NCBI RefSeq assembly: GCF_000472865.1
Contig: NZ_AXAP01000009.1
Coordinates: 62,001 to 126,000, forward strand
Length of the DNA: 64,000 bases
DNA from: Bradyrhizobium elkanii WSM2783
Lineage (GTDB): Bacteria; Pseudomonadota; Alphaproteobacteria; Rhizobiales; Xanthobacteraceae
Direction: 5' to 3'
The notes under the pieces are model-generated. The model did no database searches and was not told the origin of the DNA. It saw nothing but the letters and a program-made list of their open reading frames with translations. A program made the translations under genes and the position numbers. Shown piece by piece: positions 1-64,000 of this stretch; positions within the stretch are counted from its first letter, which is position 1, and each line of letters starts with the position of its first letter.

Positions 1-336
1 CCACAGCGACTGCACGGCTTCCGCCAGCACATGGGCGCAATCATGCCGGATCAGTTCCAGCGCGCGCGCGTCGTCACGCGAGATCAGCTCGATCTTGGCA
101 TCCTCGGTGATGGGATCCTTGAGGTCATACAGAACGCCATCCAGCGCCATCGCCACCGTGCGTTTGGCCAGCGAGGGCGAGATGCCCTGGGCGATATCGA
201 GCCCGGTGGTGTTCCTGGGGAATTCGCGTTTCGCCCCGTCAGGGAAGGTGAGGGTGACTTTTTCCACGGGCTGGGCGGGCTTCAGGTTGCTGAGGCTGTA
301 CTGGAATCCGGACTCGGACTTGTGCTCGTCGGGCAT
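1..336 (-). CDS. thrS: Threonyl-tRNA synthetase, N-terminal part (cut by window edge)
   Basis: Reading the minus strand from the ATG at 336 gives 112 in-frame residues to base 1 with no stop, so only the N-terminus is present. Residues about 26-87 form a TGS domain, and residues 98-102 (HDCAH) match the HxxxH metal motif at the start of the ThrS editing domain. ThrS charges tRNA-Thr in the cytosol and is essential. An AGGAG ribosome site lies 7 bases before the ATG, which fixes the start. The catalytic and anticodon-binding domains lie outside the window. Confidence 0.93.
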
Positions 337-414
337 GACATTCTCCTGTGGCTCACTCCTGCGAACGAGCGCAGGTAAGCTGAAGCAGCGATATAGCAGG
401 CGATTGGGCCGACG

Positions 415-474
415 CAATCCGGCAATATCAAGAAATCGGCGGGCAATCGGCCGGATTGTCGCGCTCGCGAGCGC
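415..474. other. Inverted repeat and palindrome in the thrS leader
   Basis: The 284-bp gap between thrS and the MFS gene holds no gene. It contains 9-bp inverted arms CAATCCGGC (415-423) and GCCGGATTG (450-458), followed by the 14-bp palindrome GCGCTCGCGAGCGC (461-474). These could fold in the thrS leader or bind a regulator. No T-box features were recognised, and thrS T-boxes are not expected in this group. Confidence 0.3.
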
Positions 475-620
475 TTCAATCGCTGGTATCGCGAGGTTTC
501 GATGGCGCTCCGGCAACCGCGCCGCGAGTTCGTTCGCGAATGTGACCGATCGACGAACTTCATGGCCAGCGCTGACATCTGGCCTTTTCTTCTTCGCCCG
601 CCTGGTTTACATGCATTTGC

Positions 621-1790
621 ATGAAAAGGATGCCCGCCACGCGCCGTTTTGCGCCCACCTCCCTGATGCTGGGAAATATCGTCACCGGCTGCTCCGTGCT
701 GGCGCCGGCGGGGATGCTTCCGGAACTGTCCGGTGCACTTGATATCTCGATCCACGCCGCGGGGCTCTTGATCACCTTCGGTGCGATGGTGTTGTGCATC
801 GGCTCGCCGCTGACGGCATGGCTGACCAGCCGTATCGATCGCCGCACTTTGCTCGGCGTCACGCTCGCGGTGCTCACGGTCACCAATCTTGCCTCCGCCC
901 TGGCGCCTGACTACGCGAGCCTTCTGGTCATTCGCCTCATCATGCTGGCGATCGGCGCGCTCTATACGCCGCAAGCGGCCGGCACCGGCGCGCTGATCGT
1001 ACCGGTCGAGCGGCGCGGCTCGACCATCGCCTACATTTTCCTCGGCTGGTCGCTCGCGGCTGCTGTCGGGCTGCCGCTGATCACTTTTATTGCAAGCCAC
1101 TATGGCTTTCGCGCCGCCTATGGCGGCATCGCGCTGATCGGCTGCGTGAGCTGCGCGCTGCTGTTGTGGCGATTGCCGCACGAATTGCTCGGCGCGCCCG
1201 TCGATCTGAAGACCTGGATCGAGCTCGGCCGCAACCGGATGGTGCTCGTGCTCCTGGCGATCACGACGCTGCACATGTCAGGCCAGTTCGTCATCTTCAC
1301 CTTCATGGGGCCGCTGCTTGCAAGATTGACTGGGGCCGGCCCCAACGCCATCGGGCTCGTCTTCGGCCTTTACGGCGTCTGCGGCTTCATCGGCGTCATG
1401 ATCGCAACCCGCATCGTCGATTCCTGGGGGCCGTATCGGACGTCGGTGCTGTTTACCTCGCTGATGCTGACCGGCGTTGCCGGATGGGCGCTGAGCGCGG
1501 GGATCTATGCGTTGATGGCCGCCTCGGTTGCGATCTGGGGGCTCGGCTTTGCCTCCACCAATTCGATGCAGCAGGTGCGGCTGGTCGCGGCGGCGCCGGC
1601 GCTTGCATCGGCATCGGTGTCGCTCAACACCTCGGTGCTCTACATCGGGCAGGCGATCGGCTCGGCGATCGGCGGCGCTCTGTTCGCGCACGGCTGGCTG
1701 CACGGCGCAGGCTATGTGTCCGCGGCTTTCGTCGCGCTGGCCCTTGCGACCATCTTGCTGACCAGGCCGCGCCACGCGGCGGCGAAGTGA
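621..1790 (+). CDS. MFS transporter, drug/arabinose efflux type
   Basis: A 389-residue, very hydrophobic protein with about twelve membrane segments and a short basic cytoplasmic loop after helix 2 (SRIDRR), as in the DHA1 branch of the Major Facilitator Superfamily (AraJ/YdhP-like). Such proteins export small molecules by proton antiport in the inner membrane; the substrate cannot be read. The start is uncertain: ATG codons at 621 and 630 are in frame and neither has a clear ribosome site. An imperfect palindrome (ATGCA-TT-TGCAT, 611-622) overlaps the start and could be an operator. A dispersed palindromic repeat follows the stop. Confidence 0.85.
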   Translation: MKRMPATRRFAPTSLMLGNIVTGCSVLAPAGMLPELSGALDISIHAAGLLITFGAMVLCIGSPLTAWLTSRIDRRTLLGVTLAVLTVTNLASALAPDYASLLVIRLIMLAIGALYTPQAAGTGALIVPVERRGSTIAYIFLGWSLAAAVGLPLITFIASHYGFRAAYGGIALIGCVSCALLLWRLPHELLGAPVDLKTWIELGRNRMVLVLLAITTLHMSGQFVIFTFMGPLLARLTGAGPNAIGLVFGLYGVCGFIGVMIATRIVDSWGPYRTSVLFTSLMLTGVAGWALSAGIYALMAASVAIWGLGFASTNSMQQVRLVAAAPALASASVSLNTSVLYIGQAIGSAIGGALFAHGWLHGAGYVSAAFVALALATILLTRPRHAAAK

Positions 1791-1796
1791 TGAACT

Positions 1797-1900
1797 AGAG
1801 CATGATCCGGAAAAGCGGAGACCGGTTTTCCGAAAAAGATCATGCTCAAACAAAGAGCCAGAGCGGGATGACGATTCGAAGAAAAGTCGTCACGCTCTAG
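1797..1900. repeat. Dispersed palindromic repeat, TAGAGCATGAT family, copy 1
   Basis: A long imperfect hairpin (AGAGCATGATCCGG at 1797 pairing towards GATCATGCTC ending 1847), then a second palindrome 1860-1898. Copies occur at 36896-36980 and as a short fragment at 13954-13969. It separates the convergent MFS and hydrolase genes, and its right edge CTCTAG supplies the TAG stop of the minus-strand gene. It probably acts as an extragenic palindrome that stabilises or terminates both transcripts. Confidence 0.8.
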
Positions 1901-3279
1901 CGACTCGCCGATGCCGGAGCGCTTGCGATCCGCGCAAGCGATGCGCCTCCCGCCATCTTCACCAGCACTTCTTTCACCGGGTGCTGCGTCCAGGCCAGCG
2001 TGACGTAATCGCGATGGGTGACGCCGTCGGGGGTCTGCACGAACGCGACGCTGCCGGGCTGCAACGGCCCGTCCATGCTCTCGCGGACGCGGATGCCCTT
2101 GTTCCTGAGCATCGTCATCAGTTCCTGATCATGCCGCTTGGTGTAGCGGGTATACGAACTCACGAAGAAACCGCTGCGGTTGTTCTCGATCCAGGAGGCG
2201 AACTTGTCGAGTTCGCCATAGACCGCATCCAGCAGCACCACGCCGCGCACGCGGCTGGTCGCGCCGCCGACCTCGAGGCTCCAGGCGGTCGGCAGGAAGC
2301 CGCCGCTATAGCCGACGATCACGACCGGCATGTTGGCGAAGGCAGCCGCCGATTTGGGATCGCCATAGAGGCGGGCGAGGTGGGAGGTGGATTCGTCGAG
2401 GAAACGTTTGAAGCCGCCGGGCTGCCAGAATTTTCCGGCGCTGGAATCGGCGGCATCGACCGCCATCTGCGGCGCCAGCAGCACCGCGTTGACGCCGGAG
2501 TCCGAGATCTGCTGCGGCACCAATTGGCGGTCGCGCACGTCGCGCTCGAGGGTTGCGCCATTGCCGTGGAAGAACACCACGATCACGCCCGGCTTACTGA
2601 CGTCGAAATTCTCGGGCACGTGCATCAGGACGCGGCTGTCATTGTAGGTCTCGTCCTGCCAATAGACGCGGCCCGAATAGCTGCGATGGCCCTTGCGGCT
2701 GCCGTCCGTGACATTCAGGAACGGCGCATCCGAGCGCGGGTTGTTGCCGAAATAAGGGAAGGCGGAGGATTTCATGCTGACCAGCGTGGTCAGCTCTTCG
2801 CGCTCGCTCGGCTTCGGCAGATTGAGCGTGGGTGTCAGCGAAGCCGTCCGGACCGGCGCGGGACGCTGCGGCTGCGGCTCGGATGCCGACGCCGACGCAG
2901 TGACCTGGCGCTGCACGAGCCTTTCCTGCTCGGTCGGGAAGCGTTCCTTGAACGATGGTGCCGGGAAGCGATCCACAAACGTATCGCTCGCAACCGCGTG
3001 TGTGTTCGCCGCGAGCGCCGAGGCGCTGGGCGCTCTGCCGCATTGAGCCAGCACGGTCGCGAGCGGTAGAAGCAGCGAGGCGGTCGCGACCCAGCGCCAC
3101 GGAGACCTCGGCCAGCGCGACCGCGCGGCCGGGGGCATTGGCCGGTTCGCGCGATCACACTTCTGGAATGTTGGGTTCGCTGCCCCGATCATCCACCCGC
3201 TACCCCGAACTCCCGGCAAACGCCGAATCTGAGCGCACCGGTGTTTAGGTGACGTTAAGCTTCCGGAAAATTTCCCCAT
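1897..3279 (-). CDS. Secreted alpha/beta-hydrolase-like protein
   Basis: The longest frame is 460 residues, but translation more likely begins at the ATG at 3192 or 3138. From 3138 the protein starts with an Arg-rich segment and a hydrophobic stretch ending near VLAQC, a typical signal peptide and perhaps a weak lipobox. A Ser/Pro-rich linker follows, then a globular part with a hydrolase-like strand (VVFFHGNGA) and a nucleophile-elbow-like GYSGG motif, so a serine-hydrolase fold is likely. The substrate is unknown. A one-mismatch CtrA-like box lies upstream at 3244-3258. Confidence 0.7.
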   Translation of the reverse strand: MGKFSGSLTSPKHRCAQIRRLPGVRGSGWMIGAANPTFQKCDRANRPMPPAARSRWPRSPWRWVATASLLLPLATVLAQCGRAPSASALAANTHAVASDTFVDRFPAPSFKERFPTEQERLVQRQVTASASASEPQPQRPAPVRTASLTPTLNLPKPSEREELTTLVSMKSSAFPYFGNNPRSDAPFLNVTDGSRKGHRSYSGRVYWQDETYNDSRVLMHVPENFDVSKPGVIVVFFHGNGATLERDVRDRQLVPQQISDSGVNAVLLAPQMAVDAADSSAGKFWQPGGFKRFLDESTSHLARLYGDPKSAAAFANMPVVIVGYSGGFLPTAWSLEVGGATSRVRGVVLLDAVYGELDKFASWIENNRSGFFVSSYTRYTKRHDQELMTMLRNKGIRVRESMDGPLQPGSVAFVQTPDGVTHRDYVTLAWTQHPVKEVLVKMAGGASLARIASAPASASR

Positions 3280-3368
3280 CCGGAAGGTGCAAGAAGACCA
3301 TCCAATCGTGTCGCGATTGTGGGTCGTCTCTCGTGTTTACACAAAGGTCGGCCCTTTGAAGGCAACAA

Positions 3369-3388
3369 TTGGGTATTATGATACCCAA
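3369..3388. promoter_or_regulatory. Perfect palindrome, possible operator
   Basis: The arms TTGGGTAT (3369-3376) and ATACCCAA (3381-3388) are perfect inverted repeats around TATG. The site lies in the divergent gap between the hydrolase-like gene and the permease operon and has no following T-run, so an operator is likelier than a terminator. No regulator gene is adjacent. Confidence 0.4.
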
Positions 3389-3492
3389 ATCTTGGCCGGA
3401 GTTAGGTGCTTGTTAACGTTGCTTGAATTGGCCGTTTTCCGCCTGCACGATGAGAATCGTCGAAGCGCGTAGCGCTGAAGGTACGGTCCGAT

Positions 3493-4866
3493 ATGGCGGC
3501 ATCACACACGGGCAGCGCGACATGGTCCGGTTCGCTCCCCGGCAGCGGTTCGACCGTTTCGGTCCTCGTGGCCACGGCCATCGTGGTTGCCGACATGGTG
3601 GGCGTCGGCGTTTTCACCAGCCTCGGCTTTCAGGTCAAGGACATCCCGTCGGGCTTCTCGATCCTCCTGCTGTGGACCGTCGGTGGCATCGTCGCGCTGT
3701 GCGGCGTATTTTCCTACGGCGAACTCGGTGCGATGTTTCCGCGCTCGAGCGGCGAGTACAATTTCCTGAGCCGCGCCTATCATCCGGCGTTCGGATTCGT
3801 CGCCGGCTGGGTGTCGGCGACCGTGGGCTTCGCTGCGCCGGTCGCGCTCGCCGCTATGGCGTTCGGCGAATACGGCAAGTCGGTCTTGCCGGACGCGCCG
3901 CCGCTCGTGCTGGCGCTCGGCGTGGTGTGGCTGGTGTCGATCGTCCAACTCACCGGCGTCAAGCATTCCTCGACCTTCCAGCTGGTCGCGACCATCCTGA
4001 AGGTGGTGCTGATCGTCGGGTTTCTCGTCGCCGGATATTTGATCGCGACGCCGCAGCCGATCTCGTTCGCGCCGACCTCAGTCGATCTTTCCCATATCGT
4101 CAGCGCACCGTTCGCGATCAGCCTGGTGTTCGTGATGTATTCGTTCTCCGGCTGGAACGCGGCGACCTACATCATCGGCGAGATGCACCTGCCGGAGCGC
4201 AATTTGCCGCGCGCGATGCTCTCGGGAACGTTGATCGTGCTCGTGCTCTATGTCGCCCTGAACGCGGTGTTCCTCCACACCGCGCCAATCGACCAGCTTG
4301 CCGGCCAGATCGACGTCGCCCGCATTTCCGGCAGCTATATCTTCGGCGAGCTCGGCGGCCGCATTGTCGGCGCGATGATCTGTGTCGGGCTGATCTCCTC
4401 GATCAGCGCGATGATGTGGATCGGTCCGCGCGTGATGATGACGATGGGCGAGGACATCTCGGCGCTGCGGATCTTCGCCCGCCACTCGGCCAGCGGCGCG
4501 CCGGCCTATGCGATTCTGTTCCAGCTTGCGGTGGCGACGCTGATGCTGTTCACGCGCAGCTTCGAGGCGGTGCTGGACTTCATCCAGTTCGCGCTGCTGT
4601 TCTGCTCGTTCTTCACGGTAGCAGGCGTGATCAAGCTGCGCATCACGCGCCCCGACCTGCCGAGGCCTTACCGCGCCTGGGGATACCCGGTCACCCCTGT
4701 GGTTTTCCTGCTCGTGACCGGTCTCATGATGTACTATCTGTTGACCGACCGTCCGCTGCAGTCGGCGCTTGGCACTTTGATCATGCTTTCCGGCCTTTTG
4801 ATCTACGCCGTTTTCCGCAAAGGGGCGGCGCGCCCGGCGGCCGCCGGAGCATCGGGTCGCAAATGA
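3493..4866 (+). CDS. APC-family amino-acid permease
   Basis: 457 residues with about twelve membrane segments. The N-terminal region carries the helix-1 glycine-rich turn (ADMVGVGVF) characteristic of the amino acid-polyamine-organocation superfamily, where the substrate backbone binds. It would import or exchange an amino acid or amine across the inner membrane. GAAGG about 10 bases upstream supports the ATG at 3493. Its TGA overlaps the next ATG (ATGA at 4863-4866), so the two genes are translationally coupled and probably act together. Confidence 0.88.
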   Translation: MAASHTGSATWSGSLPGSGSTVSVLVATAIVVADMVGVGVFTSLGFQVKDIPSGFSILLLWTVGGIVALCGVFSYGELGAMFPRSSGEYNFLSRAYHPAFGFVAGWVSATVGFAAPVALAAMAFGEYGKSVLPDAPPLVLALGVVWLVSIVQLTGVKHSSTFQLVATILKVVLIVGFLVAGYLIATPQPISFAPTSVDLSHIVSAPFAISLVFVMYSFSGWNAATYIIGEMHLPERNLPRAMLSGTLIVLVLYVALNAVFLHTAPIDQLAGQIDVARISGSYIFGELGGRIVGAMICVGLISSISAMMWIGPRVMMTMGEDISALRIFARHSASGAPAYAILFQLAVATLMLFTRSFEAVLDFIQFALLFCSFFTVAGVIKLRITRPDLPRPYRAWGYPVTPVVFLLVTGLMMYYLLTDRPLQSALGTLIMLSGLLIYAVFRKGAARPAAAGASGRK

Positions 4867-6086
4867 GGAAGTTCTTGCCATTGAAAGCTGTCGCGCTCGC
4901 TTTCGCGATTCTGCTCGCGGCGCTGCCGGCGCGTGCCGCCGACACGGCGACCGCAGACGATACCGCGCGCTTCCTTGCCGGGATGATGCCGTCAGCGGAC
5001 TCTCCGCTGGTCCCGCTGACCAGGGATCCTGCCTGGCAACTGCATGCCCGATTCTTCGACCAGGCCTTTGCGCAGCTCGAGCAGCGCCAGCTGTCGAAGA
5101 TCCGCGCCTGGGCGGAGACCAATCTCGCCGCGCCGCGGCAGACCATGTTCTACATGTTCTCCGGGCCCGACTTCATCTACGCCGACGCCTTCTATTCCGG
5201 CGCGACGACCTATGTGCTCAGCGCGCTTGAGCCGGCCGGCTCGGTGCCGGACCTGACAAGACTGTCGCGTGGCGACGTCGGTGCCGCGCTCTACAGTGTC
5301 GAGCGCTCGCTATCTTCGGTCCTGAGCTTCTCCTTCTTCATTACCAAGAAGATGAAGGTCGACCTGCATGCAGGCGAGATCAGCGGCACCTTGCCGATCC
5401 TCTATGTGTTCCTGGCGCGCTCGGGCAAGACCATCCGGAGCGTCGCGCCGGTTGCGCTCGACGAGAACGGCATCGTCGGCACGGAAGGGGTAGGGAAGGG
5501 CGCGGCGCGCGGCGCGCGCATCACCTTCGCCGGCAATGATGGCGTCGAGCGCACGCTCTATTACTTCTCGACCGATCTCTCCAATTCAGGCGTCAAGGCG
5601 AGCGGCTTTTTGAAATTCTGCGAGACGCTTGCGCCCGGCAACAGCCTGATCAAGAGCGCCTCCTATCTCATGCACGCCGGCAATTTCACTGTTGTGCGCG
5701 ATTTCATCCTCAAGAACAGTGCCACCATCATCCAGGACGATTCCGGGATTCCGCTCGTGTACTTCAACCACAGCCGCTGGCGCTTCTTCCCGTTCGGCCG
5801 CTATGCCGGCCCGATCGCCGAATTCCCGGGCCGCTACCAGGAATCCTACGCCGAGCTGTTCCACCGCGCGCAGCCGATCGATTTCGGCATCGGCTATCGC
5901 TGGCGCACGCACGAAACCAACCTGCTGCTTGCCGTGCAATTGCCGGGTGATGGCTTCGGCACCGCCGATGCGGTGGCTCAGGATGCGCCAGCTCCCAAAC
6001 CGGCGCCGTCGCGTGCCAGGGCGCCCCGGCAGCCGGCGCCATTCTTCAGTTCGCAGCCCGGCGGTTTCTTCTGGTTTGGGCGCTAG
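4863..6086 (+). CDS. Periplasmic protein of unknown function coupled to the permease
   Basis: 407 residues beginning with a clear signal peptide (hydrophobic LAFAILLAALP, then ARAAD cleavage). The rest is soluble, with a Pro-rich tail ending in an aromatic patch (GGFFWFGR). No family was recognised. The same frame stays open upstream to 3423 inside the permease gene, but only the part from 4863 looks like protein. The four-base overlap with the permease suggests a role in the same transport or envelope process. A domain search would be needed for function. Confidence 0.8.
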   Translation: MRKFLPLKAVALAFAILLAALPARAADTATADDTARFLAGMMPSADSPLVPLTRDPAWQLHARFFDQAFAQLEQRQLSKIRAWAETNLAAPRQTMFYMFSGPDFIYADAFYSGATTYVLSALEPAGSVPDLTRLSRGDVGAALYSVERSLSSVLSFSFFITKKMKVDLHAGEISGTLPILYVFLARSGKTIRSVAPVALDENGIVGTEGVGKGAARGARITFAGNDGVERTLYYFSTDLSNSGVKASGFLKFCETLAPGNSLIKSASYLMHAGNFTVVRDFILKNSATIIQDDSGIPLVYFNHSRWRFFPFGRYAGPIAEFPGRYQESYAELFHRAQPIDFGIGYRWRTHETNLLLAVQLPGDGFGTADAVAQDAPAPKPAPSRARAPRQPAPFFSSQPGGFFWFGR

Positions 6087-6223
6087 AGCTCCGGTCGCAT
6101 TTCAACATCCAGTGAATATTGCGATCGTAACTCACTAGCGGGATCGACCGCGCGTCCTGTAATCCATCCGTAGCAGCGCATCGTCAGGTTCGTGATCTGT
6201 CACCCAAGTTCCGAGGGATCGAT

Positions 6224-7966
6224 ATGATCGCTACCGACGTCGACGACCGATTCAACAAGTGGCTGGGCTTCTTCAATGTCGCTGTAGCGGCTAAAGACGT
6301 TGATGCGCTGCTGATCCTGTTCCATCCGGACGCATTCTGGCGCGACCTGCTGGCATTCACCTGGAACGTGCGCACGGTCGAAGGTCATGGCGAAATCCGA
6401 CAGATGTTGGATGCGTGCCTTGCGCGTACGGCCCCCACGGCATGGCGGCAAGCGAGACCCGCGCGTCTCGAAGATGGCATCGTCGAAGGAATCGTCGAGT
6501 TCGAGACGAAGGTCGCGCGCTGCCGAGCAGTCATCCGCTTGAGAGAGGGCAAGGTCTGGACATTGCTCACGTCGATGGCGGAGCTCAATGGCCTCGAAGC
6601 ATCGCCGAGCCTCGACCATGTCAGCCACGGCGGCGGCGATATGGCCGCTATGGCGAAGCAACCCTACTGTGTCATCGTTGGAGCCGGACATTGCGGGCTT
6701 GGATTGGGCGTGCAGCTCCGAAAGCTGGGTGTCCCGACGCTGATCATCGATCGCCGCGAACGACCGTCCGATACCTGGCGAAACCGCCACGATTCGTTGT
6801 TGCTGCACACTCCCTCATACTTTGATCAGATGCCGGGATTCTCCTACCCCGACGACTGGCCGCTGCATCCCTCGAAGGAACGCTTCGCCGACTGGCTGGA
6901 GGCGTACCAGTCGGTGATGCAACTCGACGTGATGGCCGGGGCAGAGTGCGTAGGGGCCGCATACGATGATGTGCGCGGGAAATGGCGCCTGCAGGTCAAA
7001 CGCCGCGACCGCGCGATCGAGCTCAACCCGGAGCAGCTTGTGCTCGCTACCGGACTATTCGGGACTCCGAAGATCCCTGACATACCCGGGAAGGAGCGGT
7101 TCAAGGGACCGCAACAACATGCAAGCTTGTATCGTAGCAATCCTCATCACAGGAACTGCCGATGCGTTGTGGTGGGATCAGGCACCACGGCGCACGATAT
7201 TGCTGCGGATCTCTTCGCTGGTGGCGCTGATGTCACGATGATTCAGCGCAGTCCGACCATCGTGATGAAGTTGGAGAGATTGATCGAAGGATTTGCCAGG
7301 CTCTACGGCAGCGAGCCGAAGGCGCAGGGCATGACGACCGATCTGGCGGACTTGTTGCTCGCCGCGACACCCTTGCGCACCGTGGTGGCCGTGCACCAGA
7401 AGCTGGTGAAGCACGTGAAGGAGAAGGACGCGGCCTTCTACCGGCGATTGGAGAGCGTCGGCTTTCGACTAACTTTCGGTGAGGACGAGAGCGGCGTGTT
7501 TCCTCAGGTCCTGCGCGATCCCGGTGGCTACTACATCGATGTCGGCGCATCAGAGCTGGTCGCGAACGGCAGCATAAAGCTGAGAAGTGGTGTCGGCATC
7601 ACGGCGCTTCGCGAGGAAAGCGTGGTTCTGAGCGACGGGAGCGAACTTCCCGCGGATATCATCTTCTACGCAACCGGCTACGAACGCAGCGCGTTCGAAT
7701 CCATCCTGACGCCGGAGACGGCAAAAAGGGTTGGCCCGCTCTGGGGTTTTGGCTCAGGCACGCGCCGCGATCCCGGCCCGTGGCAGGGTGAGCTGCGGAA
7801 CATGTGGAAGCCCACGCAACAGAAAGGGTTGTGGTTTCACAGTGCCGGAGTTGGGATGGGGCGATTTTACTCGCGCATCCTCGCCCTGCAGATCAAAGCC
7901 CGGCAGGCCGGAATAGCAACACCCGTGTACGAAGGCGAAGCTGCCAAGGCGCTCGAGGCTGCGTGA
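6224..7966 (+). CDS. NTF2/SnoaL-like domain fused to flavin-dependent monooxygenase
   Basis: 580 residues. Residues 1-130 resemble an NTF2/SnoaL-like cone domain. From about 147 the protein is a group B flavin monooxygenase: FAD-binding GAGHCG at 153-158, the signature FKGPQQHASLY at 293-303 (FxGxxxHxxxY), and an NADPH Rossmann site GSGTTA at 318-323 whose last Gly is Ala. Such enzymes oxygenate small nucleophiles or ketones using NADPH and O2. GAGG before the ATG supports the start. It is monocistronic. The substrate is unknown; Baeyer-Villiger-type activity is possible. Confidence 0.87.
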   Translation: MIATDVDDRFNKWLGFFNVAVAAKDVDALLILFHPDAFWRDLLAFTWNVRTVEGHGEIRQMLDACLARTAPTAWRQARPARLEDGIVEGIVEFETKVARCRAVIRLREGKVWTLLTSMAELNGLEASPSLDHVSHGGGDMAAMAKQPYCVIVGAGHCGLGLGVQLRKLGVPTLIIDRRERPSDTWRNRHDSLLLHTPSYFDQMPGFSYPDDWPLHPSKERFADWLEAYQSVMQLDVMAGAECVGAAYDDVRGKWRLQVKRRDRAIELNPEQLVLATGLFGTPKIPDIPGKERFKGPQQHASLYRSNPHHRNCRCVVVGSGTTAHDIAADLFAGGADVTMIQRSPTIVMKLERLIEGFARLYGSEPKAQGMTTDLADLLLAATPLRTVVAVHQKLVKHVKEKDAAFYRRLESVGFRLTFGEDESGVFPQVLRDPGGYYIDVGASELVANGSIKLRSGVGITALREESVVLSDGSELPADIIFYATGYERSAFESILTPETAKRVGPLWGFGSGTRRDPGPWQGELRNMWKPTQQKGLWFHSAGVGMGRFYSRILALQIKARQAGIATPVYEGEAAKALEAA

Positions 7967-7996
7967 GCCGCTCTAATTCACCCACGTCGCATTGCA

Positions 7997-8164
7997 TCAC
8001 CAGTGCACGCTCTGGCTCGGCACGATGAAGGCGCTGTTGTTAGCCATGTTCGGCTTGTGGGTGAAATAGAGGTAAGCGGAAACGATCAAAATGAGTAGTG
8101 CGATGATCGCCAGTAAATCTATCTGGCGGGGGTCATGACCGTGGCGGCTGATTTTCCAGCGCAT
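7997..8164 (-). CDS. Small single-pass membrane protein (55 aa)
   Basis: Minus-strand frame of 55 residues with a basic N-terminus, one strongly hydrophobic helix (about residues 16-33, IDLLAIIALLILIVSA) and a polar tail ending SVHW. AGGAAGG lies 9-14 bases before the ATG. A GGAAC-N16-CATT element ends 33 bp upstream of the start, resembling a general-stress EcfG promoter. The topology suggests inner-membrane insertion with the C-terminus outside. No family was recognised, but the ribosome site, promoter and composition argue for a real gene. Confidence 0.72.
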   Translation of the reverse strand: MRWKISRHGHDPRQIDLLAIIALLILIVSAYLYFTHKPNMANNSAFIVPSQSVHW

Positions 8165-8196
8165 TGTTGCTGTCCTTCCTGCGGACGCAAGAGGTC

Positions 8197-8221
8197 AATG
8201 CCGCACTGCCGCCACAGTTCC
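8197..8221 (-). promoter_or_regulatory. EcfG-like promoter of the 55-aa membrane protein
   Basis: On the minus strand, GGAAC (8221-8217), 16 bases, then CATT (8200-8197). The alphaproteobacterial EcfG consensus is GGAAC-N16/17-CGTT, so this has one mismatch. The -10 lies 33 bp from the start codon, as in the two similar elements at 35382 and 57431. Confidence 0.45.
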
Positions 8222-8281
8222 CGCACGCCAGCGATGCATGCATAACTTGAAAGCACCGGCGGAGAAGGCGATCTCTCTAGT

Positions 8282-8635
8282 CTACGGCGCGTTGACGCCG
8301 CGCCAGCGGCCGTAGCGCCAGGGCAGATACCATCGCGCGCCGGGTGGCGCCCGCTCCGGCACGTTGTCGATGCCCGATGTGCCGAAGGGATGGCAGCGCA
8401 ATAGGCGCGCCAGCGTCATCCAACCACCTGCCCACAAGCCGAAGCGCTCGATCGCCTCATCGCCATAGACTGAGCAGGTCGGCAGGTGCCGGCAATTGTA
8501 GCCGACCAGCGGTGACAGCGTATGACGGTAGATCCAGATCAGCGCGCGACCGAGATTTCGCGGCAGCCGCTGAGCTGCGCTGGCACAGTCTGTGCATCGA
8601 AATTGATGTGATGTTCGATGTTCCATGGGCATCAT
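8282..8635 (-). CDS. yidD: Membrane protein insertion efficiency factor YidD
   Basis: 117 residues containing the YidD signature: an amphipathic IYRHTLSPLVGYNCRHLPTCS segment with paired cysteines, then YGDEAIERFG and a trp-rich GGWMTLARLLRCHPFG. YidD is a small inner-membrane-associated protein that helps YidC insert proteins. It is slightly longer than the usual 70-110 residues because of an N-terminal Cys-containing extension; in-frame ATGs at 8635, 8632 and 8626 are all possible starts. It is not next to rnpA/yidC here, which is common in rhizobia. Confidence 0.92.
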   Translation of the reverse strand: MMPMEHRTSHQFRCTDCASAAQRLPRNLGRALIWIYRHTLSPLVGYNCRHLPTCSVYGDEAIERFGLWAGGWMTLARLLRCHPFGTSGIDNVPERAPPGARWYLPWRYGRWRGVNAP

Positions 8636-8871
8636 GCCGCAAACTTACGTGGTCTTGCGGGGGTTCCCAAGCAAGGAACTCAATTTTTGCAGATATTTAC
8701 GCCACAGTTCGCAACTATTGCACCGCACGGGCGGCGCTGCAGCAAAGGTCCTATGGACGGCACAGGTCAGTACGGTTACCGTTTTGATAACGCTTCGATG
8801 ACACCATCATGTCACGTTGCGATGGGGCCGCTGCCACTGCTCACCCATGGGGCTAGGGGGAAGGAACCAAA

Positions 8872-9801
8872 TTGAGGCTTGTGACGTCGCTTCGTCTTCG
8901 CGGTCTGGCACTTCTCGGCGCCGCCGCCTTTTGCATCACACTGCCTGGCTCGGTCACGACGCTGGGCAATTCGGCCCGTGCCGGCGCCAGTCTGGAAGAA
9001 CGCAAGACGCCGATGCGATTCAGTTGGGTGGCTTGCGAGCCCAACTGCAGAGGTTGGGTATCCGCCGTCGGCATCATCACCGCCGACAGCCCGCGCGACT
9101 TCGATGAGTTCGCCCGCGGCCGCCAGCTCGGCGGCGCCACCATCGTGCTCGATTCCAGCGGCGGCTCGGTCAACGACGCCATCACGCTCGGCCGCCGCTT
9201 CCGTGGCCTGGGCGCATTGACCACCGTCGGCACGACGGTCATCAAGCAGACCTCAAAGGGCCAGCGCGCCGGCGTCAGGCCGGAAGCCTATTGCGAGTCG
9301 ATGTGCGTGTTCCTGCTGTTATCAGGTACGACCCGTTACGTGCCGGAAAGCGCGCATGTCCGCGTTCATCAGATCTGGATGGGCGACCGCGCCGATGACG
9401 CGCGTGCCGCCAACTACACCGCGCAGGACATGATGATCGTGGAGCGCGATATCGGCCGGCTCGCGAAGTACACTTTCGACATGGGCGGCGCAGGCGACCT
9501 GTTGTCGCTGGCGCTGAGCGTTCCGCCCTGGGAAGAATTGCACGAGCTGTCGCGCGACGAGTTGCGGCTGACCAATCTCGTCACCACCGAAGAGGTCGCC
9601 GACGTGCTGCCGCCGCAGGATAATGCGGCCACGGTGCCGGTCGCGGATGCGAAAACCAAGCCGAACCAGGACCGTTTCGCCACCAGCGCGGCTGAGGGCG
9701 AGACGACGGCGCAGCCCGCGAAGTCGATATCAACCAAGACCGCGGAAGCCCTGGTTCCCACCGGCTCCGCCACGCCACCCCCGGCCCCGCCGGTGAAGTG
9801 A
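8872..9801 (+). CDS. Periplasmic ClpP/crotonase-fold protein (COG3904-like)
   Basis: 309 residues starting at a TTG (8872) behind GGAAGGA. A signal peptide occupies about residues 1-37. The core resembles periplasmic ClpP-fold proteins: strand plus oxyanion motif DSSGGS (94-99), a Ser between two cysteines (C141-E-S143-M-C145) at the nucleophile position, and His166 in a RVHQIW context. These could form a serine-protease-like site. The last 80 residues are low-complexity Ala/Thr/Pro. It may act in envelope proteolysis; the substrate is unknown. Confidence 0.75.
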   Translation: MRLVTSLRLRGLALLGAAAFCITLPGSVTTLGNSARAGASLEERKTPMRFSWVACEPNCRGWVSAVGIITADSPRDFDEFARGRQLGGATIVLDSSGGSVNDAITLGRRFRGLGALTTVGTTVIKQTSKGQRAGVRPEAYCESMCVFLLLSGTTRYVPESAHVRVHQIWMGDRADDARAANYTAQDMMIVERDIGRLAKYTFDMGGAGDLLSLALSVPPWEELHELSRDELRLTNLVTTEEVADVLPPQDNAATVPVADAKTKPNQDRFATSAAEGETTAQPAKSISTKTAEALVPTGSATPPPAPPVK

Positions 9802-9850
9802 CGCCAAGGCGTCCGGACAGGGATACGCCACGCCTCGCGATGCTGCTTGA

Positions 9851-10010
9851 TGCGCCCTCTCCCCTTGTGGGAGAGGGCTACTCCCGTGCCGGCAACTAAC
9901 TCATTGGGGTGAGGGGGCTCTCTCCACGAACACCCTTGCCCGCGGAGACAACCCCTCATCCGTCGCGCATTTCATGCGCGCCACCTTCTCCCACAAGGGG
10001 AGAAGGGAAG
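9851..10010. repeat. Dispersed repeat, CCTCTCCCC/GGGGAGAGG family, copy 1
   Basis: Fills the gap between convergent genes. It opens with CCCTCTCCCC-TTGT-GGGAGAGGG (9855-9877), contains a GGGGTGAGGGGGCTCTCTCC block, and closes with CCTTCTCCC-ACA-AGGGGAGAAGG (9984-10007). The same block is found in reverse orientation at 24438-24655, so the family is mobile or at least dispersed. No coding potential. Confidence 0.75.
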
Positions 10011-10031
10011 TAGTCCCTCGACGTTCCGCCC

Positions 10032-10478
10032 TTACGCCGGCTGCTTGGCCTTCGCCTCGATCTGGCCGATGGCATCAACCACGGCATCAAATGTCAGCAT
10101 GGTGGAGGCGTGGCGGGCCTTGTAGTCGCGCACCGGCTCGAGCAGGGCGATCTCGGCCCATTTGCCGTCTTCCGGGGGCTTGCCGTTTTCCTTGAGCATC
10201 TTGCGCACGGTCTCGCGCAATTCGCGCAGTTCATCGGCGGTCGAGCCCACGATATGCTTTGCCATGATCGAGGAGGAGGCCTGCCCCAGTGCGCAGGCTT
10301 TGACGTCATGGGCGAAGTCGGTGACGACGGGGCCGTCCATCTTGAGGTCGACCTTCACGGTCGAGCCGCAGAGTTTCGAATGCGCGGTGGCGCTGGCATC
10401 GGGGTCGGGAAGGCGTCCGAGACGCGGAATATTCCCGGCCAGTTCGATGATCCGCTTGTTGTAGATGTCATTCAGCAT
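10032..10478 (-). CDS. IscU/NifU-like iron-sulfur scaffold protein, third Cys absent
   Basis: 148 residues homologous in pattern to the NifU/IscU N-terminal scaffold: Cys37 in SKLCGSTV and Cys62 in KACALGQASS. The third cluster Cys expected near residue 123 is replaced in ARHAST (His123, Ala124). IscU-family proteins assemble [2Fe-2S] or [4Fe-4S] clusters for transfer to apoproteins. The change suggests altered cluster ligation or a carrier role. It is divergent from folE; SUF genes are not in the window. Confidence 0.82.
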   Translation of the reverse strand: MLNDIYNKRIIELAGNIPRLGRLPDPDASATAHSKLCGSTVKVDLKMDGPVVTDFAHDVKACALGQASSSIMAKHIVGSTADELRELRETVRKMLKENGKPPEDGKWAEIALLEPVRDYKARHASTMLTFDAVVDAIGQIEAKAKQPA

Positions 10479-10724
10479 GCGAATAGAGCTCGTGGGCAGA
10501 GGGGTAAGGCACCCTTGGCGGCTGGGTTCTATGGTCCTATATATGAACCGTATCGGCCGAAATACAGTCCGGCCATGCCACCGGCGCGGGCCAGTTCAGA
10601 AGCCAATGCTATGCTGCCGGTGTTAGGATGAAGGGACTCCAGGCGTCCGGCGGCACCAGGCCGCGCCGTCTGCCCGGTGACACACCCGGTCCGAGAAGGG
10701 ACCGGTCGAACGGAGAGACGTCGA

Positions 10725-11420
10725 ATGGACGCTGCAATCAAATCGATCCGCCCTGCCAAGAGCAACGAGCCCAAAAAGGTCGAAACCCGGCCGGCCGAGC
10801 TCGATCCGTCCGAATTCCTTGCCGCCGCCGTCCGTGCCGACCAGCCGCGCCCGTCACGTGCTGAAGCCGAGCAGGCGGTTCTGACGCTGCTGAGCTATAT
10901 CGGCGAGGATCCGGATCGCGAGGGGCTGCTCGACACCCCACGCCGCGTCGTCGAGGCTTTTGACGAGCTTTACCAGGGCTATCACCAGTGCCCGGCCGAG
11001 GTGCTCGACCGCACCTTTGGCGAGACCGCCGGCTATGACGATTTCGTGCTGGTCCGCGACATCGAGTTCACCTCGCAGTGCGAGCACCACATGATGCCGT
11101 TCTACGGCAAGGCACATATTGCCTATACGCCGGTCGAGCGGGTGGTGGGCCTGTCCAAGCTCGCCCGGCTCACCGACATCTTTGCCCGCCGGCTGCAGAC
11201 GCAGGAGCATCTCACCGCCCAGATCGCGGCTGCGATCGACGAGGTCCTCAAGCCCCGCGGCGTTGCCGTCCTGATCGAGGCGGAGCATACCTGCATGTCG
11301 GTGCGCGGGGTCGCCAAACATGGCGCGTCGACCTTCACCAGCCGCTTCACCGGCATGTTCCGCGACAATCCGGCGGAGCAGCAGCGTTTCCTGTCCCTGG
11401 TGCGAGGACCGACCCGGTAG
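10725..11420 (+). CDS. folE: GTP cyclohydrolase I
   Basis: 231 residues from the ATG at 10725, preceded by GGAGAGA; an in-frame start at 10677 lacks a ribosome site. Contains the zinc and catalytic motifs [19 protein letters not shown] and [11 protein letters not shown]. FolE hydrolyses GTP to dihydroneopterin triphosphate, the first step of tetrahydrofolate synthesis. The N-terminal 40 residues are a charged extension typical of rhizobial FolE. hisI follows 28 bases after the stop, with a hairpin between them, so they are probably co-transcribed. Confidence 0.95.
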
Positions 11421-11440
11421 CCTCGCACAACATTGCGAGG
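11401..11440 (+). promoter_or_regulatory. Alternative hairpins covering the hisI ribosome site
   Basis: TGCGAGG (11401-11407), CCTCGCA (11421-11427) and TGCGAGG (11434-11440) allow the middle segment to pair with either flank. The downstream pairing hides GAGG, the likely hisI Shine-Dalgarno. The folE stop at 11418-11420 lies in between, so a terminating ribosome could shift the balance. Confidence 0.4.
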
Positions 11441-11448
11441 CTTATCCC

Positions 11449-11871
11449 GTGTCAGCACATGATCACGAGCGCGAGGAAGGGCTGGCATTCCAGCCCAAAT
11501 TCGACGCGTCAGGTCTCGTGACCTGTGTCGCGACCGACGCCGCCAATGGCGACGTGCTGATGGTCGCGCACATGAACGACGAAGCGCTGCGCAAGACCAT
11601 TGCGACCGGCGAAGCCTGGTATTTCAGCCGCTCGCGCAATGCGCTGTGGCGCAAGGGCGAAAGCTCCGGCCACACCCAGCGCGTGATCGAGATGCGTATG
11701 GATTGTGACCAGGACGCTGTATGGATTCGCGTCGAGCAGACTGGCGCTGCATGCCACACTGGTCGCCGTTCCTGCTTCTATCGCGCCATCAAAGGCGAAA
11801 CCGGCGACATACAATTGTCATTCGTTGACGCCGAACGCTTGGTCGATCCATACAAAGTCTATCGCAAATAG
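11449..11871 (+). CDS. hisI: Phosphoribosyl-AMP cyclohydrolase
   Basis: 140 residues from a GTG at 11449, which follows GCGAGG by 8 bases. Carries the PRA-CH signature: WYFSRSRNALWRKGE, SSGHTQ, the metal motif D85-C86-D87-Q-D89 and zinc cysteines Cys102 and Cys109. HisI opens the purine ring of phosphoribosyl-AMP in histidine synthesis. It is a stand-alone cyclohydrolase with no fused HisE, as usual in alphaproteobacteria. The next genes (cytochromes) are separated by a palindrome. Confidence 0.95.
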   Translation: MSAHDHEREEGLAFQPKFDASGLVTCVATDAANGDVLMVAHMNDEALRKTIATGEAWYFSRSRNALWRKGESSGHTQRVIEMRMDCDQDAVWIRVEQTGAACHTGRRSCFYRAIKGETGDIQLSFVDAERLVDPYKVYRK

Positions 11872-11889
11872 ACTCAATACTTCTCATTG

Positions 11890-11905
11890 GCGCGCTGCAG
11901 CGCGC
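11890..11905. other. 16-bp perfect palindrome after hisI
   Basis: GCGCGCTGCAGCGCGC is a perfect palindrome 19 bases after the hisI stop. Without a T-run it is not a classical terminator; it may end the folE-hisI message or act as an operator for the cytochrome operon. Confidence 0.4.
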
Positions 11906-11959
11906 GGGCTGCGTTGCCAGCGCGCGCGTGATGTGCGAAAGTTCCCACTCTTCGTCGAG

Positions 11960-12685
11960 ATGGGGGTCGCGGCGGTGGCGCGTTACGTTTCTCTGATCCG
12001 ATTGTGTTTTGTTTTTTTCACGCTGCCATTTCTTCCGGCGGTGGCGCAAACACCGGAGCGCGCACCCGACACGATGGCCGCGCGCGTGCTCGCCTGCGCC
12101 TCCTGTCACGGCGCGCAAGGCGAGGGGACGAGCGACGTCTATTTCCCGCGCCTTGCCGGTAAGCCCGCAGGCTATCTTTATAATCAGCTCGTCGCGTTCA
12201 GGGATGGCCGGCGCAAATATCCGCCGATGAACTATCTCCTGGAATTTTTGCCCGACGACTACCTGAAGAAGATGGCCGACTATTTCGCCTCGTTGCGGCC
12301 CCCGTTCCCGGAGCCTGCGATTCCGACCGTCAGCGATGCGATTCTCGCGCGCGGCGAGTCGATCGTGAAGCATGGCGATACCCAGCGCGGCATTCCGCCC
12401 TGCGCGAGCTGCCACGGCCCGAGCTTCGGCGGCATGGAGCCCGCGATTCCCGGTCTGCTCGGTCTGCGTGCAAGCTATATCAGCGCCCAGCTCGGCGGCT
12501 GGCGCTACGGCACGCGCACCGCGGCCGCCCCCGATTGCATGCAGATCGTCGCAAGCCTTCTTACCGAAGACGATGTGAAGGCGGTCGCCGCCTATCTCTC
12601 ATCGCGTCCGGCGCCGGCAGACCCGTCGTTCGCGCCGCAAGGCAGTCTGCCGATGCCGCTTGCATGCGGCAGCGAGCCGCGTTGA
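11960..12685 (+). CDS. Diheme cytochrome c (c4-like)
   Basis: 241 residues from the ATG at 11960; a GTG at 11975 is an alternative. The N-terminal hydrophobic stretch ends PFLPAVAQ, a signal peptide. Two heme c sites, C46-A-S-C49-H50 and C148-A-S-C151-H152, define two similar cytochrome domains as in cytochrome c4. It would sit in the periplasm and carry electrons. As first gene of the oxidase operon it probably feeds electrons to the CuA subunit downstream. Confidence 0.86.
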   Translation: MGVAAVARYVSLIRLCFVFFTLPFLPAVAQTPERAPDTMAARVLACASCHGAQGEGTSDVYFPRLAGKPAGYLYNQLVAFRDGRRKYPPMNYLLEFLPDDYLKKMADYFASLRPPFPEPAIPTVSDAILARGESIVKHGDTQRGIPPCASCHGPSFGGMEPAIPGLLGLRASYISAQLGGWRYGTRTAAAPDCMQIVASLLTEDDVKAVAAYLSSRPAPADPSFAPQGSLPMPLACGSEPR

Positions 12686-12698
12686 AGGGAGCTCGCCG

Positions 12699-13955
12699 AT
12701 GCAACGCCTCTCTACCAAGCTGATTCTCCTTCTGGCGCTGTGCTTCGCCGGCATGACACCGGCAACTGCACAGCAGAACCCGCCCGCCAATGCCGAGCTG
12801 CTCAAGAAGGGTGAGTATCTCGCCCGCGCCGGCGACTGCATCGCCTGCCATACCGCGCGCGAAGGCAAGACCTTTGCCGGCGGGCTGCCGATGAAGACGC
12901 CGTTCGGCACGCTCTACACCTCCAACATCACGCCCGATCCGCAGACCGGCATCGGCACCTGGACCTCGGACCAGTTCTACCGGATGATGCATGATGGCCG
13001 CTTCCCGGACGGCGGTCTCGTCTATCCCGCGATGCCGTTCGGCTCCTATACCAAGGTGACGCGCGAGGACTCCGATGCGATCTACGCCTATTTGCGTTCG
13101 GTCCCGCCGGTGAAGCAGGTCAACAAACCGCACGAATTGACCTTTCCCTTCAACAATCGCTCTCTGATCATCGGCTGGCGCACGCTGTTCTTCAACGAAG
13201 GCGAGTTCAAGCCCGATCCGACCAAGTCGGCGGAATGGAACAGGGGCGCCTATCTGGTCGAAGGTCTCGGCCATTGCGGCATGTGCCACACCGCGATCAA
13301 CGCGCTCGGCGGCAGCTCGGAATCGCAGGCGTTCGAGGGCGGCCTCATTCCGATGCAGTACTGGTACGCGCCGTCGCTCACCTCGAACAAGGAAGCGGGG
13401 CTGGGCGAGTGGAGCATCCAGGAAATCGTCGACTATCTGCGCACCGGCGTCTCTGCGCGCGGCGCGGTCTACGGGCCGATGGCGGAAGTCGTCTACAACA
13501 GCCTGCAATATCTCAACGACGAGGACATCCGCGCGATGGCGGTCTACCTGAAGGGCCTCGCGCAGGGCACCTCGCCGGACAAGCCGCCGCCGGCGCTGCC
13601 AACTGCCGAGAGCAGCCTTCTGCTCTCGCTCGGCAAGCAGATCTATGACCGCGATTGCGCAAGCTGCCACGGCGCGACCGGGCTCGGCATGCCGCCGCAT
13701 TATCCGCCGCTCGCCGCCAACCAGTCGATCCAGATGGCCTCGGCGGTGAATGCCATCCGCATGGTGCTCAATGGCGGCTATCCGCCGGGCACCGCGGGCA
13801 ACCCGATGCCCTATGGCATGCCGCCCTTCGCGCAGCGCCTCTCCGACGATGAGGTCGCCGCCGTCGTCACTTACATCAGGACATCCTGGGGCAATCGCGG
13901 TGCGCCGGTATCGGCGCGGCAGGCCAATGAATTGCGCACGGCTACGCTGAAGTAG
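12699..13955 (+). CDS. Triheme cytochrome c, alcohol-dehydrogenase type
   Basis: 418 residues from the ATG at 12699 behind GGGAG. Signal peptide about 1-25. Three heme sites: C47-I-A-C50-H51, C193-G-M-C196-H197 and C320-A-S-C323-H324. The pattern (GDCIACHT, GHCGMCHT, CASCHG) matches the membrane-bound cytochrome subunit of quinoprotein alcohol and gluconate dehydrogenases. No dehydrogenase gene is adjacent, so it may link the quinol pool or another donor to the oxidase. Its stop codon overlaps a short fragment of the TAGAGCATGAT repeat. Confidence 0.87.
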   Translation: MQRLSTKLILLLALCFAGMTPATAQQNPPANAELLKKGEYLARAGDCIACHTAREGKTFAGGLPMKTPFGTLYTSNITPDPQTGIGTWTSDQFYRMMHDGRFPDGGLVYPAMPFGSYTKVTREDSDAIYAYLRSVPPVKQVNKPHELTFPFNNRSLIIGWRTLFFNEGEFKPDPTKSAEWNRGAYLVEGLGHCGMCHTAINALGGSSESQAFEGGLIPMQYWYAPSLTSNKEAGLGEWSIQEIVDYLRTGVSARGAVYGPMAEVVYNSLQYLNDEDIRAMAVYLKGLAQGTSPDKPPPALPTAESSLLLSLGKQIYDRDCASCHGATGLGMPPHYPPLAANQSIQMASAVNAIRMVLNGGYPPGTAGNPMPYGMPPFAQRLSDDEVAAVVTYIRTSWGNRGAPVSARQANELRTATLK

Positions 13956-13969
13956 AGCATGATCTGGAG
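13954..13969. repeat. Fragment of the TAGAGCATGAT repeat
   Basis: AGAGCATGATCTGGAG matches the left end of the repeat at 1797 and 36896 with one change; the right half is missing. The preceding T makes TAG the stop codon of the triheme cytochrome gene. Confidence 0.5.
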
Positions 13970-13981
13970 AAGGGGTGGGCC

Positions 13982-14155
13982 ATGACGGATTCATCCTCGC
14001 AAGGGCGGGCGCAGCATTCCGATGACGAGGCGGTCGACGCGATCGTGCGCGCAGGTCCCGGCGGTGCGATTGCGGTGGCGGGCATCGCGACCGCGATCGT
14101 CGTCGCTTTATGGTTCGCCTTCTATCTCTTCGTCTTCCTGCCGCGGAGCGCCTGA
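13982..14155 (+). CDS. Small membrane subunit of the class B oxidase (57 aa)
   Basis: 57 residues: a polar acidic N-terminal 25 residues, then one membrane helix (about 28-53) ending LPRSA. GGAGAAGGGG precedes the ATG. It lies just before subunit II, the stop falling 2 bases before the next GTG, so it belongs to the oxidase operon. Position, size and single helix resemble the small subunit IIa (CbaD) of ba3 oxidases, though sequence identity to it cannot be claimed from reading alone. Confidence 0.78.
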   Translation: MTDSSSQGRAQHSDDEAVDAIVRAGPGGAIAVAGIATAIVVALWFAFYLFVFLPRSA

Positions 14156-14157
14156 TC

Positions 14158-14736
14158 GTGACCAGTGAGACCGATCATAGTCACGGCGCGCATGGCCTCG
14201 GCGAGGCGGTTGCCGCGCGCATCGAGCGGCGCTGGGCAACGTTGTCGATCGTGATCATCGGCGTGCTCGTCGGCTTGGCCGCCTTCTTCGGCATCTACCA
14301 TACGACGATGCCGCAGGGTCGCGTCGAGACCGCCGATCCCACGACCTTGCATCTTTCCGGCGAATTCGTCGAAAGCAACCTTGGCAGCGCGCTGGAGGCC
14401 GACGGCTCCGTCACGGTGCGCGCGATCGGGCAGCAATATTCATTCACCCCGCAATGCCTCGTGGTACCGGCGGAAACGCCGATCACCGTTCGCGCCACCA
14501 GCGCCGACGTCGTGCACGGCTTCCTGATCGAGGGCACCAACATCAACGTCATGCTGGTGCCGGGCTATGTTTCGGATCTGCCGATCAGCTTCAAGACGCC
14601 GGGCGAACACATGATGCCGTGCCAGGAATTCTGCGGCATCGGCCATCAGGGCATGTGGGGCAAGGTCAAGGTGGTCGACCAGGCTACGTTCCGCAACATG
14701 GCGGCGAGCAAACGGAGGCTCACCTGTGTTGATTAA
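14158..14736 (+). CDS. Class B cytochrome c oxidase subunit II (CuA)
   Basis: 192 residues from GTG at 14158, immediately after the preceding stop; the frame is open upstream to 14110. One N-terminal membrane helix (about 27-48) anchors a periplasmic cupredoxin domain with the full CuA site: His120, Cys155, Glu157, Cys159, His163, Met166 (CQEFCGIGHQGM). It receives electrons from a cytochrome c. The short form with a single helix is typical of ba3-type enzymes. The end overlaps subunit I by 11 bases. Confidence 0.93.
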   Translation: MTSETDHSHGAHGLGEAVAARIERRWATLSIVIIGVLVGLAAFFGIYHTTMPQGRVETADPTTLHLSGEFVESNLGSALEADGSVTVRAIGQQYSFTPQCLVVPAETPITVRATSADVVHGFLIEGTNINVMLVPGYVSDLPISFKTPGEHMMPCQEFCGIGHQGMWGKVKVVDQATFRNMAASKRRLTCVD

Positions 14737-16351
14737 CAAGCGGCTGATCCTGGCGCATTTCTGGCTCGCCTTCATCGTCTTCGGCGCGGCGCTGGTGCTC
14801 GGCGCCTGGCAGATGTTCGTGCGCAGCCCGCTGAACGCCTGGCACTTCAATCCGGAATTCTATTATCGCTCGGTCACCGCGCACGGCACGGTGATGGGCT
14901 ATGTGTTCCCGACCCTGATCGCGATGGGCTTTGGCTACGCCATCAGCGAAGCGGCGCTGGAGCGGCCGCTGATCGGGCGGCGCTGGGCCTGGGCCGGCAT
15001 CGCGCTGGTCGCGATCGGCAGCGTGATGGCGATGATCCCGGTCTCGCTCGGACTCGCCTCCGTGCTCTACACCTTCTATCCGCCGATGATCGGCAATCCC
15101 TTTTATTACATCGGCGTTGTCCTGGTCGTGGTCGGCTCATGGGTCTGGGTCGCGCTGATGTCGATCAATCTCGCGGTCTGGAAGCGCGACAACCGCGACA
15201 AGCCGGTGCCGCTCGCGATGTTCGCCAATGTCGCCGGCTCCTATCTCTGGGCCTGGACCGCGGTCGGCGCTGCGGTCGAGCTGATTTTCCAGATCATTCC
15301 GACCGCGCTTGGGCTCACCACCACCATCGACGCCGGACTGGCGCGCGTATTCTTCTCCTGGACATTGCACGCCATCGTCTATTTCTGGCTGATCCCGACC
15401 TACATCGCATATTACACCATCTTCCCGCGGGCGATCGGGGGTCGGCTCTACAGCGACGCGATGGGGCGGGTTGCCTTCATCATGTTCGTCGTGGTCGCGA
15501 TGCCGATCGGCGTGCATCATTTGTTTGCCGATCCGCAGGTCGGCGCCGGCTTCAAGTTCATGCAATCGGTGTTCACCGGTCTCGTCGCGCTGCCGACGCT
15601 GCTCACGGTATTCACGATCTGCGCGTCTGCGGAGATCGCGAGCCGGCTGCGCGGGGGCAGGGGCGCGTTCGGCTGGATCGGCGCGCTGCCGTGGAAGAAT
15701 CCGATCATGCTCGCGACCGCGCTGTCGCTCGTGATGCTTGGCTTCGGCGGCGCCGGCGGGCTCATCAACATGAGCTATCAGCTCAACACCAGCATCCACA
15801 ACACGCAATGGATCACCGGCCACTTCCATTTGATCTTCGGCGGCGCCATCGTCATCATGTATTTCGCGATCGCCTATGACCTGTGGCCGCATTTGACCGG
15901 CCGCACGCTGGATAGTTACGGGATGATGCGCACCCAGCTCTGGCTGTGGTTCATCGGCATGATCGTCACAACGTTCCCGTGGCACTATGTCGGCATCCTC
16001 GGCATGCCGCGTCGCATGGCGTTCTATGACTACGCCAATCCCGCGATCGCGCCGCAGGCCCTCTCGGTGACGATGTCGGCGTTCGGAGGATTGATCCTGC
16101 TGACGTCAGGTATCCTGTTCCTGATCGTGCTGATCCGCGGCCAGTTCGCGCCGAGGGGCGAGGCGGGCGCCTATCGCTTTGCCATCCCCTTGCACATGCC
16201 TGTGCGCATTCCGGTTGCACTCAACAGTTTTGGATTGTGGCTGGCGCTCATGATCGGGCTGACGGTCGTCAACTACGGCTATCCGATCGGCCAACTGATG
16301 GCCGTGAAGAATACCAGCGTGCCTGCCGTTTATGTCGGAGCCAGCAGATGA
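14726..16351 (+). CDS. Class B (ba3-type) heme-copper oxidase subunit I
   Basis: 541 residues from GTG at 14726, behind GGAGG. About thirteen membrane helices. Ligands: His53 and His368 for the low-spin heme, His215, His264 and His265 for CuB, His366 for the high-spin heme, and Tyr219 four residues after His215, the cross-linked His-Tyr pair. The overall pattern (LHAIVYFWLIP, VHHLF, TGHFHLIFGG) is that of class B oxidases, which reduce O2 with a single K proton channel and high oxygen affinity. Its TGA overlaps the next ATG. Confidence 0.94.
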   Translation: MLINKRLILAHFWLAFIVFGAALVLGAWQMFVRSPLNAWHFNPEFYYRSVTAHGTVMGYVFPTLIAMGFGYAISEAALERPLIGRRWAWAGIALVAIGSVMAMIPVSLGLASVLYTFYPPMIGNPFYYIGVVLVVVGSWVWVALMSINLAVWKRDNRDKPVPLAMFANVAGSYLWAWTAVGAAVELIFQIIPTALGLTTTIDAGLARVFFSWTLHAIVYFWLIPTYIAYYTIFPRAIGGRLYSDAMGRVAFIMFVVVAMPIGVHHLFADPQVGAGFKFMQSVFTGLVALPTLLTVFTICASAEIASRLRGGRGAFGWIGALPWKNPIMLATALSLVMLGFGGAGGLINMSYQLNTSIHNTQWITGHFHLIFGGAIVIMYFAIAYDLWPHLTGRTLDSYGMMRTQLWLWFIGMIVTTFPWHYVGILGMPRRMAFYDYANPAIAPQALSVTMSAFGGLILLTSGILFLIVLIRGQFAPRGEAGAYRFAIPLHMPVRIPVALNSFGLWLALMIGLTVVNYGYPIGQLMAVKNTSVPAVYVGASR

Positions 16352-17139
16352 GCGAGGAGGAGCTCTATTCGCCGCGCAATCCCTGGTTCAGCATCAGCGT
16401 CGGCGTCACCGCCGCCATCGCGGTGCTGTCCGCGGTCGTGGGATTGATCTGGCTGCCGCTGCTGCAGCCCAATCTGAAGCTTGCCGGCATCTGGGATGCG
16501 ATCTGCAGCGCAGCCGGCGTGCCGAACCTGCCGAGGCCCGCCGCGGCGGTCCCGCCTGCGTTCAAGACGTCGAATGTCGTGGTCACTCCGGAAATGCTGA
16601 CACGGCAGGATCAGGTGTCGATCGGCCGTGGCGCGACGCTCGCGCAGCGCTGCGCGATCTGCCATGGGCCGCAGGGCGTCAGCGACGCTAACTCGCCGAA
16701 CCTCGCCGGGCAGTACGCCGCGGTGACGTACAAGGAGTTGAACGACTTCAAGACCGGGGCGCGGGTCAACGTCGTCATGAGCCCGTTCGCGGCCAATATG
16801 ACCGACCAGGACATGCGCGATGTCGCGCTCTATTACGCCTATCTGCCGCGTGTGCCTTCCAGTCAGGTCAATCTGAACCTGCCGCCGCCTGCGATCGTGG
16901 TGACGGGCGCGCCGATGCGCAACATCCCGCCCTGCGGCTCCTGCCACGGCGAAATCGACATCAAGGCCGGCAGCCCCTGGCTCGGCGGCCAGTCCGCCGT
17001 CTATATCAAGTCGCAGTTGCAGGCCTTCGCGTCGGGCACCCGCCGCAACGACATCAGCGAGCAGATGCGCAATATCGCCCGCCAGATGACCGCGGAAGAG
17101 ATCGATCAGGTCGCGCGGTATTACGAGGCGCAGCCGTAA
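16348..17139 (+). CDS. Membrane-anchored diheme cytochrome c
   Basis: 263 residues from the ATG at 16348, which overlaps the subunit I stop (ATGA). An uncleaved membrane helix (about 14-38) anchors two cytochrome domains with C102-A-I-C105-H106 and C196-G-S-C199-H200. It probably shuttles electrons to the CuA subunit, acting as a tethered donor. It is the last gene of the oxidase operon; the intergenic region after it holds a CtrA box for the next gene. Confidence 0.87.
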   Translation: MSEEELYSPRNPWFSISVGVTAAIAVLSAVVGLIWLPLLQPNLKLAGIWDAICSAAGVPNLPRPAAAVPPAFKTSNVVVTPEMLTRQDQVSIGRGATLAQRCAICHGPQGVSDANSPNLAGQYAAVTYKELNDFKTGARVNVVMSPFAANMTDQDMRDVALYYAYLPRVPSSQVNLNLPPPAIVVTGAPMRNIPPCGSCHGEIDIKAGSPWLGGQSAVYIKSQLQAFASGTRRNDISEQMRNIARQMTAEEIDQVARYYEAQP

Positions 17140-17151
17140 GGCTGCGCCTCC

Positions 17152-17166
17152 TTAACTTCCCATTAA
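17152..17166 (+). promoter_or_regulatory. CtrA box
   Basis: TTAA (17152-17155), 7 bases, TTAA (17163-17166) followed by C: a perfect match to the CtrA consensus TTAA-N7-TTAA(C). It lies 95 bp before the transglycosylase start. CtrA is the alphaproteobacterial cell-cycle and motility response regulator. Confidence 0.6.
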
Positions 17167-17260
17167 CCATAACTGCCGCAGGGTATTGAAGGGAGCTGCG
17201 CCGATTACCGGCGTTCATGAAGCCCACGCGAGCGTTTCGCGAGGAGCGGGGCATCAATCG

Positions 17261-18247
17261 ATGGCGGTCGATATATTCAACGCCGGGACGGCGGCAGGTG
17301 TCGACCCGACGCGCGCGAAGATCGCGGGTTCGATCAAGCAGGCGGCGTCCACCACCGGCACCAGCTTTCAATACCTGCTCACGACCGCCAAGATGGAATC
17401 CAACTTCAACCCGCGGGCTTCCGCGTCGACCTCAACCGCGCGCGGGCTGTTTCAGTTCATCGACCAGACCTGGCTCGGCACGGTGAAGGAGGCGGGGGAT
17501 AAGCTCGGCTACGGCAAATATGCCGACGCCATCACGAAGAATTCTGACGGCAGCTATTCGGTCAGCGATCCGCAGGCGCGGGCCGCGATCATGCGATTGC
17601 GCGACGACCCGGATGCGGCGTCGGCAATGGCCGGCGTGCTGACGCAGTCCAACAGCTTCAAGCTCACCGGCAGCATCGGCCGTCGCCCGACCGATGCCGA
17701 GCTCTACATGGCGCATTTCATGGGCGTCGGCGGCGCAGCGAAACTGATCTCGAGTGCCGAGGGCAATCCGAACGCCAGTGCCGCGCAGATGTTCCCGAAG
17801 GCGGCCGCCGCCAACAGTTCGATCTTCTACGACGGTTCGGGACGCGCCCGCAGCGTATCGGAAGTCTATTCGGTGCTGAACGCGCGCTATGCCGGCGCTG
17901 CCAATTCCAGCGCGACCCGCACTGCTTTTGCCGCGGCCGGCGGCGAGATCGCGAGCGCTGCGCCCGCGCCGGCGATCGACAACGCCGCCTACCTCTCAAG
18001 CTTCCCGGATTCCCGCGCGGTGTCGCCTGTGGCCGGCTCGCAGACGGCGTCCGCTCCGGGCGATCCGATGTTCCGCTCGCTGTTCCAGGCCGGCGACCGC
18101 GCCGAGCCGATCTCGCCGACTGTGCAGGAGCTATGGGGTCGCTCGTCACAGGTCGCGACCACCTCGTTCTCCGGCCAGACCCCCGAAGTGCGGCCTCCCG
18201 GCCGTCTCGACCTCTTCAGCGACCGCAACGGCACGTTCTCGGGCTGA
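17261..18247 (+). CDS. Lytic transglycosylase (SLT domain)
   Basis: 328 residues from the ATG at 17261, preceded by GAGGAG; the frame is open upstream to 17186. Residues about 30-110 carry the SLT fold: catalytic Glu46 in KMESNFNP and the ARGLFQFIDQTW motif. Such enzymes cleave murein to let flagella or secretion systems through the wall. No signal peptide is apparent at this start, so it may be exported by a dedicated machine, as flagellar muramidases are. A CtrA box upstream and chemotaxis-type genes downstream support a motility or division role. Confidence 0.87.
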   Translation: MAVDIFNAGTAAGVDPTRAKIAGSIKQAASTTGTSFQYLLTTAKMESNFNPRASASTSTARGLFQFIDQTWLGTVKEAGDKLGYGKYADAITKNSDGSYSVSDPQARAAIMRLRDDPDAASAMAGVLTQSNSFKLTGSIGRRPTDAELYMAHFMGVGGAAKLISSAEGNPNASAAQMFPKAAAANSSIFYDGSGRARSVSEVYSVLNARYAGAANSSATRTAFAAAGGEIASAAPAPAIDNAAYLSSFPDSRAVSPVAGSQTASAPGDPMFRSLFQAGDRAEPISPTVQELWGRSSQVATTSFSGQTPEVRPPGRLDLFSDRNGTFSG

Positions 18248-18268
18248 CGCTCCGCACAGGTGGTTGCC

Positions 18269-18375
18269 CCTCATGGTGAGGAGCGCGGCACGCGCGTCTC
18301 GAACCATGAGGCCCCGATCTCTCACCCGTGGCCCATCCTTCGAGACGCCGCTGCGCGGCTCCTCAGGATGAGGGC
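18269..18375. repeat. Dispersed repeat, CCTCATGGTGAGGAGCG family, copy 1
   Basis: Imperfect palindrome of about 107 bp between the transglycosylase and DUF2336 genes, with inner arms CTCATGGT/ACCATGAG and GAGACGCCGCTGCGCGGCTC. A second copy at 27366-27470 has the same order of arms. Confidence 0.75.
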
Positions 18376-18403
18376 GCTGCGCGTGGAGGCGTCCTCTCTC
18401 CAT

Positions 18404-18418
18404 TAACGAAACGTCAAT
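18404..18418 (+). promoter_or_regulatory. CtrA-like box, one mismatch
   Basis: TTAA (18404-18407), 7 bases, TCAA (18415-18418), about 105 bp before the DUF2336 gene. One base departs from TTAA-N7-TTAA. Confidence 0.3.
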
Positions 18419-18523
18419 AAACCCAAAGAGTTATGGTGAACGCTTTGTTAAGCGTCATGGTTTATCTTTGGTTACGTTGGCACTGCATCACCGTGTCGTC
18501 TCGTTGCGTAAGCCGGAAGCACC

Positions 18524-19699
18524 ATGATCGTTCGGCAGTTCATCAATTGGATCAGGACCGCTCCGGCAGGGGAGCGGGCCGAGGCCACCCGGGCATTGGC
18601 GCGGGCGTGGTTGATTTCAGACCTTTCCGAGGACGACCGCATCGCCGCCGAGGGCGCGCTGCTGATGCTGCTCGACGATCCCTCGCCGCTGGTGCGGCAG
18701 GCGATGGCCGAGGTGTTCGCGCGCAGCGCCGAGGCGCCGGCGGCCATCGTGCAGGCGCTCGCGGTCGACCAGCCCGCAATCGCGTTGCCGGTGCTGGAAC
18801 ATTCGCCACTCCTGATCGATGCCGATCTCGTCGACATTGTCGCGACCGGCAACAACGAGATGCAATGCGCGATCGCGCGGCGGATCAATCTGCCTGCATC
18901 CGTCGGTGCGGCGATTGCCGAAGTCGGCTGTGCCGCCGCAGCGCTCGAATTGATCGAGAACGCGAATGCGGAACTCGCGCCGTTCTCATGGGACCGCATC
19001 GTCGAACGGCACGGCCATCTTGCCGCGATCCGCGAGGCGATGCTGGTGCTGGAAGGCCTGCCGGCCGCGACCCGCATGGCGCTGGTGGCAAAGCTGTCGG
19101 AGACCCTGGCGCAATTCGTGGTCGCCCGCAACTGGCTCCCCGCCGATCGGGCTGATCGTATCGCCAGCGAAGCGCGCGAGCGCTCGACCGTTCACATCGC
19201 CGCGCGCTCGCGCGGCGAGGAGATGCGCGGCCTCGTCGCGCATCTGCGCGCGACCTGCCAACTGACCGCCGGTCTGATCCTGCGTGCGCTGCTCTCGGGC
19301 AATATCGAGCTGTTCCGCGCAGCCCTCGCCGAACTCTCCGATCTGCCGCAAGCGCGCATCGCCGCGCTGTTGCATGACCGCGGCGCCGCGAGTCTCGACG
19401 CGCTATTGATCCGCGCCGGCCTGCCGGGATCCACCTTCGCCGCCTTCCGTGCCGCGCTCGAGGCAAGCCACGAAGCCGGCTATGTCGACAGCATCGACGG
19501 CGCGGTCAGGCTGCGCCGCCGCATGGTCGAGCGCGTGCTGACCCATTGCGAGACCGATCGGCAGGCCGCCGAACCGCTGTTGATCCTGCTCCGCCGCTTC
19601 GCCACCGAATCCGCGCGCGAGGAAGCACGCGTCTTCTGCGAAGAGCTGGTCGCGGAAGAAGCGCTCGCATCGCTCGAGCACGATTTGATCGCGGCGTAG
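18524..19699 (+). CDS. DUF2336 family protein
   Basis: 391 residues, almost wholly alpha-helical and Ala/Leu/Arg rich with HEAT-like helix pairs, matching the DUF2336 family, which is widespread in alphaproteobacteria. The biochemical role is unknown. The neighbours are Hpt and CheY-like genes, and an upstream CtrA-like site suggests a cell-cycle or motility regulatory function. The ATG at 18524 follows GGAAG about 10 bases upstream. Confidence 0.8.
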   Translation: MIVRQFINWIRTAPAGERAEATRALARAWLISDLSEDDRIAAEGALLMLLDDPSPLVRQAMAEVFARSAEAPAAIVQALAVDQPAIALPVLEHSPLLIDADLVDIVATGNNEMQCAIARRINLPASVGAAIAEVGCAAAALELIENANAELAPFSWDRIVERHGHLAAIREAMLVLEGLPAATRMALVAKLSETLAQFVVARNWLPADRADRIASEARERSTVHIAARSRGEEMRGLVAHLRATCQLTAGLILRALLSGNIELFRAALAELSDLPQARIAALLHDRGAASLDALLIRAGLPGSTFAAFRAALEASHEAGYVDSIDGAVRLRRRMVERVLTHCETDRQAAEPLLILLRRFATESAREEARVFCEELVAEEALASLEHDLIAA

Positions 19700-19724
19700 G
19701 AAAAACCGCCGCCGCAACACACGT

Positions 19725-19834
19725 CGTCATTCCGGGCGATGCGACAGCATCGAACCCGGAATCCATTTCGCCGCCTGCGCATGCGGCCCAATGGATTCCG
19801 GGCCTGCGCCTGGCGGCGCATCCCGGAATGACGG
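19725..19834. repeat. Dispersed repeat, CGTCATTCCGGG family, copy 1
   Basis: Long inverted structure from CGTCATTCCGGG to CCCGGAATGACG, with an inner GAATCCA/TGGATTC pair. Copies at 27752-27860 and a shortened one at 56955-56992. It separates convergent genes. Confidence 0.8.
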
Positions 19835-19878
19835 GGGACAGCGACAGCCGCGTGGGGTGGGCAAAGGAGGGCAGCGAC

Positions 19879-19916
19879 GTGCCCACCATCAACACTCCGC
19901 TTCCAATGGTGGGCAC
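19879..19916. repeat. Inverted repeat GTGCCCACCAT / ATGGTGGGCAC
   Basis: Perfect 11-bp arms at 19879-19889 and 19906-19916 with a 16-base loop, between the convergent DUF2336 and Hpt genes. It could end both transcripts. No other copy was noticed in the window. Confidence 0.6.
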
Positions 19917-19981
19917 GCGGAGCCTGTCATCGGGCGCGCGTTCGCGCGACCCGTTGGCTTTGCCACCCTACAAAGCCGTCA

Positions 19982-20563
19982 TCATTCCGCCGGTGCGATG
20001 CTCGGCGCGAGGATGGCTTCGAGATGTTCGGGGCGGTCGTGGTTGACCTTGACCAGGAATTCATCGGCGATGCCGCGGAGCTGCCTGCTGAGCGCGCTTG
20101 CCATCACGGCGGTGTCGAGCTTGGTGCGCTCGCGCACGATCGCCTGGATCGCGTTGATGTGGTGGGTGATCAGCTCCGCCGGCACCTGGTCGAGATCGGG
20201 GGCGTGCTCGATGATGCGGCACAGGCTTTCGGCCGCGGCGCCGGCGGAGGGAAAGCCGAAGGTCGCGGCGTCGCCCTTGATGTCATGAGCGGCGCGGAAC
20301 AGCTCTTCGCGCGTTTCATGCGAGAAGCCGTGGCGCAGCACAGTGGCGTGCGCGGCCGACAGCCGGTCGGCCTCGATTGTCATCCACTGCTTGAATTCGC
20401 CGGAGAGGTCCGCAAGCGCCTGCTCGGCGCGCGCAACGGGGTCGTCATGATCGATGTCGGGGGGGATGCGGCGCAAGACTCCGCGCAGCGGATTGGGTTG
20501 CGTGATCACATGATGCGTGGCGAAGGTCTTGATCTCGACCGCGCCCGGTTTCTCTTTCGCCAT
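19982..20563 (-). CDS. Histidine phosphotransfer (Hpt) domain protein
   Basis: 193 residues. Residues about 45-150 form an Hpt four-helix bundle with the phospho-acceptor His93 in AAHDIKGDAATFG. Hpt proteins relay phosphate between hybrid kinases and response regulators. It lies 17 bases downstream of the CheY-like gene on the same strand, so the pair likely forms one transcription unit and one relay. The N-terminal 40 residues are a poorly structured extension. A cognate kinase is not in the window. Confidence 0.86.
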   Translation of the reverse strand: MAKEKPGAVEIKTFATHHVITQPNPLRGVLRRIPPDIDHDDPVARAEQALADLSGEFKQWMTIEADRLSAAHATVLRHGFSHETREELFRAAHDIKGDAATFGFPSAGAAAESLCRIIEHAPDLDQVPAELITHHINAIQAIVRERTKLDTAVMASALSRQLRGIADEFLVKVNHDRPEHLEAILAPSIAPAE

Positions 20564-20580
20564 GATGATCTCCTCGCCGC

Positions 20581-21126
20581 CTAGATCGCGGAACGTGCCT
20601 TATCGAGCAGCGACGGCTGTTGCATCACTTCCATCTCGCCGCCGATGCGGCGCTCGGGCCCGATATAGGTGTTGCTGGTGTTGCGGCGGCGGTCCGGGCC
20701 GAAATAGGTCTTGGTCTTGATGAAGGGGCGGGGGTTGGCAACGACATTGAGGATGCGCTGGTAAAGTCCCTTGGCCGAGATCGGCTTGGCCAGGAATTCG
20801 GTGACGCCGGCATCGCGCGCCACCGTGACGCGGCGCTTCTCCGAATGCGCGGTCAGCATGATGATCGGCGCGTAGGGATTGGCGTTGGATTCCGGCTGCC
20901 GGATCATCTGTGCGAGTTCGAGCCCGTCGAAAATCGGCATCGACCAGTCGGTGATGACGATGTCCGGGACGTAGTGGGTGTACATTTCCAGCGCGGTGGC
21001 GCCGTCTTCCGCCTCGTAGACTTCGCGCGCGCCGAACGAATGCAACAGCGTCCGCAGGATGCGGCGCATGTGCGGATTGTCATCGCAGATCAGAAACCGC
21101 AGCTTGTTGAAATCGATGCGATACAT
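20581..21126 (-). CDS. CheY-like single-domain response regulator
   Basis: 181 residues. A receiver domain fills residues 8-130: acidic pair Asp15-Asp16, phospho-acceptor Asp60 (IVITDWSMP), the T/S and Lys positions at MLTAHS and FLAKP. The C-terminal 50 residues carry two GPxRR motifs (GPDRRR, GPERR) and no DNA-binding domain. It probably acts by protein contact and is phosphorylated through the adjacent Hpt protein. A mildly degenerate TTAA-rich segment lies upstream. Confidence 0.88.
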   Translation of the reverse strand: MYRIDFNKLRFLICDDNPHMRRILRTLLHSFGAREVYEAEDGATALEMYTHYVPDIVITDWSMPIFDGLELAQMIRQPESNANPYAPIIMLTAHSEKRRVTVARDAGVTEFLAKPISAKGLYQRILNVVANPRPFIKTKTYFGPDRRRNTSNTYIGPERRIGGEMEVMQQPSLLDKARSAI

Positions 21127-21208
21127 GTCCCGCCCGGCCCAAACGGCATTACCCGACGTTAACCATATCGCTGTGGCGGTTAAGGAAAGGTTGCGAGGAG
21201 GGGGAGGA

Positions 21209-21988
21209 TCAGTACCCGAACTGCTCGCGCAGGATGCGCTCTTCCAGGCTGTGGCCGGGATCGAACAGCATGCGTATCGAGATGGTCTTGTCGGTCAAGA
21301 CCTCGACGCGGCTGACGTCGCGCACTTCGTCATGGTCGGCGACCGCCGCCACCGGGCGCTTTGTGCCTTCGAGCACCTCGATCACGACGAACGCCGAATT
21401 CGGCAACAGCGCGCCGCGCCAGCGCCGCGGGCGGAAGGCGCTGATCGGGGTCAGCGCGAGCAGGGCGGCGTTGATCGGGATGATCGGGCCCTGCACCGAG
21501 AGGTTATAGGCGGTCGAGCCGGCAGGGGTGGCGACCAGGATGCCGTCGGCGATCAGTTCAGGCATCCGCTCGTGCTCGTCGATCAGGATGCGCAGGCGCG
21601 CGGCCTGATAGGTCTGGCGGAACAGCGCGACCTCGTTGATGGCGTGATGCAGATGCACGGCGCCGTGAATGTCGGTGGCGCGCATCAGCAGGGGGCTGAT
21701 CAAAGATTCCCGCGAGGCCGCCAGCCGTTCGCGCAGATTGTGGGTCGCGTACTCGTTCATCAGGAAGCCGACGGTGCCCCGATGCATGCCGTAGATCGGT
21801 TTCCCCGAACGCATGTTGGCGTGCAGCGTCTGCAGCATCAAGCCGTCGCCGCCGAGTGCGACCACGACGTCGGCGTCCGCCGCGTCGCAATTGCCGTAGA
21901 GCGCGGTCAGTTGCGCCAGCGCCGCCTGCGCCTCGGTGCCGCTGCTGGCAACGAAGGCGATCTTCTCGTATCGCTCGGGACTGGTCAT
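21209..21988 (-). CDS. nadK: NAD kinase
   Basis: 259 residues with the NAD kinase signature GGDG (46-49) in [15 protein letters not shown], the NE motif ([10 protein letters not shown]) and the glycine-rich [11 protein letters not shown]. It phosphorylates NAD to NADP in the cytosol. The length is normal for proteobacterial NadK. It is on the same strand as, but 82 bp upstream of, the CheY-like gene and may be separately transcribed. Confidence 0.95.
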
Positions 21989-22142
21989 GGCACGACAAGC
22001 TCGGCTCTGGTTGCGCGCCGTTCCGCGCCGCGCCCGTCTATACAGCTTGGCCGCGCTTGTCGAGATCAGAAGACCGGCATTTCGGGGTCACAAAATGGCT
22101 CGGCAGGGCCGCCCGACACAATTCCGCAATGATCGGGCCTCG

Positions 22143-22221
22143 TAGCCCGGGTGGAGCGCAGCGCAACCCGGGACTTCTGCATCCGCGTTTACCAGGGGTC
22201 CGCTTCGCTCCACCCGGGCTA
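22143..22221. repeat. Dispersed repeat, TAGCCCGGGTGGAGCG family, copy 1
   Basis: Inverted repeat from TAGCCCGGGTGGAGCG to CGCTCCACCCGGGCTA, about 79 bp. A second copy lies at 25618-25704. It lies between nadK and the cyclase gene. Confidence 0.8.
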
Positions 22222-22227
22222 TGTGCC

Positions 22228-24384
22228 TCACTTCTCCCGCAGCGTGCGGATCGGCTCCCAGTCCCCGCCCGGCGGCTGCGGGGCCATCTGCTCGGCGCGC
22301 TCGCGAAACAATGCGGCCGGCTTGTCGGTCGCGGCCGAGCGGCCGAAAGCCTCCGTGGCGAGGTGGAATTCGCCGGCGCGCCAATGCGCGAGTCCATCGC
22401 GATAAGTCTTGATCAGCGCCTGCTGCGCTTCCGACAGCGCATCCGCCCGCGCCACCAGCTCGTAGATCTTCAGCGCCTGATTCCGTCCTTTGACGCGGAC
22501 TTCGTCGAGCTCGCGCCAGGCAAAGCCGCTGCCTGCGAGCGCCACTGTCGCATCCGAGGCGATGATGGTGGTGCCGTAGAACTTGTTGGCGCCTTCGAGG
22601 CGCGAGGCGAGGTTCACCGCATCGCTCATCACGGAATAATTGAAGCGCCGCCGCGATCCGAAATTGCCGACCAGCGCCTCGCCGGAATTGATGCCGATGC
22701 GCTGCGCGAGCGGATGGTCGCGGAAGGCCGGCGAGGTGGCGTTGAGCTCTGCAAGTCGTGTGCAGCAGTCGAGCGCCGCGTTCGCAGCATGGTCAGGATC
22801 GTCGGCGGGCGCGCCGAACACCGCGACGATGGAATCGCCGATATATTTGTCGACATAGCCACCATTGGCCTCGATGACATCGGTCATATCAGAAAGATAT
22901 TCGTTCATCAGCGACATCAGCCGGTCCGGCGGCATGTTTTCCGCGATCGCGGAGAAGCCCGCGAGGTCGGAGAAGAACACGGTGACCTCGCGCGCCTCGC
23001 CGCCGAGCTCGGGCAATTTCTTCGACGACAGCATGCCGTTGATGACGTGTGGGGCGAGATAGAGCGCAAAGCTCTTCTGCAACAGCCGGCGGTCGCGATC
23101 GGTGACGGCGAAGCGAAGGCCGACCATCGCCGCGAGCGCAGCCGTGCCTGCCGCGAAAGGCTCGACCAGCGGAAGCGCCAGTGCGTGGGTGAAGGCGAAC
23201 GTGGCGCCGACGAGCCCGAGCGCGCTCGCCGCTGCGCAGCAGAGGACGGCGGTGAATGGCCTGAATAGGCGCGCCGCCGTTGCGGCCAGCGCGGCAAACA
23301 AGAAGGCGATCAGGAACGTCGGCAGGAGGCCGGGCTCGCGCGCCGCGTTGCGGGTGATCAGGTTGTTGACGGCGGTGGCGTGGATATACACGCCCGCGAT
23401 GGTGCTGCGCGCCACGCCCGGAACGGCCGGCGGACTGGCGTCGGGCGCGCAGCGCGGGAGAGGGCGCCTCCCGTCGCCTGCGGTGGCAAATCGTTTGGAT
23501 GTCGCCTGGCGGTCCTCGATGTCGAGCACGGTGCCGATCAGGACGATCTTGCCGTCGAACCAACGCCGGAAAAAATCCCTCCCGCCCTTGGCCGCGCAGG
23601 CGCGCAGGTCGGCGAAGGAAAAGGTCGGGATGTCGTCCGCGCCGCCGGCAAAGTTCAGCGTCATCGTGTTCGGCACCGGGCTCGGAATCCGGTAACCGGC
23701 GAGCGTCACGTTGCCACTGGCGTCGCTGTCGGCCGTCGCACCAAGCGCCCGCGATGCCAGTTCGAGCGCCATGCCGGAAACCCTTGCGTCGCCGACGACA
23801 AAGGTCAACGGCACCCGCCGCACCGTGTCGTCACTGTCGGTGTGGACATTGAGCGGACGGATGTTCCGCTGCTGGCGGACGGCAACGCGCTGTCCGGGGG
23901 AGGGGAGGATCGGCTGATCCCCGCGCAGGATCTCGCCGAGCACGACCTTGCCGGATGTGGAGGCGGAGGCGAGGGCGCGCAGGAAGTCGCGATCGAAGCC
24001 GCGCACCTTTTCGCCCAGCACGCCGTCGCCGAACGGAATTTGCGACAGCTCGATCGAGGTCGGGATCACCAGGTCGAAGCCGACGACCTTGGCACCGCCA
24101 TCGATGATCGCGCCGAGCACGCGGCCGATCTCGCCGGTCCAGGTCAGCGTGGGCGATCCCTTGAACGGCGCCGCGCGATAGCTTTCCTCGTCGATCGCGA
24201 CGACAACTGTGGGGGAAGCGGTGGGGTCGGGTGCGCTCTGGAATATCCTCCAGCGCAGCGCGGTCAGGATGTCGAGCGAGAGGCCGCGGATCGGCTCGAG
24301 TGCGGGCGAGATAGAAATGGCGGCGCAGACGAGCGCGATCGCGGCGATCGTGATCACCTCGTGCGCGGTGCGCCCGATGCTCAA
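22228..24384 (-). CDS. CHASE2-domain adenylate/guanylate cyclase
   Basis: 718 residues: an N-terminal membrane helix (8-25), an extracytoplasmic CHASE2 sensor (about 30-345, ending GVYIHATAVNNLI), three membrane helices (about 354-425), and a class III nucleotide cyclase domain from about 462. The cyclase has both metal aspartates, Asp473 (FFSDLAGFSA) and Asp517 (YIGDSIVAVFG). It likely makes cAMP in response to a periplasmic signal. The next gene upstream on the same strand encodes a FecR-like periplasmic protein, a common partner of CHASE2 proteins. Confidence 0.9.
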   Translation of the reverse strand: MSIGRTAHEVITIAAIALVCAAISISPALEPIRGLSLDILTALRWRIFQSAPDPTASPTVVVAIDEESYRAAPFKGSPTLTWTGEIGRVLGAIIDGGAKVVGFDLVIPTSIELSQIPFGDGVLGEKVRGFDRDFLRALASASTSGKVVLGEILRGDQPILPSPGQRVAVRQQRNIRPLNVHTDSDDTVRRVPLTFVVGDARVSGMALELASRALGATADSDASGNVTLAGYRIPSPVPNTMTLNFAGGADDIPTFSFADLRACAAKGGRDFFRRWFDGKIVLIGTVLDIEDRQATSKRFATAGDGRRPLPRCAPDASPPAVPGVARSTIAGVYIHATAVNNLITRNAAREPGLLPTFLIAFLFAALAATAARLFRPFTAVLCCAAASALGLVGATFAFTHALALPLVEPFAAGTAALAAMVGLRFAVTDRDRRLLQKSFALYLAPHVINGMLSSKKLPELGGEAREVTVFFSDLAGFSAIAENMPPDRLMSLMNEYLSDMTDVIEANGGYVDKYIGDSIVAVFGAPADDPDHAANAALDCCTRLAELNATSPAFRDHPLAQRIGINSGEALVGNFGSRRRFNYSVMSDAVNLASRLEGANKFYGTTIIASDATVALAGSGFAWRELDEVRVKGRNQALKIYELVARADALSEAQQALIKTYRDGLAHWRAGEFHLATEAFGRSAATDKPAALFRERAEQMAPQPPGGDWEPIRTLREK

Positions 24385-24437
24385 GGTCGCTGATCCTGGC
24401 TGGCGCGGGAAGATTTTCTCTCGAACAGTGAGGCGTG

Positions 24438-24655
24438 TTCGACTTCACCTCGGTCCGCGTGCGGGGAGAGGTCGAAATTCAAGCCAACGGGTCGGCGCGA
24501 AGCGCCGCCCGATGACAGGCTCCGCTTGAATTTCGGGTGAGGGGGAATCTCGGCGAACACGTCTGTCACCGTGTCCGTGGAGAGAGCCCCTCACCCCAAC
24601 CCTCACAGAGCGAGCTTCGCTCGTCTCGGCCCCGTAAGAACGGGGAGAGGGAGAA
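24438..24655. repeat. Dispersed repeat, CCTCTCCCC/GGGGAGAGG family, copy 2 (reverse)
   Basis: Fills most of the 307-bp gap 24385-24691. It includes GTGGAGAGAGCCCCTCACCCC, the reverse complement of the block in 9851-10010, plus inner arms AAATTCAAGC/GCTTGAATTT and GAGCGAGCTTCGCTC. The two genes flanking it share a strand, so read-through would have to cross it. Confidence 0.65.
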
Positions 24656-24691
24656 GCGCCAGCAGTGGCCCCAAGGCAGTTTCATCACGAG

Positions 24692-25360
24692 CTAATTCAT
24701 CCGCAGCAGGCGGCCGACGATCGGCGTGGGGCCGGGCTTGGCTTGCGGGTCGACGCGGAAGACGATCTGCGACGACTTGAAGGTGGCGGCGTAGAGGCCG
24801 CCCGGGACCAATGCACCGTTCTCGCGGGCGAAATCGAAGAACCTGCCCTTGAGCTGGGTGCCGCCGAGATCAACCTGCTGACGCTCACCGGGGATGTCCA
24901 GGCGCTTCACGATCAGCGTGCCGCGTCCTCTTGCCTCCACGAATGGCGAAGCGCCGTAGAGGGTGAGCTGCGGTTGCGGCAACGAGGTCTTGTTCGCATC
25001 GACGCTGCGCAACACGGTGGCGGCGACCGCGCTGGTCGCCTGCGTCGTGGCGTGCGTCTGGTTGGAATCGCAATCGGTCTTTTCGGCCTTGAGGTCAGCG
25101 AGATGCACGACGCTCTCCTCGGTGCCGACGATCACCGTGCCAATCCCGGAGATCGCTTCGCGCCGGCAAGAGGTCATATAGCTCAGCACGATCGAACCAC
25201 CGTCCCCGATCTTGATTACGGTCTTGGGGGCTACATAATCCATGAACTCGGCGCCGGTGACCTTGCCTTGCACGTCCTCGACGACGGCCACCGGTGACTC
25301 GGCCGCCGCCGGCGAAGCCAGCGCAAGCAGGCCGACACAAATGGCAATCGCTCGTTTCAT
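24692..25360 (-). CDS. Periplasmic protein, possibly FecR-like
   Basis: 222 residues with a standard signal peptide (AICVGLLALASPAAA). The following VVEDVQGKVTGAEF and IKIGDGGSIVLSYMTSC pattern resembles the start of FecR-domain proteins (a short beta repeat of VxxVxGxV then GDxxxVxxGGxAxLxL), but the match is partial. Two cysteines (about 65 and 97) could form a disulfide. Its position upstream of a CHASE2 cyclase on the same strand suggests it modulates that sensor. Confidence 0.6.
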   Translation of the reverse strand: MKRAIAICVGLLALASPAAAESPVAVVEDVQGKVTGAEFMDYVAPKTVIKIGDGGSIVLSYMTSCRREAISGIGTVIVGTEESVVHLADLKAEKTDCDSNQTHATTQATSAVAATVLRSVDANKTSLPQPQLTLYGASPFVEARGRGTLIVKRLDIPGERQQVDLGGTQLKGRFFDFARENGALVPGGLYAATFKSSQIVFRVDPQAKPGPTPIVGRLLRMN

Positions 25361-25719
25361 TTCGGGAACCCCCTCGAAGATACAATTTCGTTAGTCGCGG
25401 TGGCGCCGTTTTGGTTCTGTGGATCGAATGGTTGGGTTGGCAACCTTGTGGATGTGACGGATATCACTCAATTGTCGCCGCGGACAACCTGATCGGCGCG
25501 TATTGTCGCAGGCCTGTCGCATTCATCGCGGTGCAAACCGGCTGGCGCGATTGTGATTTCCACACAATTCGTCCCGTTGTGTAGCTGCATCCCCGATGGA
25601 CGCCGCAATTCGCGTCGTAGCCCGGGTGGAGCGCCAGCGTAACCCGGGAGCGCTCTCAATGTTGACGCAGATGTCCCGGGTTTCGCTTCGCTGCACCCGG
25701 GCTACGAAGGAACTGGGAC
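25361..25719. other. Divergent intergenic region
   Basis: 359 bp between the divergent FecR-like and S10 peptidase genes. No gene was seen. The right half is the repeat at 25618-25704; the peptidase ribosome site (AAGGA) starts right after it. Promoters for both genes should lie in 25361-25617 but none stands out. Confidence 0.5.
25618..25704. repeat. Dispersed repeat, TAGCCCGGGTGGAGCG family, copy 2
   Basis: Same inverted ends as 22143-22221 (TAGCCCGGGTGGAGCG ... CACCCGGGCTA). It ends 16 bp before the peptidase start codon, so it will be in or next to that gene's 5' leader. Confidence 0.8.
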
Positions 25720-27309
25720 ATGGCAAGCTGGGTCGGAACACAGCGCAACGCGCGCACGCGCATGATGGTCGCGCTGCTCGCATTTTCAGTCGTGAGCGGC
25801 GCGTGGGCGCAGGACGCGGGCGACACCCCCAAACCGCCATCACAGTCAGATTCGCCGACGACTCAGGCACCGGCGGGTCGTAAGGGCGGTGCAGACCGCA
25901 GTGCGGCAGCCAATCCACCGTCGGCGTCCGAGCAGCACCGCTTGCCGCCTGACTCCACGACCAAGCAGACGCTGGCGCTGCCCAGACGTAGCTTGGAGTT
26001 CACGGCCACCGCGGGCTCGATCCGCCTGTTCGACCAGAAGGGCGAGCCGCAGGCCGATATTGCCTATACCTCCTATCAGCTCGACGGCACCGATCGGACG
26101 AATCGCCCGGTCACCTTCCTGTTCAACGGCGGGCCGGGCGCATCGTCGGCCTGGCTGCAGCTCGGCAGCGCCGGACCGTGGCGGATTGCGCTGGGCGGCG
26201 AGGGAGCGGTGTCGTCGGCGTCGCCCGAACTGGTGCCGAATGCGGAAACCTGGCTCGACTTCACCGACCTCGTCTTCATCGATCCCGTCGGCACCGGCTA
26301 TAGCCGTTTTGTCGCGACCGGGGACGACGTGCGCAAGCGCTTCTTCTCCGTCGACGGCGATGTCAACGCGATCGCGCTGGTGATCCGCCGCTGGCTCGAG
26401 AAGCACGAGCGGCTGCTGTCGCCGAAATATGTCGTGGGCGAAAGCTATGGCGGCATCCGCGGACCGAAGATCGTGCATAACCTGCAGACCGAGCAGGGCG
26501 TCGGCGTGAAGGGATTGATCCTGCTCTCGCCGCTGCTCGATTTCCGTGAATTCCAGGGCACGAGCCTGCTGCAATATGTCGCGAGCCTTCCGAGCATGGC
26601 GGCGGTCGCGCGGCAGAGGAAGGGCCCGGTGACGCGCAGCGACGTCGCCGATGTCGAACAATACGCGCGCGGCGATTTCCTGGTCGACCTTGTCAAGGGG
26701 CAGGCCGACAGCGAGGCCACGACACGGCTCGCCAACAGGGTGGCGGCCCTGACCGATATCGATCCGGCGGTAAGCCGTCGCCTCGCGGGGCGTTTCGATA
26801 TCTCCGAATTCCGCAGGGAATTCGATCGCCGCAACGGCAAAGTGACCGGCCGCTACGACGCGTCAGTCGAAGGCTTCGATCCCAATCCGGATTCGAGCGT
26901 ATCCCGCTTCGGCGATCCGTCCGGCGATCCGCTGATTGCGCCGCTGACGAGCGCGGTTGTCGACCTCACCAGGGGCAGGCTGAACTGGCAGCCGGACGGA
27001 TCCTATCATCTTCTCAACGGCAGCGTCGCCGGCTCCTGGGATTTCGGCCGCGGGACAAACCCGGCCGAGTCGGTCTCACAGGTCCGGCAGATTCTCGCGC
27101 TCGATCCGAAGCTGAAGCTCCTGGTCGGCCACGGCCTGTTCGATCTCGCGACTCCTTACTTCGGCTCGGCGATGGCGCTCGACCAACTGCCGGCCTTTGC
27201 GAGCCCGGACCGTGTCAAACTCGTCGTCTATCCCGGCGGCCACATGTTCTATTCCCGCGACACCTCACGCCAGGCGTTCAGAGGCGAGGTCGAAGCGGTG
27301 ATGAAGTAG
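25720..27309 (+). CDS. Serine carboxypeptidase-like S10 family peptidase
   Basis: 529 residues with a signal peptide (about 15-30) and a Pro/Ser/Gln-rich linker. The catalytic domain has FNGGPGASSAW (oxyanion, about 135-145), Ser242 in GESYGG, Asp in HGLFDLATPY and His in YPGGHMFY, the S10 triad. S10 enzymes trim residues from peptide C-termini at acid pH, here probably in the periplasm. The ATG at 25720 follows AAGGA; ATGs at 25762 and 25765 would keep only the signal peptide. Confidence 0.9.
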   Translation: MASWVGTQRNARTRMMVALLAFSVVSGAWAQDAGDTPKPPSQSDSPTTQAPAGRKGGADRSAAANPPSASEQHRLPPDSTTKQTLALPRRSLEFTATAGSIRLFDQKGEPQADIAYTSYQLDGTDRTNRPVTFLFNGGPGASSAWLQLGSAGPWRIALGGEGAVSSASPELVPNAETWLDFTDLVFIDPVGTGYSRFVATGDDVRKRFFSVDGDVNAIALVIRRWLEKHERLLSPKYVVGESYGGIRGPKIVHNLQTEQGVGVKGLILLSPLLDFREFQGTSLLQYVASLPSMAAVARQRKGPVTRSDVADVEQYARGDFLVDLVKGQADSEATTRLANRVAALTDIDPAVSRRLAGRFDISEFRREFDRRNGKVTGRYDASVEGFDPNPDSSVSRFGDPSGDPLIAPLTSAVVDLTRGRLNWQPDGSYHLLNGSVAGSWDFGRGTNPAESVSQVRQILALDPKLKLLVGHGLFDLATPYFGSAMALDQLPAFASPDRVKLVVYPGGHMFYSRDTSRQAFRGEVEAVMK

Positions 27310-27365
27310 GCGAGAGCGATTGACGTTCTTCGCCTGCGTACTCAAACAGCGTGCTCTCCAGGAGA

Positions 27366-27470
27366 CCCTCATGGTGACGAGCGCGTCTTCGCGCGTCTCG
27401 AACCATGAGGCCTCGATCTCACCCGCGCCATGCCTCGAGACGCCGCTTGCGCGGCTCCTCGGGATGAGGG
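27366..27470. repeat. Dispersed repeat, CCTCATGGTGAGGAGCG family, copy 2
   Basis: Same arms as 18269-18375 with a few base changes, located 57 bp after the peptidase stop. Confidence 0.75.
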
Positions 27471-27495
27471 TCGTCGCATTCATCGCGCAAGGGAC

Positions 27496-27636
27496 GTGAC
27501 AATATTTTGCAGCTTACTTGAAGTTGCCGTCTCGCGTGATCGGGCAGCGCTTCTGTCGTATGACGCGCATCATTTTGCTGATGCAAAATTCACGTTTTTG
27601 AGAGTCGTGATTGAACCTGAGGACGTGCGGCACTGA
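27496..27636 (+). CDS. Doubtful 46-residue ORF before an orphan terminator
   Basis: GTG at 27496 opens a 46-residue frame (VTIFCSLLEVAV... ending EDVRH) in AT-richer sequence between two repeats. The ribosome site is poor. A strong intrinsic terminator lies 40 bases after the stop, so a short transcript is plausible; whether it is coding or a small RNA cannot be decided. Low confidence as a protein gene. Confidence 0.25.
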   Translation: MTIFCSLLEVAVSRDRAALLSYDAHHFADAKFTFLRVVIEPEDVRH

Positions 27637-27675
27637 CCAATTCAGTGCTGGGGATTTCAGGGCCCAGTGACGACC

Positions 27676-27720
27676 AACGCCACCAAGCAATACTCATTGC
27701 GCTCGGTGGCGTTTATTTTT
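27676..27720 (+). terminator. Strong intrinsic terminator without an adjacent gene
   Basis: Arms AACGCCACC (27676-27684) and GGTGGCGTT (27705-27713) enclose an inner stem GCAAT/ATTGC and are followed by TATTTTT. It lies 367 bases after the peptidase stop and just before a repeat. It could end a long peptidase 3' UTR or a separate short transcript. Confidence 0.65.
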
Positions 27721-27751
27721 GGCGAAGCTGTTTCGCCGCAAGCCCCACCGT

Positions 27752-27860
27752 CGTCATTCCGGGACGCGCGTAGCGCGAGCCCGGAATCCAGTTCTCCACC
27801 TGCACCCGCGGCTCGATGGATTCCGGGCTCATCGCTGCGCGATGCCCCGGCAGGGACGAC
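27752..27860. repeat. Dispersed repeat, CGTCATTCCGGG family, copy 2
   Basis: CGTCATTCCGGG at the left, GAATCCAG/TGGATTCCGGG inside; the right end (CCCGGCAGGGACGAC) has drifted from the first copy at 19725-19834. Confidence 0.75.
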
Positions 27861-27933
27861 ACCGGTGTGAAGCGCGACAGAAACTGAAGGGCACGGCGCG
27901 TGCGCCGTTGCCCGTGACACGGCAACTATCGCC

Positions 27934-28470
27934 TCAATACACCAGCCCGGTGCCGGGCGGCTTCTCCAGCGCGGCGGCGAGCGAGCGGTATTCCTCGCTG
28001 CTCGTGCCGGCGAGCTGGGCGATGCGGTTGAGATGATACTGTGCCTGGTCGCGGTTGCCCTGTTCGACCTGCCACAGACCGTAATACTGCCAGGTCTTGA
28101 CGTGGTTCGGATCGGCCTTCAGCGCGCGCTCGTACCAGACCTGCGACAGCTTGTAGTCGCCGAGCTTGCGATAGGAATAACCGATCAGGTTGGCGACCGC
28201 GGCGGTGTCGTCGCGGTGCAGCGCCTTCAATTGCTCGATCGCGTTCGCATAATCGTGGCGGTCGTAGATCGTGGCATAGGCGGCGTGATAGCCATTCTCG
28301 AAGGCGGCCTGTTCGACGTTCGGACGAATCTCCGACTTCTTCTTGCCCTTGGGCGGCGGCGGGGGCGGATCGTTATCCGGCGCGGCATAGACCGCGGTAA
28401 CGACGGGCGCTGCCGCAAGCGTCAGCGACAACATGGCGAGCGTCAACAGCCTGATCGCGAATTTCTGCAT
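27934..28470 (-). CDS. Secreted TPR-repeat protein
   Basis: 178 residues: signal peptide (1-30), a Pro-run plus Lys-rich linker (PPPPPPKGKKK), then about two and a half tetratricopeptide repeats (YHAAYATIYDRHDYANAIEQL, LIGYSYRKLGDYKLSQVWYERALKADPNH and a following helix pair). TPR domains bind protein partners. It is probably a periplasmic scaffold; the partner is unknown. It is monocistronic and convergent with the orphan terminator region. Confidence 0.8.
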   Translation of the reverse strand: MQKFAIRLLTLAMLSLTLAAAPVVTAVYAAPDNDPPPPPPKGKKKSEIRPNVEQAAFENGYHAAYATIYDRHDYANAIEQLKALHRDDTAAVANLIGYSYRKLGDYKLSQVWYERALKADPNHVKTWQYYGLWQVEQGNRDQAQYHLNRIAQLAGTSSEEYRSLAAALEKPPGTGLVY

Positions 28471-28766
28471 GCCTCTCTCCTGATGGTCAGCCCGGCGATC
28501 CTATACCGCGGCCCGTTTCCTTGAACACCCAGTGCTCGGAAACATTCCCGCTTCGGCACGCCATTTTGAAACTCACGCCTCGCAGACATGACGCGGTCAG
28601 GACTTATCGCGGTCGCGGACATGAACAGGATGTCATGGAGATGAACAAATTCCGTCCGCGCGTTTCAGCGTGGGTTCAGCGCCGCCGACTTAAGGTCGTC
28701 CTCACTGATCGGCGAGCCCGGCCATCCGACCGGAAGTCTCAGCGATCCCTGGAAGAGGAGACAACC

Positions 28767-29045
28767 ATGCTCAAGACCATTTCCGCGGCGCTGCTTGCAG
28801 TTTCCGTGATGGCGGCGCCCGCGTTTGCCGGCAACTATGGCAAGACGACCCAGGCGCCGGTGATCAAGTCCGAACTGACGAAGTCGAAGGCGCTGCATGC
28901 CAACGCCAAGATGGTGCGCCATCATCATAAGCACCAGCGCTACGTCCGCCATCATGGCCACCACAAGCACATCGGTGTGATCAAGACGCATGTCACGCCG
29001 AAGGTCGCGGTCAAGCCCATCGTGCGGCCCGCCAAGCGCGGCTGA
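28767..29045 (+). CDS. Small secreted His-rich protein
   Basis: 92 residues from the ATG at 28767 behind GGAAGAGGAG; the frame is open upstream to 28521 without a better start. Signal peptide ends APAFAG. The middle (VRHHHKHQRYVRHHGHHKH) has nine His in nineteen residues, the tail is Lys/Val/Pro-rich. It could bind metal ions or protons in the periplasm. No family recognised. A strong hairpin at 29124 follows. Confidence 0.7.
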   Translation: MLKTISAALLAVSVMAAPAFAGNYGKTTQAPVIKSELTKSKALHANAKMVRHHHKHQRYVRHHGHHKHIGVIKTHVTPKVAVKPIVRPAKRG

Positions 29046-29123
29046 ATCCTGACTTCCACGACTGGTCCGTCCGCCGCGGCCTTGATCCACATTGCCCCAC
29101 CGCGCCGGCGGATATCAGGCCCA

Positions 29124-29155
29124 CCCACGGCCATTGCATCCCCAATGGCCGTGGG
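29124..29155. terminator. Perfect 13-bp hairpin
   Basis: CCCACGGCCATTG (29124-29136) and CAATGGCCGTGGG (29143-29155) are perfectly complementary around a 6-base loop. It lies 79 bp after the His-rich gene with no T-run, so it may be a 3' stabiliser or an atypical terminator. Confidence 0.45.
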
Positions 29156-29256
29156 ATGGTGCATTGAGGCGACGCCGAGATGCGAATTCCCTTTCGCCGC
29201 TGGCCGGTCTAAGAAACTGCCGGGACCGATGCAGTCGACTTTGGGGCGAAAGGAAC

Positions 29257-29685
29257 TTGGCGAAGACAGCAAGACTTACGGCAATCCTGCTGTTGCCGAT
29301 CGCGCTCGGGGCGTGCTCCGCATTCAGCAGCGACGACAACCGGTCGATCAGCTTCACCGATGACCGCGGTGTCGCCGACCAGCCGTATCCGAAGAATTAC
29401 CGCGCCGAGACCCTGGCGTTCATGCACACCTATCTCAACGACCCCACCGGCGTACGGGACGCGGCCATGGCCGAGCCGGTGCAGCGGACGGTCGGTGGGC
29501 GGCAGCGCTACGTCACCTGCCTGCGCTTCAGCGCCCGCGACTCGGACGGCGCCTATCGGCCGACGCGGGAGCGCGCGATCGTGTACGTCGATGGCCGGCT
29601 CGACCGCATGATGGAAAATGCTACCGAGCCTTGCGCCAGCGCGACCTACGCGCCATTTCCTGAGCTGGAGAAGATGTCGCGGTAG
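29257..29685 (+). CDS. Small lipoprotein of unknown function
   Basis: 142 residues from TTG at 29257; AAAGGA ends 2-3 bases before it, and this start gives a perfect lipoprotein signal (LTAILLLPIALGAC, lipobox LGAC). The mature part has two further cysteines (TCLRFSARD, EPCASAT) that could pair. It would be anchored in the inner or outer membrane. No domain was recognised. The open frame upstream to 29092 lacks protein character. Confidence 0.72.
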   Translation: MAKTARLTAILLLPIALGACSAFSSDDNRSISFTDDRGVADQPYPKNYRAETLAFMHTYLNDPTGVRDAAMAEPVQRTVGGRQRYVTCLRFSARDSDGAYRPTRERAIVYVDGRLDRMMENATEPCASATYAPFPELEKMSR

Positions 29686-29949
29686 CGGCGGCTCGGTGGC
29701 CGCAGGGTTACCGGGATGGGATCACTTTTCGGCGAGGGGTGAACCTCTGCTTAGTCAGATCCGACATCCGTTCTGGTGGCCGGCTCCGGATTAACTGGAG
29801 GGAAAATTCTTCCATGCGATGGAACCAGCGGGTGTTGCGGCGCTGTCACTGTGACGAACACGTGATGCTCTGGCGGTGCCCCAAAGCAACCTAATTGAAG
29901 TCACGTTGTTTGGTTTGATGTCGCGTCGTGGAGTGAACGGGGAAGTACC

Positions 29950-30666
29950 ATGAAGAAGTTTTTGCTTGGCGCAGTCGCCCTGGCCGCATTCGCCGGCCCG
30001 GCTTTCGCGGCTGACATGCCGGCACGGCCCTATACCAAGGCACCGCCGGCCTATACGGCGCCAGCGTTGGTTTACAATTGGACCGGATTCTATATCGGCG
30101 GCCATATCGGCGGCGGCTTCACCGACGGCAACAATCTGCTCGGCAGCGACGCGCGCTTCCTGGGCGGCGTGCAGGGCGGTTTTGATTATCAATTCGCGCC
30201 GAACTGGGTGGTGGGCGTCGAGGCGCAATACAGCTGGCTGCCGGGCACCAGCAATAATGGCTTCGTGTTCCCCGCTGGAACGGTGGTGACGGGCAATACC
30301 GACCAGCTCGGGTCGGTAACCGGCCGGCTGGGCTACACCTGGGGTCCGGCGCTGCTCTACGCCAAGGGCGGTTACGCTTGGCGTGAGAATAGCAATCTCG
30401 GCGTCGCCTTCGCCGGCGTGCCGCAGCCCTTCACGACCGACGGCAACCGCAAGGACGGCTACACGGTTGGCGCAGGCCTCGAATACATGTTCGCGCCGAA
30501 CTGGTCGGCCAAGGCCGAGTACCAGTATTACAATTTCGGCCACACGACCTTCACCTCCGGTCCGGCCGAGATCGTCGGCTCCCGCTTCCGGGACGACGAG
30601 CATACGGTCAAGGTCGGCGTGAACTACCGCTTCGGCTGGGGCGGGCCGGTCGCTTCCAAATACTGA
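29950..30666 (+). CDS. Outer-membrane beta-barrel protein (Omp25/RopB-like)
   Basis: 238 residues. Signal peptide (AVALAAFAGPAFA), a Pro/Ala/Tyr linker, then an eight-stranded barrel opening NWTGFYIGGHIGGGF and ending in the aromatic-rich VGVNYRFGWG. This is the layout of the small surface porin-like proteins abundant in rhizobia and Brucella, which support envelope integrity. The predicted C-terminus is ...VASKY. A clear intrinsic terminator follows at 30690. The upstream 264 bp holds no gene and an unclear promoter. Confidence 0.9.
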   Translation: MKKFLLGAVALAAFAGPAFAADMPARPYTKAPPAYTAPALVYNWTGFYIGGHIGGGFTDGNNLLGSDARFLGGVQGGFDYQFAPNWVVGVEAQYSWLPGTSNNGFVFPAGTVVTGNTDQLGSVTGRLGYTWGPALLYAKGGYAWRENSNLGVAFAGVPQPFTTDGNRKDGYTVGAGLEYMFAPNWSAKAEYQYYNFGHTTFTSGPAEIVGSRFRDDEHTVKVGVNYRFGWGGPVASKY

Positions 30667-30689
30667 CCGCGGGTTTCCGCGGGGGGCGA

Positions 30690-30714
30690 GGGCCGGCTTT
30701 CCGCCGGCCCTTTT
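30690..30714 (+). terminator. Intrinsic terminator of the barrel gene
   Basis: GGGCCGGC (30690-30697) pairs with GCCGGCCC (30703-30710), then TTTT. A small CCGCG/CGCGG hairpin precedes it. Confidence 0.85.
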
Positions 30715-30818
30715 GCTGCAGGGCTACCGGCGCTGCGGAAAATATTTTTTGCGGTGCACGGAACTTTCACGCTCGATGGTTTATTATGCCGGCCGCCGGG
30801 CCAGGTGGACACACGAAC

Positions 30819-31058
30819 ATGCGTGCTTTTGCGTTAGCGTTGATTTTTTCTGCGGCGATATCGCCATGCCTTGCCCAGACCGTGCTGAAATCCGAACCGC
30901 TGATTCTCGCGCCCTACGAGGTCGCCTTTGTCCAGGATCCGGCCTGCGGGGTCGGCAAGGTGCTCAAGGTCACCGGCGCGATCAGGGGACTGCACCGGCG
31001 TAAGGCGTGCGTGACGCTGGCCTCGGAGCAGGCCTCACTGGTGAGCGCGACGCCGTAA
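30819..31058 (+). CDS. Small secreted protein (79 aa)
   Basis: 79 residues from the ATG at 30819. Signal peptide ends SPCLAQ. The mature part (about 59 residues) has two cysteines (QDPACGVGKV, KACVTL) and a LKVTGAIRGLHRRKACV core seen in a family of unknown function common in Bradyrhizobium. Its last 24 bases overlap the convergent gene at 31035. Confidence 0.75.
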   Translation: MRAFALALIFSAAISPCLAQTVLKSEPLILAPYEVAFVQDPACGVGKVLKVTGAIRGLHRRKACVTLASEQASLVSATP

Positions 31059-31334
31059 GGCTTTTTCCTGCGGCGGCTCGGGCGGCGAGAGCTGCGGCTC
31101 GCTCCGCGCCTCGCGTTCGGCATCGGCCTTGTTCTTGGCGGGGTCTTCGTTCGGCTCCGCCTGGCAGGGCCTGATCTCGTAATCATTGTCCAGGACCGGA
31201 CGCGGGGCGGCCTTGTCCTCGTCGGTGGCGACATCGACGACCAGGCCGCTCTTCCGGGCGACCTTCCAGACATCCGCCTCGGTCGGATAGGCCTTGCTCA
31301 GCTTGGCATCGTTGGAAAACAGCGCGTACGGCAT
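31035..31334 (-). CDS. Conserved small hypothetical protein (99 aa)
   Basis: 99 residues from ATG at 31334 (MPYALFSND), though the frame is open to 31355. Opening residues PYALFSNDAKLSKAYPTEADVW are followed by an acidic/Pro-rich tail ending in KALRRRAHQ. No signal peptide or known domain. It overlaps the convergent 79-aa gene by 24 bp. A role cannot be assigned. Confidence 0.65.
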   Translation of the reverse strand: MPYALFSNDAKLSKAYPTEADVWKVARKSGLVVDVATDEDKAAPRPVLDNDYEIRPCQAEPNEDPAKNKADAEREARSEPQLSPPEPPQEKALRRRAHQ

Positions 31335-31510
31335 TCTTAGCTCGTGGCTCCGCAAAGGCAGTCAACGCCAACCCCGCCCCCGGGTTTCAGCACCGCCAAC
31401 CGTCTTGTTTCACGCCCAGGTGAGGGCGTCCGTCACCCCGTCTTGAGTCCCTAATAAGTGGTGAATCCCCCAAAAAAGAATCCGCAAGACTCCGGTGCTA
31501 GAATCGCCGG

Positions 31511-31630
31511 ATGCTCCAGGCCATGACAACGGTTCTGCACACATCCAGCGAACGCGTGCATGTCACGCTCACCGCGGCGCTGTTGGTCGCCTCTGTGGCC
31601 AATATGCTGCTGGTATGGGCCTGGCTCTGA
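31511..31630 (+). CDS. Candidate 39-residue membrane peptide
   Basis: Frame of 39 residues from ATG at 31511 or 35 from ATG at 31523, ending in one hydrophobic helix (TLTAALLVASVANMLLVWAWL). No convincing ribosome site, but TAGAAT lies 6 bases before the first ATG, which would fit a -10 element of a leaderless message. Composition is that of a single-span peptide; confirmation needs conservation or expression data. Confidence 0.4.
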   Translation: MLQAMTTVLHTSSERVHVTLTAALLVASVANMLLVWAWL

Positions 31631-31687
31631 CCGCCAAGACCTGGCGGGACAGCCGGGGGGATTATTCTATTCGGCGGAGCGAGGCGG

Positions 31688-32113
31688 CTAGGTACCCTCG
31701 CTCAGGGTGGCGCGGACCTTGGCCATGGTGGCACGGCAGTATTCCTCGCGCTCCCGGGTAAACCGCTCCTGGTGGGCGCGGAAGCTTGCCACCCGGGCAC
31801 GGATTTCGGCCTGGAAATCGGCGGGGAGGTCGAGACCCGCGATCTGAGGCGGCTTCGCCTGAGACGGCCTTGCCTCAGGGTGCATTGTCTGAGCAGGCAT
31901 CGTCTGAGCTGGGTTGGGCGGGACGGCGATCGGGAGCGGCGGAGGTTCGGCGAGCACGGCTTCAACGTTAACCACGGCGGTGGTTATGGTGGCGCGGACG
32001 GTCGTCTCGGTGGCCGGCGACAACAACTCGGCGTCGGGCTTCTTGCCGGTCACCGATTGCACGAACGCCATTGTCTGAGCGATCAGGAGATCGCGTTCCT
32101 TCATCCATTTCAT
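31688..32113 (-). CDS. Hypothetical protein with charged coiled-coil tail
   Basis: 141 residues from the ATG at 32113 behind CGAGGTG; an in-frame start at 32167 lacks support. N-terminal helix (MKERDLLIAQTMAFVQSVTGK), a Pro/Ala/Gln low-complexity centre, then a charged helix (FQAEIRARVASFRAHQERF) suited to coiled-coil contact. No family recognised. Cytoplasmic by composition. Confidence 0.65.
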   Translation of the reverse strand: MKWMKERDLLIAQTMAFVQSVTGKKPDAELLSPATETTVRATITTAVVNVEAVLAEPPPLPIAVPPNPAQTMPAQTMHPEARPSQAKPPQIAGLDLPADFQAEIRARVASFRAHQERFTREREEYCRATMAKVRATLSEGT

Positions 32114-32267
32114 GGCACACCTCGGCCCTACTCGACTGCAGCAAAGGTTGCCTTCGGAATCAAGCATCCCAAGTTATGGCAGTCCCAATTTCCACCGAGG
32201 TGACAAAAGAGTAACACCACGTCAATCGGAAGAGATCGTTTACCATAACAGGGTGATGGCGCTGTCC

Positions 32268-34136
32268 TCACGGGTGCGGTGGAAACGGCAGCAATTCCTT
32301 GCCGATCGCTCTGATGAGAAACTTCGAGCCGGCATCGGAGAGGTGCACGATATCGGTTATCAGCACCTGGTTGGCATCGGTCCCGATCCCGGTCAGACAG
32401 CCCGCAGCATTGCATAGCGTATGCCAGGCAGAGATGTACTCGATCCCTTCGGCTTTGCTGAAAGCCTCCATCCGCTGATCGTTGTCCAAGCCTGATACGC
32501 CCGCCGCGATTCGCTCCGGAATCTCGTGCCAAATCCGGTAGTGATTGACGAGCGTATGGGGAAGCGTTCGCTTCCAGACCGGCAGTGGACCCAGTATGAC
32601 GATGCGCCGGACCTTGCTGGCGCGCAGCCGCGCGATCGTTTCGTGCAGCTTGCCGAGATCGTTGTTCGTGCCCCACATCGCATGCAGCAGCACGACGTCC
32701 GGATGCGCGGACTGAAGTAGGCCGAAGGCGGTGCGATGGACTTCGTCGCAGCGTGCGTTCGCGCCCGAATCCAGGATCGGAGCGCAGCCCGGCGCGCTGA
32801 ACCTCGCCAGGCGGAACGATCCGCTCGCAGCCTCTGCTTCCTTCAAGCCCGGATAGAGCGCGGCCGCGGTCGAATCGCCCCACAAAAATACGAGCGGCTG
32901 CGTTCCCTGCTCGATGCAGTCTGCGTTGAATTCAGCGCCCGGCGCTTCCAGGAAACACCCGTCGCTAAATCCCGCATTGTCCTTCGCCTGGGTCCGCGCG
33001 ATCGCCTGCACCTCCACAGGAAAACGAAAATCGAATCCGGCCGCGGCGATGGTCACGATACCGGCAAGGCCGACGAGCGCGAGACCGAGCGCTAGTCTCT
33101 TGACTGCCCGGTCGTAGTGGCGAAGCGGAATTTCGACAAAGCGGAATGTCAGCCAGGAAAGAATCACGGAGACGGCGACCGCCGCCCAGATCTCCATCAC
33201 GTTCGGCACGCCGTTGCGCAGAATGCCGAGATAGGACAGGACCGGCCAGTGCCAGAGATAGAGCGGATAGCTGATCAGGCCGATCCATACCATTGGCCGG
33301 TTCGACAGCAGCATCTTGTTCACCGCCGAATTTGGCGTGGCGATCAGGAGTACCGCGCCGAGCACCGGCAGCAGGGCGTAGAGGCCTGGGAATGCGCTGG
33401 CGCGATCCAACAGCAGCGCCGGGCCAAGGATCGCGGCAAGGCCCAACAGAGCAAGATACTCGCCGATCCGCTTGTCCCAGCTAACGCTCTTCCGTACGAG
33501 CACAAGGTGGGCAAGAAGTCCGCCCGCGAGCAACTCCCAGGCGCGTGTGAGCGGTGAGTAGAACGCGACAGTCTCGTAGCCGAAGAAGATACTCAGGCTG
33601 AACGCAAACGACACCAGCGCGATGACCGCGATCCATCGGCCGCGGATTGCGGTTGCGGGGAGAAGAAGGATCAGCGGCGGCCAGAAGATATAGAACTGCT
33701 CTTCGACGCCCAACGACCACAGATGCAGCAGCGGATTGTCCGCGGCGGCAGGTGCGAAATACCCGGTCTGCCTGAGCTGGAACAGATTGGCCGCAAAGGC
33801 AACGCCGGCAGCAATGTTCTCGCTTAGCAGGGTGAATTGATCGGGCAGCAGCGCGAACCATCCGACCAGATAGGTCGCGGTGAGCACGATGACGAGGGCT
33901 GGAAAAATGCGGCGAACGCGCCGTGCATAGAAATCGCCGAACGAGAAGGTGCCGGCATCGACCCTCGTCAGGATGATCCGCGTGATCAGGAAGCCGGAGA
34001 TGACGAAGAAGACGTCAACGCCGATGAAGCCGCCCGGCACCAGCCAAGGCTGGGCATGATAACCGACGACCAGCAGAATGGAGATTGCCCTCAGCCCGTC
34101 GATATCGGGCCGATAAGCCGTTTCGTGATGCGCCAT
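32268..34136 (-). CDS. Acyltransferase 3 family protein with SGNH domain (OafA/YrhL type)
   Basis: 622 residues. The N-terminal 370 residues carry about ten to eleven membrane helices with the catalytic His27 (GYHAQPWLVPGG), FFVISGF and RRIFPAL motifs of acyltransferase 3 enzymes. The C-terminal part is an extracytoplasmic SGNH-like domain beginning LVFLWGDSTAA. Such enzymes O-acetylate LPS O-antigen, exopolysaccharide or peptidoglycan sugars. No polysaccharide gene is adjacent. The start ATG at 34136 is followed directly by the conserved YRPDIDGLRAI. Confidence 0.9.
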   Translation of the reverse strand: MAHHETAYRPDIDGLRAISILLVVGYHAQPWLVPGGFIGVDVFFVISGFLITRIILTRVDAGTFSFGDFYARRVRRIFPALVIVLTATYLVGWFALLPDQFTLLSENIAAGVAFAANLFQLRQTGYFAPAAADNPLLHLWSLGVEEQFYIFWPPLILLLPATAIRGRWIAVIALVSFAFSLSIFFGYETVAFYSPLTRAWELLAGGLLAHLVLVRKSVSWDKRIGEYLALLGLAAILGPALLLDRASAFPGLYALLPVLGAVLLIATPNSAVNKMLLSNRPMVWIGLISYPLYLWHWPVLSYLGILRNGVPNVMEIWAAVAVSVILSWLTFRFVEIPLRHYDRAVKRLALGLALVGLAGIVTIAAAGFDFRFPVEVQAIARTQAKDNAGFSDGCFLEAPGAEFNADCIEQGTQPLVFLWGDSTAAALYPGLKEAEAASGSFRLARFSAPGCAPILDSGANARCDEVHRTAFGLLQSAHPDVVLLHAMWGTNNDLGKLHETIARLRASKVRRIVILGPLPVWKRTLPHTLVNHYRIWHEIPERIAAGVSGLDNDQRMEAFSKAEGIEYISAWHTLCNAAGCLTGIGTDANQVLITDIVHLSDAGSKFLIRAIGKELLPFPPHP

Positions 34137-34222
34137 TGTGCGGATGATGTACCCGGTCCACGGCGACGCCGCCAGAGCGGGCAGGGGCCCGCTTCATCAC
34201 GTATCAAATGTTTGTGGCCCGC

Positions 34223-34414
34223 CTAGCTCGCGGGAAGTGGTGTTGCGGTCGTCTCGGCCAGCCGTTCGGCGGCCTTTGCTTCGATCAGGTCGGCGTAGCG
34301 GTCATATTCATCGGCCATTTCGAGCAGTTTTTCGCGAACGTCTGCATCGATGACCTGATAGGCCAGCCGCTTCGCTTGCTCGGATTGAAACCGGTAGTGC
34401 TGCGTGTCGGACAT
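34223..34414 (-). CDS. Small helical protein (63 aa)
   Basis: 63 residues from ATG at 34414 behind CGAGGTA; the same frame runs to 34684 but only the last 63 residues look like protein (SDTQHYRFQSEQAKRLAYQV ... MADEYDRYADLIEAKAAERL). It is highly charged and helical with no membrane segment. Of the DUF-type small stress proteins this resembles, none can be named with confidence. The next gene upstream is another very small ORF. Confidence 0.65.
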   Translation of the reverse strand: MSDTQHYRFQSEQAKRLAYQVIDADVREKLLEMADEYDRYADLIEAKAAERLAETTATPLPAS

Positions 34415-34458
34415 GTGGGTACCTCGAACGTATGTCCGGCACCAACCGCAAAGGTTCA

Positions 34459-34611
34459 TCAGGCAGCAGCAGGCTTCTTGTCCTGTCGAATCTCGACGTC
34501 GAACCAGCCCATCTCCTTGAGTTCGTGCGCCTTCTTCAGCGCGGCATCCTCGCTCTCGCGTCTTAGGATGATCTGCCCGGTGCCGTCGCGGGCGTAGATG
34601 AAATAAGTCAT
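34459..34611 (-). CDS. Very small protein (50 aa)
   Basis: 50 residues from ATG at 34611, preceded by AGGA. Sequence YFIYARDGTGQIILRRESED then ALKKAHELKEMGWFDVEIR: a small alpha/beta unit without membrane or signal segment. The frame is open upstream through the tRNA gene, which is a track artefact. Function unknown. Confidence 0.6.
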   Translation of the reverse strand: MTYFIYARDGTGQIILRRESEDAALKKAHELKEMGWFDVEIRQDKKPAAA

Positions 34612-34703
34612 TCTTAAAATCCTGTTCGGCTGAAATACGCGCTCCGACAACGGAAATAATTGAAACGATCTTGGCGCAAAACACGGCGCTTTGATGAAGC
34701 GGA

Positions 34704-34778
34704 TGGTGCCGGCTGAGGGGATTGAACCCCCGACCTTCGGTTTACAAAACCGCTGCTCTACCGCTGAGCTAAGCCGGC
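34704..34778 (-). tRNA. tRNA-Thr(TGT)
   Basis: 75 bases on the minus strand including an encoded CCA. The acceptor arms GCCGGCT and AGCCGGC pair fully; D-stem GCTC/GAGC; the seven-base anticodon loop TTTGTAA reads anticodon TGT; T-loop TTCAATC. A short hairpin (GGCCGA/TCGGCC) just upstream may be part of the precursor. Confidence 0.93.
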
Positions 34779-34901
34779 CGATTTCGGCCGCTCGCATATC
34801 AGACTTGGGAGCGGAGGGCCAGAACCTGAGGGCAGCCAGGCGAGACGCATGCAGGAAAAAGGCGGCCGGGTGGCCACCTTTTCCCCAACTGGTCGATTGG
34901 G

Positions 34902-35348
34902 TTACTGGCAGGGGTGGCGGCGGCCATCCTCGCCGCGGAACCAGGTGCCGGGCGTGCAGACGAGGCCGTTACGCTCGGCGTAGCTCTGGGTGTAATAGCC
35001 GCCCCGGTAGCTGTTATCGAAACCGGCAAATGGCGCAGTGGCGACCGCCGCCGCCGTGCCGACGGCGCCTCCGACAACCCCGGCGGCGACGTTGCCCGGC
35101 CAGAAGCCGCTGCGATCGTCCCAGCGGGCGTAGCTCTTGTTCCAGCCATTGTTATACTGATAGGCGGTGGCGCGACGCTGCTGGTAGCTGCCGGTATAGG
35201 GATTTCCCGGTCCTTGGTTCTGGCAATTGGCGTTCGGATAGAACTGAGCGCAATAGCCGGGATTGTAGATCACCTGTTGCGCCCCGGCGGGAGCGGCCAG
35301 GGCGGAAGCGAGCAGCGCGGCGGTGCCGACGATAGCGAGTGGTCTCAT
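34902..35348 (-). CDS. Small secreted protein with a BA14K-like C-terminus
   Basis: 148 residues from ATG at 35348 behind AAGGAGA. Signal peptide ends APAGAQQ. The middle holds a Gly/Ala hydrophobic segment (NVAAGVVGGAVGTAAAVATA), and the end CTPGTWFRGEDGRRHPC resembles the GTY.GxDGxRHPC end of the BA14K protein at 57014. BA14K proteins are small surface proteins of Brucella and relatives; the resemblance is confined to the end. A GGAAC-N16-CGCT element lies 34 bp before the start. Confidence 0.7.
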   Translation of the reverse strand: MRPLAIVGTAALLASALAAPAGAQQVIYNPGYCAQFYPNANCQNQGPGNPYTGSYQQRRATAYQYNNGWNKSYARWDDRSGFWPGNVAAGVVGGAVGTAAAVATAPFAGFDNSYRGGYYTQSYAERNGLVCTPGTWFRGEDGRRHPCQ

Positions 35349-35381
35349 GTGAGATTCTCCTTGAAGTCGCAATCGACACCA

Positions 35382-35406
35382 AGCGGCCGCGCGGCGGGCC
35401 TGTTCC
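35382..35406 (-). promoter_or_regulatory. EcfG-like promoter of the 148-aa secreted protein
   Basis: Minus-strand GGAAC (35406-35402), 16 bases, CGCT (35385-35382), 34 bp from the start codon. One mismatch to GGAAC-N16/17-CGTT. Confidence 0.4.
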
Positions 35407-35564
35407 AACGATCCTGTTCACACGATTTCAAACCCAAGTGATCGCAGCAAGCGCATCAAGAGAGTGGTACTCGCGGACGTTGATACGCCGCCGATTGTGG
35501 AAGGAGTGGCCTGACAAGGGTCGCCACTTCGTGTCAAATAGGGGCATCGAGCGGACGGGGCGGA

Positions 35565-36260
35565 ATGTTTGGAATCCTGGGACTTGGTTTTCTGTTGGGC
35601 ATGCAGCACGCGCTCGAGCCCGACCATATCGCCGCCGTCTCCAGCATCGCCGCGCGCCGGACCCATGTCGGCGACATCGTCAGGCACGGGCTGACCTGGG
35701 GACTCGGCCACACGCTGACGCTGTTCTGCTTCGCGGGCGCTGCCATCCTGCTCGGACACGCGATCCCGGAGACGGTGGCCCAGCCGATCGAGGGAGCCGT
35801 CGGCATCATGCTGGTCGGGCTTGGCGTCCACGTGCTGTGGCGTCTGTGGCGCGACCGCGTCCATTTCCACCGCCATGGCCACGGCGACGGTACGGTGCAT
35901 TTCCACGCCCACAGCCATGCCGGCGAGACGACGCCGCATCGTGCCGCGACGCATGTCCACGCGCACGGCTTTCGCTGGCGCACGCTGCTGGTCGGCCTGA
36001 TGCACGGCATGGCCGGCTCTGCGGCGCTGCTGGTGCTTGCGGTGTCGCAGGCCGCAAGCCCGATCGTCGGACTGGGCTATGTCGCGCTGTTCGGGATTGG
36101 CTCGATGATCGGCATGGGCGCGCTGTCCACGGTGATTGCAGTGCCGATCGCGGCCTCCGCGCGCTGGCTCACCTGGGCCAATCGCGGCCTGCAAGGCGCG
36201 GTCGGGCTCGTGACCATCGCGATCGGTATCAACACCATCGTCGAAACACTGCTGGTGTAA
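35565..36260 (+). CDS. Nickel/cobalt transporter (NicO/UreH-like)
   Basis: 231 residues, six or so membrane helices. The N-terminal HALEPDH (HX4DH) motif of nickel/cobalt permeases and a cytoplasmic loop with an unusual run of histidines (HFHRHGHGDGTVHFHAHSHA and HVHAHG) indicate metal binding. It would import Ni2+ or Co2+, or export them; the orientation cannot be decided. No urease, hydrogenase or cobalamin genes are nearby. The start is the first ATG with GGGGCGGA upstream. Confidence 0.82.
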   Translation: MFGILGLGFLLGMQHALEPDHIAAVSSIAARRTHVGDIVRHGLTWGLGHTLTLFCFAGAAILLGHAIPETVAQPIEGAVGIMLVGLGVHVLWRLWRDRVHFHRHGHGDGTVHFHAHSHAGETTPHRAATHVHAHGFRWRTLLVGLMHGMAGSAALLVLAVSQAASPIVGLGYVALFGIGSMIGMGALSTVIAVPIAASARWLTWANRGLQGAVGLVTIAIGINTIVETLLV

Positions 36261-36420
36261 GCGCCCGCGCATACGGCGTTAACAAATGCTGATCACGATC
36301 GCCCGCAATTGAGCGAGCCGGCATGCTCACGCGTTAGGCTTACCGGCAGTTTGGCCTGTCGCTTTAACCTTTGGCTGCGCGCATTCGATTAGGTTGCTGA
36401 ACGAGACAGGAAGGCGACCA

Positions 36421-36897
36421 ATGCGCGTTGGCATTACAGCGGGGATTCTTTTGGCGATGACGTCGACGGCCTTTGCCGGTGGCGGCTCCGGCGGCGGCTT
36501 CGATATCGTCGTTCCCTATCGCCGGGGCGTGCCGATCATCATCAACGGCATCGACGCTTCCTATGCCGTGATCGAAGGCGAATGGGGTCTCGGCAAGAAC
36601 GTCCACGTGCAGCCAACCATCTATGGCGGCCGCTACATCGATCCCGAGCCCAATGTCGGCCATTATTATCCGAGCCTCGGCCACATGCCGGGCTATGGGC
36701 GACTGGAGATCGAGCCGCCGTCGAACCGGCGCCTGCCGAAGCCGGCCGAAAGCTATCACCAATCCTGGTCCGCGCAGTCGATGCCGCTGCCGGCGCAGTC
36801 CAATCCGCCGGTCGATGCGCCGCCCATCATCTATGCGCCGCAGTATGACCAGTCCCCAGGCGACCATCGGCGCCGGTCGCCGAGAATTCCGCGCTAG
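36421..36897 (+). CDS. Small secreted protein of unknown function (158 aa)
   Basis: 158 residues from ATG at 36421 behind AGGAAGG. Signal peptide ends TSTAFAGG. A Gly-run leads into a beta-rich segment (FDIVVPYRRGVPIIINGIDA) and a Tyr/Pro/Gln-rich tail. The stop codon TAG is provided by the left edge of the repeat at 36896. Surface or periplasmic location is likely; no family recognised. Confidence 0.72.
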   Translation: MRVGITAGILLAMTSTAFAGGGSGGGFDIVVPYRRGVPIIINGIDASYAVIEGEWGLGKNVHVQPTIYGGRYIDPEPNVGHYYPSLGHMPGYGRLEIEPPSNRRLPKPAESYHQSWSAQSMPLPAQSNPPVDAPPIIYAPQYDQSPGDHRRRSPRIPR

Positions 36898-36980
36898 AGC
36901 ATGATCCGGAAAAGTGGAAACCGGTTTTCCCTCGCGACAAACGCTAAGCGTTTGCGCGGAGATCATGCTCAAACAAAGAG
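36896..36980. repeat. Dispersed palindromic repeat, TAGAGCATGAT family, copy 2
   Basis: AGAGCATGATCCGGAAAAG to GATCATGCTC with an inner GACAAACGCTAAGCGTTTG hairpin, followed by AAACAAAGAG as in copy 1 (1797-1900). Confidence 0.85.
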
Positions 36981-37020
36981 ATGAGCCAATAAGAACACAC
37001 CAACAGGAGAGAGTAGAGTA

Positions 37021-37461
37021 ATGCGTAAGATAATTTCAGGAATGGTCGCGGCAGTCGCGGTCATGGCCGCGGCACCCGCAATGGCGTGCGGGTACGGGTA
37101 CGGCTCGTGCTCGCCGTGCGGCTCTTATGGCTATTATGCCAGCCCCTGCGCGCCGCCGGTCTACGCTGCGCCGGTCTATTCCGCGCCGGTCGTGAGCTAC
37201 AACTACACTTCCGGCTGCGGCGGCTGTGGCGCTGGCTATGGCTGGGTCACCCAGCGGCTCCCGGATCCGGAGCAGCAATACTACTATGTCAACCAGGGGC
37301 CGACCTATACCGGCCCGGGTAACTGGGCGCCGGTTCCGACCTATCGCGAGAGCGGAGTCTCGTACTATCGTCCGTTGCGTCCGCGCTACTATCGTTCGCA
37401 CTATCGCTACGGCCACTCGCAATATTACCAGGGTCAGCGCGTGCTGCGCCGCTACTACTGA
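37021..37461 (+). CDS. Secreted Tyr/Gly/Cys-rich protein
   Basis: 146 residues: signal peptide ending APAMACG, then a Cys/Gly/Tyr/Pro-rich chain with CxxCG motifs (SCSPCGS, SGCGGCGAG) and a C-terminal YRSHYRYGHSQYYQ stretch. Low complexity suggests a flexible surface or matrix protein. The preceding repeat (36896-36980) lies directly in its leader. A good terminator follows at 37485. Confidence 0.75.
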   Translation: MRKIISGMVAAVAVMAAAPAMACGYGYGSCSPCGSYGYYASPCAPPVYAAPVYSAPVVSYNYTSGCGGCGAGYGWVTQRLPDPEQQYYYVNQGPTYTGPGNWAPVPTYRESGVSYYRPLRPRYYRSHYRYGHSQYYQGQRVLRRYY

Positions 37462-37484
37462 TCTGATAGGCGCTCTTGAAATTG

Positions 37485-37516
37485 GCGCCCGTTCGCCTCG
37501 TGCGAGCGGGCGCTTT
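37485..37516 (+). terminator. Intrinsic terminator
   Basis: Stem GCGCCCGTTCGC (37485-37496) pairs with GCGAGCGGGCGC (37502-37513) with one G-U, then TTTCATTT. It ends the 146-aa gene on the plus strand and sits before the convergent rlmB. Confidence 0.8.
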
Positions 37517-37549
37517 CATTTGCCTCGAGCTACTTCGCTCGAAGACGCT

Positions 37550-38374
37550 CTACATCAGGCCAAGCCGGCTTGCGCCGATATAGAGCGCGAGCACCGCGGC
37601 GTTCGAGACGTTGAGGCTCTTGATCTCGCCGGGCATGTCGAGCCGCGCCACCACGCTGCAGGTCTCTCGCGTCAGCTGTCTCAATCCCTTGCCCTCGGCG
37701 CCGAGCACCAGCGCGAGCGGCTGCCGTAGCGCGACCTGGCTGAGATCCTCGCTCCCCTGGCTGTCGAGACCGACGGTCAGGAAGCCGCGCTCGTTCAATG
37801 CGGTCAGCGCGCGGGCGAGGTTCTGCACGGTGACCAGCGGCACCAGCTCCAGCGCGCCGGAGGCCGATTTCGCGAGCACGCCGGTCGCCTCGGGGCTGTG
37901 GCGGGCGGTGGTGACGATCGCCTTCACCGCGAAGGCCGCGGCCGAGCGCAGGATGGCGCCGACATTGTGCGGGTCGGTGATCTGGTCGAGCACCAGCACG
38001 ACGCCCTCGGGCTCGAGCGTATCGATATCGGGCGAGGGCAGGGGATCGGCTTCCACCAGCAGCCCCTGATGGACCGCATCCGGTCCCAGCCGCTGGTCGA
38101 TGGTGCTGGGGCGGACGATCTCCGCGGGCACCCGGGTGTCGATCCGTTCGTCCGCCAGCCGCTTCGCCGCATTCTCGGTTACGAACAGCTTGCGGATCCG
38201 GCGCTCCGGATTGGCCAGCGCCAGCGAAACCGTATGCCAGCCGTAGAGAATCACCGGCCCGTCGGCGTCCGAATCGCGGCTGCGCCAAACCGGCCGGCCG
38301 GCCGATTTTCGCCCTTTTTCGAATGGTTTAGCCCCGCCGCGGCGGAATGGGGGCTTGCGGTCACGATCGCTCAT
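37550..38374 (-). CDS. rlmB: 23S rRNA (guanosine-2'-O)-methyltransferase RlmB
   Basis: 274 residues from ATG at 38374; the frame runs to 39202 because the strand opposite tRNA-Tyr is open. Basic N-terminal 40 residues (RDRKPPFRRGGAKPFEKGRK) then the SpoU fold: VLVLDQITDPHNVGAILRS, LVLGAEGKGL and IKSLNVSNAA, the three motifs of the trefoil-knot methyltransferases. It methylates one guanosine of 23S rRNA (2251 in E. coli) using SAM. A 14-bp palindrome (38411-38424) lies upstream. Confidence 0.92.
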   Translation of the reverse strand: MSDRDRKPPFRRGGAKPFEKGRKSAGRPVWRSRDSDADGPVILYGWHTVSLALANPERRIRKLFVTENAAKRLADERIDTRVPAEIVRPSTIDQRLGPDAVHQGLLVEADPLPSPDIDTLEPEGVVLVLDQITDPHNVGAILRSAAAFAVKAIVTTARHSPEATGVLAKSASGALELVPLVTVQNLARALTALNERGFLTVGLDSQGSEDLSQVALRQPLALVLGAEGKGLRQLTRETCSVVARLDMPGEIKSLNVSNAAVLALYIGASRLGLM

Positions 38375-38410
38375 CAGGGGCGTTGTGTCACGGGTTCCGG
38401 ACAATGGCAA

Positions 38411-38424
38411 TTTTGCCGGCAAAA
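38411..38424. promoter_or_regulatory. Palindrome TTTTGCCGGCAAAA
   Basis: Perfect 14-bp palindrome between rlmB (minus) and tRNA-Tyr (plus), 37 bases upstream of the rlmB start. It could be an operator or part of a leader hairpin. Confidence 0.3.
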
Positions 38425-38450
38425 GGATGCCGATTAACGGCTTGCCTTGG

Positions 38451-38479
38451 TTGACTTTGCTACCTCCCTTCGCACATAA
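38451..38479 (+). promoter_or_regulatory. Possible sigma70 promoter for tRNA-Tyr
   Basis: TTGACT (38451-38456), 17 bases, ACATAA (38474-38479). The distance to the tRNA is about 100 bp, longer than usual but acceptable for a trimmed precursor. Confidence 0.4.
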
Positions 38480-38580
38480 ACGCGCCGGCCGCGCACCCCG
38501 ACGGGTCCCGCGGTCACCAGCGTCACCGATTGACCTGTCCGCCGCCACCTTGGGCGGGTGGCGTCCGACGCTGTTGGGAC

Positions 38581-38666
38581 GGGGGAGTGTCCCGAGTGGC
38601 AAAGGGAGCTGACTGTAAATCAGCCGCCTCATGGCTTCGCAGGTTCGAGTCCTGCCTCCCCCACCA
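38581..38666 (+). tRNA. tRNA-Tyr(GTA)
   Basis: 86 bases including CCA. Acceptor arms GGGGGAG and CTCCCCC; anticodon loop CTGTAAA with anticodon GTA; long variable arm (GCCGCCTCATGGCTTCGC); T-arm GCAGG-TTCGAGT-CCTGC. Class II tRNA as expected for Tyr in bacteria. Confidence 0.95.
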
Positions 38667-38693
38667 GCCTTTGCTCGCGCAGCGAGTGAAGGC
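38667..38693 (+). terminator. Hairpin directly after tRNA-Tyr
   Basis: GCCTTTGCTCGC pairs with GCGAGTGAAGGC around GCA with two G-U pairs. It begins at the base after CCA. Without a T-run, it may be a 3'-processing signal or weak terminator. Confidence 0.45.
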
Positions 38694-38982
38694 TGCCGCG
38701 CCGAAGCCCACCGGGCGCAGGCGGGCCTGTATCCGCGAGCTACGGCTAGGCAAACCAGGCAAACTGAGATGGTCTTCCAAGTCATCAACTGATGTCGCTC
38801 AGCCCGCGCGCTCTGTCTACCGGTTACAGTCGCAACCCGATTGGCTGATTCACGACACGATGGCGTAACAGCTTCGAACCACGGTCCGGAGGACGCCTGC
38901 TGGAGCGAGGCTGACGATGAGCGAGGGCCCGTAACTGGCGGAGAGTATCGGCGACAGCGCGATTCTGGGTGTTTGGGTTTGA
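38694..38982. other. Intergenic region after tRNA-Tyr
   Basis: About 290 bp with no plausible gene; the ORFs here are shadows. No copy of the tRNA 3' end or integrase was seen. It separates the conserved tRNA-rlmB region from the catabolic genes. Confidence 0.4.
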
Positions 38983-39897
38983 ATGATGGCATCGGCCACC
39001 GTCGGGATTCTGAACGGATTCGGACGCGCGCTTGGCGACGCGATCGTCGGCCTGCAGGCACTCCAGTTGGCGATCCGGGTCGGCGTCGTACCACCGCGGC
39101 CGCTACTGTTTCGGCTTCCTGGTCTCTCCAAGATGGTCGAAGCTGTCCACGCCGCCGCTGACTTCGCCGATATTCGAACGCTTTCCCCCGAGTTTGCGAC
39201 ACTCGCTCGGCCGATCGATCTTGGCGAGGCAGTTACTCGCGTCATCGACATCCGCGACTTTGCCTTCGATCCGGAGTTCCAGTGCAGGGCGATGATCGAT
39301 TTCTTCCTGCAACGCCTCGGCGTGGCGGCGGAGCAGGTGCCGGCAGGCTGGCGGCGAAATAGCTGGCTGGCATCACGGGTCAGACCGGCGCGGCCTGCCT
39401 TGCCAAACGGCTATGTTTTGGTCTGCCCGAAGGCGTCAATGCGACTGCGCGAAATGCCGGACGAGGTCCACGCGCATATTCTCCGACGCGCGCTTGCGAT
39501 CGGGCCCGTCGTGACGCAAGGGACCGTCCCCGATGCACTCGGCCGCAAGGTCGTTCACGTGGAGCCCTGCGCCACGCTCGACGAACTGTGCGGCATTGTG
39601 CGTCACGCGCGATGGATTATCTCGACTGACACCGGGATGGTGCATCTGGCCGACGCCTTAGGCGTAGCGTGCCTGGCGTTCTTTCCGACCCATCGTCCCG
39701 AATGGCGCGTGCGTGACTATCCTCGCACCTTGTCGTTCGAGTTGTCGTCTCGGTTGCCGCGTGGCATCGAATTCGCCCGCGGACCGGACGACTATGCGCT
39801 GGCGAGGTCGAGCTGGTTTCCCAACGGCGATGATCTTGGATGGCTCGACCGCGCGTTAGACGAGGCGCAACGCTCATTCGGAGGCGGTGGATCATAG
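38983..39897 (+). CDS. Glycosyltransferase family 9-like protein
   Basis: 304 residues of GT-B type. The C-terminal half has the ADP-heptose-binding signature of family 9 (IISTDTGMVHLADALGV), followed by FFPTHRPEWRVRDYP. The N-terminal half is less conserved. Family 9 enzymes add heptose or related sugars to LPS core. There are no LPS neighbours. Start chosen at the ATG at 38983; a second ATG follows directly. Substrate unknown. Confidence 0.75.
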   Translation: MMASATVGILNGFGRALGDAIVGLQALQLAIRVGVVPPRPLLFRLPGLSKMVEAVHAAADFADIRTLSPEFATLARPIDLGEAVTRVIDIRDFAFDPEFQCRAMIDFFLQRLGVAAEQVPAGWRRNSWLASRVRPARPALPNGYVLVCPKASMRLREMPDEVHAHILRRALAIGPVVTQGTVPDALGRKVVHVEPCATLDELCGIVRHARWIISTDTGMVHLADALGVACLAFFPTHRPEWRVRDYPRTLSFELSSRLPRGIEFARGPDDYALARSSWFPNGDDLGWLDRALDEAQRSFGGGGS

Positions 39898-39965
39898 AAC
39901 TCTATCTATGAGTTGCCTCCTGCTGGAGCGCCCGCGCGCCAAGGCCGTCATCGGACAACGACTCG

Positions 39966-39986
39966 TGACTTGCAAAATGCAAGTCA
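39966..39986. promoter_or_regulatory. Perfect 9+9-bp palindrome before the enoyl-CoA hydratase operon
   Basis: TGACTTGCA (39966-39974), AAA, TGCAAGTCA (39978-39986). It lies 67 bp before the TTG start at 40054, in the promoter region. HxlR and MarR proteins bind such palindromes; the operon carries its own HxlR gene (42208), so autoregulation is likely. Confidence 0.55.
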
Positions 39987-40053
39987 TGATGTAGTGTTCT
40001 CAGAAACGAGAATACGGCCATTGCGAAGCAGCGCCGACACACAGGAGGCAATT

Positions 40054-40851
40054 TTGTCCGAGGACGTGCTCGTGACGCGCGAAGAGCGCGGCAACATCTC
40101 CGTTTTGACCATGGTTTATCGGCCGTACAACCTGCTCGGCCCAAAGCTCATCAATGCGCTTGTCGAGCAGGTGGAGGCGGCCCAGAAGGTCGGCAGCCGC
40201 GCCATCGTGATCCGCAGCGGACTGCGCCATTTCTCTGCCGGCGCGGATCTGGATATCTTCGATAAGCGGGTCGCCGCGGGTGCCGCTGATCAGGCCAGCG
40301 AAAACAGGCGGCTCAACGGCGTCGAATTCCTGCGCTTCATGGAGTTGTTGCCAATTCCGCTGATCGCCAGCGTTCACGGCGTCTGTCTTGGCGGCGGACT
40401 CGAGCTTGCGCTCTCGTGCGACTACATCATCGCCGCCTCTTCGGCAAAGATCGGATCAGTCGAGGCCACGCTCGGGCTGCATCCCTTGCTCGGCGGAATC
40501 CAGCGCCAGGTGCAGCGTATCGGAGCTCAGCGCGCCAAGGAGATGTCGATGCTGGCGCGGCGCTACGACGCGCCGACGCTGGAGAAGTGGGGGCTGATCA
40601 ATCTGACGGTTCCGGAGGAGTCGCTGGAGCAGACCACGATGATGCTTGCGGAAGAATTCGCGCAAGGTCCGACCGTGGCGCATGCGGCCACCAAGCAACT
40701 CGCGTACATCGCGGTCAATGAAGGTGTCGCTGCTGCCGATGAGGCGATGGCGAGGGTGCAGGCTCCGATCTGGACCTCGGAAGACCTGAAGACCGGTCTC
40801 GCGTCATTCCGCAAGAATGGCCCGGGCCTCGCAAAATTCGCGGGGCGCTGA
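40054..40851 (+). CDS. Enoyl-CoA hydratase/isomerase family protein
   Basis: 265 residues from TTG at 40054, which follows AGGAGG by 6-7 bases; the upstream frame to 39913 lacks a ribosome site. Crotonase fold with the oxyanion-hole stretches SGLRHFSAGADLDIF and HGVCLGGGLELALSCDY; the position of the usual catalytic Glu carries SVEATLGLHP. It acts on acyl-CoA thioesters, hydrating or isomerising. It is the first gene of a unit with a class III CoA-transferase and HxlR regulator. Confidence 0.85.
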   Translation: MSEDVLVTREERGNISVLTMVYRPYNLLGPKLINALVEQVEAAQKVGSRAIVIRSGLRHFSAGADLDIFDKRVAAGAADQASENRRLNGVEFLRFMELLPIPLIASVHGVCLGGGLELALSCDYIIAASSAKIGSVEATLGLHPLLGGIQRQVQRIGAQRAKEMSMLARRYDAPTLEKWGLINLTVPEESLEQTTMMLAEEFAQGPTVAHAATKQLAYIAVNEGVAAADEAMARVQAPIWTSEDLKTGLASFRKNGPGLAKFAGR

Positions 40852-40852
40852 C

Positions 40853-42118
40853 ATGAGCGGCCCTTTAAGCGGAATCCGTGTTGTCGACTTCTCCCGTGTG
40901 CTCGCTGGCCCGTTATGCGCGCGGACGTTGCAGGATCTTGGCGCCGAGGTCATCAAGATCGAGCCGCCAAGCCCCGATGTCTCGCGCTTTGCATTTCCAT
41001 CGACCGACGGCATGTCGGGCTATTACGCGCAGCAGAATGCCGGCAAGCGCAATGTCAGCATCAATCTCAATGTGCCGGGCGCCTATGAACTAGCGCTGAA
41101 ACTCTGCGATACGGCCGATGTCGTCGTCGAGAATTTCCGTGCGGGCACGCTGGGTTTCTTCGGTCTCGACTATGAGACGCTGTCAAAGCGAAATCCGCGA
41201 TTGATCTATGCTTCGATCACTGGCTACGGCCAGGGAGGACCCTGGCGAAGTCGAATGGCATACGCGCCGACGGTGCAGGCCGAGGCAGGTTTCACCGAGA
41301 ACAGCGTTCGTCATTATGGGAGTGCGCTGAGTGAGCCACGTACCGACAGCCTGTCGCACGCGGATGTCTATGCCGGACTGCAGGCCGTGATCGCTATCCT
41401 GGCAGCGCTCAACAGCCGCCAGAAGTCCGGACGCGGCCAATACATCGATGTCGCGATGGCCGCGACGCTGCTCGCGGTCAACGAACGGGCGCATGTCGAT
41501 CTTTCCGACGATGATATCGGCGCCGAACCCGCCGTGCTTGGTGCCACCGACTGCTCGTTCTTTACCGGGCCGCAAGGCGAGCACTTCACGGTCGCGACCA
41601 GCATTGTCGGCAGCCGGACCTTTCCGTCGTGGTTGCGCGCGATGCGCCGTGCGGACCTGATGGACGATCCGCGATTCTCGAGTGCGGCCGCGCGCCGGCT
41701 GAACTTCGGTGCGCTCCACCAGATCATCCAGTCGTGGATACTGACCTTCCCGGATATGGCGACCCTGGACGCCCAATTCGATGAAGCCAAGATCGCGATG
41801 GGCGAGATCCGCTCGATCAAGGAACTGACGGCATCGGAATGGAGCGACTATTGGGGAGCCGTGCAATACGTCTCCGACCGCAGCGGTGGTCAGTATCGCC
41901 TGCCAGGACGTCCCTGGCGCTTTTCGGCTGAAGAGCTGACGCCGATCGGCACTCCGGCCTTTCAGGGTGAGCATAATGCCGCGGTGTTCGGCGAACTCGG
42001 CGTCAGCGAAGCTGAATTGAAGCGCTTGAGCGAAGCCGGCGTACTGGTGACACATCGGCGCGCACTTGAGCCTGAGACCGCCGTCAAGCCGCAGACCGAG
42101 CCCGGTCAGGCGGCCTGA
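40853..42118 (+). CDS. Class III CoA-transferase (CaiB/BaiF family)
   Basis: 421 residues from ATG at 40853, one base after the hydratase stop. Opening GIRVVDFSRVLAGPLCARTLQDLGAEVIKIEPP is the nucleotide/CoA-binding start of the family; the expected active-site Asp lies near residue 170 in LSHADVYAGLQA. These enzymes move CoA between acids, often activating a substrate for catabolism. With the hydratase it implies a CoA-ester pathway for the compound sensed by the HxlR protein. Confidence 0.87.
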   Translation: MSGPLSGIRVVDFSRVLAGPLCARTLQDLGAEVIKIEPPSPDVSRFAFPSTDGMSGYYAQQNAGKRNVSINLNVPGAYELALKLCDTADVVVENFRAGTLGFFGLDYETLSKRNPRLIYASITGYGQGGPWRSRMAYAPTVQAEAGFTENSVRHYGSALSEPRTDSLSHADVYAGLQAVIAILAALNSRQKSGRGQYIDVAMAATLLAVNERAHVDLSDDDIGAEPAVLGATDCSFFTGPQGEHFTVATSIVGSRTFPSWLRAMRRADLMDDPRFSSAAARRLNFGALHQIIQSWILTFPDMATLDAQFDEAKIAMGEIRSIKELTASEWSDYWGAVQYVSDRSGGQYRLPGRPWRFSAEELTPIGTPAFQGEHNAAVFGELGVSEAELKRLSEAGVLVTHRRALEPETAVKPQTEPGQAA

Positions 42119-42207
42119 TCCACCGGAAACAGGCAAGCTACGCTGACACTGGACATACGCGAACTCGCCCCAGTATGGTACGGGTCGAGCTCGGAGCTGA
42201 AGAGAGT

Positions 42208-42756
42208 ATGTCCGGCGTCAAGCAAAGCCGTCTCGCAAACAAGGAATGTTCCATGGCGCGAGCCATGGAAATCGTCGGCGATCGCTGGACGATCCTGATC
42301 CTGCGAGAGGCCTACTATGGCGTGAAGCGGTTCGACGAATTCGAGTACTATGTCGGAGTGGCGCCCAATATCCTGAGCAGTCGGCTGAAGAAACTTGTCG
42401 AGGCAGGCATGATGGCTCGTGTGCCGTTGCCCGAGCACGCCGGCCGATACGAATATGTTCTGACCGACAAAGGGCGCGACTTTTTCCCCGCCTATCTTGC
42501 ACTCAAGAAATGGGGGGACAGCTGGCTCGCAGAGCCGGAGGGGCCGCAGGTGGTTTTTCGTGAGCGCCGCGCCGGACATCCGATCGAGTATCCGGAACTG
42601 CGGACAGCCGGCGGCAAGCCGCTGCGTCTCGAAGACATCGAGGTGGTCCCGGGAGCCGGCGCCGTGCCGTTCAACCGCAAGCGGTTCGGCGGCGCGGCCT
42701 CGGCCGGGAAGCCGACCGAAGCGCCGAGGAGCGTCTCACGCCGCAAGAGCGAGTAG
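42208..42756 (+). CDS. HxlR-family transcriptional regulator
   Basis: 182 residues from ATG at 42208. The N-terminal winged helix shows the family pattern ECSMARAMEIVGDRWTILILREAYYG, with Cys14 at the position used for redox or thiol sensing in some members, then NILSSRLKKLVEAGMM as recognition helix. The last 80 residues are a basic, low-complexity extension. It probably controls the operon through the palindrome at 39966. It overlaps the convergent FAD-subunit gene by 21 bases at its end. Confidence 0.88.
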   Translation: MSGVKQSRLANKECSMARAMEIVGDRWTILILREAYYGVKRFDEFEYYVGVAPNILSSRLKKLVEAGMMARVPLPEHAGRYEYVLTDKGRDFFPAYLALKKWGDSWLAEPEGPQVVFRERRAGHPIEYPELRTAGGKPLRLEDIEVVPGAGAVPFNRKRFGGAASAGKPTEAPRSVSRRKSE

Positions 42757-43590
42757 CGCGCGCGTTATTTCCGTTCTGACCAGGCTGGCGCGATACTCGG
42801 CCGACGCGTAGCGGTCCGACAGGCACTCGGTCGCTGCACTCTGGAGTCTCGCGGCCTCTCCGATATTTCCTTGGGACAATGCCTTGCCAGCCAGGAATTT
42901 TGCCGCGACATCTCCCGCAAATGCGTGCCCCGCCGCGCCGGTGACGCCGATCGAGACGTCCGCGGCGACGCCGACGTTGACGCGCACGCCGGCAGCCACA
43001 CCGACGACGGCATAGCCGCTCGCAGGATGCCGGATTTTCCGATAGCTGAAGCGCGTATCCGCCGCCGGGCGCGGAATATGGATGGCGACCAGCACCTCGT
43101 CGGGCTCCAGCGCCGTGGAGAAGATATCGACAAAAAAGTCATTCGCCGCTACGCGTCTTGATCCGCTGGCGCTTGCGACCTCCAGTTCCGCCTTCAGCGC
43201 GATCACGATGGCCGGCCAATCGGCTGCGGGATCGGCATTGGCGAGTGATCCACCAATAGTGCCGCGGTTGCGCACCTGCGGATCGGCAATCAAATTGGCC
43301 GCCTGACGGAAGATCGGAAGCACCTGGTGTAGCGCGTGGGATGCAAGCAGTTCGGCATGTGTCGTCAGCACGCCAATGCTGATGCTGTCCTCGCCGACCA
43401 GGATTCCTTTCATTTCCGCGACGCCGCGGATATCAACGAGCAGCGCTGGCGAGGCCAGCCGAAGCTTCAGCGTCGGGATCAGCGTGTGGCCTCCGGCGAC
43501 CAGCTTCGTTCCGTCTGGGTCACGGCGCAGGAAATCGATCGCCTCGGCGAGCGAGCCCGCGCGAACATAGTCGAAGGGCGCAGGGATCAT
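42736..43590 (-). CDS. Molybdenum hydroxylase FAD subunit (CoxM-like)
   Basis: 284 residues with both FAD-binding motifs of the medium subunit, AGGHTLIPTLKLR and RNRGTIGGSLANADPAADWP. It carries electrons from the molybdenum subunit to an acceptor. It lies last in the operon, its start overlapping the large-subunit stop by four bases. The family is that of CO dehydrogenase, nicotine and xanthine-type hydroxylases. It overlaps the HxlR gene at its 3' end. Confidence 0.9.
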   Translation of the reverse strand: MIPAPFDYVRAGSLAEAIDFLRRDPDGTKLVAGGHTLIPTLKLRLASPALLVDIRGVAEMKGILVGEDSISIGVLTTHAELLASHALHQVLPIFRQAANLIADPQVRNRGTIGGSLANADPAADWPAIVIALKAELEVASASGSRRVAANDFFVDIFSTALEPDEVLVAIHIPRPAADTRFSYRKIRHPASGYAVVGVAAGVRVNVGVAADVSIGVTGAAGHAFAGDVAAKFLAGKALSQGNIGEAARLQSAATECLSDRYASAEYRASLVRTEITRALLALAA

Positions 43591-45956
43591 TGGCCTGCTC
43601 CGTTGCGCGCGCTCTGGACCGCCGCCCAGATGCGCGGCGGCGTCAGCGGCATATCGAGGTGGCTGATGCCGAAGGGCGACAACGCGTCGAGCACGGCGTG
43701 AACCATGCAGGGCGGCGCCGCGATCGAGCCGCTTTCGCCGATGCCCTTGACGCCGATCGGATTGGTCGGGGAGGGGGTCTCCTGGAACAGCGAGGTGATG
43801 CTGGGCACATGCTCGGCACGCGGCACGGCGTAGTCGAGCAGCGAGCCGGTCAGGAGCTGTCCGCTGTCAGGATCGTAGCTGACCTCTTCATATAGCGCTT
43901 GGGCAATGCCCTGCACGACGCCACCGTGGATCTGTCCTGCTGCCAGCAGCGGATTGATCAACGTGCCGACGTCATCGACCGCGACATAGTCGATGATGTC
44001 AACGATCCCGGTCTCGGGATCGACCTCGACATAGGCCAGATGGACGCCGGACGGCGCGCTCATTCCGGTCGGATCGTAGAAGACGGTTTCGTCGAGGCCA
44101 GGCGTGACCCCATCGGGGAGCTTGTGTCCGACATAGGCCATGCGCGCGACCTTGCCGAAGGCCAGAGGTGCAATGTCGGTGCCGGGCACACTGAACCGGC
44201 CCGCGGCATAGGCGATGTCCTTCTCGTCGACCTCCAGCATGCCCGCGGCCATCTTCTTTGCTTTTGCGACGATGCGCTGCGAGCAGACATGCAGGCTCGA
44301 TCCGCCGACCGCCATCGAACGGGAGTTGAAGGTGCCGTGGCCAGCCTGCACCTGGCGCGTATCGCCCTGGATCACGTCGATGCTCTCGATCGGAATTTGC
44401 AGCACGTCCGCGGCGATCTGCGACAGCGAGGTGACATGGCCATGGCCCTGGCTCATCGAACCCGAATACACCGTGGCGCGGCCGCTGGAATCGATCGCAA
44501 CCCGCGCGCTCTCCCAGCCGCCGCGATCGAATCCGATCAGCGCAAGACGCCGCGACGGCGCCATGCCACACATATGCGTGTACGCGGCAACGCCGATGCC
44601 GCGGTAGATGCCGTTGCGGCGCAAGGTGTCGCGTTCGTTCCGGCGAGCGTCGTAGTTGAAAGCGGCGAGTGCCTTGTCGAGAAGGCCCTGATAATTGCCG
44701 CTATCGTAGATCACGGCCATGCCTCCATAGGGCCGGTAGGGAAAATCGGCGAGCTGAATGAAATTCTTCCGCCTGATCTCGACCTGATCCAGATTCAGAT
44801 GACGCGCGACGGCGTCGATGGCACGCTCGGCGATATAGGCGCCTTCCGGCCGGCCATAGCCACGATAGGCATCGACGGGCACGGTGTTGGTGACGACGAC
44901 GCGCGAGGTCGCCTCGTAGTTCGCGATTCTATAATTGCCGGTGCCGAAATTGACGGTGTTAACGGTCGGCCCACCGCTCGCCATGTTGGAGAGATAGGCT
45001 CCGACATTCCCGAGCGTTTCGACTTTCAGTCCGAGAATGATGCCGTCATTTTTGATCGCCACCTCGATATTTTCAGTGTGGGCGCGGCCATGGTTGGTCG
45101 ATTGATGGCTCTCAGAACGGCTTTCCCACCATTTCACTGGCGCGCCGAGTTCGCGCGCGAGATGCGGACAGAGCAGCTCCTCCGGATAAAGATGCATCTT
45201 GGCACCAAAGCCGCCGCCGATATCGGGCGCGACCACGCGCAACAGGTGTTCCGGAATGCCGACCGTCTCGGCGATCCAGCGCCGATGCATGTGCGGGACC
45301 TGGCTTGGCATGTACACCGTCAATGTGCCGTCGGGCTCGGGCGCGGCCACCACGCTGCGCGTTTCCATGCAGGTCGGAATCAGGCGGTTGTTGACGAGGC
45401 GCAGCTTGAGAACCTGATCGGCTTCGCGGGCTGCCATGGCATAGTCGCCGCCCCGCACCTTGTAGACGGTGGTGATGTTGCCGGGCACGTTGTCATGAAG
45501 CTGCGGCGCGTCGGGCCCGATCGCGGCCTCTTCGTCGATCACGGCAGGCAACATCTCGTAATCGACGTCGATCAGGCCGACGGCGTCATAGGCTTGCGCT
45601 TGCGTCTCCGCGACCACCAGCGCGACGCATTCACCGACGAAACGCACGCGATCGATGGCGACAACCGGGCGAAACGGCACCTTGGTGCCGGGCATGACCC
45701 AGTTCGGAACAATCGGACCGATCTTGCCCTGAAGATCCTGACCAGAGAGGGCAAGGCGAACGCCCGGCGCTGCCTTGGCCGCGCCAAGGTCGACGTTCTT
45801 GATGATGGCATGCGCATGCGGCGATCGCGCGATCGCCATATGGAGCATGCCGGGCAGCCTGATGTCATCGACATAGCGGCCCTTGCCGGTGAGGAATTTG
45901 AAATCCTCGCGGCGCTTCAGCGGCTGGCCGATGTAGGGGAGCACGGTTGCGTTCAT
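43587..45956 (-). CDS. Molybdenum hydroxylase large subunit, form II CoxL-like
   Basis: 789 residues. MCD-binding motifs: GGGFG (247-251), then AYRGYGR at 363-369, which is form II-like (AYRGAGR) rather than the AYXCSFR of true CO dehydrogenase. The catalytic Glu lies in GVKGIGESG near the C-terminus. It hydroxylates an unknown organic substrate with water-derived oxygen in the cytoplasm. Order in the operon is S, L, M. The ATG at 45956 lies just before a basic PLKRREDFKF opening. Confidence 0.93.
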   Translation of the reverse strand: MNATVLPYIGQPLKRREDFKFLTGKGRYVDDIRLPGMLHMAIARSPHAHAIIKNVDLGAAKAAPGVRLALSGQDLQGKIGPIVPNWVMPGTKVPFRPVVAIDRVRFVGECVALVVAETQAQAYDAVGLIDVDYEMLPAVIDEEAAIGPDAPQLHDNVPGNITTVYKVRGGDYAMAAREADQVLKLRLVNNRLIPTCMETRSVVAAPEPDGTLTVYMPSQVPHMHRRWIAETVGIPEHLLRVVAPDIGGGFGAKMHLYPEELLCPHLARELGAPVKWWESRSESHQSTNHGRAHTENIEVAIKNDGIILGLKVETLGNVGAYLSNMASGGPTVNTVNFGTGNYRIANYEATSRVVVTNTVPVDAYRGYGRPEGAYIAERAIDAVARHLNLDQVEIRRKNFIQLADFPYRPYGGMAVIYDSGNYQGLLDKALAAFNYDARRNERDTLRRNGIYRGIGVAAYTHMCGMAPSRRLALIGFDRGGWESARVAIDSSGRATVYSGSMSQGHGHVTSLSQIAADVLQIPIESIDVIQGDTRQVQAGHGTFNSRSMAVGGSSLHVCSQRIVAKAKKMAAGMLEVDEKDIAYAAGRFSVPGTDIAPLAFGKVARMAYVGHKLPDGVTPGLDETVFYDPTGMSAPSGVHLAYVEVDPETGIVDIIDYVAVDDVGTLINPLLAAGQIHGGVVQGIAQALYEEVSYDPDSGQLLTGSLLDYAVPRAEHVPSITSLFQETPSPTNPIGVKGIGESGSIAAPPCMVHAVLDALSPFGISHLDMPLTPPRIWAAVQSARNGAGQ

Positions 45957-45961
45957 GGCGA

Positions 45962-46444
45962 TCAGCCTTTTGCAACGAGGGACTCAACGGCGCGGACGAT
46001 GTTGTGATAGCCGGTGCAGCGGCAGATGTTGCCGGCTATGCCGTGGCGGATGTCGTCTTCACTTGGATCGGGATGAGCGCGCAGCAACTGGCGCACGCTC
46101 ATGATCATTCCCGGCGTGCAGAAGCCGCACTGCAGCGCGTGATGCTCATGGAAGGCGGTCTGCACCGGATCCAGGGGCGATCCCGCCGGCGACACGCCCT
46201 CGATCGTCGTGATCGAGGCGCCGTCAGCCATGACGGCGAGCACGGTGCATGATTTTGTCGCCTGTCCATCGATCTCGACGGTGCAGGCGCCGCATTGCGA
46301 GGTGTCGCAGCCGATATGAGTGCCAGTCAGGCCGAGATCGTCCCTGATCAAGTGGACCAGCAGCTTACGGCTTTCGACCTCGAGCGTACGGCGGATGCCG
46401 TTGATCTCGATCGTCACCGTGTGACGTTTTTCCGCTTCGACCAT
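45962..46444 (-). CDS. Molybdenum hydroxylase iron-sulfur subunit (CoxS-like)
   Basis: 160 residues. Plant-type [2Fe-2S] cysteines 46, 51, 54, 66 ([10 protein letters not shown]) and a second cluster with 106, 109, 141, 143 (CGFC, CRC). Passes electrons from the Mo-site to the FAD subunit. Only five bases separate it from the large-subunit gene, so the two are co-translated. Confidence 0.95.
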
Positions 46445-46481
46445 ATATCCTCCCGTCGCGGTCCGGCGACCGCGTATCTCG

Positions 46482-47198
46482 TTAGAAGAACCTGACGGCG
46501 GCGATGTCGATGGCGACGCCGATCCCGTTTGTCATGGGAGTGCCGTCTGCATTGCGGCGATAGGCTCGACGCTTGGCCGGGACCTTGATGCCGTCGAAGT
46601 CGCGATAGTCGGACACGTAGTGGGCGGTCGGAACGCCGCCGATCACATCAGCGAAATAATCGAGCCTCGAAATGAGCCCATCGGCGCGGACATAGAAGAC
46701 TTGTTCGGGAGAGTGTGTAGCGACTGAGTTCGGGAAGGTCACTTTGAGCCGACGCCACGTCTCTCCGCTCTCATTCCAAGGCTCGATCTCCTCGGTCGAA
46801 AAGCCCGGCAATGCGAACATGAAGGGCGTGTTGAGATAGTTCCACATCGCATAGCCGCTGAAATAGGCGAGGTGCAGATCGTCCCATGGGGTGGCTGGGG
46901 TGTGGTCGGCAAAAGAAGCGCGCGGACTGCTCCGCTCTCTCAGGCGTTTGCCCTCGACGGTATCGATTGCAACCAGATCGGGCCGATAGAAGCTGCGCAG
47001 GCCGTCGGCGGTGAATGGCTCGTAGCTGAGCTGCTGGCCAGGTATATCGACCGTGACGCGAACGTCCTTCAGCACCTCAGGCCAGCCCTTTCCGGCCCAG
47101 AGCGAACCAACGATCGACATGTCGCTCTCAATGCCGCGAAACCGTTTCCATTGCGCCGCGCCATGGGCATCGAGGACGAGATCGCGGAGATCTGCCAT
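46482..47198 (-). CDS. Unknown protein, first gene of the Mo-hydroxylase operon
   Basis: 238 residues from ATG at 47198 behind GGAAGG; the frame to 47279 has no start support. No signal peptide. Contains beta-rich segments ([62 protein letters not shown]) whose [11 protein letters not shown] pattern recalls the LolA/lipocalin-like fold, a resemblance not a call. It could bind the hydroxylase substrate or a cofactor. The operon is under the two palindromes at 47240 and 47303. Confidence 0.65.
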
Positions 47199-47239
47199 GC
47201 TGTTTCCTTCCGATCCAAGAATTCTAACGAGATGTACAA

Positions 47240-47254
47240 CTCTAATAATAAGAG
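47240..47254. promoter_or_regulatory. HxlR-type operator, copy 1
   Basis: CTCTAATAATAAGAG, a near-perfect palindrome with T/A variation at the centre, 42 bp upstream of the 238-aa gene start. It differs in two positions from the copy at 47303. The surrounding sequence is AT-rich unlike the rest of the window. Confidence 0.6.
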
Positions 47255-47302
47255 TGATTAGAAAGCAAGAGATTTGCAAGGGTTGTGCGCACGTCGAAAT
47301 TA

Positions 47303-47317
47303 CTCTAATTATTAGAG
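47303..47317. promoter_or_regulatory. HxlR-type operator, copy 2
   Basis: CTCTAATTATTAGAG is a perfect palindrome (7+1+7). It lies 24 bases before the HxlR ATG at 47341, where a repressor would block its own transcription. It matches copy 1 except at two central positions. Confidence 0.6.
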
Positions 47318-47340
47318 CGATTTGCGAGGGGGTATGACGA

Positions 47341-47853
47341 ATGCGCTCGAAGAGTTTCGAGGGAATGGTGTGCTCGATTGCCGGCGTTCTGGACGCCGTC
47401 GGCGACCGCTGGGCAATGCTGATCCTGCGGGACCTCGGTCTTGGGCTGCGCCGCTACGATGACCTGCGCAAGTCGACCGGCGTCACCCACGCCACGCTGT
47501 CCGATCGTCTCAAGCATCTCGAGGAGAATGAGCTGATTGAGCGGCGGCTGTATCAGACCGGGCCCGACCGCTATGAATACGTTCTGACGCGAAAGGGAGC
47601 GGACATTATTCTCGTGATCCAGGCACTCGCGCAGGTCGGCGACAAATGGCAGATCGCTGGCGACAAAGGTCCGCCGCTGAAATTCATCAATCAGAGCAGC
47701 GGGCGGGCGGTCAAGCTTGCTCTTGTCGACGAAAAATCAGGTGAAGTTGTCCGCCTGCGGGATGTACGGCCGCAGGCCGGTCCGGGCGCCGACGATCTCG
47801 TGCGCTGGCGGCTGACGAAGTTCGATAGATCATCATCCAGCGATCGGCGCTAA
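47341..47853 (+). CDS. HxlR-family regulator of the Mo-hydroxylase operon
   Basis: 170 residues from ATG at 47341, behind GAGGGGG. Pattern MVCSIAGVLDAVGDRWAMLILRDLGLG with Cys11 as in the family, then ATLSDRLKHLEENELI as recognition helix. It shares the layout of the other HxlR (42208) but not the C-terminus. Divergent orientation and the two palindromes between suggest control of the molybdenum hydroxylase operon and itself. Confidence 0.9.
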   Translation: MRSKSFEGMVCSIAGVLDAVGDRWAMLILRDLGLGLRRYDDLRKSTGVTHATLSDRLKHLEENELIERRLYQTGPDRYEYVLTRKGADIILVIQALAQVGDKWQIAGDKGPPLKFINQSSGRAVKLALVDEKSGEVVRLRDVRPQAGPGADDLVRWRLTKFDRSSSSDRR

Positions 47854-47856
47854 CTC

Positions 47857-48600
47857 TCAATTGCTTTCCAGCTCGGACGCGAAGCGGCGCAATGCTTGCT
47901 GCATCGTTGCCGCCGTCAGTGCTCTTCGTTCCAGGCACCGAGACGTCGGTCCGGCAACGACGATCGAGAGCTGTCGTGAACTGAGCGGAAGGGAAAGCGC
48001 TACGCCTGCCAGATCGGGAATGTACTCCGACGAACTCTGGTGGTACCCGCGCTTGGCCGCGATCTCGAGTTCAGCCTCCACTGCGTCGGCGCTCATGGGC
48101 GTCGTTTCGGAAAACGGCTCGAACTTGATCTTGCGATAGATGGCCCGCCGTTCTTCGGGAGAATGCTGCGCCAGGATGGCCCTTCCAACCGAACTTGCAT
48201 ACACCGGCACCCGGTCGCCCACTTGAGCGAAGTAGCGCACCGAATGCCCGGATTCCTCGACATGCAGGAAGATCGCAGAGGTGCCCGCTAGGGCCGCGAT
48301 CGCCGTGGTCTCTCCGGTCTCCTTGGCAATTTCTGCCACGAGTGCATAGGCGACTTCTGGAAGCGGGGCCGCGTCCGCAACGGCGCGCGCCAGCGTCAGC
48401 CAGCGTGGGCTTGGGTAGTAGCCGCTTCGCGCTCGCGTCTCGTAGAGCCATCCCTTGTCGACAATCGTGCCAACAAGATTGAAGGTGCTGGAGCGCGGCC
48501 AGCCCAGATCGTCCGAGATCTCGGCCAGCGTCGCCGGTCGTTTGCGGCGCGCAAAGTACTCCAGCAGCTCGAGAACGTTAGCAGCCTGCCTGACCAACAT
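47857..48600 (-). CDS. IclR-family transcriptional regulator
   Basis: 247 residues. N-terminal winged helix (LVRQAANVLELLEYFARRKRPATLAEISDDLGWPRSSTFNLVGTIVDKGW) and a C-terminal effector domain (AYALVAEIAKETGETTAIAAL...YASSVGRAILA). IclR proteins bind small acids or aromatics and control adjacent catabolic genes. It is divergent from the ABC-ALDH-SDR set, and the inverted repeat at 48806 in the shared gap is the likely operator. Confidence 0.92.
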   Translation of the reverse strand: MLVRQAANVLELLEYFARRKRPATLAEISDDLGWPRSSTFNLVGTIVDKGWLYETRARSGYYPSPRWLTLARAVADAAPLPEVAYALVAEIAKETGETTAIAALAGTSAIFLHVEESGHSVRYFAQVGDRVPVYASSVGRAILAQHSPEERRAIYRKIKFEPFSETTPMSADAVEAELEIAAKRGYHQSSSEYIPDLAGVALSLPLSSRQLSIVVAGPTSRCLERRALTAATMQQALRRFASELESN

Positions 48601-48782
48601 ACGAAACCCGCATCTTCTCCGCGAAGGTTGGTTGCTCCGTGACGTCGAACAACAACTCCCGCTTACTCAGCCGCTGATTGGCGACTCCACGGTCATAGCA
48701 TCATCCGCTCAGCCGGAAGCTCGTCCCGGAATTTGAGCCATCGCGTCCTGTGGACTTCGGTTCAGAGGTCGGAACGAACGCC

Positions 48783-48827
48783 TTGACTTAAAATTCATAT
48801 ACGTGTCTTATAAATTCACAAATAAGA
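48783..48827 (+). promoter_or_regulatory. Promoter with overlapping inverted repeat
   Basis: TTGACT (48783-48788), 17 bases, TCTTAT (48806-48811) give a sigma70-like promoter for the substrate-binding gene at 48887. TCTTAT (48806-48811) and ATAAGA (48822-48827) form a perfect inverted repeat of six bases with a ten-base spacer, so a protein bound there would cover the -10. Confidence 0.5.
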
Positions 48828-48886
48828 ATTTTGCTGAAGGCTGAGGCTGCCACCATCAGCGAAAGCCCACGGGGGGAGGACCTTTC

Positions 48887-50107
48887 ATGGCTGCATTCAG
48901 GAATTTGGTTTCATCGGCGGTGGCGTCGGTTTGCATGGTGACCGCCTCGGCCGCCTTGGCTCAGACCAGCGTCAAGCTCGGCGTGCTCGCCGACATGTCC
49001 GGCATCTTCTCGGACATCGGGGGCATGGGCGCTGCCGAAGCGACGAAGATGGCGGTCGAGGATTTCAACAAGCTGCCGGGTTCGGAGAAGTTCAAGATCG
49101 AGGTTGTCAGCGGCGACGCGCTGAACAAGCCGGACGTGGCGCGCGGCATCGCCCGCAAATGGTTCGACACGGAGAATGTCGATGCGGTCGTTGATCTGCC
49201 GACGAGCGCGATCTCGCTGGCCATCGCACCCCTCGTTCAGGAGTTGAACAAAGTCGCGCTGTTCACCGCATCGGGCACGTCGGACCTGACGGGCAAGTCC
49301 TGCACGCCGAATTCGGTGCACTGGACCTACGATACCTGGGCGTTGTCGCACGGTACCGCCGATGCCATCACCAAGGCCGGCGGCAAGACCTGGTTCTTCG
49401 TCACGGCCGACTTTGCCCTCGGGCATTCGCTGGAGCGCGATGCGAGCGCCGTCGTCAACGCGAACGGTGGCAAGGTCGTCGGCAGTGTCAAGCACCCGAC
49501 TGATTCGAACGACTTCGCGTCCTTCCTGCTTCAGGCGCAGGCGTCGCGCGCCGAGATCATCGCGCTCGCCAATGCCGGTGGCGATACGATCAAGGCGATC
49601 AAGCAGGCCTCCGAATTCGGCATCATTGAGGGCGGGCAGAAGCTCGCAGGGATGCTGCTGTTCATCTCGGACATTCACTCGCTTGGCCTGAAGACGGCGC
49701 AAGGCCTCCAACTGACCACCGCGTTCTATTGGGACCTGAACGACAAGACGAGGAGCTTTGGCGAGCGCTTCGCGGCGCGGAACAACGGGCGCTATCCGTC
49801 GATGAACCAGGCTGGAGCATATTCCGCGACGCTGGCCTATCTGACCGCCGTCGCAAAGGTGGGATCGCCGCGTGATGGCGCCGCCGTCGTCAAGGCGATG
49901 CGCGAGGTGGGCACGTTTGACGATCCTCTGTTCGGAAAGACGTCGCTGCGCGAGGACGGTCGCGTTCTTCACGACATGATGCTGATCCAGGTCAAGACGC
50001 CCGGCGAATCGAAGAAGCCCTACGACTACTACAAGATCGTTTCGACCATTCCCGCCGAAGCGGCATTCCGTCCGCTCAAGGACGGCGGTTGCCCCCTTGT
50101 GAAGTGA
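48887..50107 (+). CDS. ABC transporter substrate-binding protein (branched-chain amino acid type)
   Basis: 406 residues. Signal peptide ends ASAALAQT. The mature start VKLGVLADMSGIFSDIGGMGAAEATKMAVEDF is that of the Peripla_BP_6/LivJ-like family. It binds a carboxylate-type ligand, often aromatic or branched-chain acids in rhizobia. No permease or ATPase genes are near, so the rest of the transporter must be elsewhere. Its ATG follows GGGGGAGGA. A hairpin (50111-50140) after the stop may cap the message. Confidence 0.9.
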   Translation: MAAFRNLVSSAVASVCMVTASAALAQTSVKLGVLADMSGIFSDIGGMGAAEATKMAVEDFNKLPGSEKFKIEVVSGDALNKPDVARGIARKWFDTENVDAVVDLPTSAISLAIAPLVQELNKVALFTASGTSDLTGKSCTPNSVHWTYDTWALSHGTADAITKAGGKTWFFVTADFALGHSLERDASAVVNANGGKVVGSVKHPTDSNDFASFLLQAQASRAEIIALANAGGDTIKAIKQASEFGIIEGGQKLAGMLLFISDIHSLGLKTAQGLQLTTAFYWDLNDKTRSFGERFAARNNGRYPSMNQAGAYSATLAYLTAVAKVGSPRDGAAVVKAMREVGTFDDPLFGKTSLREDGRVLHDMMLIQVKTPGESKKPYDYYKIVSTIPAEAAFRPLKDGGCPLVK

Positions 50108-50110
50108 GTG

Positions 50111-50140
50111 TCCGGCTCGGTCGAACGCGAGCGAGCCGGA
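50111..50140 (+). terminator. Hairpin after the substrate-binding gene
   Basis: TCCGGCTCG (50111-50119) pairs with CGAGCCGGA (50132-50140) over a 12-base loop. No T-run; most likely an attenuating or mRNA-protecting element, common after substrate-binding genes. Confidence 0.5.
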
Positions 50141-50223
50141 ATTCTAGAGAGAGCCGCGCCTGCCTTGCGAGCCGCATGGCGGGCTGCTCCGAGATTTTGC
50201 GTTGACCTGTGGAGGATCAATCC

Positions 50224-51717
50224 GTGCTGAAATCCGATCGTCTCACCCGCTACGATCATCTCTATATTGGCGGCTCGTGGGTCGCGCCTGAAGACGGCGG
50301 TTTTCTCGAAAGCATCGATCCCTCCACAGCGCGCCCCTGGGCTCGCGTCGCCTTCGGCGGCCCCGGTGATATCGACCGTGCCGTCGCGGCGGCGCGACAA
50401 GCACTGAACGGTCCGTGGGGGCGCATGCCCGGGCACGAGCGCGCGGCGCTGCTGCGCAAGTTCGCTGACCTCTATGCGAAGCGCGCCGCTGATCTTGCGG
50501 TTCTGGAAACAACGGATTCCGGCCGCGCGCTGCGGGAGTCACGTGCCGATATTAGCGGCCACACCTATGGCTATCACTGGTGGGCATCATTGGCGGACAA
50601 GCATTCCGGCCGCACCATTCCATTCGACGACAGTGTGCACGCATTTACGACCCGCGTGCCGGTCGGCGTGGTCGGCGCGATTACGCCATGGAACGTGCCG
50701 CTCATGGCCGCGGCATGGAAGCTCGGTCCGGCACTTGCCGCCGGTTGCACCGTCGTGTTGAAGCCGGCAGAGCAGACGCCGGTCACCTCGCTCGAGCTCG
50801 GAAAATTGTTCGACGAAGCCGGCTTTCCGGCTGGGGTAGTCAACATCGTTCCCGGATACGGGAAGGATGGCGCTGGTGAGCGGCTCGTCACCCACCCGGG
50901 CGTCGACAAGATCGCATTCACCGGCGAGGGCGCGACGGCGAAGGTCATCCTGCGTGCAGGCGCGGACACGATGAAGCGCTTCACTTTCGAGCTTGGCGGC
51001 AAGTCGCCCCATATCATTTTCGCCGACGCCGATCTCGAACAGGCGCTGAACGCGGCCACCAATTCCGCATGGACGCTGTGCGGACAGAGCTGTGCGCTCG
51101 GCTCACGGGTCCTGGTTCAGAGGCCGATCTACGATCAGGTCGTCGCAGAATTTGCGCGCCGCGCGGCTCAGGTGCGGGTCGGTCCTCCGCTGGATGAAGC
51201 CACGCATATGGGTCCCCAGGCGCACGAGGAGCAACTCGCCAAGACACTGTCCTACATCGATATCGGACGGGCCGACGGCGCTGAAGTGGTGACCGGCGGA
51301 GGTCGGCTGAGCGGCGGCGTGCATGGCGACGGCTACTTCGTCCAGCCAACCGTCTTTGCCAACGTCTCCAACGAGATGCGGATCGCTCGCGAGGAGATTT
51401 TTGGCCCCGTGGCCGCGCTGATTCCGTTCGAGGGCGAGGAGCAGGCGATCGCAATCGCGAATGACACCCCGTACGGACTGACGGCCGGCCTTTGGACGCA
51501 GGATATCGGACGCGGCCATCGCGTTTCCAGCCGGATTCGTGCAGGCATGGTGTGGGTGAACACCTACCGTTTCATTCGCTGGTCTACGCCCTATGGCGGT
51601 TTCAAGGGCAGCGGTTGGGGCCGGGAGAATGGTATCGAAGCGCTCGATTCCTATCTCGAAACCCGCACCACGGTGGTCAGCACGACCGGGCGTTTTCCGA
51701 ACGCCTACGCCAACTAA
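50224..51717 (+). CDS. Aldehyde dehydrogenase
   Basis: 497 residues from GTG at 50224, which follows GGAGG; the frame also opens at 50209. Asn157 (ITPWNVP), Glu256 (FELGGKSP) and catalytic Cys290 (CGQSC) match the NAD(P)-dependent ALDH superfamily. It oxidises an aldehyde to its acid in the cytoplasm. It lies downstream of the substrate-binding gene and upstream of the SDR, in one probable operon. The substrate would be fixed by the pathway sensed by the IclR protein. Confidence 0.92.
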   Translation: MLKSDRLTRYDHLYIGGSWVAPEDGGFLESIDPSTARPWARVAFGGPGDIDRAVAAARQALNGPWGRMPGHERAALLRKFADLYAKRAADLAVLETTDSGRALRESRADISGHTYGYHWWASLADKHSGRTIPFDDSVHAFTTRVPVGVVGAITPWNVPLMAAAWKLGPALAAGCTVVLKPAEQTPVTSLELGKLFDEAGFPAGVVNIVPGYGKDGAGERLVTHPGVDKIAFTGEGATAKVILRAGADTMKRFTFELGGKSPHIIFADADLEQALNAATNSAWTLCGQSCALGSRVLVQRPIYDQVVAEFARRAAQVRVGPPLDEATHMGPQAHEEQLAKTLSYIDIGRADGAEVVTGGGRLSGGVHGDGYFVQPTVFANVSNEMRIAREEIFGPVAALIPFEGEEQAIAIANDTPYGLTAGLWTQDIGRGHRVSSRIRAGMVWVNTYRFIRWSTPYGGFKGSGWGRENGIEALDSYLETRTTVVSTTGRFPNAYAN

Positions 51718-51766
51718 AATCAAGCACAGCACCTCTCGTTAAATCCAACAAGAAGAGAAGACGATC

Positions 51767-52537
51767 ATGCGTTTGGCAAACAAGCTCGCGGTGGTAACGG
51801 CCGCCGCATCCGGGATGGGACGTGCCGGTGTCGAGGTTTTCCTGAGGGAAGGGGCCAAGGTCGTCGCCGTCGATATCAACCGCGATGCGCTGGCACAGCT
51901 CTCCGCGGACATGCGTGCCAAGGGCTACACCATCGAAACGCTTCAGGCGGATCTGTCACGGCCGGAAGAAACGCGACGGTCGGTGAACGATGCGGCGGCG
52001 CTATTGGGCGGCATCGACGTGATGTGGGCCCATGCCGGAATTCCCGGCCCGGCCGGCGTGGAGAATCTCGATCTGGCGGCCTATGAAGCCGCGATGGCGC
52101 TCAACGTCACGTCCGCCACATTGGCGGCGGGCGAAGTGATCGGGCATATGCGCAAGCGGGGTGGGGGATCGCTGATCTTCACGGCATCCGTCTCGGGACT
52201 GGTCGGCTCGATGTTCAGCCCGGTCTATTCAGCGGCGAAATTCGCGGTGGTAGGGCTGACCAAATCGTTGGCGCAACGCTTTGCCGCGGACAACGTGCGC
52301 GTCAACGTCGTTTGCCCCGGTCTTGCGGATACACCGATGAAGACCGGCTTCACGGGGCGTTCGGGTGATCCTGCCGAGGCCGCCGCCAATCAGGCGCGCC
52401 TGCTCGCGTCCGTTCCGATGGGACGGCTCTGCAAGGCGGAGGAAGTCGCGCATGCGGCGCTTTGGCTGGCATCGGATGAAGCGTCGTTCGTGACCGGCGT
52501 TGCGCTTCCGATCGATGGCGGATTCACGGCTCGCTGA
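51767..52537 (+). CDS. Short-chain dehydrogenase/reductase
   Basis: 256 residues with the SDR layout: TAAASGMG (11-18), where the first Gly of TGxxxGxG is Ala; the NAG motif is changed to AHAG (near 88); Asn113; catalytic Ser141/143, Tyr154 and Lys158 (YSAAK). Ends GFTAR after the usual ITGVALPIDGG-like segment. Probably oxidises an alcohol or reduces a ketone in the same pathway as the ALDH. GAAGAGAAG precedes its ATG. Confidence 0.92.
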   Translation: MRLANKLAVVTAAASGMGRAGVEVFLREGAKVVAVDINRDALAQLSADMRAKGYTIETLQADLSRPEETRRSVNDAAALLGGIDVMWAHAGIPGPAGVENLDLAAYEAAMALNVTSATLAAGEVIGHMRKRGGGSLIFTASVSGLVGSMFSPVYSAAKFAVVGLTKSLAQRFAADNVRVNVVCPGLADTPMKTGFTGRSGDPAEAAANQARLLASVPMGRLCKAEEVAHAALWLASDEASFVTGVALPIDGGFTAR

Positions 52538-52557
52538 GTGCTGACGATCAGAACGAG

Positions 52558-52587
52558 GGCGGATGGCTTTCGATTGTGCCATCCGCC
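52558..52587 (+). terminator. Hairpin after the SDR gene
   Basis: GGCGGATGGC (52558-52567) and GCCATCCGCC (52578-52587) are perfect 10-bp arms with a 10-base loop. Without a following T-run, it may still end the SDR message before the PLP gene. Confidence 0.5.
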
Positions 52588-52701
52588 GAATTATGCCCGC
52601 ATCGACGGGCTCGATCTGGCCATTCTGGCGTTATAGCCATAGGAGACTTCATACCGCCGTAGACAGGCGCCGGGTAAGGTGTTCCCTCAAAGGAGCGAGC
52701 C

Positions 52702-53979
52702 ATGGTGAAACCGACGAAGACGCGCATTGGCAACCACACCCTGCACCCGGAAACGCTGATGCTGAACTACGGCTACGATCCCCAATTGTCGGAGGGAGCC
52801 GTCAAACCCCCGGTCTTCCTGACCTCGACCTTCGTCTTCAAGACGGCGGAAGATGGCAAGGACTTCTTCGATTTCGTCGCGGGCCGGCGCGAACCTCCGG
52901 AGGGGATGGGCGCGGGCCTGGTCTACTCGCGGTTCAATCATCCCAACAGCGAGATCGTGGAGGACAGGCTCGCCGTCTATGAGCGCACAGAGAATTGTGC
53001 GCTGTTCTCGTCCGGCATGGCCGCGATTTCGACGACGATCCTGGCCTTCGCACGCCCTGGCGATGTGATCCTCCATTCCCAACCGCTGTATGGCGGGACG
53101 GAAACGCTGTTTGCGAACACGCTTGCGAAGCTCTCCATCGGTGCCGTGGGCTTCGCCGATGGCCTCGATGAGGCCGCGATCAGGCACGCGGCGGAGGACG
53201 CCATGCGCAGGGGCCGAGTGACGATGATCTTCATCGAAACCCCGGCAAATCCCACCAATGGCCTGGTCGATATCGCGATGATCCGCCGTATCGCCGAGCT
53301 GATCGGCGTGGTCCAGGGCCACACGCCGATCGTCGCATGCGACAATACGCTGCTCGGGCCGTTGTTTCAGCGGCCGATCGAGCATGGTGCTGATCTCTCC
53401 CTGTACTCGCTGACCAAATATGTCGGAGGCCATTCCGACCTGATCGCCGGTGCTGCGCTCGGTTCAAAAGCTTTGATGAAGGACATCAGGGCGTTGCGAG
53501 GCGCCATCGGCACCCAACTGGATCCCCATTCCTGCTGGATGATCAGCCGGTCGCTCGAAACCCTGAGCCTGCGGATGGAAAAGGCTGACAGAAATGCGCA
53601 CCTTGTGGCGGATTATCTGCGCGATCATCCCAAAGTGGAACGCGTCCATTATCTTGCCCACCACGCCGAGGATTCCGCGGCCGGCCGTCTGTTCGCGAGG
53701 CAATGCAGCGGAGCAGGCTCCACGTTCTCATTCGATATTGTCGGCGGCCAGACGGCTGCATTCAAATTCCTGAATGCGCTGCAAATCCTGAAACTGGCGG
53801 TGAGCCTGGGTGGCACCGAGTCGCTTGCAAGCCATCCCGCTACCATGACCCACTCGGGCGTCCCGTCCGACATCCGTCAAAGGATAGGCGTGCTCGACTC
53901 CACAATCCGGTTGTCTGTTGGCATCGAGCATCCTTCCGATCTGATCGCGGATATCGCGCAAGCTTTGATCGCGGCATAG
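52702..53979 (+). CDS. PLP-dependent cystathionine gamma-synthase family enzyme
   Basis: 425 residues. PLP-binding Lys239 in [11 protein letters not shown], preceded by the ring-binding YSRFNHPN and SSGMAAIS motifs of the Cys/Met metabolism family. Members include cystathionine gamma-synthase, methionine gamma-lyase and O-acetylhomoserine sulfhydrylase; sequence alone does not separate them. The ATG at 52702 follows AAAGGAG. It is preceded by a hairpin and may be monocistronic. Confidence 0.9.
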
Positions 53980-54139
53980 GTGCGACGCAACGGGAGGCGC
54001 TGGCTCAGCAGCGATGCCGTGCACGTTACGCCTGTAACACGATAGGCCGGTCTCGAAATTATTTCGTATCGCGCGCCCCATAGCGTCTGCAGCGGTCGAC
54101 ATTTCATCGTCGAACGCATTGGTTCGGGGGCAATACAGA

Positions 54140-55090
54140 ATGTTCGAATGGCTCGAGCCCGCGGCGTTGATCGTCATAGCGGGATTGCTGGCATGCTCAG
54201 GTATTCGTAACTGGCGATCGAAGAAACCAATTGTCAAATGGGGCGGAGCAGGTTTGGCGGCTTTGGCTTCCGTCATTGCTTTCTCGATCAGCGTGCTGCT
54301 GACCATCGGGCTATTCAAGCTGCACGCGCGCAGCGCGCCAAGCGTGGACGTGAAGGTTGCAGGGACCGCGGAGCAAATCCGGCGCGGCCAGACGATCGCG
54401 GACAGCTTTTGCAGCGGCTGCCATACCAGGACCGACACGCTCACCGGCGGCGCGGATCTCGGTAAGGATATCTCGTTGCCGATCGGTTCGTTTATAGCCG
54501 CCAACCTCACGCCGGTCGGGCAATTAAGCCGGTGGTCGGACGGCGATATTTTTCGCGCCATTCGCAACGGGGTCGACCCTGAAGGGTATTGGCTGGTCAT
54601 CATGTCCTACACCAACGCCGGAAAGCTGAGCGACGAGGACACCAAGGCGGTGATTGCCTATCTCCGCAGTCTGCCTGCTGCAGGAGAAAAGACGAGAAAT
54701 CCGGCCGATCGTCTCACGATGCTGGGCATCGCGATGTTGGGCGCTGGCATGCTGCCGGCAGGCAAGCCCGTCTCAACAGACCATGTGACCGCGCCACCAA
54801 AAGGCCCCACGTCACGATACGGCGAATATCTCATTTCGTATCAGGATTGCCGTGAATGCCATGGCAAAGATCTGACCGGTGGCAAACCCGGCCAGCTCGC
54901 CCCGCTAGGGCCCGATCTCAATGTCGTCAAGGGGTGGAAATTCCAGGAATTCGTCGCCACCATGCGCACTGGTGTCGATCCGAACGGTCACACCCTCGGC
55001 AATCGGATGCCGTGGCAGCCGATCGGCAGGATGGAAGATGAAGACCTTCGCGCTGTCTATGAGTATCTAACGCATCTGCCCGCAGCCTGA
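54140..55090 (+). CDS. Membrane-anchored diheme cytochrome c
   Basis: 316 residues from ATG at 54140; a TTG at 54119 is an alternative. Two N-terminal membrane helices (about 8-25 and 37-60) and two heme sites, C91-S-G-C94-H95 and C237-R-E-C240-H241, in a periplasmic domain. The heme-domain spacing resembles the alcohol-dehydrogenase-type cytochromes. No partner dehydrogenase or oxidase is adjacent, so its acceptor and donor are unknown. Confidence 0.85.
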   Translation: MFEWLEPAALIVIAGLLACSGIRNWRSKKPIVKWGGAGLAALASVIAFSISVLLTIGLFKLHARSAPSVDVKVAGTAEQIRRGQTIADSFCSGCHTRTDTLTGGADLGKDISLPIGSFIAANLTPVGQLSRWSDGDIFRAIRNGVDPEGYWLVIMSYTNAGKLSDEDTKAVIAYLRSLPAAGEKTRNPADRLTMLGIAMLGAGMLPAGKPVSTDHVTAPPKGPTSRYGEYLISYQDCRECHGKDLTGGKPGQLAPLGPDLNVVKGWKFQEFVATMRTGVDPNGHTLGNRMPWQPIGRMEDEDLRAVYEYLTHLPAA

Positions 55091-55127
55091 ACAATTCCGT
55101 GCGGCGCTCGCATCCTTAGAATGAGGG

Positions 55128-55310
55128 CTAGCTTTTCGGGGTTGAATCCGCGCCCAGCAGTTGGCCGGTCTTGCGGCTGAGAAAATGCAGTCGCGTGCAG
55201 GCAGGGCAGCTTACCGCTGTGAATTCGTTCTGATCGGTATTATCATCCTCGTCCAGGCTGTGCTGAACGTTGAGATGGGTATTGGGGCAGACGAAGATGA
55301 AATGTCTCAT
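55128..55310 (-). CDS. Small zinc-ribbon protein (60 aa)
   Basis: 60 residues from ATG at 55310; the open frame continues upstream to 56045 but only the last 60 residues make sense. Contains Cys8 in FVCPNTH and Cys34-xx-Cys37 in SCPACTRLHF, enough for a small metal-binding fold. Acidic centre (LDEDDNTDQNEF). AAAGAGCGG precedes the start. Function unknown; may bind nucleic acid. Confidence 0.7.
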   Translation of the reverse strand: MRHFIFVCPNTHLNVQHSLDEDDNTDQNEFTAVSCPACTRLHFLSRKTGQLLGADSTPKS

Positions 55311-55553
55311 CCGCTCTTTGTCGAAGATCTGGAATCGGACGATTTGATCTAGCGCAAGGTTTTGGCCCCGCGGAGGCGAAACGCCTCCACGGCCGGTACC
55401 GTCATATGGCGCGCGATCTATCCGGATGGTTTGATCCAGAACAAACGGCGGAGAAAAGCTCCGAGATAGCCTGTCGTCGTTGTTGAATTGTGCGCGGCTA
55501 CGGCCTCGTTCCGCGCCGTTCGGCAGATTGCAGACAGGTACCGGAGGTCCATC

Positions 55554-56000
55554 ATGGCTAAACTCAAGATTCCGCATGACGCCATCGTATTCGTTGGCGA
55601 CGGGCGGAAAGCGCTGTTCCTCCGCAACGAAGGCGATGAGAAATTCCCCAATCTGAAGACCGAGCAGGTCTTTGAGCAGCAAAATTCCTCGACCCATGAT
55701 CAGGGCAGCGAGCGGCCCGGACGCACGAGGAAGCCCGGTTCGGGGCAGCGAAGTACGGTCGAGCCGGTAGACTGGCATGATCTCGAAGAGCATCGGTTCG
55801 CGCGACAGGTGGCGGCCGCCGCCGAGCAGGTCATCCGCAGCAGCAAGGCAAAGGCCCTCGTCGTCGTGGCCCCGCCGCGAACCCTGGCAGAGCTTCGAGT
55901 TGCCTTTCATGCTGACGTGAAACGGCATATCCTGGCCGAGTTCGACAAGGATCTCACCAAGCATCCTGTCGGCGAAATCGAAAGGCATCTGGTTGGATGA
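55554..56000 (+). CDS. Host attachment family protein
   Basis: 148 residues from ATG at 55554 behind CGGAGG. The ordering (IPHDAIVFVGDGRKALFLRNEGDEK... HRFARQVAAAAEQVIRSSKAKALVVVAPPRTLAELR ... GEIERHL) matches the family known as protein required for attachment to host cells, common in rhizobia and agrobacteria. No signal peptide, so it acts in the cytoplasm or is released in another way. It lies among several small genes. Confidence 0.82.
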   Translation: MAKLKIPHDAIVFVGDGRKALFLRNEGDEKFPNLKTEQVFEQQNSSTHDQGSERPGRTRKPGSGQRSTVEPVDWHDLEEHRFARQVAAAAEQVIRSSKAKALVVVAPPRTLAELRVAFHADVKRHILAEFDKDLTKHPVGEIERHLVG

Positions 56001-56063
56001 TCCGCGGGCGATGCCCGCCGATCTTGATGCATAACGTGTTCTCACGCGTCTCTGCGGGAGACA

Positions 56064-56240
56064 ATGATGTCCGCTGTTCCTCGGAAGCGGGGCGCCGAAC
56101 CGGCTGATCAGGCCGATGAAGCGCCCGGCTTGATCGATCAGGATCAGGTTGATGTCGAGCGCGATGAGCCGCTCGGCGAGAATGAGCCGGTCGAACGCGA
56201 TTCCCCTGATGCGCCGGCCTCGCCAGCATTCGAGGAGTGA
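56064..56240 (+). CDS. Acidic small protein (58 aa)
   Basis: 58 residues from ATG at 56064 (or 56067), behind GGGAGA. Very acidic, Pro/Glu/Asp-rich, low hydrophobicity (LIDQDQVDVERDEPLGENEP). Predicted to be disordered. No known family. The ribosome site and placement in a run of small genes are the only supports. Confidence 0.5.
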   Translation: MMSAVPRKRGAEPADQADEAPGLIDQDQVDVERDEPLGENEPVERDSPDAPASPAFEE

Positions 56241-56358
56241 TGTGCATGTGATGCAGTGTGGCTAAGCGTCGCTCGAAATCGTCTGGTCTCTCAGACCTCC
56301 ATGCGGTAAGACGCAACAATTGTTGTGATGCTCGATCCCGCGGATGGAGGTTGGTCCC

Positions 56359-56526
56359 GTGGAGAAATTCATTCACAATCAGAACCTCGCGCTGTTCAAG
56401 AAGAAGCTGAACGATCCTCATATCAGCGAGCCGGAGCGCGACGTCATTCTCAAGCTGTTGGCGGACGAGGAAGCGAAGGAGGGTCCGCTGCTGCGTTCCA
56501 CCCGAGCGGATCGCAAACCGTTCTGA
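56359..56526 (+). CDS. Small protein of unknown function (55 aa)
   Basis: 55 residues from GTG at 56359, which follows GGAGG; an ATG at 56344 lies in the same frame but upstream of that ribosome site. Sequence EKFIHNQNLALFKKKLNDP then SEPERDVILKLLADEEAK is a helical, charged protein of a type common in rhizobia, without a name I can confirm. Likely cytoplasmic. Confidence 0.65.
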   Translation: MEKFIHNQNLALFKKKLNDPHISEPERDVILKLLADEEAKEGPLLRSTRADRKPF

Positions 56527-56732
56527 TCCAACGCAATTTTCCGAAAATCACATCGCGCTTTGGCGCTGCTGCGGAAAGTTTGGGCATGGAAGACCGCGTC
56601 CGATGGTTCCGCGCTAAGCTGGGGATCGGCGTTGCAATTTCAAATCAGCTCATCGCCTATTCGGCTTGCGCGAGATCAACGCGAGGTCTCGCGGGCTGGC
56701 TCAGCTAGCAGAGGAAAAGAGGAGCTACGCGG

Positions 56733-56945
56733 ATGGCGCGCTTCATTGCCCGATTCTACAAAAATGTGCTCGGTGAGAACGGCCAGGTCGGCGATGTCTG
56801 CCAGTGCACGGTGGATCTCGACGTGCCCGACGACGCGCAAGCAGTAGACGCCGCCAAGCAGAAATTCTGCGAGATACACGGGGTTCGTGATTGGACCCTG
56901 CACGCCGATCGGCTGGAGGTGAAGCCGGCCGACTTTCCGTCATAG
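56733..56945 (+). CDS. Small protein with paired cysteines (70 aa)
   Basis: 70 residues from ATG at 56733 behind GAGGAG. Sequence ARFIARFYKNVLGENGQVGD-VCQCTV-DLDVPDDAQAVDAAKQKFCEIHGV. CxC plus a further Cys suggests metal or redox binding. No signal peptide. Function unknown; conserved small ORF. Confidence 0.65.
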   Translation: MARFIARFYKNVLGENGQVGDVCQCTVDLDVPDDAQAVDAAKQKFCEIHGVRDWTLHADRLEVKPADFPS

Positions 56946-56954
56946 GCAGGGAGA

Positions 56955-56992
56955 TACCGGGCTGCGTGCTGCGCACGCATCCCGGAATGACG
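56955..56992. repeat. Fragment of the CGTCATTCCGGG repeat
   Basis: Only the right end (GCGTGCTGCGCACGC, then CATCCCGGAATGACG) of the family at 19725 and 27752. It follows the 70-aa gene. Confidence 0.6.
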
Positions 56993-57013
56993 CTTGCGCT
57001 CGGCTAGGACTCG

Positions 57014-57397
57014 TTACGGGCAGGGATGACGGTAGCCGTCGGTGCCGAGATAGGTGCCTGAGGCGGGATCATAGGAGCGGAAGCGCTGCGCGCAGTAAGC
57101 TTGTGCATTTGCCGCTTGTGCCTGGCTGGATGCAATGGCACCGCCGATGATGGCGCCGGCGGCGAGTCCGCCAAGCACTGCGGCGCCGGTTCCGTATCCA
57201 CGTCCATGTCCATACCCGCGCCGATAACCGTAGTGGCGGTAGCCGGGACCACCATGGTAGCGACGGTATTGCACCTGCTGTACCGAAGACTCCTGTGCCA
57301 CGGGAGACGGCGTCATGGGCGCGGCTCGAACAGGTAGGGATGCCGATATCGTCAGCGCTGTGGCGGCGGCCATCAAGAAAATCCTACGCATGTTCAC
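57014..57397 (-). CDS. BA14K family protein
   Basis: 127 residues from GTG at 57397 or ATG at 57391, with AAGGAGC just upstream. Signal peptide ends SLPVRAAP. A Tyr/Gly/Arg-rich linker is followed by a hydrophobic helix (GAAVLGGLAAGAIIGGAIA) and the BA14K core CAQRFRSYDPASGTYLGTDGYRHPC. BA14K proteins are small immunoreactive surface proteins, first seen in Brucella. A GGAAC-N16-CGTT element lies 34 bp before the start, pointing to general-stress control. Confidence 0.88.
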   Translation of the reverse strand: MNMRRIFLMAAATALTISASLPVRAAPMTPSPVAQESSVQQVQYRRYHGGPGYRHYGYRRGYGHGRGYGTGAAVLGGLAAGAIIGGAIASSQAQAANAQAYCAQRFRSYDPASGTYLGTDGYRHPCP

Positions 57398-57430
57398 GGC
57401 TTGCTCCTTTTCTTGTTAAGTTGGGAACAG

Positions 57431-57455
57431 AACGGCCGTGCTGCCGAACGGTTCC
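57431..57455 (-). promoter_or_regulatory. EcfG-type promoter of the BA14K gene
   Basis: Minus-strand GGAAC (57455-57451), 16 bases, CGTT (57434-57431): an exact match to the EcfG consensus GGAAC-N16/17-CGTT. It sits 34 bp before the GTG. Confidence 0.6.
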
Positions 57456-57591
57456 CGGGACTTCCGCTCGCGACCTCAGAGAGCCGGCGAAGCGTCAAGC
57501 CCCAGTACAAGATTCCGCCCTTGCGGTCATCACAAGATCAGTCGGCCCTCATGCGCGAATATGAAGAACTCCGTTACATCTCTGCCGTGTG

Positions 57592-57618
57592 ATCCGATTC
57601 GGATTCGGATGCTTTTTT
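57592..57618 (+). terminator. Weak intrinsic terminator without a gene
   Basis: ATCCGA (57592-57597) and TCGGAT (57605-57610) form a six-base stem around 7 bases, then GCTTTTTT. It implies a short plus-strand transcript ending here, but no gene was found upstream of it. Confidence 0.4.
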
Positions 57619-57742
57619 GGGCCGAAACCGCCAGTTTTTGCCGAAACTTTCAGCGCGCGTGATCGCGCTCGCCGCGCTACCTAAAAGCGGGCGAGGGAAG
57701 CGCTTCATGGTCGAGGCGGACGCGCGAAGGAGGGTAACCAAC

Positions 57743-58714
57743 ATGCTCGAAGCGGCACGGGTTTCGCAGTCCAGTCTGCCGGTGATCGATATCTCCGGCT
57801 TGTCGTCGTCAAGCCTGTCGGATCGCAAGGCGGTTGCTGCCAAGCTGCGCGCCGCCTGTCTGTACAACGGCTTTTTCTACATCTCGAATCATGGCGTCGA
57901 CGAAAAGCTCGTCGCCGATGTCTTCGCCGAGGCTGCTGCGTTCTTCGATCTATCGCCGGAGATAAAGGCCGAGGTCGACAAGTCGCGCTCGAAAGCCAAT
58001 CGCGGCTATGAGCCGCTGCAGGGCCAGACGCTGGAGCCCGGCGCGCCGCCCGATCTCAAGGAAGGCTACTATGTCGGGCCCGAACATGCGCCTGACGATC
58101 CGCGCGTGCTCGCCGGCATGTTCAATCACGGCGCCAACCAGTGGCCGTCGTCGCGGCCGAACTTCAAGCCGGTGATGGAATCCTATCTCAACGTGATGCT
58201 GGAGCTGTCGGCCCGGATGATGGGTGGCATCGCGCTGTCGCTCGATCTGCCGGAAGATTATTTTAGGGGTTATTGCACCGACGCGATGGCGACCGTGCGG
58301 CTGCTGCACTATCCGCCGCAGCCTGCTGGCGGCAATCCGGACCAGAAGGGCGCCGGCGCGCACACCGATTTCGGCGGGCTGACGCTGTTGCGCCAGGGCG
58401 ATGTCGGCGGCCTGCAGGTCTGGGACCAGGCCTCCGGCGGCTGGATCCACGCCGACCCGGTGCCCGGCACCTATGTCGTCAATCTCGGCGACATGATCGC
58501 GCGCTGGACCAACGACAAATACCGCTCGACGCTGCATCGTGTCGTCAACGTGTCTGGCCGCGAGCGCTATTCGGTGCCGTTCTTCTACACCGGCAACTAC
58601 GCCCACAAGGTCGAATGCATCCCGACCTGCCTTGCACCGGGTGAACAACCGAAATATCCGCCGATCACGGTCGAGGAGCATATGCGCGCCATGTACAAGC
58701 GGACCTACAAGTAG
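57743..58714 (+). CDS. Fe(II)/2-oxoglutarate-dependent dioxygenase, isopenicillin N synthase type
   Basis: 323 residues from ATG at 57743 behind GGAGGG; the frame extends to 57617 without support. Iron ligands His207, Asp209 (AHTDFGGLT) and His265 (TLHRVVN), with Arg275 in RYSVPFF for 2-oxoglutarate. It hydroxylates or desaturates a small molecule using O2 and 2-oxoglutarate. It is followed 12 bp later by an alpha/beta hydrolase and then a molybdenum hydroxylase trio, so it may belong to the same catabolic route. Confidence 0.92.
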   Translation: MLEAARVSQSSLPVIDISGLSSSSLSDRKAVAAKLRAACLYNGFFYISNHGVDEKLVADVFAEAAAFFDLSPEIKAEVDKSRSKANRGYEPLQGQTLEPGAPPDLKEGYYVGPEHAPDDPRVLAGMFNHGANQWPSSRPNFKPVMESYLNVMLELSARMMGGIALSLDLPEDYFRGYCTDAMATVRLLHYPPQPAGGNPDQKGAGAHTDFGGLTLLRQGDVGGLQVWDQASGGWIHADPVPGTYVVNLGDMIARWTNDKYRSTLHRVVNVSGRERYSVPFFYTGNYAHKVECIPTCLAPGEQPKYPPITVEEHMRAMYKRTYK

Positions 58715-58726
58715 TCCGTCGCCGCC

Positions 58727-59491
58727 ATGACTGCTCCATCCCCGTGCTACACCTTTATCCTGATCCACGGCGCCTGGCAGGGCGCCTGGGCCTGGGAGAC
58801 CATCGTCCCGCGCCTGAAGGCGCTCGGCCACGAGGCTATCGCCGTCGACCTGCCGGGCAACGGCCACAATCCGCTGCCGCCCGAACAGGTCAATCTCGAG
58901 CGCTACGCTGCGCATGTTGTCGACATCATAGATAGGACGGAAGGTCCGATCATCATGATCGGGCACAGCATGGGCGGCACGGCGGCTGCGCAGGCCAGCG
59001 AAATGCGCCCGGAACGGATTGCGCTCGCGATCTTCCTCTGCGCATTCATGCTGCCTGACGGGATGTCCGTGCTGCAGTTCTATGAGCGCTATCTGGAGCC
59101 ATGGATGCGCGGCGCGCATGCGCGTGTCACCTATGATGAGGCAGGTCTCTTGTCGCGCATCGATCCGGCTTCCGCGGTCGAGGTGTTCTACCAGAAGGCG
59201 GATCGCGCGTTGGCCGAGGCTGCGGCGCGTCGCCTGACGCCGCAGCCTGAAGGCGGCCGCCGCTCGCAACTGAAGTTGTCGGCCGATCGCTTCGGCACTG
59301 TGCCGCGCGTCTATATCGAGGCGCGCGAGGATCGCTCAGTGCACCTGCCGCTGCAGCGGAAGATGCAGGAATTGTCGCCGTGCCTCGAAGTCTACGGCCT
59401 CGACAGCGACCACGCGCCGCAGCTCTCGCAGCCGGATGAGCTGGTTGCACTCTTCATGAAGGCGGTCGCCGCGCACGCCCGGACGCTGTGA
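58727..59491 (+). CDS. Alpha/beta hydrolase
   Basis: 254 residues. LIHGAWQGAWAWE opens the oxyanion region; nucleophile Ser81 lies in GHSMGG. Near the end LDSDHAPQLSQPDELV has the catalytic His (DHAPQLSQP). The short length and HGAW start suggest a hydroxynitrile-lyase/esterase-like enzyme (methylesterase family), but a substrate is not known. The gap to the dioxygenase is 12 bp, so they are co-transcribed. Confidence 0.9.
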   Translation: MTAPSPCYTFILIHGAWQGAWAWETIVPRLKALGHEAIAVDLPGNGHNPLPPEQVNLERYAAHVVDIIDRTEGPIIMIGHSMGGTAAAQASEMRPERIALAIFLCAFMLPDGMSVLQFYERYLEPWMRGAHARVTYDEAGLLSRIDPASAVEVFYQKADRALAEAAARRLTPQPEGGRRSQLKLSADRFGTVPRVYIEAREDRSVHLPLQRKMQELSPCLEVYGLDSDHAPQLSQPDELVALFMKAVAAHARTL

Positions 59492-59629
59492 CGGAGCGTG
59501 CGACCGCGCTTCAATCGCGGCGGCTAGATCGATGCTTCATTTGTGGGCAAACGGTGCTCATTTCACTTCGTTGACAGGGTTTTCGCGCAACCTATCCTGA
59601 CCGCAGTTTTGGCGAGCTGAACAGATCAG

Positions 59630-60508
59630 ATGAAGCCCTCCCTCTTTGGCTACCAGGCGCCAGCATCAATCGAAGAGGCAATCAGCATTCTGGCCGGCGA
59701 CCCCGATGCGGTCGTGCTCGCCGGCGGGCAGACATTGTTGCCCGCGATGAACTTTCGCGCTGCCAATCCGTCCACGCTGGTGGACATCCAGCATGTGGCT
59801 GATCTCCGCGGCATCGAGGTCGGCACCGAAATCATCATCGTGAAGGCGATGACCCGCCACCGCGAATTCGAACTCGATGCGGCGGTTGCGCGCGTCAATC
59901 CGCTGGTCGCTGAGGTCATGCAGCATGTTGCCCATGTGCCGATCCGCAACCGCGGCACGGTGGTTGGCAGCCTTTGCCACGCCGATCCCTCCGCCGAAAT
60001 GCCGATGCTGCTGGTGCTGCTCGGCGGCTCCGTGATCGCGCAGGGGCCGTCGGGGCGGCGCGAGATTGCGGCCGAGGATTTCTTTCAGTCGTTCCTCACC
60101 ACGGCCCGAGAGCGGGACGAGATCATCACCGAGGCGCGCTTTCCGGTGCTGCCGAAAGGCGCCGGGTGGGCCTTCGACGAGGTGACGCGGCGTCATGGCG
60201 ATTACGCGATCGCGGGCGTCGGCTGCGTGCTGTCGCTTGACGATCGCGGCCGTGCGTCGCGCGTGCAGCTTGCGGCCTGCGGCATCGCGGATACGCCAGT
60301 GCGCTTGAAGGAGGCGGAGAATATCCTCACAGGCACCACGCTCGGTGCGTCCGATCTCGACGCCGCGGTGGCGGCCTCCGGTGCGGCCGTGACGCAGCCC
60401 GACGAGATACATGTGTCCCATACCTATCGCCGCAGGGCGCTTGGCACGCTGATCCGCAGGATCGTGACGATGGCCGCGCAACGTGCCACGCAGATGGAGA
60501 CCGCCTGA
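59630..60508 (+). CDS. Molybdenum hydroxylase FAD subunit (CoxM-like), second cluster
   Basis: 292 residues with AGGQTLLPAMNFRAANP and RNRGTVVGSLCHADPSAEMP, the two FAD-binding motifs of the medium subunit. It is first of the M-S-L set, unlike the S-L-M order of the cluster at 42736. Its stop overlaps the next start (TGATG). The ATG at 59630 follows a purine-rich segment. Confidence 0.92.
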   Translation: MKPSLFGYQAPASIEEAISILAGDPDAVVLAGGQTLLPAMNFRAANPSTLVDIQHVADLRGIEVGTEIIIVKAMTRHREFELDAAVARVNPLVAEVMQHVAHVPIRNRGTVVGSLCHADPSAEMPMLLVLLGGSVIAQGPSGRREIAAEDFFQSFLTTARERDEIITEARFPVLPKGAGWAFDEVTRRHGDYAIAGVGCVLSLDDRGRASRVQLAACGIADTPVRLKEAENILTGTTLGASDLDAAVAASGAAVTQPDEIHVSHTYRRRALGTLIRRIVTMAAQRATQMETA

Positions 60509-61035
60509 TGGCGCGAACGATGAAGGCCGCGATTCCGGACCGCTCCGCCGATGCCGAGGTCGACGTGTCGATGACGGTCAACGGCGAGGCCGTCAGCCGC
60601 AGCGTCAGCGTCCGGATGCTGCTGAGCGACTTCCTGCGGCACGAGCTGAGGCTGACCGGCACCCATGTCGGCTGTGAGCACGGCGTCTGCGGCTGCTGCA
60701 CGGTCCTCCTTAACGGCAGGGCCGGCCGCTCCTGCCTGACGTTGGCGGTGCAGGCGAATGGTTACGATATCCGCACCATCGAGTCGGTCGCATCAGCTGA
60801 CGGCACGCTGCATCCGGTGCAGCAGGCGTTCAAGGAGTGCCATGGCCTGCAATGCGGCTATTGCACGCCCGGCATGGTGATGAACATCGTCGCCCGCTTC
60901 GAGGAGCCGGGAAAGCTTGATCTCACCGACGAAGGCATCAGGGATTTGCTCTCGGGCAATCTCTGCCGTTGCACTGGCTATCTCAACATCATCGCCGCGG
61001 TGCGCCGTGCCGCTGAGCTGCTCGGACGGGCCTGA
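60508..61035 (+). CDS. Molybdenum hydroxylase iron-sulfur subunit (CoxS-like), second cluster
   Basis: 175 residues. Cys56, 61, 64, 76 (GCEHGVCGCC) for the plant-type cluster and Cys116, 119, 153, 155 (CGYC, CRC) for the second. The N-terminal 25 residues are an extra polar extension. Overlaps both neighbours, so the three subunits are made together. Confidence 0.95.
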   Translation: MARTMKAAIPDRSADAEVDVSMTVNGEAVSRSVSVRMLLSDFLRHELRLTGTHVGCEHGVCGCCTVLLNGRAGRSCLTLAVQANGYDIRTIESVASADGTLHPVQQAFKECHGLQCGYCTPGMVMNIVARFEEPGKLDLTDEGIRDLLSGNLCRCTGYLNIIAAVRRAAELLGRA

Positions 61036-63428
61036 TGTCGACACGCCAGTTCGGAGCGCGCGTCGAGCGCAACATCGATCCCAAGCTGCTGCGGGGCGAG
61101 GGGGCCTTCGTCGACGACATTCCGCTGCCGGACGCGCTGCACGTCGCTTTCCTGCGCAGCCCGCATGCGCGGGCGCGGATCGTCTCCATCGACGCATCGG
61201 CAGCGAAGCGCCATCCGGGCGTCGCGGCTATCTATACCAGCGACGATATCGGCACTCTCGATGTCGAGATGCCGCTCTTGATTCCGCATCCCTCGATGAA
61301 GAATCCGAAGACCCAGCGTCCGCTAGCGCGCGGCGATGTCCACTATGTCGGGCAGACCGTGGCGATGGTGGTCGCCGTCGATCGCTATACCGCCGAAGAT
61401 GCTGCAGCGCTGATCGAGGTCGAGTACGAACCACTGCCGCTCGAGATGGACCTGGCAAAAGCGCTGACGGACGATGCGCCACTTGTGCATGCCGACGTGC
61501 CGAACAATCTGGCGGCGCATTTCATCCAGACCAGCGGCAATCCGGACGACGCTTTTGCGCGCGCCGAGCACGTCACCAAGATCACCGTGCAGGTCGACCG
61601 TTCGACCGCAGCGCCGATGGAATGCCGCGCGGTTGCGGCGCGCTGGGATGCGGTATCCGGTGAACTCACAGTGTGGGACGGCACACAGGCGCCGATCTCG
61701 GTGCGCGGCGGGCTTGCATCCGTGTTCGAGCTCGATGAGGACAAGGTCCGCGTCATCGCCCCTGACGTCGGCGGCGGCTTCGGGCAGAAGGTGCTGCTGT
61801 TCTATCCGGACGAACTCCTGGTGCCGATGGCGGCGATGCGGCTCGGGCGTCCCGTGAAATATATCGAGGACCGCCGCGAGAATTTCCTGGGCTCCTCGCA
61901 GGAGCGGACGCAGATCCACACCATCGAGCTGGCCGCGCTCAGGACCGGCGAGGTGATCGGCCTGCGCGATTTCTTTTTGCACGACACCGGTGCCTTCATT
62001 CCCTATGGCATCGCCGTGGCGCAGGTCGCTTCCACCTCGATCGCGGGCCCGTATCGCATCCCCAACATATTCGTGGAGTTCAAGGCGGTCTATACGCCGA
62101 CCGTACAGGTGACGCCATATCGCGGCTGTGGCCGGCCGCAGGCCTGCTTTGCCCTCGAACGCGCGATGGATCAGCTCGCCGAGGAACTCGGGCTCGACCG
62201 TTTCGAAATTCGCCGCCGTAACCTGATCGCCGAGAAGGAGTTTCCCTATGAGCGCGAGGGGTTGCTGTTCGCCGACGGGCTCAAGGTGACGCTCGACAGC
62301 GGCCAGTATGGCAAGGCGCTGGCGATGGCCGCAGCCGAGCTTGGCGCGGAGAGTTTCGCCGCCGAGCAGGCGAAGGCGCGCGCCGAGGGACGTTATCTCG
62401 GGCTCGGGCTCGCTTGCTACGTCGAGGGCACGGGCCTCGGTCCTTACGAGGGAGGCCACGTCAAGATCCACCCGATCACCGGCAAGGTCTACGTCAACAC
62501 CGGGCTCAGCACGCAGGGGCAGGGGCACGACACGGTGTTCGCGCAGATCGTCGCCGATCAGCTCGGCGTCAGTCCGCAGGACGTTATCGTGGTCGAGGGC
62601 GACACCAAGGCGTTCGACTGGGGCGTGGCGACCTTTGCCAGCCGCGCCGCCGTGGTCAGCGGCAACGCGATCCACAAGACGGCGCTCACCGTGCGCAAGA
62701 AGGTGATCGAAGCCGCTGCCAACATGCTCGACGTCGATCCCGACCAGATCGAGCTGCGCGATTCTGCGGCCTGGGTGAAAGGCTCGAACCGCTTTGCGCC
62801 GCTGGCGGCGATCGCGACCGCGAGCAATCCGCTGCGTTACGCCTTCAACAAGGCGGCGCAGGCGGCAACGCAGTTCGCGCGGGCGAGCAAGCATGACGGG
62901 CCGCCGCTCGCGGACGGCCAGGCGCCGGGACTGGAGGCCACCGACTATTACAGTCCATCCCAATCCACCTGGGCCTATGGCGTGCACGGCGCGATCATCG
63001 AGGTCGACCCGGGCCTGTGCACCGTGAAGATCAGGAAGTACGTCTGCATCCACGATTGCGGCAACATGATCAATCCGATGATCGTGGAGGGGCAGGTGCT
63101 CGGCGGCATCGCGCAGGGGATCGGCGGTGCGCTCTATGAACATCTCGACTACCAGGCCGACGGCAATCTCGCCAATGCCAGCCTGATGGATTTCCTGGTG
63201 CCTTACGCGACCGAGATTCCCAATGTCTCGATCCTGCACCTGGAGACGCCGACGCCGCTGAATCCGCTCGGCGTCAAGGGCGTCGGCGAGGCCGGCTGCA
63301 TCGCGGTCGGCGCGGTCGTCGCATCAGGCGTCGAAGATGCGCTGCGGCCGTTCGGCGCGCTGAAATTCCACCAGGTGCCGCTGTCGCCGAACATGATCTC
63401 ATACGCCCTGGAAACTGCTGGATATTGA
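61035..63428 (+). CDS. Molybdenum hydroxylase large subunit, second cluster
   Basis: 797 residues. GGGFG (246-250) and PYRGCGR at 361-367; the latter is a variant of the form II AYRGAGR motif with Pro for Ala and Cys for Ala, and differs from AYRGYGR of the first cluster. The catalytic Glu is in GVKGVGEAG. It hydroxylates an unknown N-heterocycle or aromatic aldehyde. A nucleoside-type ABC permease follows on the other strand, which hints at purine-like substrates. Confidence 0.93.
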   Translation: MSTRQFGARVERNIDPKLLRGEGAFVDDIPLPDALHVAFLRSPHARARIVSIDASAAKRHPGVAAIYTSDDIGTLDVEMPLLIPHPSMKNPKTQRPLARGDVHYVGQTVAMVVAVDRYTAEDAAALIEVEYEPLPLEMDLAKALTDDAPLVHADVPNNLAAHFIQTSGNPDDAFARAEHVTKITVQVDRSTAAPMECRAVAARWDAVSGELTVWDGTQAPISVRGGLASVFELDEDKVRVIAPDVGGGFGQKVLLFYPDELLVPMAAMRLGRPVKYIEDRRENFLGSSQERTQIHTIELAALRTGEVIGLRDFFLHDTGAFIPYGIAVAQVASTSIAGPYRIPNIFVEFKAVYTPTVQVTPYRGCGRPQACFALERAMDQLAEELGLDRFEIRRRNLIAEKEFPYEREGLLFADGLKVTLDSGQYGKALAMAAAELGAESFAAEQAKARAEGRYLGLGLACYVEGTGLGPYEGGHVKIHPITGKVYVNTGLSTQGQGHDTVFAQIVADQLGVSPQDVIVVEGDTKAFDWGVATFASRAAVVSGNAIHKTALTVRKKVIEAAANMLDVDPDQIELRDSAAWVKGSNRFAPLAAIATASNPLRYAFNKAAQAATQFARASKHDGPPLADGQAPGLEATDYYSPSQSTWAYGVHGAIIEVDPGLCTVKIRKYVCIHDCGNMINPMIVEGQVLGGIAQGIGGALYEHLDYQADGNLANASLMDFLVPYATEIPNVSILHLETPTPLNPLGVKGVGEAGCIAVGAVVASGVEDALRPFGALKFHQVPLSPNMISYALETAGY

Positions 63429-63435
63429 CGCCCGC

Positions 63436-63512
63436 CGTCATTGCGAGCGCAGCGAAGCAATCCATCTCACCGCTTGTGGAGACATGGATTGCTTCGCTAC
63501 GCTCGCAATGAC
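63436..63512. repeat. Inverted repeat, CGTCATTGCGAGCG family
   Basis: CGTCATTGCGAGCGCAGCGA to TCGCTACGCTCGCAATGACG with inner GCAATCCAT/ATGGATTGC, about 77 bp between convergent genes. No second copy in this window. Confidence 0.75.
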
Positions 63513-63535
63513 GTGGAAAGACAGGCGCGAGACGG

Positions 63536-64000
63536 CTACCGCCGCTCCTCGCGCACGTGTGGCTGGCCCAGCGCGCCGGGCTCCTGCGTGATGCCGGAAT
63601 CCTTGGTGCCGACCCAGATCATGACGGCGATGGTCGCCAGATACGGCGTCATCAGCATCAGATATTGCGGAACGCGGATGCCGGCCGCTGCGATCTGCGG
63701 GATCAGTGCCTCGATGCAGCCGAACAGGAGCGCGCCGGCGAGTGCGGGCCACGGCGCCCAGCGCGCGAACACGACCAGCGCCACCGCGATCCAGCCGCGG
63801 CCGCCGGTCATCCCTGTCACCCACAGTTTGACGCTGACAACCGAGATGTAGCCGCCGGCAAGGCCAATCAGTGAGGAGCCGGCGACGATCGCAAAGATGC
63901 GATGCAGCGTGACGCTGACGCCGGCGGCGTCTGCAGCGCCCGGATTCTCGCCGACCGAGCGGATGCGCAGGCCGAGCATGGTTCGGAACAGCAGGAAGTT
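63536..64000 (-). CDS. ABC transporter permease, nucleoside/BMP type (cut by window edge)
   Basis: The frame is open from 64000 down to the TAG at 63536, giving 154 C-terminal residues: membrane helices around LHRIFAIVAGSSLIGLAGGYI, the GVSV loop, GWIAVALVVFARWAPWPALAGALLFGCIEAL and the last helix near LMLMTPYLATIAVMIWVG. GLRIRSVGENPGAADAAGV is the conserved cytoplasmic loop of the YufQ/BPD_transp_2 permeases that import nucleosides or related compounds. Its N-terminus lies beyond 64000. Adjacent to the Mo-hydroxylase set. Confidence 0.88.
   Translation of the reverse strand, partial: NFLLFRTMLGLRIRSVGENPGAADAAGVSVTLHRIFAIVAGSSLIGLAGGYISVVSVKLWVTGMTGGRGWIAVALVVFARWAPWPALAGALLFGCIEALIPQIAAAGIRVPQYLMLMTPYLATIAVMIWVGTKDSGITQEPGALGQPHVREERR

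Follow-up and report, generated by a model that had tools for sequence, protein, structure and literature searches.

A co-inherited class B oxidase gene unit with three cytochromes c in Bradyrhizobium elkanii and its relatives

Six genes within a 64-kb stretch of DNA from Bradyrhizobium elkanii WSM2783 (contig NZ_AXAP01000009.1, positions 62,001 to 126,000; hereafter the window) encode a class B (ba3-type) oxidase together with two diheme cytochromes c and one triheme cytochrome c. The reading that we favor, with some reservation, is that of a co-inherited and probably mobile oxidase module with its own electron-delivery chain, one that across the family probably supports life with little oxygen and in the presence of nitric oxide (NO). 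At the level of sequence, the genes, cofactor motifs, catalytic ligands, conserved order and co-inheritance are established; an FNR-type box and NO-gene neighbors occur in part of the family and not at the window's copy. That ba3-like oxidases exist in alphaproteobacteria is known (PMC4013037). No description of the six-gene operon was recognized in the literature searched, which consisted of titles and the starts of abstracts, most subscription papers lying outside its scope. The new part is the fixed cytochrome set beside the class B oxidase.

RESULTS

Gene Content and Arrangement of the Operon

An earlier note on this DNA had listed two diheme cytochromes, a triheme cytochrome, a 57-aa protein and oxidase subunits II and I, and all six reading frames were confirmed at 11960-17139, as follows.

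11872..11959, + strand: 88-bp gap between hisI and the operon; site of an FNR/FixK-type box in eight syntenic relatives, the window copy being without one
11960..12685, + strand: cycA, diheme c4-type cytochrome (CASCH twice) with a signal peptide-like N-terminal hydrophobic stretch
12699..13955, + strand: triheme cytochrome c (CIACH, CGMCH, CASCH) of the AdhB/GdhB type, without the C-terminal extension of dehydrogenase-bound relatives
13982..14155, + strand: 57-aa single-helix membrane peptide, probable homologue of ba3 subunit IIa (CoxIIa)
14158..14736, + strand: subunit II with the CuA site (H120, C155, C159, H163, M166); GTG start
14726..16351, + strand: subunit I, class B (ba3-type), with H53, H215, H264, H265, H366, H368 and Y219; GTG start
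16348..17139, + strand: cycB, diheme c4-type cytochrome with an N-terminal membrane helix (residues 12-43)

The seven heme c groups that had been proposed correspond to the CxxCH motifs counted, namely two in cycA, three in the triheme cytochrome and two in cycB. Gaps of 13, 26 and 2 bp separate cycA from the triheme gene, the triheme gene from that of the 57-aa peptide, and the latter from subunit II, and there are overlaps of 11 bp between subunits II and I and 4 bp between subunit I and cycB, all of these sizes depending on the start codons chosen by the analyst (GTG for subunits II and I). The description of several genes as overlapping therefore holds for two pairs, the remaining three being closely spaced without overlap.

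Conservation of the Six-gene Unit

Conservation was assessed in 100 rows comprising 80 loci, 16 plasmid loci, the window, L089, L105 and L106. Because L089 is the window's own locus again, in cut form, 99 distinct loci were counted, although the 80-locus set may already contain the genomes of L105 and L106. Of these 99 loci, all with a close subunit I, 94 had matches to the six genes in one order. Among the 94 are two loci in which a contig end truncates one gene (L054 and L073) and two in which one or more genes are broken (L120 and L123); without these four, 90 rows remained for the distances, ligands and tree. Of the five incomplete loci, four run into the end of the stored stretch, and the fifth is a real exception in which a P460-type cytochrome replaces the two upstream cytochromes. 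All three cytochromes stand beside the oxidase in 94 of the 95 loci that have no whole gene lost to a stretch end, across two classes, a few copies (L120 and L123) carrying a broken cytochrome gene. The taxa represented include Bradyrhizobium, Rhizobium, Methylobacterium, Mesorhizobium, Burkholderia sensu lato, Variovorax, Janthinobacterium and others. Several Burkholderia strains hold class B loci, which contradicts the statement in PMC9104464 that Burkholderia lacks class B and C oxidases.

Fine arrangement was likewise retained. Subunits II and I overlap by 11 or 14 bp in 98 of 100 rows, and subunit I and cycB by 4 or 1 bp in 91 of 99 (start codons of relatives being extrapolated from those of the window). 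Distances in subunit I correlated with those in the three cytochromes at 0.893, 0.869 and 0.908, no control gene having been compared. The six-gene unit is no chance cluster, and these comparisons indicate that it is co-inherited as a module. Some copies are plasmid-borne, and the module is probably mobile. Too long to root the subunit I tree (built by a quick method), the outgroups left it effectively unrooted, and the tree gives no direction of transfer. Beta rows required only 2 changes in this tree, implying few old transfers between the classes; the two Bradyrhizobium types lie apart, with the forks between them unsettled.

The largest gap inside the unit was 213 bp among the 94 loci, and hence no dehydrogenase is part of it. 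No universal flanking partner was found among the 45 largest ORF clusters examined in the 80 loci; the commonest outside neighbor, a carboxymuconolactone-decarboxylase/AhpD-like gene (identified by eye and from how a similar gene is annotated in L122), occurred in 18 of them. The self-contained chain suggested in the earlier note consequently stands in one respect, the delivery cytochromes being a fixed part of the oxidase unit (94/99 loci; r 0.87-0.91), but lacks support in another, its start at a specific periplasmic donor, as no donor dehydrogenase is encoded there.

The Three Cytochromes and Their Possible Donors

The triheme cytochrome matched the cytochrome subunit of a quinone alcohol dehydrogenase with E = 6.2e-83 and is closest to the cytochrome subunits of alcohol, glucose, fructose and aldehyde dehydrogenases. 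Its similarity to the quinone alcohol, glucose and fructose dehydrogenase cytochrome subunits of 8gy2, 8hdd and 7w2j is near full-length, with three CxxCH motifs in the window protein, but it lacks their last 42-56 residues. Of the 94 triheme proteins that have three motifs, 92 end 99 residues past the start of the third CxxCH and the other two earlier. Two further AdhB-type features, a partner dehydrogenase gene within the unit and the C-terminal extension, were absent across the 94 loci, and the window unit thus differs from quinone dehydrogenases in having no dehydrogenase gene.

CycA and CycB each carry two tandem class I heme domains and by sequence are diheme c4-type proteins, matching cytochrome c4 (6q2u) with E values of 5.3e-26 and 8.4e-24, respectively; CycA had a slightly better match (1.2e-26) to a 526-aa chain named only “Cytochrome C.” The arrangement differs from cytochrome c4 itself in that two such proteins, one of them anchored, accompany a class B oxidase. 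Entries 8smr and 8snh contain the same cytochrome c4 sequence as 6q2u, and 8snh also includes a cbb3 oxidase subunit chain.

The suggestion that the ratio of hemes c to oxidase is unusual was borne out by operon comparison in a small sample, since the four other class B operons inspected all had fewer than seven. The Deinococcus operon has one c-type gene, that of Haloarcula a halocyanin, and that of PGU19 one CxxCH upstream, where a cytochrome P460 stands, plus a diheme protein. Plasmid pNYY1_4 of Methylobacterium radiotolerans (subunit I 38% identical) shares the order cytochrome-cytochrome-small peptide-II-I but has 2+2 CxxCH motifs, a SoxA/TsdA-like second cytochrome, no cycB, and SCO and CtaG after the oxidase genes; annotated MBL-fold hydrolase, YeeE/YedE and sulfite exporter TauE/SafE genes lie nearby.

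One possible, if doubtful, reading of these data is a donor-specific chain in which the triheme protein docks one or more periplasmic alcohol-, sugar- or aldehyde-type dehydrogenases with genes at other sites and passes their electrons to O2 around bc1. The affinities of the triheme cytochrome are in keeping with this, as are the upstream P460 of PGU19 and the second slot of the M. radiotolerans operon, filled as if chosen for the donor. The short internal gaps, the want of a flanking gene common to most loci and the missing C-terminal extension all count against it. It is rather unlikely that the enzyme is simply one more terminal oxidase supplied by bc1 and the general cytochrome c pool, with the three cytochromes as redundant carriers. 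Both bc1 and soluble cytochromes c are common in bacteria of this group, and ten COX1-family loci, one of them NorB-like, occur in the genome, but redundant carriers would be expected to be lost in some lineages, whereas all three are kept almost throughout.

The Oxidase Core

Subunit I matched Pfam COX1 (E = 5e-79), and its best relative of solved structure was Thermus thermophilus ba3 (E = 6.6e-91). Subunit II matched Thermus ba3 subunit II (E = 3e-30) with the CuA motif aligned, and alignment to ba3 and relatives placed a CuA site in it. The subunit I residues listed above align with those of Thermus ba3, whose roles, as heme and CuB ligands for the histidines and as active-site tyrosine for Y219, they presumably share. 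In the family alignment, the ligand positions and Y219 were retained in 89 or 90 of 90 rows, and the active-site tyrosine (H-A-I-V-Y) was invariant (90/90). That the catalytic ligands and this tyrosine are invariant or nearly so argues for O2 reduction.

The 57-aa peptide scored 14.5 bits against Pfam CoxIIa, under the cut-off of 20.7 bits, whereas 22 of 31 peptides of this type in the family matched CoxIIa at E values up to 0.1 (best 0.0018); the top PDB match of a profile of the peptide was ba3 IIa (E = 0.016). The gene order IIa-II-I is that of Thermus, and the peptide is probably subunit IIa, although longer than the 34-aa Thermus protein. The window unit differs further from Thermus ba3 in adding three cytochromes of its own, which together carry seven hemes c.

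Substitutions at the oxidase tyrosine site mark eNOR. A more distant group, 26-30% identical and taken by us to be ba3-a1/eNOR, likewise consists of B-family heme-copper oxidases with a CuA subunit but has H-V-A/S-V/I-W-Y at this site (readable in 6 of the 16 loci listed). No such altered site was found in the 90 rows of the window's family. The naming of the distant group also draws on PMC8879329.

Upstream Boxes and Nitric Oxide Gene Neighbors

The FNR/FixK box has the consensus TTGATN4ATCAA. An exact box was present upstream in 12 of 94 loci (including the window; L054 and L103 dropped) against a shuffle mean of 0.04, and one with at most one mismatch in 26 of 94 against 1.31; box density upstream was 35 times that in the rest of the loci. 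In eight syntenic relatives the box lies in the gap matching that between hisI and the operon in the window. In the window, the 650 bp ahead of the first heme codon contain no FNR box even with 2 mismatches allowed, no looser FixK box was found upstream of the operon, and 18 other Bradyrhizobium loci had no FNR box. A loose scan for a sigma-54/NorR promoter upstream of the operon gave scattered weak matches with no common place. A consensus scan for promoters and terminators revealed no clear excess in the operon region, which is weak evidence on separate transcription.

NO genes (hmp, nnrS or nirK) lay near the operon in 15 of 96 loci. In 32 genomes, 8 of 35 Hmp copies and 3 of 19 above-cut-off NnrS copies fell within operon flanks, where the analyst's arithmetic gave ∼0.085 and ∼0.05 as expected; given that these genomes, chosen from the 80 and nearly all outside the Bradyrhizobium isolates, include all those with Hmp or NnrS seen nearby, the enrichment is somewhat inflated. 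The neighbor search took its exemplars from L030, L080, L115, L118, L121, L124 and L126, which match themselves. No exemplar had a match anywhere in the window, and hmp, nnrS and nirK neighbors were absent from the 16 loci of its syntenic group (L009-L024) and from the 18 other Bradyrhizobium loci, four of which had a partial match to a NorR-like sigma-54 regulator. Among Bradyrhizobium genomes, nirK was present in 29 of 35 with a type II copy versus 24 of 50 without any copy (Fisher p = 0.0014); there was no association with the window's type (4/13 versus 24/50, p = 0.35) and a weak one with any operon copy (33/48 versus 24/50, p = 0.043). Because the rows behind these counts are related, the p values overstate. 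Regulation, as judged from the boxes, and neighbors in part of the relatives suggest a link to low oxygen and NO, proximity not being function.

According to published work, Thermus ba3 is used almost only at low oxygen (PMC6696091) and reduces NO to N2O, NO reductase activities of the oxidases tested being substantially below those of true NO reductases (PMC8780969). That the enzyme is mainly an NO reductase, as these neighbors and the reported Thermus activity might suggest, is very improbable and was rejected on account of the invariant oxidase tyrosine, at which the eNOR-like group differs; the window's genome, moreover, already has NirK and a NorB-like/NorQ-like cluster.

DISCUSSION

In the preferred reading, a co-inherited oxidase with its own delivery chain, the six genes would form one transcript. 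A periplasmic donor, for which bc1-derived cytochrome c and periplasmic dehydrogenases are candidates, would reduce the unanchored triheme cytochrome, the soluble CycA or both, and these in turn membrane-anchored CycB. Presumably docked to the oxidase, CycB would reduce CuA, from which electrons would pass through heme b to the heme a3/CuB site for reduction of O2 to water. Across the family, the role is probably that of a high-affinity oxidase at low oxygen and under NO that tolerates, and perhaps slowly reduces, NO.

A bolder conjecture, which we hold to be improbable, is a transferable class B module with a swappable input slot (a triheme AdhB-like, SoxA/TsdA-like or P460-type cytochrome upstream) through which evolution exchanges donors; the seven hemes would then act as an electron reservoir, so that under nitrosative stress the oxidase remains reduced and active, and goes on removing NO, with only traces of oxygen.

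A co-inherited oxidase with a seven-heme delivery chain, in part plasmid-borne, joins the respiratory repertoire of rhizobia and Burkholderia relatives. The swapped upstream cytochromes make the feeding of class B oxidases a directly testable question and, if the link to low oxygen and NO is true, the module would be relevant to respiration in nodules and denitrifying soils.

The oxidase operon and its conservation

Six genes run in the same direction at 11960-17139 of the window, flanked by hisI (Pfam PRA-CH) on one side and a transglycosylase SLT-domain gene on the other: cycA, a triheme cytochrome gene, a gene for a 57-aa peptide, those for subunits II and I, and cycB. The successive intergenic distances are 13, 26, 2, -11 and -4 bp, and cycA, the triheme gene and cycB encode two, three and two CxxCH motifs, respectively. 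Subunit I belongs to the class B oxidases, with Thermus ba3 as its closest solved structure (E 6.6e-91), and subunit II has a ba3-type CuA domain (E 3e-30). The 57-aa peptide contains a single hydrophobic helix. A PDB search with its family profile placed ba3 subunit IIa at the top (E 0.016; next other protein, 1.1), and 22 of 31 family members matched Pfam CoxIIa weakly; its identity as subunit IIa is probable, not proven.

The oxidase and cytochrome unit described in the earlier note is real and conserved, with all six genes matched in order in 94 of 99 distinct loci; it is probably functional. The stored stretch ends before cycA in L064, L105 and L106 and before cycB in L049. Only at L117, on a plasmid of Paraburkholderia sp. 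PGU19, are cycA and the triheme gene truly absent while the rest of the operon matches; a cytochrome P460-family gene with one CxxCH (6058-6693; Pfam E 9.6e-27) occupies their upstream place. Three CxxCH motifs were present in 94 of 99 triheme rows, the other five comprising four cut by the stretch end and a broken one (L120), and two in all 98 cycB rows. The largest gap within the unit was 213 bp, and pairwise distance correlations, compared only among the six genes, were 0.71-0.93, lowest for the 57-aa peptide. At L120, on a Burkholderia contaminans plasmid, the apparently broken triheme frame (∼4338-5686) has one CxxCH in 220 aa.

Clusters of flanking ORFs were mostly lineage-bound, and none among them was an outside gene shared by most loci. 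The commonest outside neighbour, a carboxymuconolactone-decarboxylase/AhpD-like gene, was seen at 18 of 80 loci (e.g. L030, 15015-15470; L055, 4232-4684), in Rhizobiales as well as Burkholderiales.

Across 90 rows, H215, Y219, H264, H265, H366 and H368 were invariant, and H53 and the CuA ligands were each retained in 89. A distant group (26-30% identity) differs at the tyrosine site in the six loci where that place is readable, and probably corresponds to what is named ba3-a1/eNOR (PMC8879329). The kept catalytic residues and the distant group's different tyrosine site make the family, by sequence, one of O2 reductases.

Distribution

Subunit I was scanned for in 84,980 species, one genome each, and the best 80 of 187 relatives were taken (73-97% identity over the best segment). 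In plasmid records there were 43 matches; 22 of these have 66-78% identity and 21 fall below 60%, with 38% the highest of the latter among the matches listed. Among 289 alphaproteobacterial genomes, a close copy occurred in the window's own only (next, 29% identical), and among 398 Pseudomonadota genomes, 5 had a copy at at least 72% identity. The window's genome holds this subunit I once, among ten COX1-family loci, one of them NorB-like.

Copies were found in 48 of 98 Bradyrhizobium genomes. Type I (the window's) accounts for 13 of these and type II for 35, including one copy in two pieces. The split subunit I, on contig C85 of genome G746, appears to be a broken copy, and genome G662 carries two copies of the operon. 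Types I and II occupy different genomic places and stand apart in the subunit I tree; they look as if acquired twice.

Transposase genes flank the plasmid copies of Janthinobacterium, Burkholderia contaminans and Methylobacterium sp. XJLW on both sides. PMC9104464 describes Burkholderia as having no class B and C oxidases; plasmid-borne subunit I genes of this family in B. contaminans, B. aenigmatica and B. vietnamiensis (L120 and L128 included) stand against that statement. Methylobacterium radiotolerans pNYY1_4 (L116) carries a distantly related class B operon (5520-10913) in which SCO and CtaG accompany a SoxA/TsdA-domain cytochrome. This operon has neighbours annotated YeeE/YedE and sulfite exporter, and looks like a sulfur-compound-to-oxygen unit.

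Upstream boxes and nitric oxide genes

In the region 100-500 bp upstream of the first heme codon of cycA, an exact FNR/FixK-type box (TTGATN4ATCAA) was present at 12 of 94 loci (shuffles: mean 0.04, largest 1), and at 26 when up to one mismatch was allowed (mean 1.31, largest 5). The exact boxes belong to eight type I Bradyrhizobium loci, in all of which the box directly follows hisI, two Burkholderia, one Caballeronia and one Paraburkholderia. No box was found at the window, at the other eight type I relatives or at any of 18 other Bradyrhizobium loci.

A search for hmp, nnrS and nirK in the stored flanks (8-10 kb, often cut) revealed NO-related genes at 10 of 80 loci (L026, L031, L041, L042, L055, L060, L068, L077, L080 and L081) as well as at 5 of the 16 plasmid loci (L115, L121, L124, L127 and L130). 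At seven Burkholderiales loci hmp is accompanied by norR, and at two Rhizobium loci and one in Methylobacterium by an Rrf2-type regulator gene; nirK occurs beside a sulfatase-modifying-factor-like gene in Mesorhizobium and two MAGs, and nnrS is present at six loci. Because the rows are related, we would count these as a handful of separate arrangements and not fifteen events. Relative to genome-wide copy numbers in 32 genomes (∼227 Mb), whose choice to include all those with Hmp or NnrS seen nearby somewhat flatters the enrichment, 8 hmp were seen against ∼0.085 expected and 3 nnrS against ∼0.05. The NO-gene exemplars had no match anywhere within the 64-kb window. With neither box nor NO gene there, the regulatory and neighbour signals from relatives do not apply to the window's copy.

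With kinship ignored, nirK accompanied type II copies in 29/35 genomes versus 24/50 genomes lacking any copy (p 0.0014) and any copy in 33/48 (p 0.043), and was not commoner with the window's type (4/13 versus 24/50, p 0.35). The window's own genome has nirK. At its locus L139 (C113:164500-176500), NirK lies with a NorB-like gene (weak ccoN-type match), a NorQ-like ATPase (GvpN-type match) and a COX3-like gene; part of a denitrification pathway is probably present.

The cytochromes and a proposed electron path

The triheme protein groups with cytochrome subunits of membrane dehydrogenases. Since alignments stop at 436/478 in 8gy2, 426/482 in 8hdd and 440/486 in 7w2j, it lacks the C-terminal extension of these proteins, which we take to be a membrane anchor; a hydropathy scan found its N-terminal stretch to be the sole hydrophobic one. 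CycA and CycB are both c4-type, CycB with an N-terminal helix at residues 12-43.

The earlier note had suggested that seven hemes c and a ba3-like oxidase may form a self-contained chain from a periplasmic donor to O2. This is supported in part, for the cytochromes as a constant part of the unit; the donor end of the chain is putative. The parts are individually familiar; no description of their combination was found in the literature searched, which was limited in reach. We propose that the three cytochromes are a dedicated delivery chain, of which the analysis shows the cofactor motifs and their constancy. Electrons would pass from a donor to the triheme cytochrome and CycA, from these to membrane-anchored CycB, then to CuA and finally to the binuclear site. 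In the M. radiotolerans operon the second-place cytochrome is instead SoxA/TsdA-type, and in PGU19 the upstream cytochrome is P460-type; from these two comparators comes the idea that the donor slot in front of the oxidase may be exchanged.
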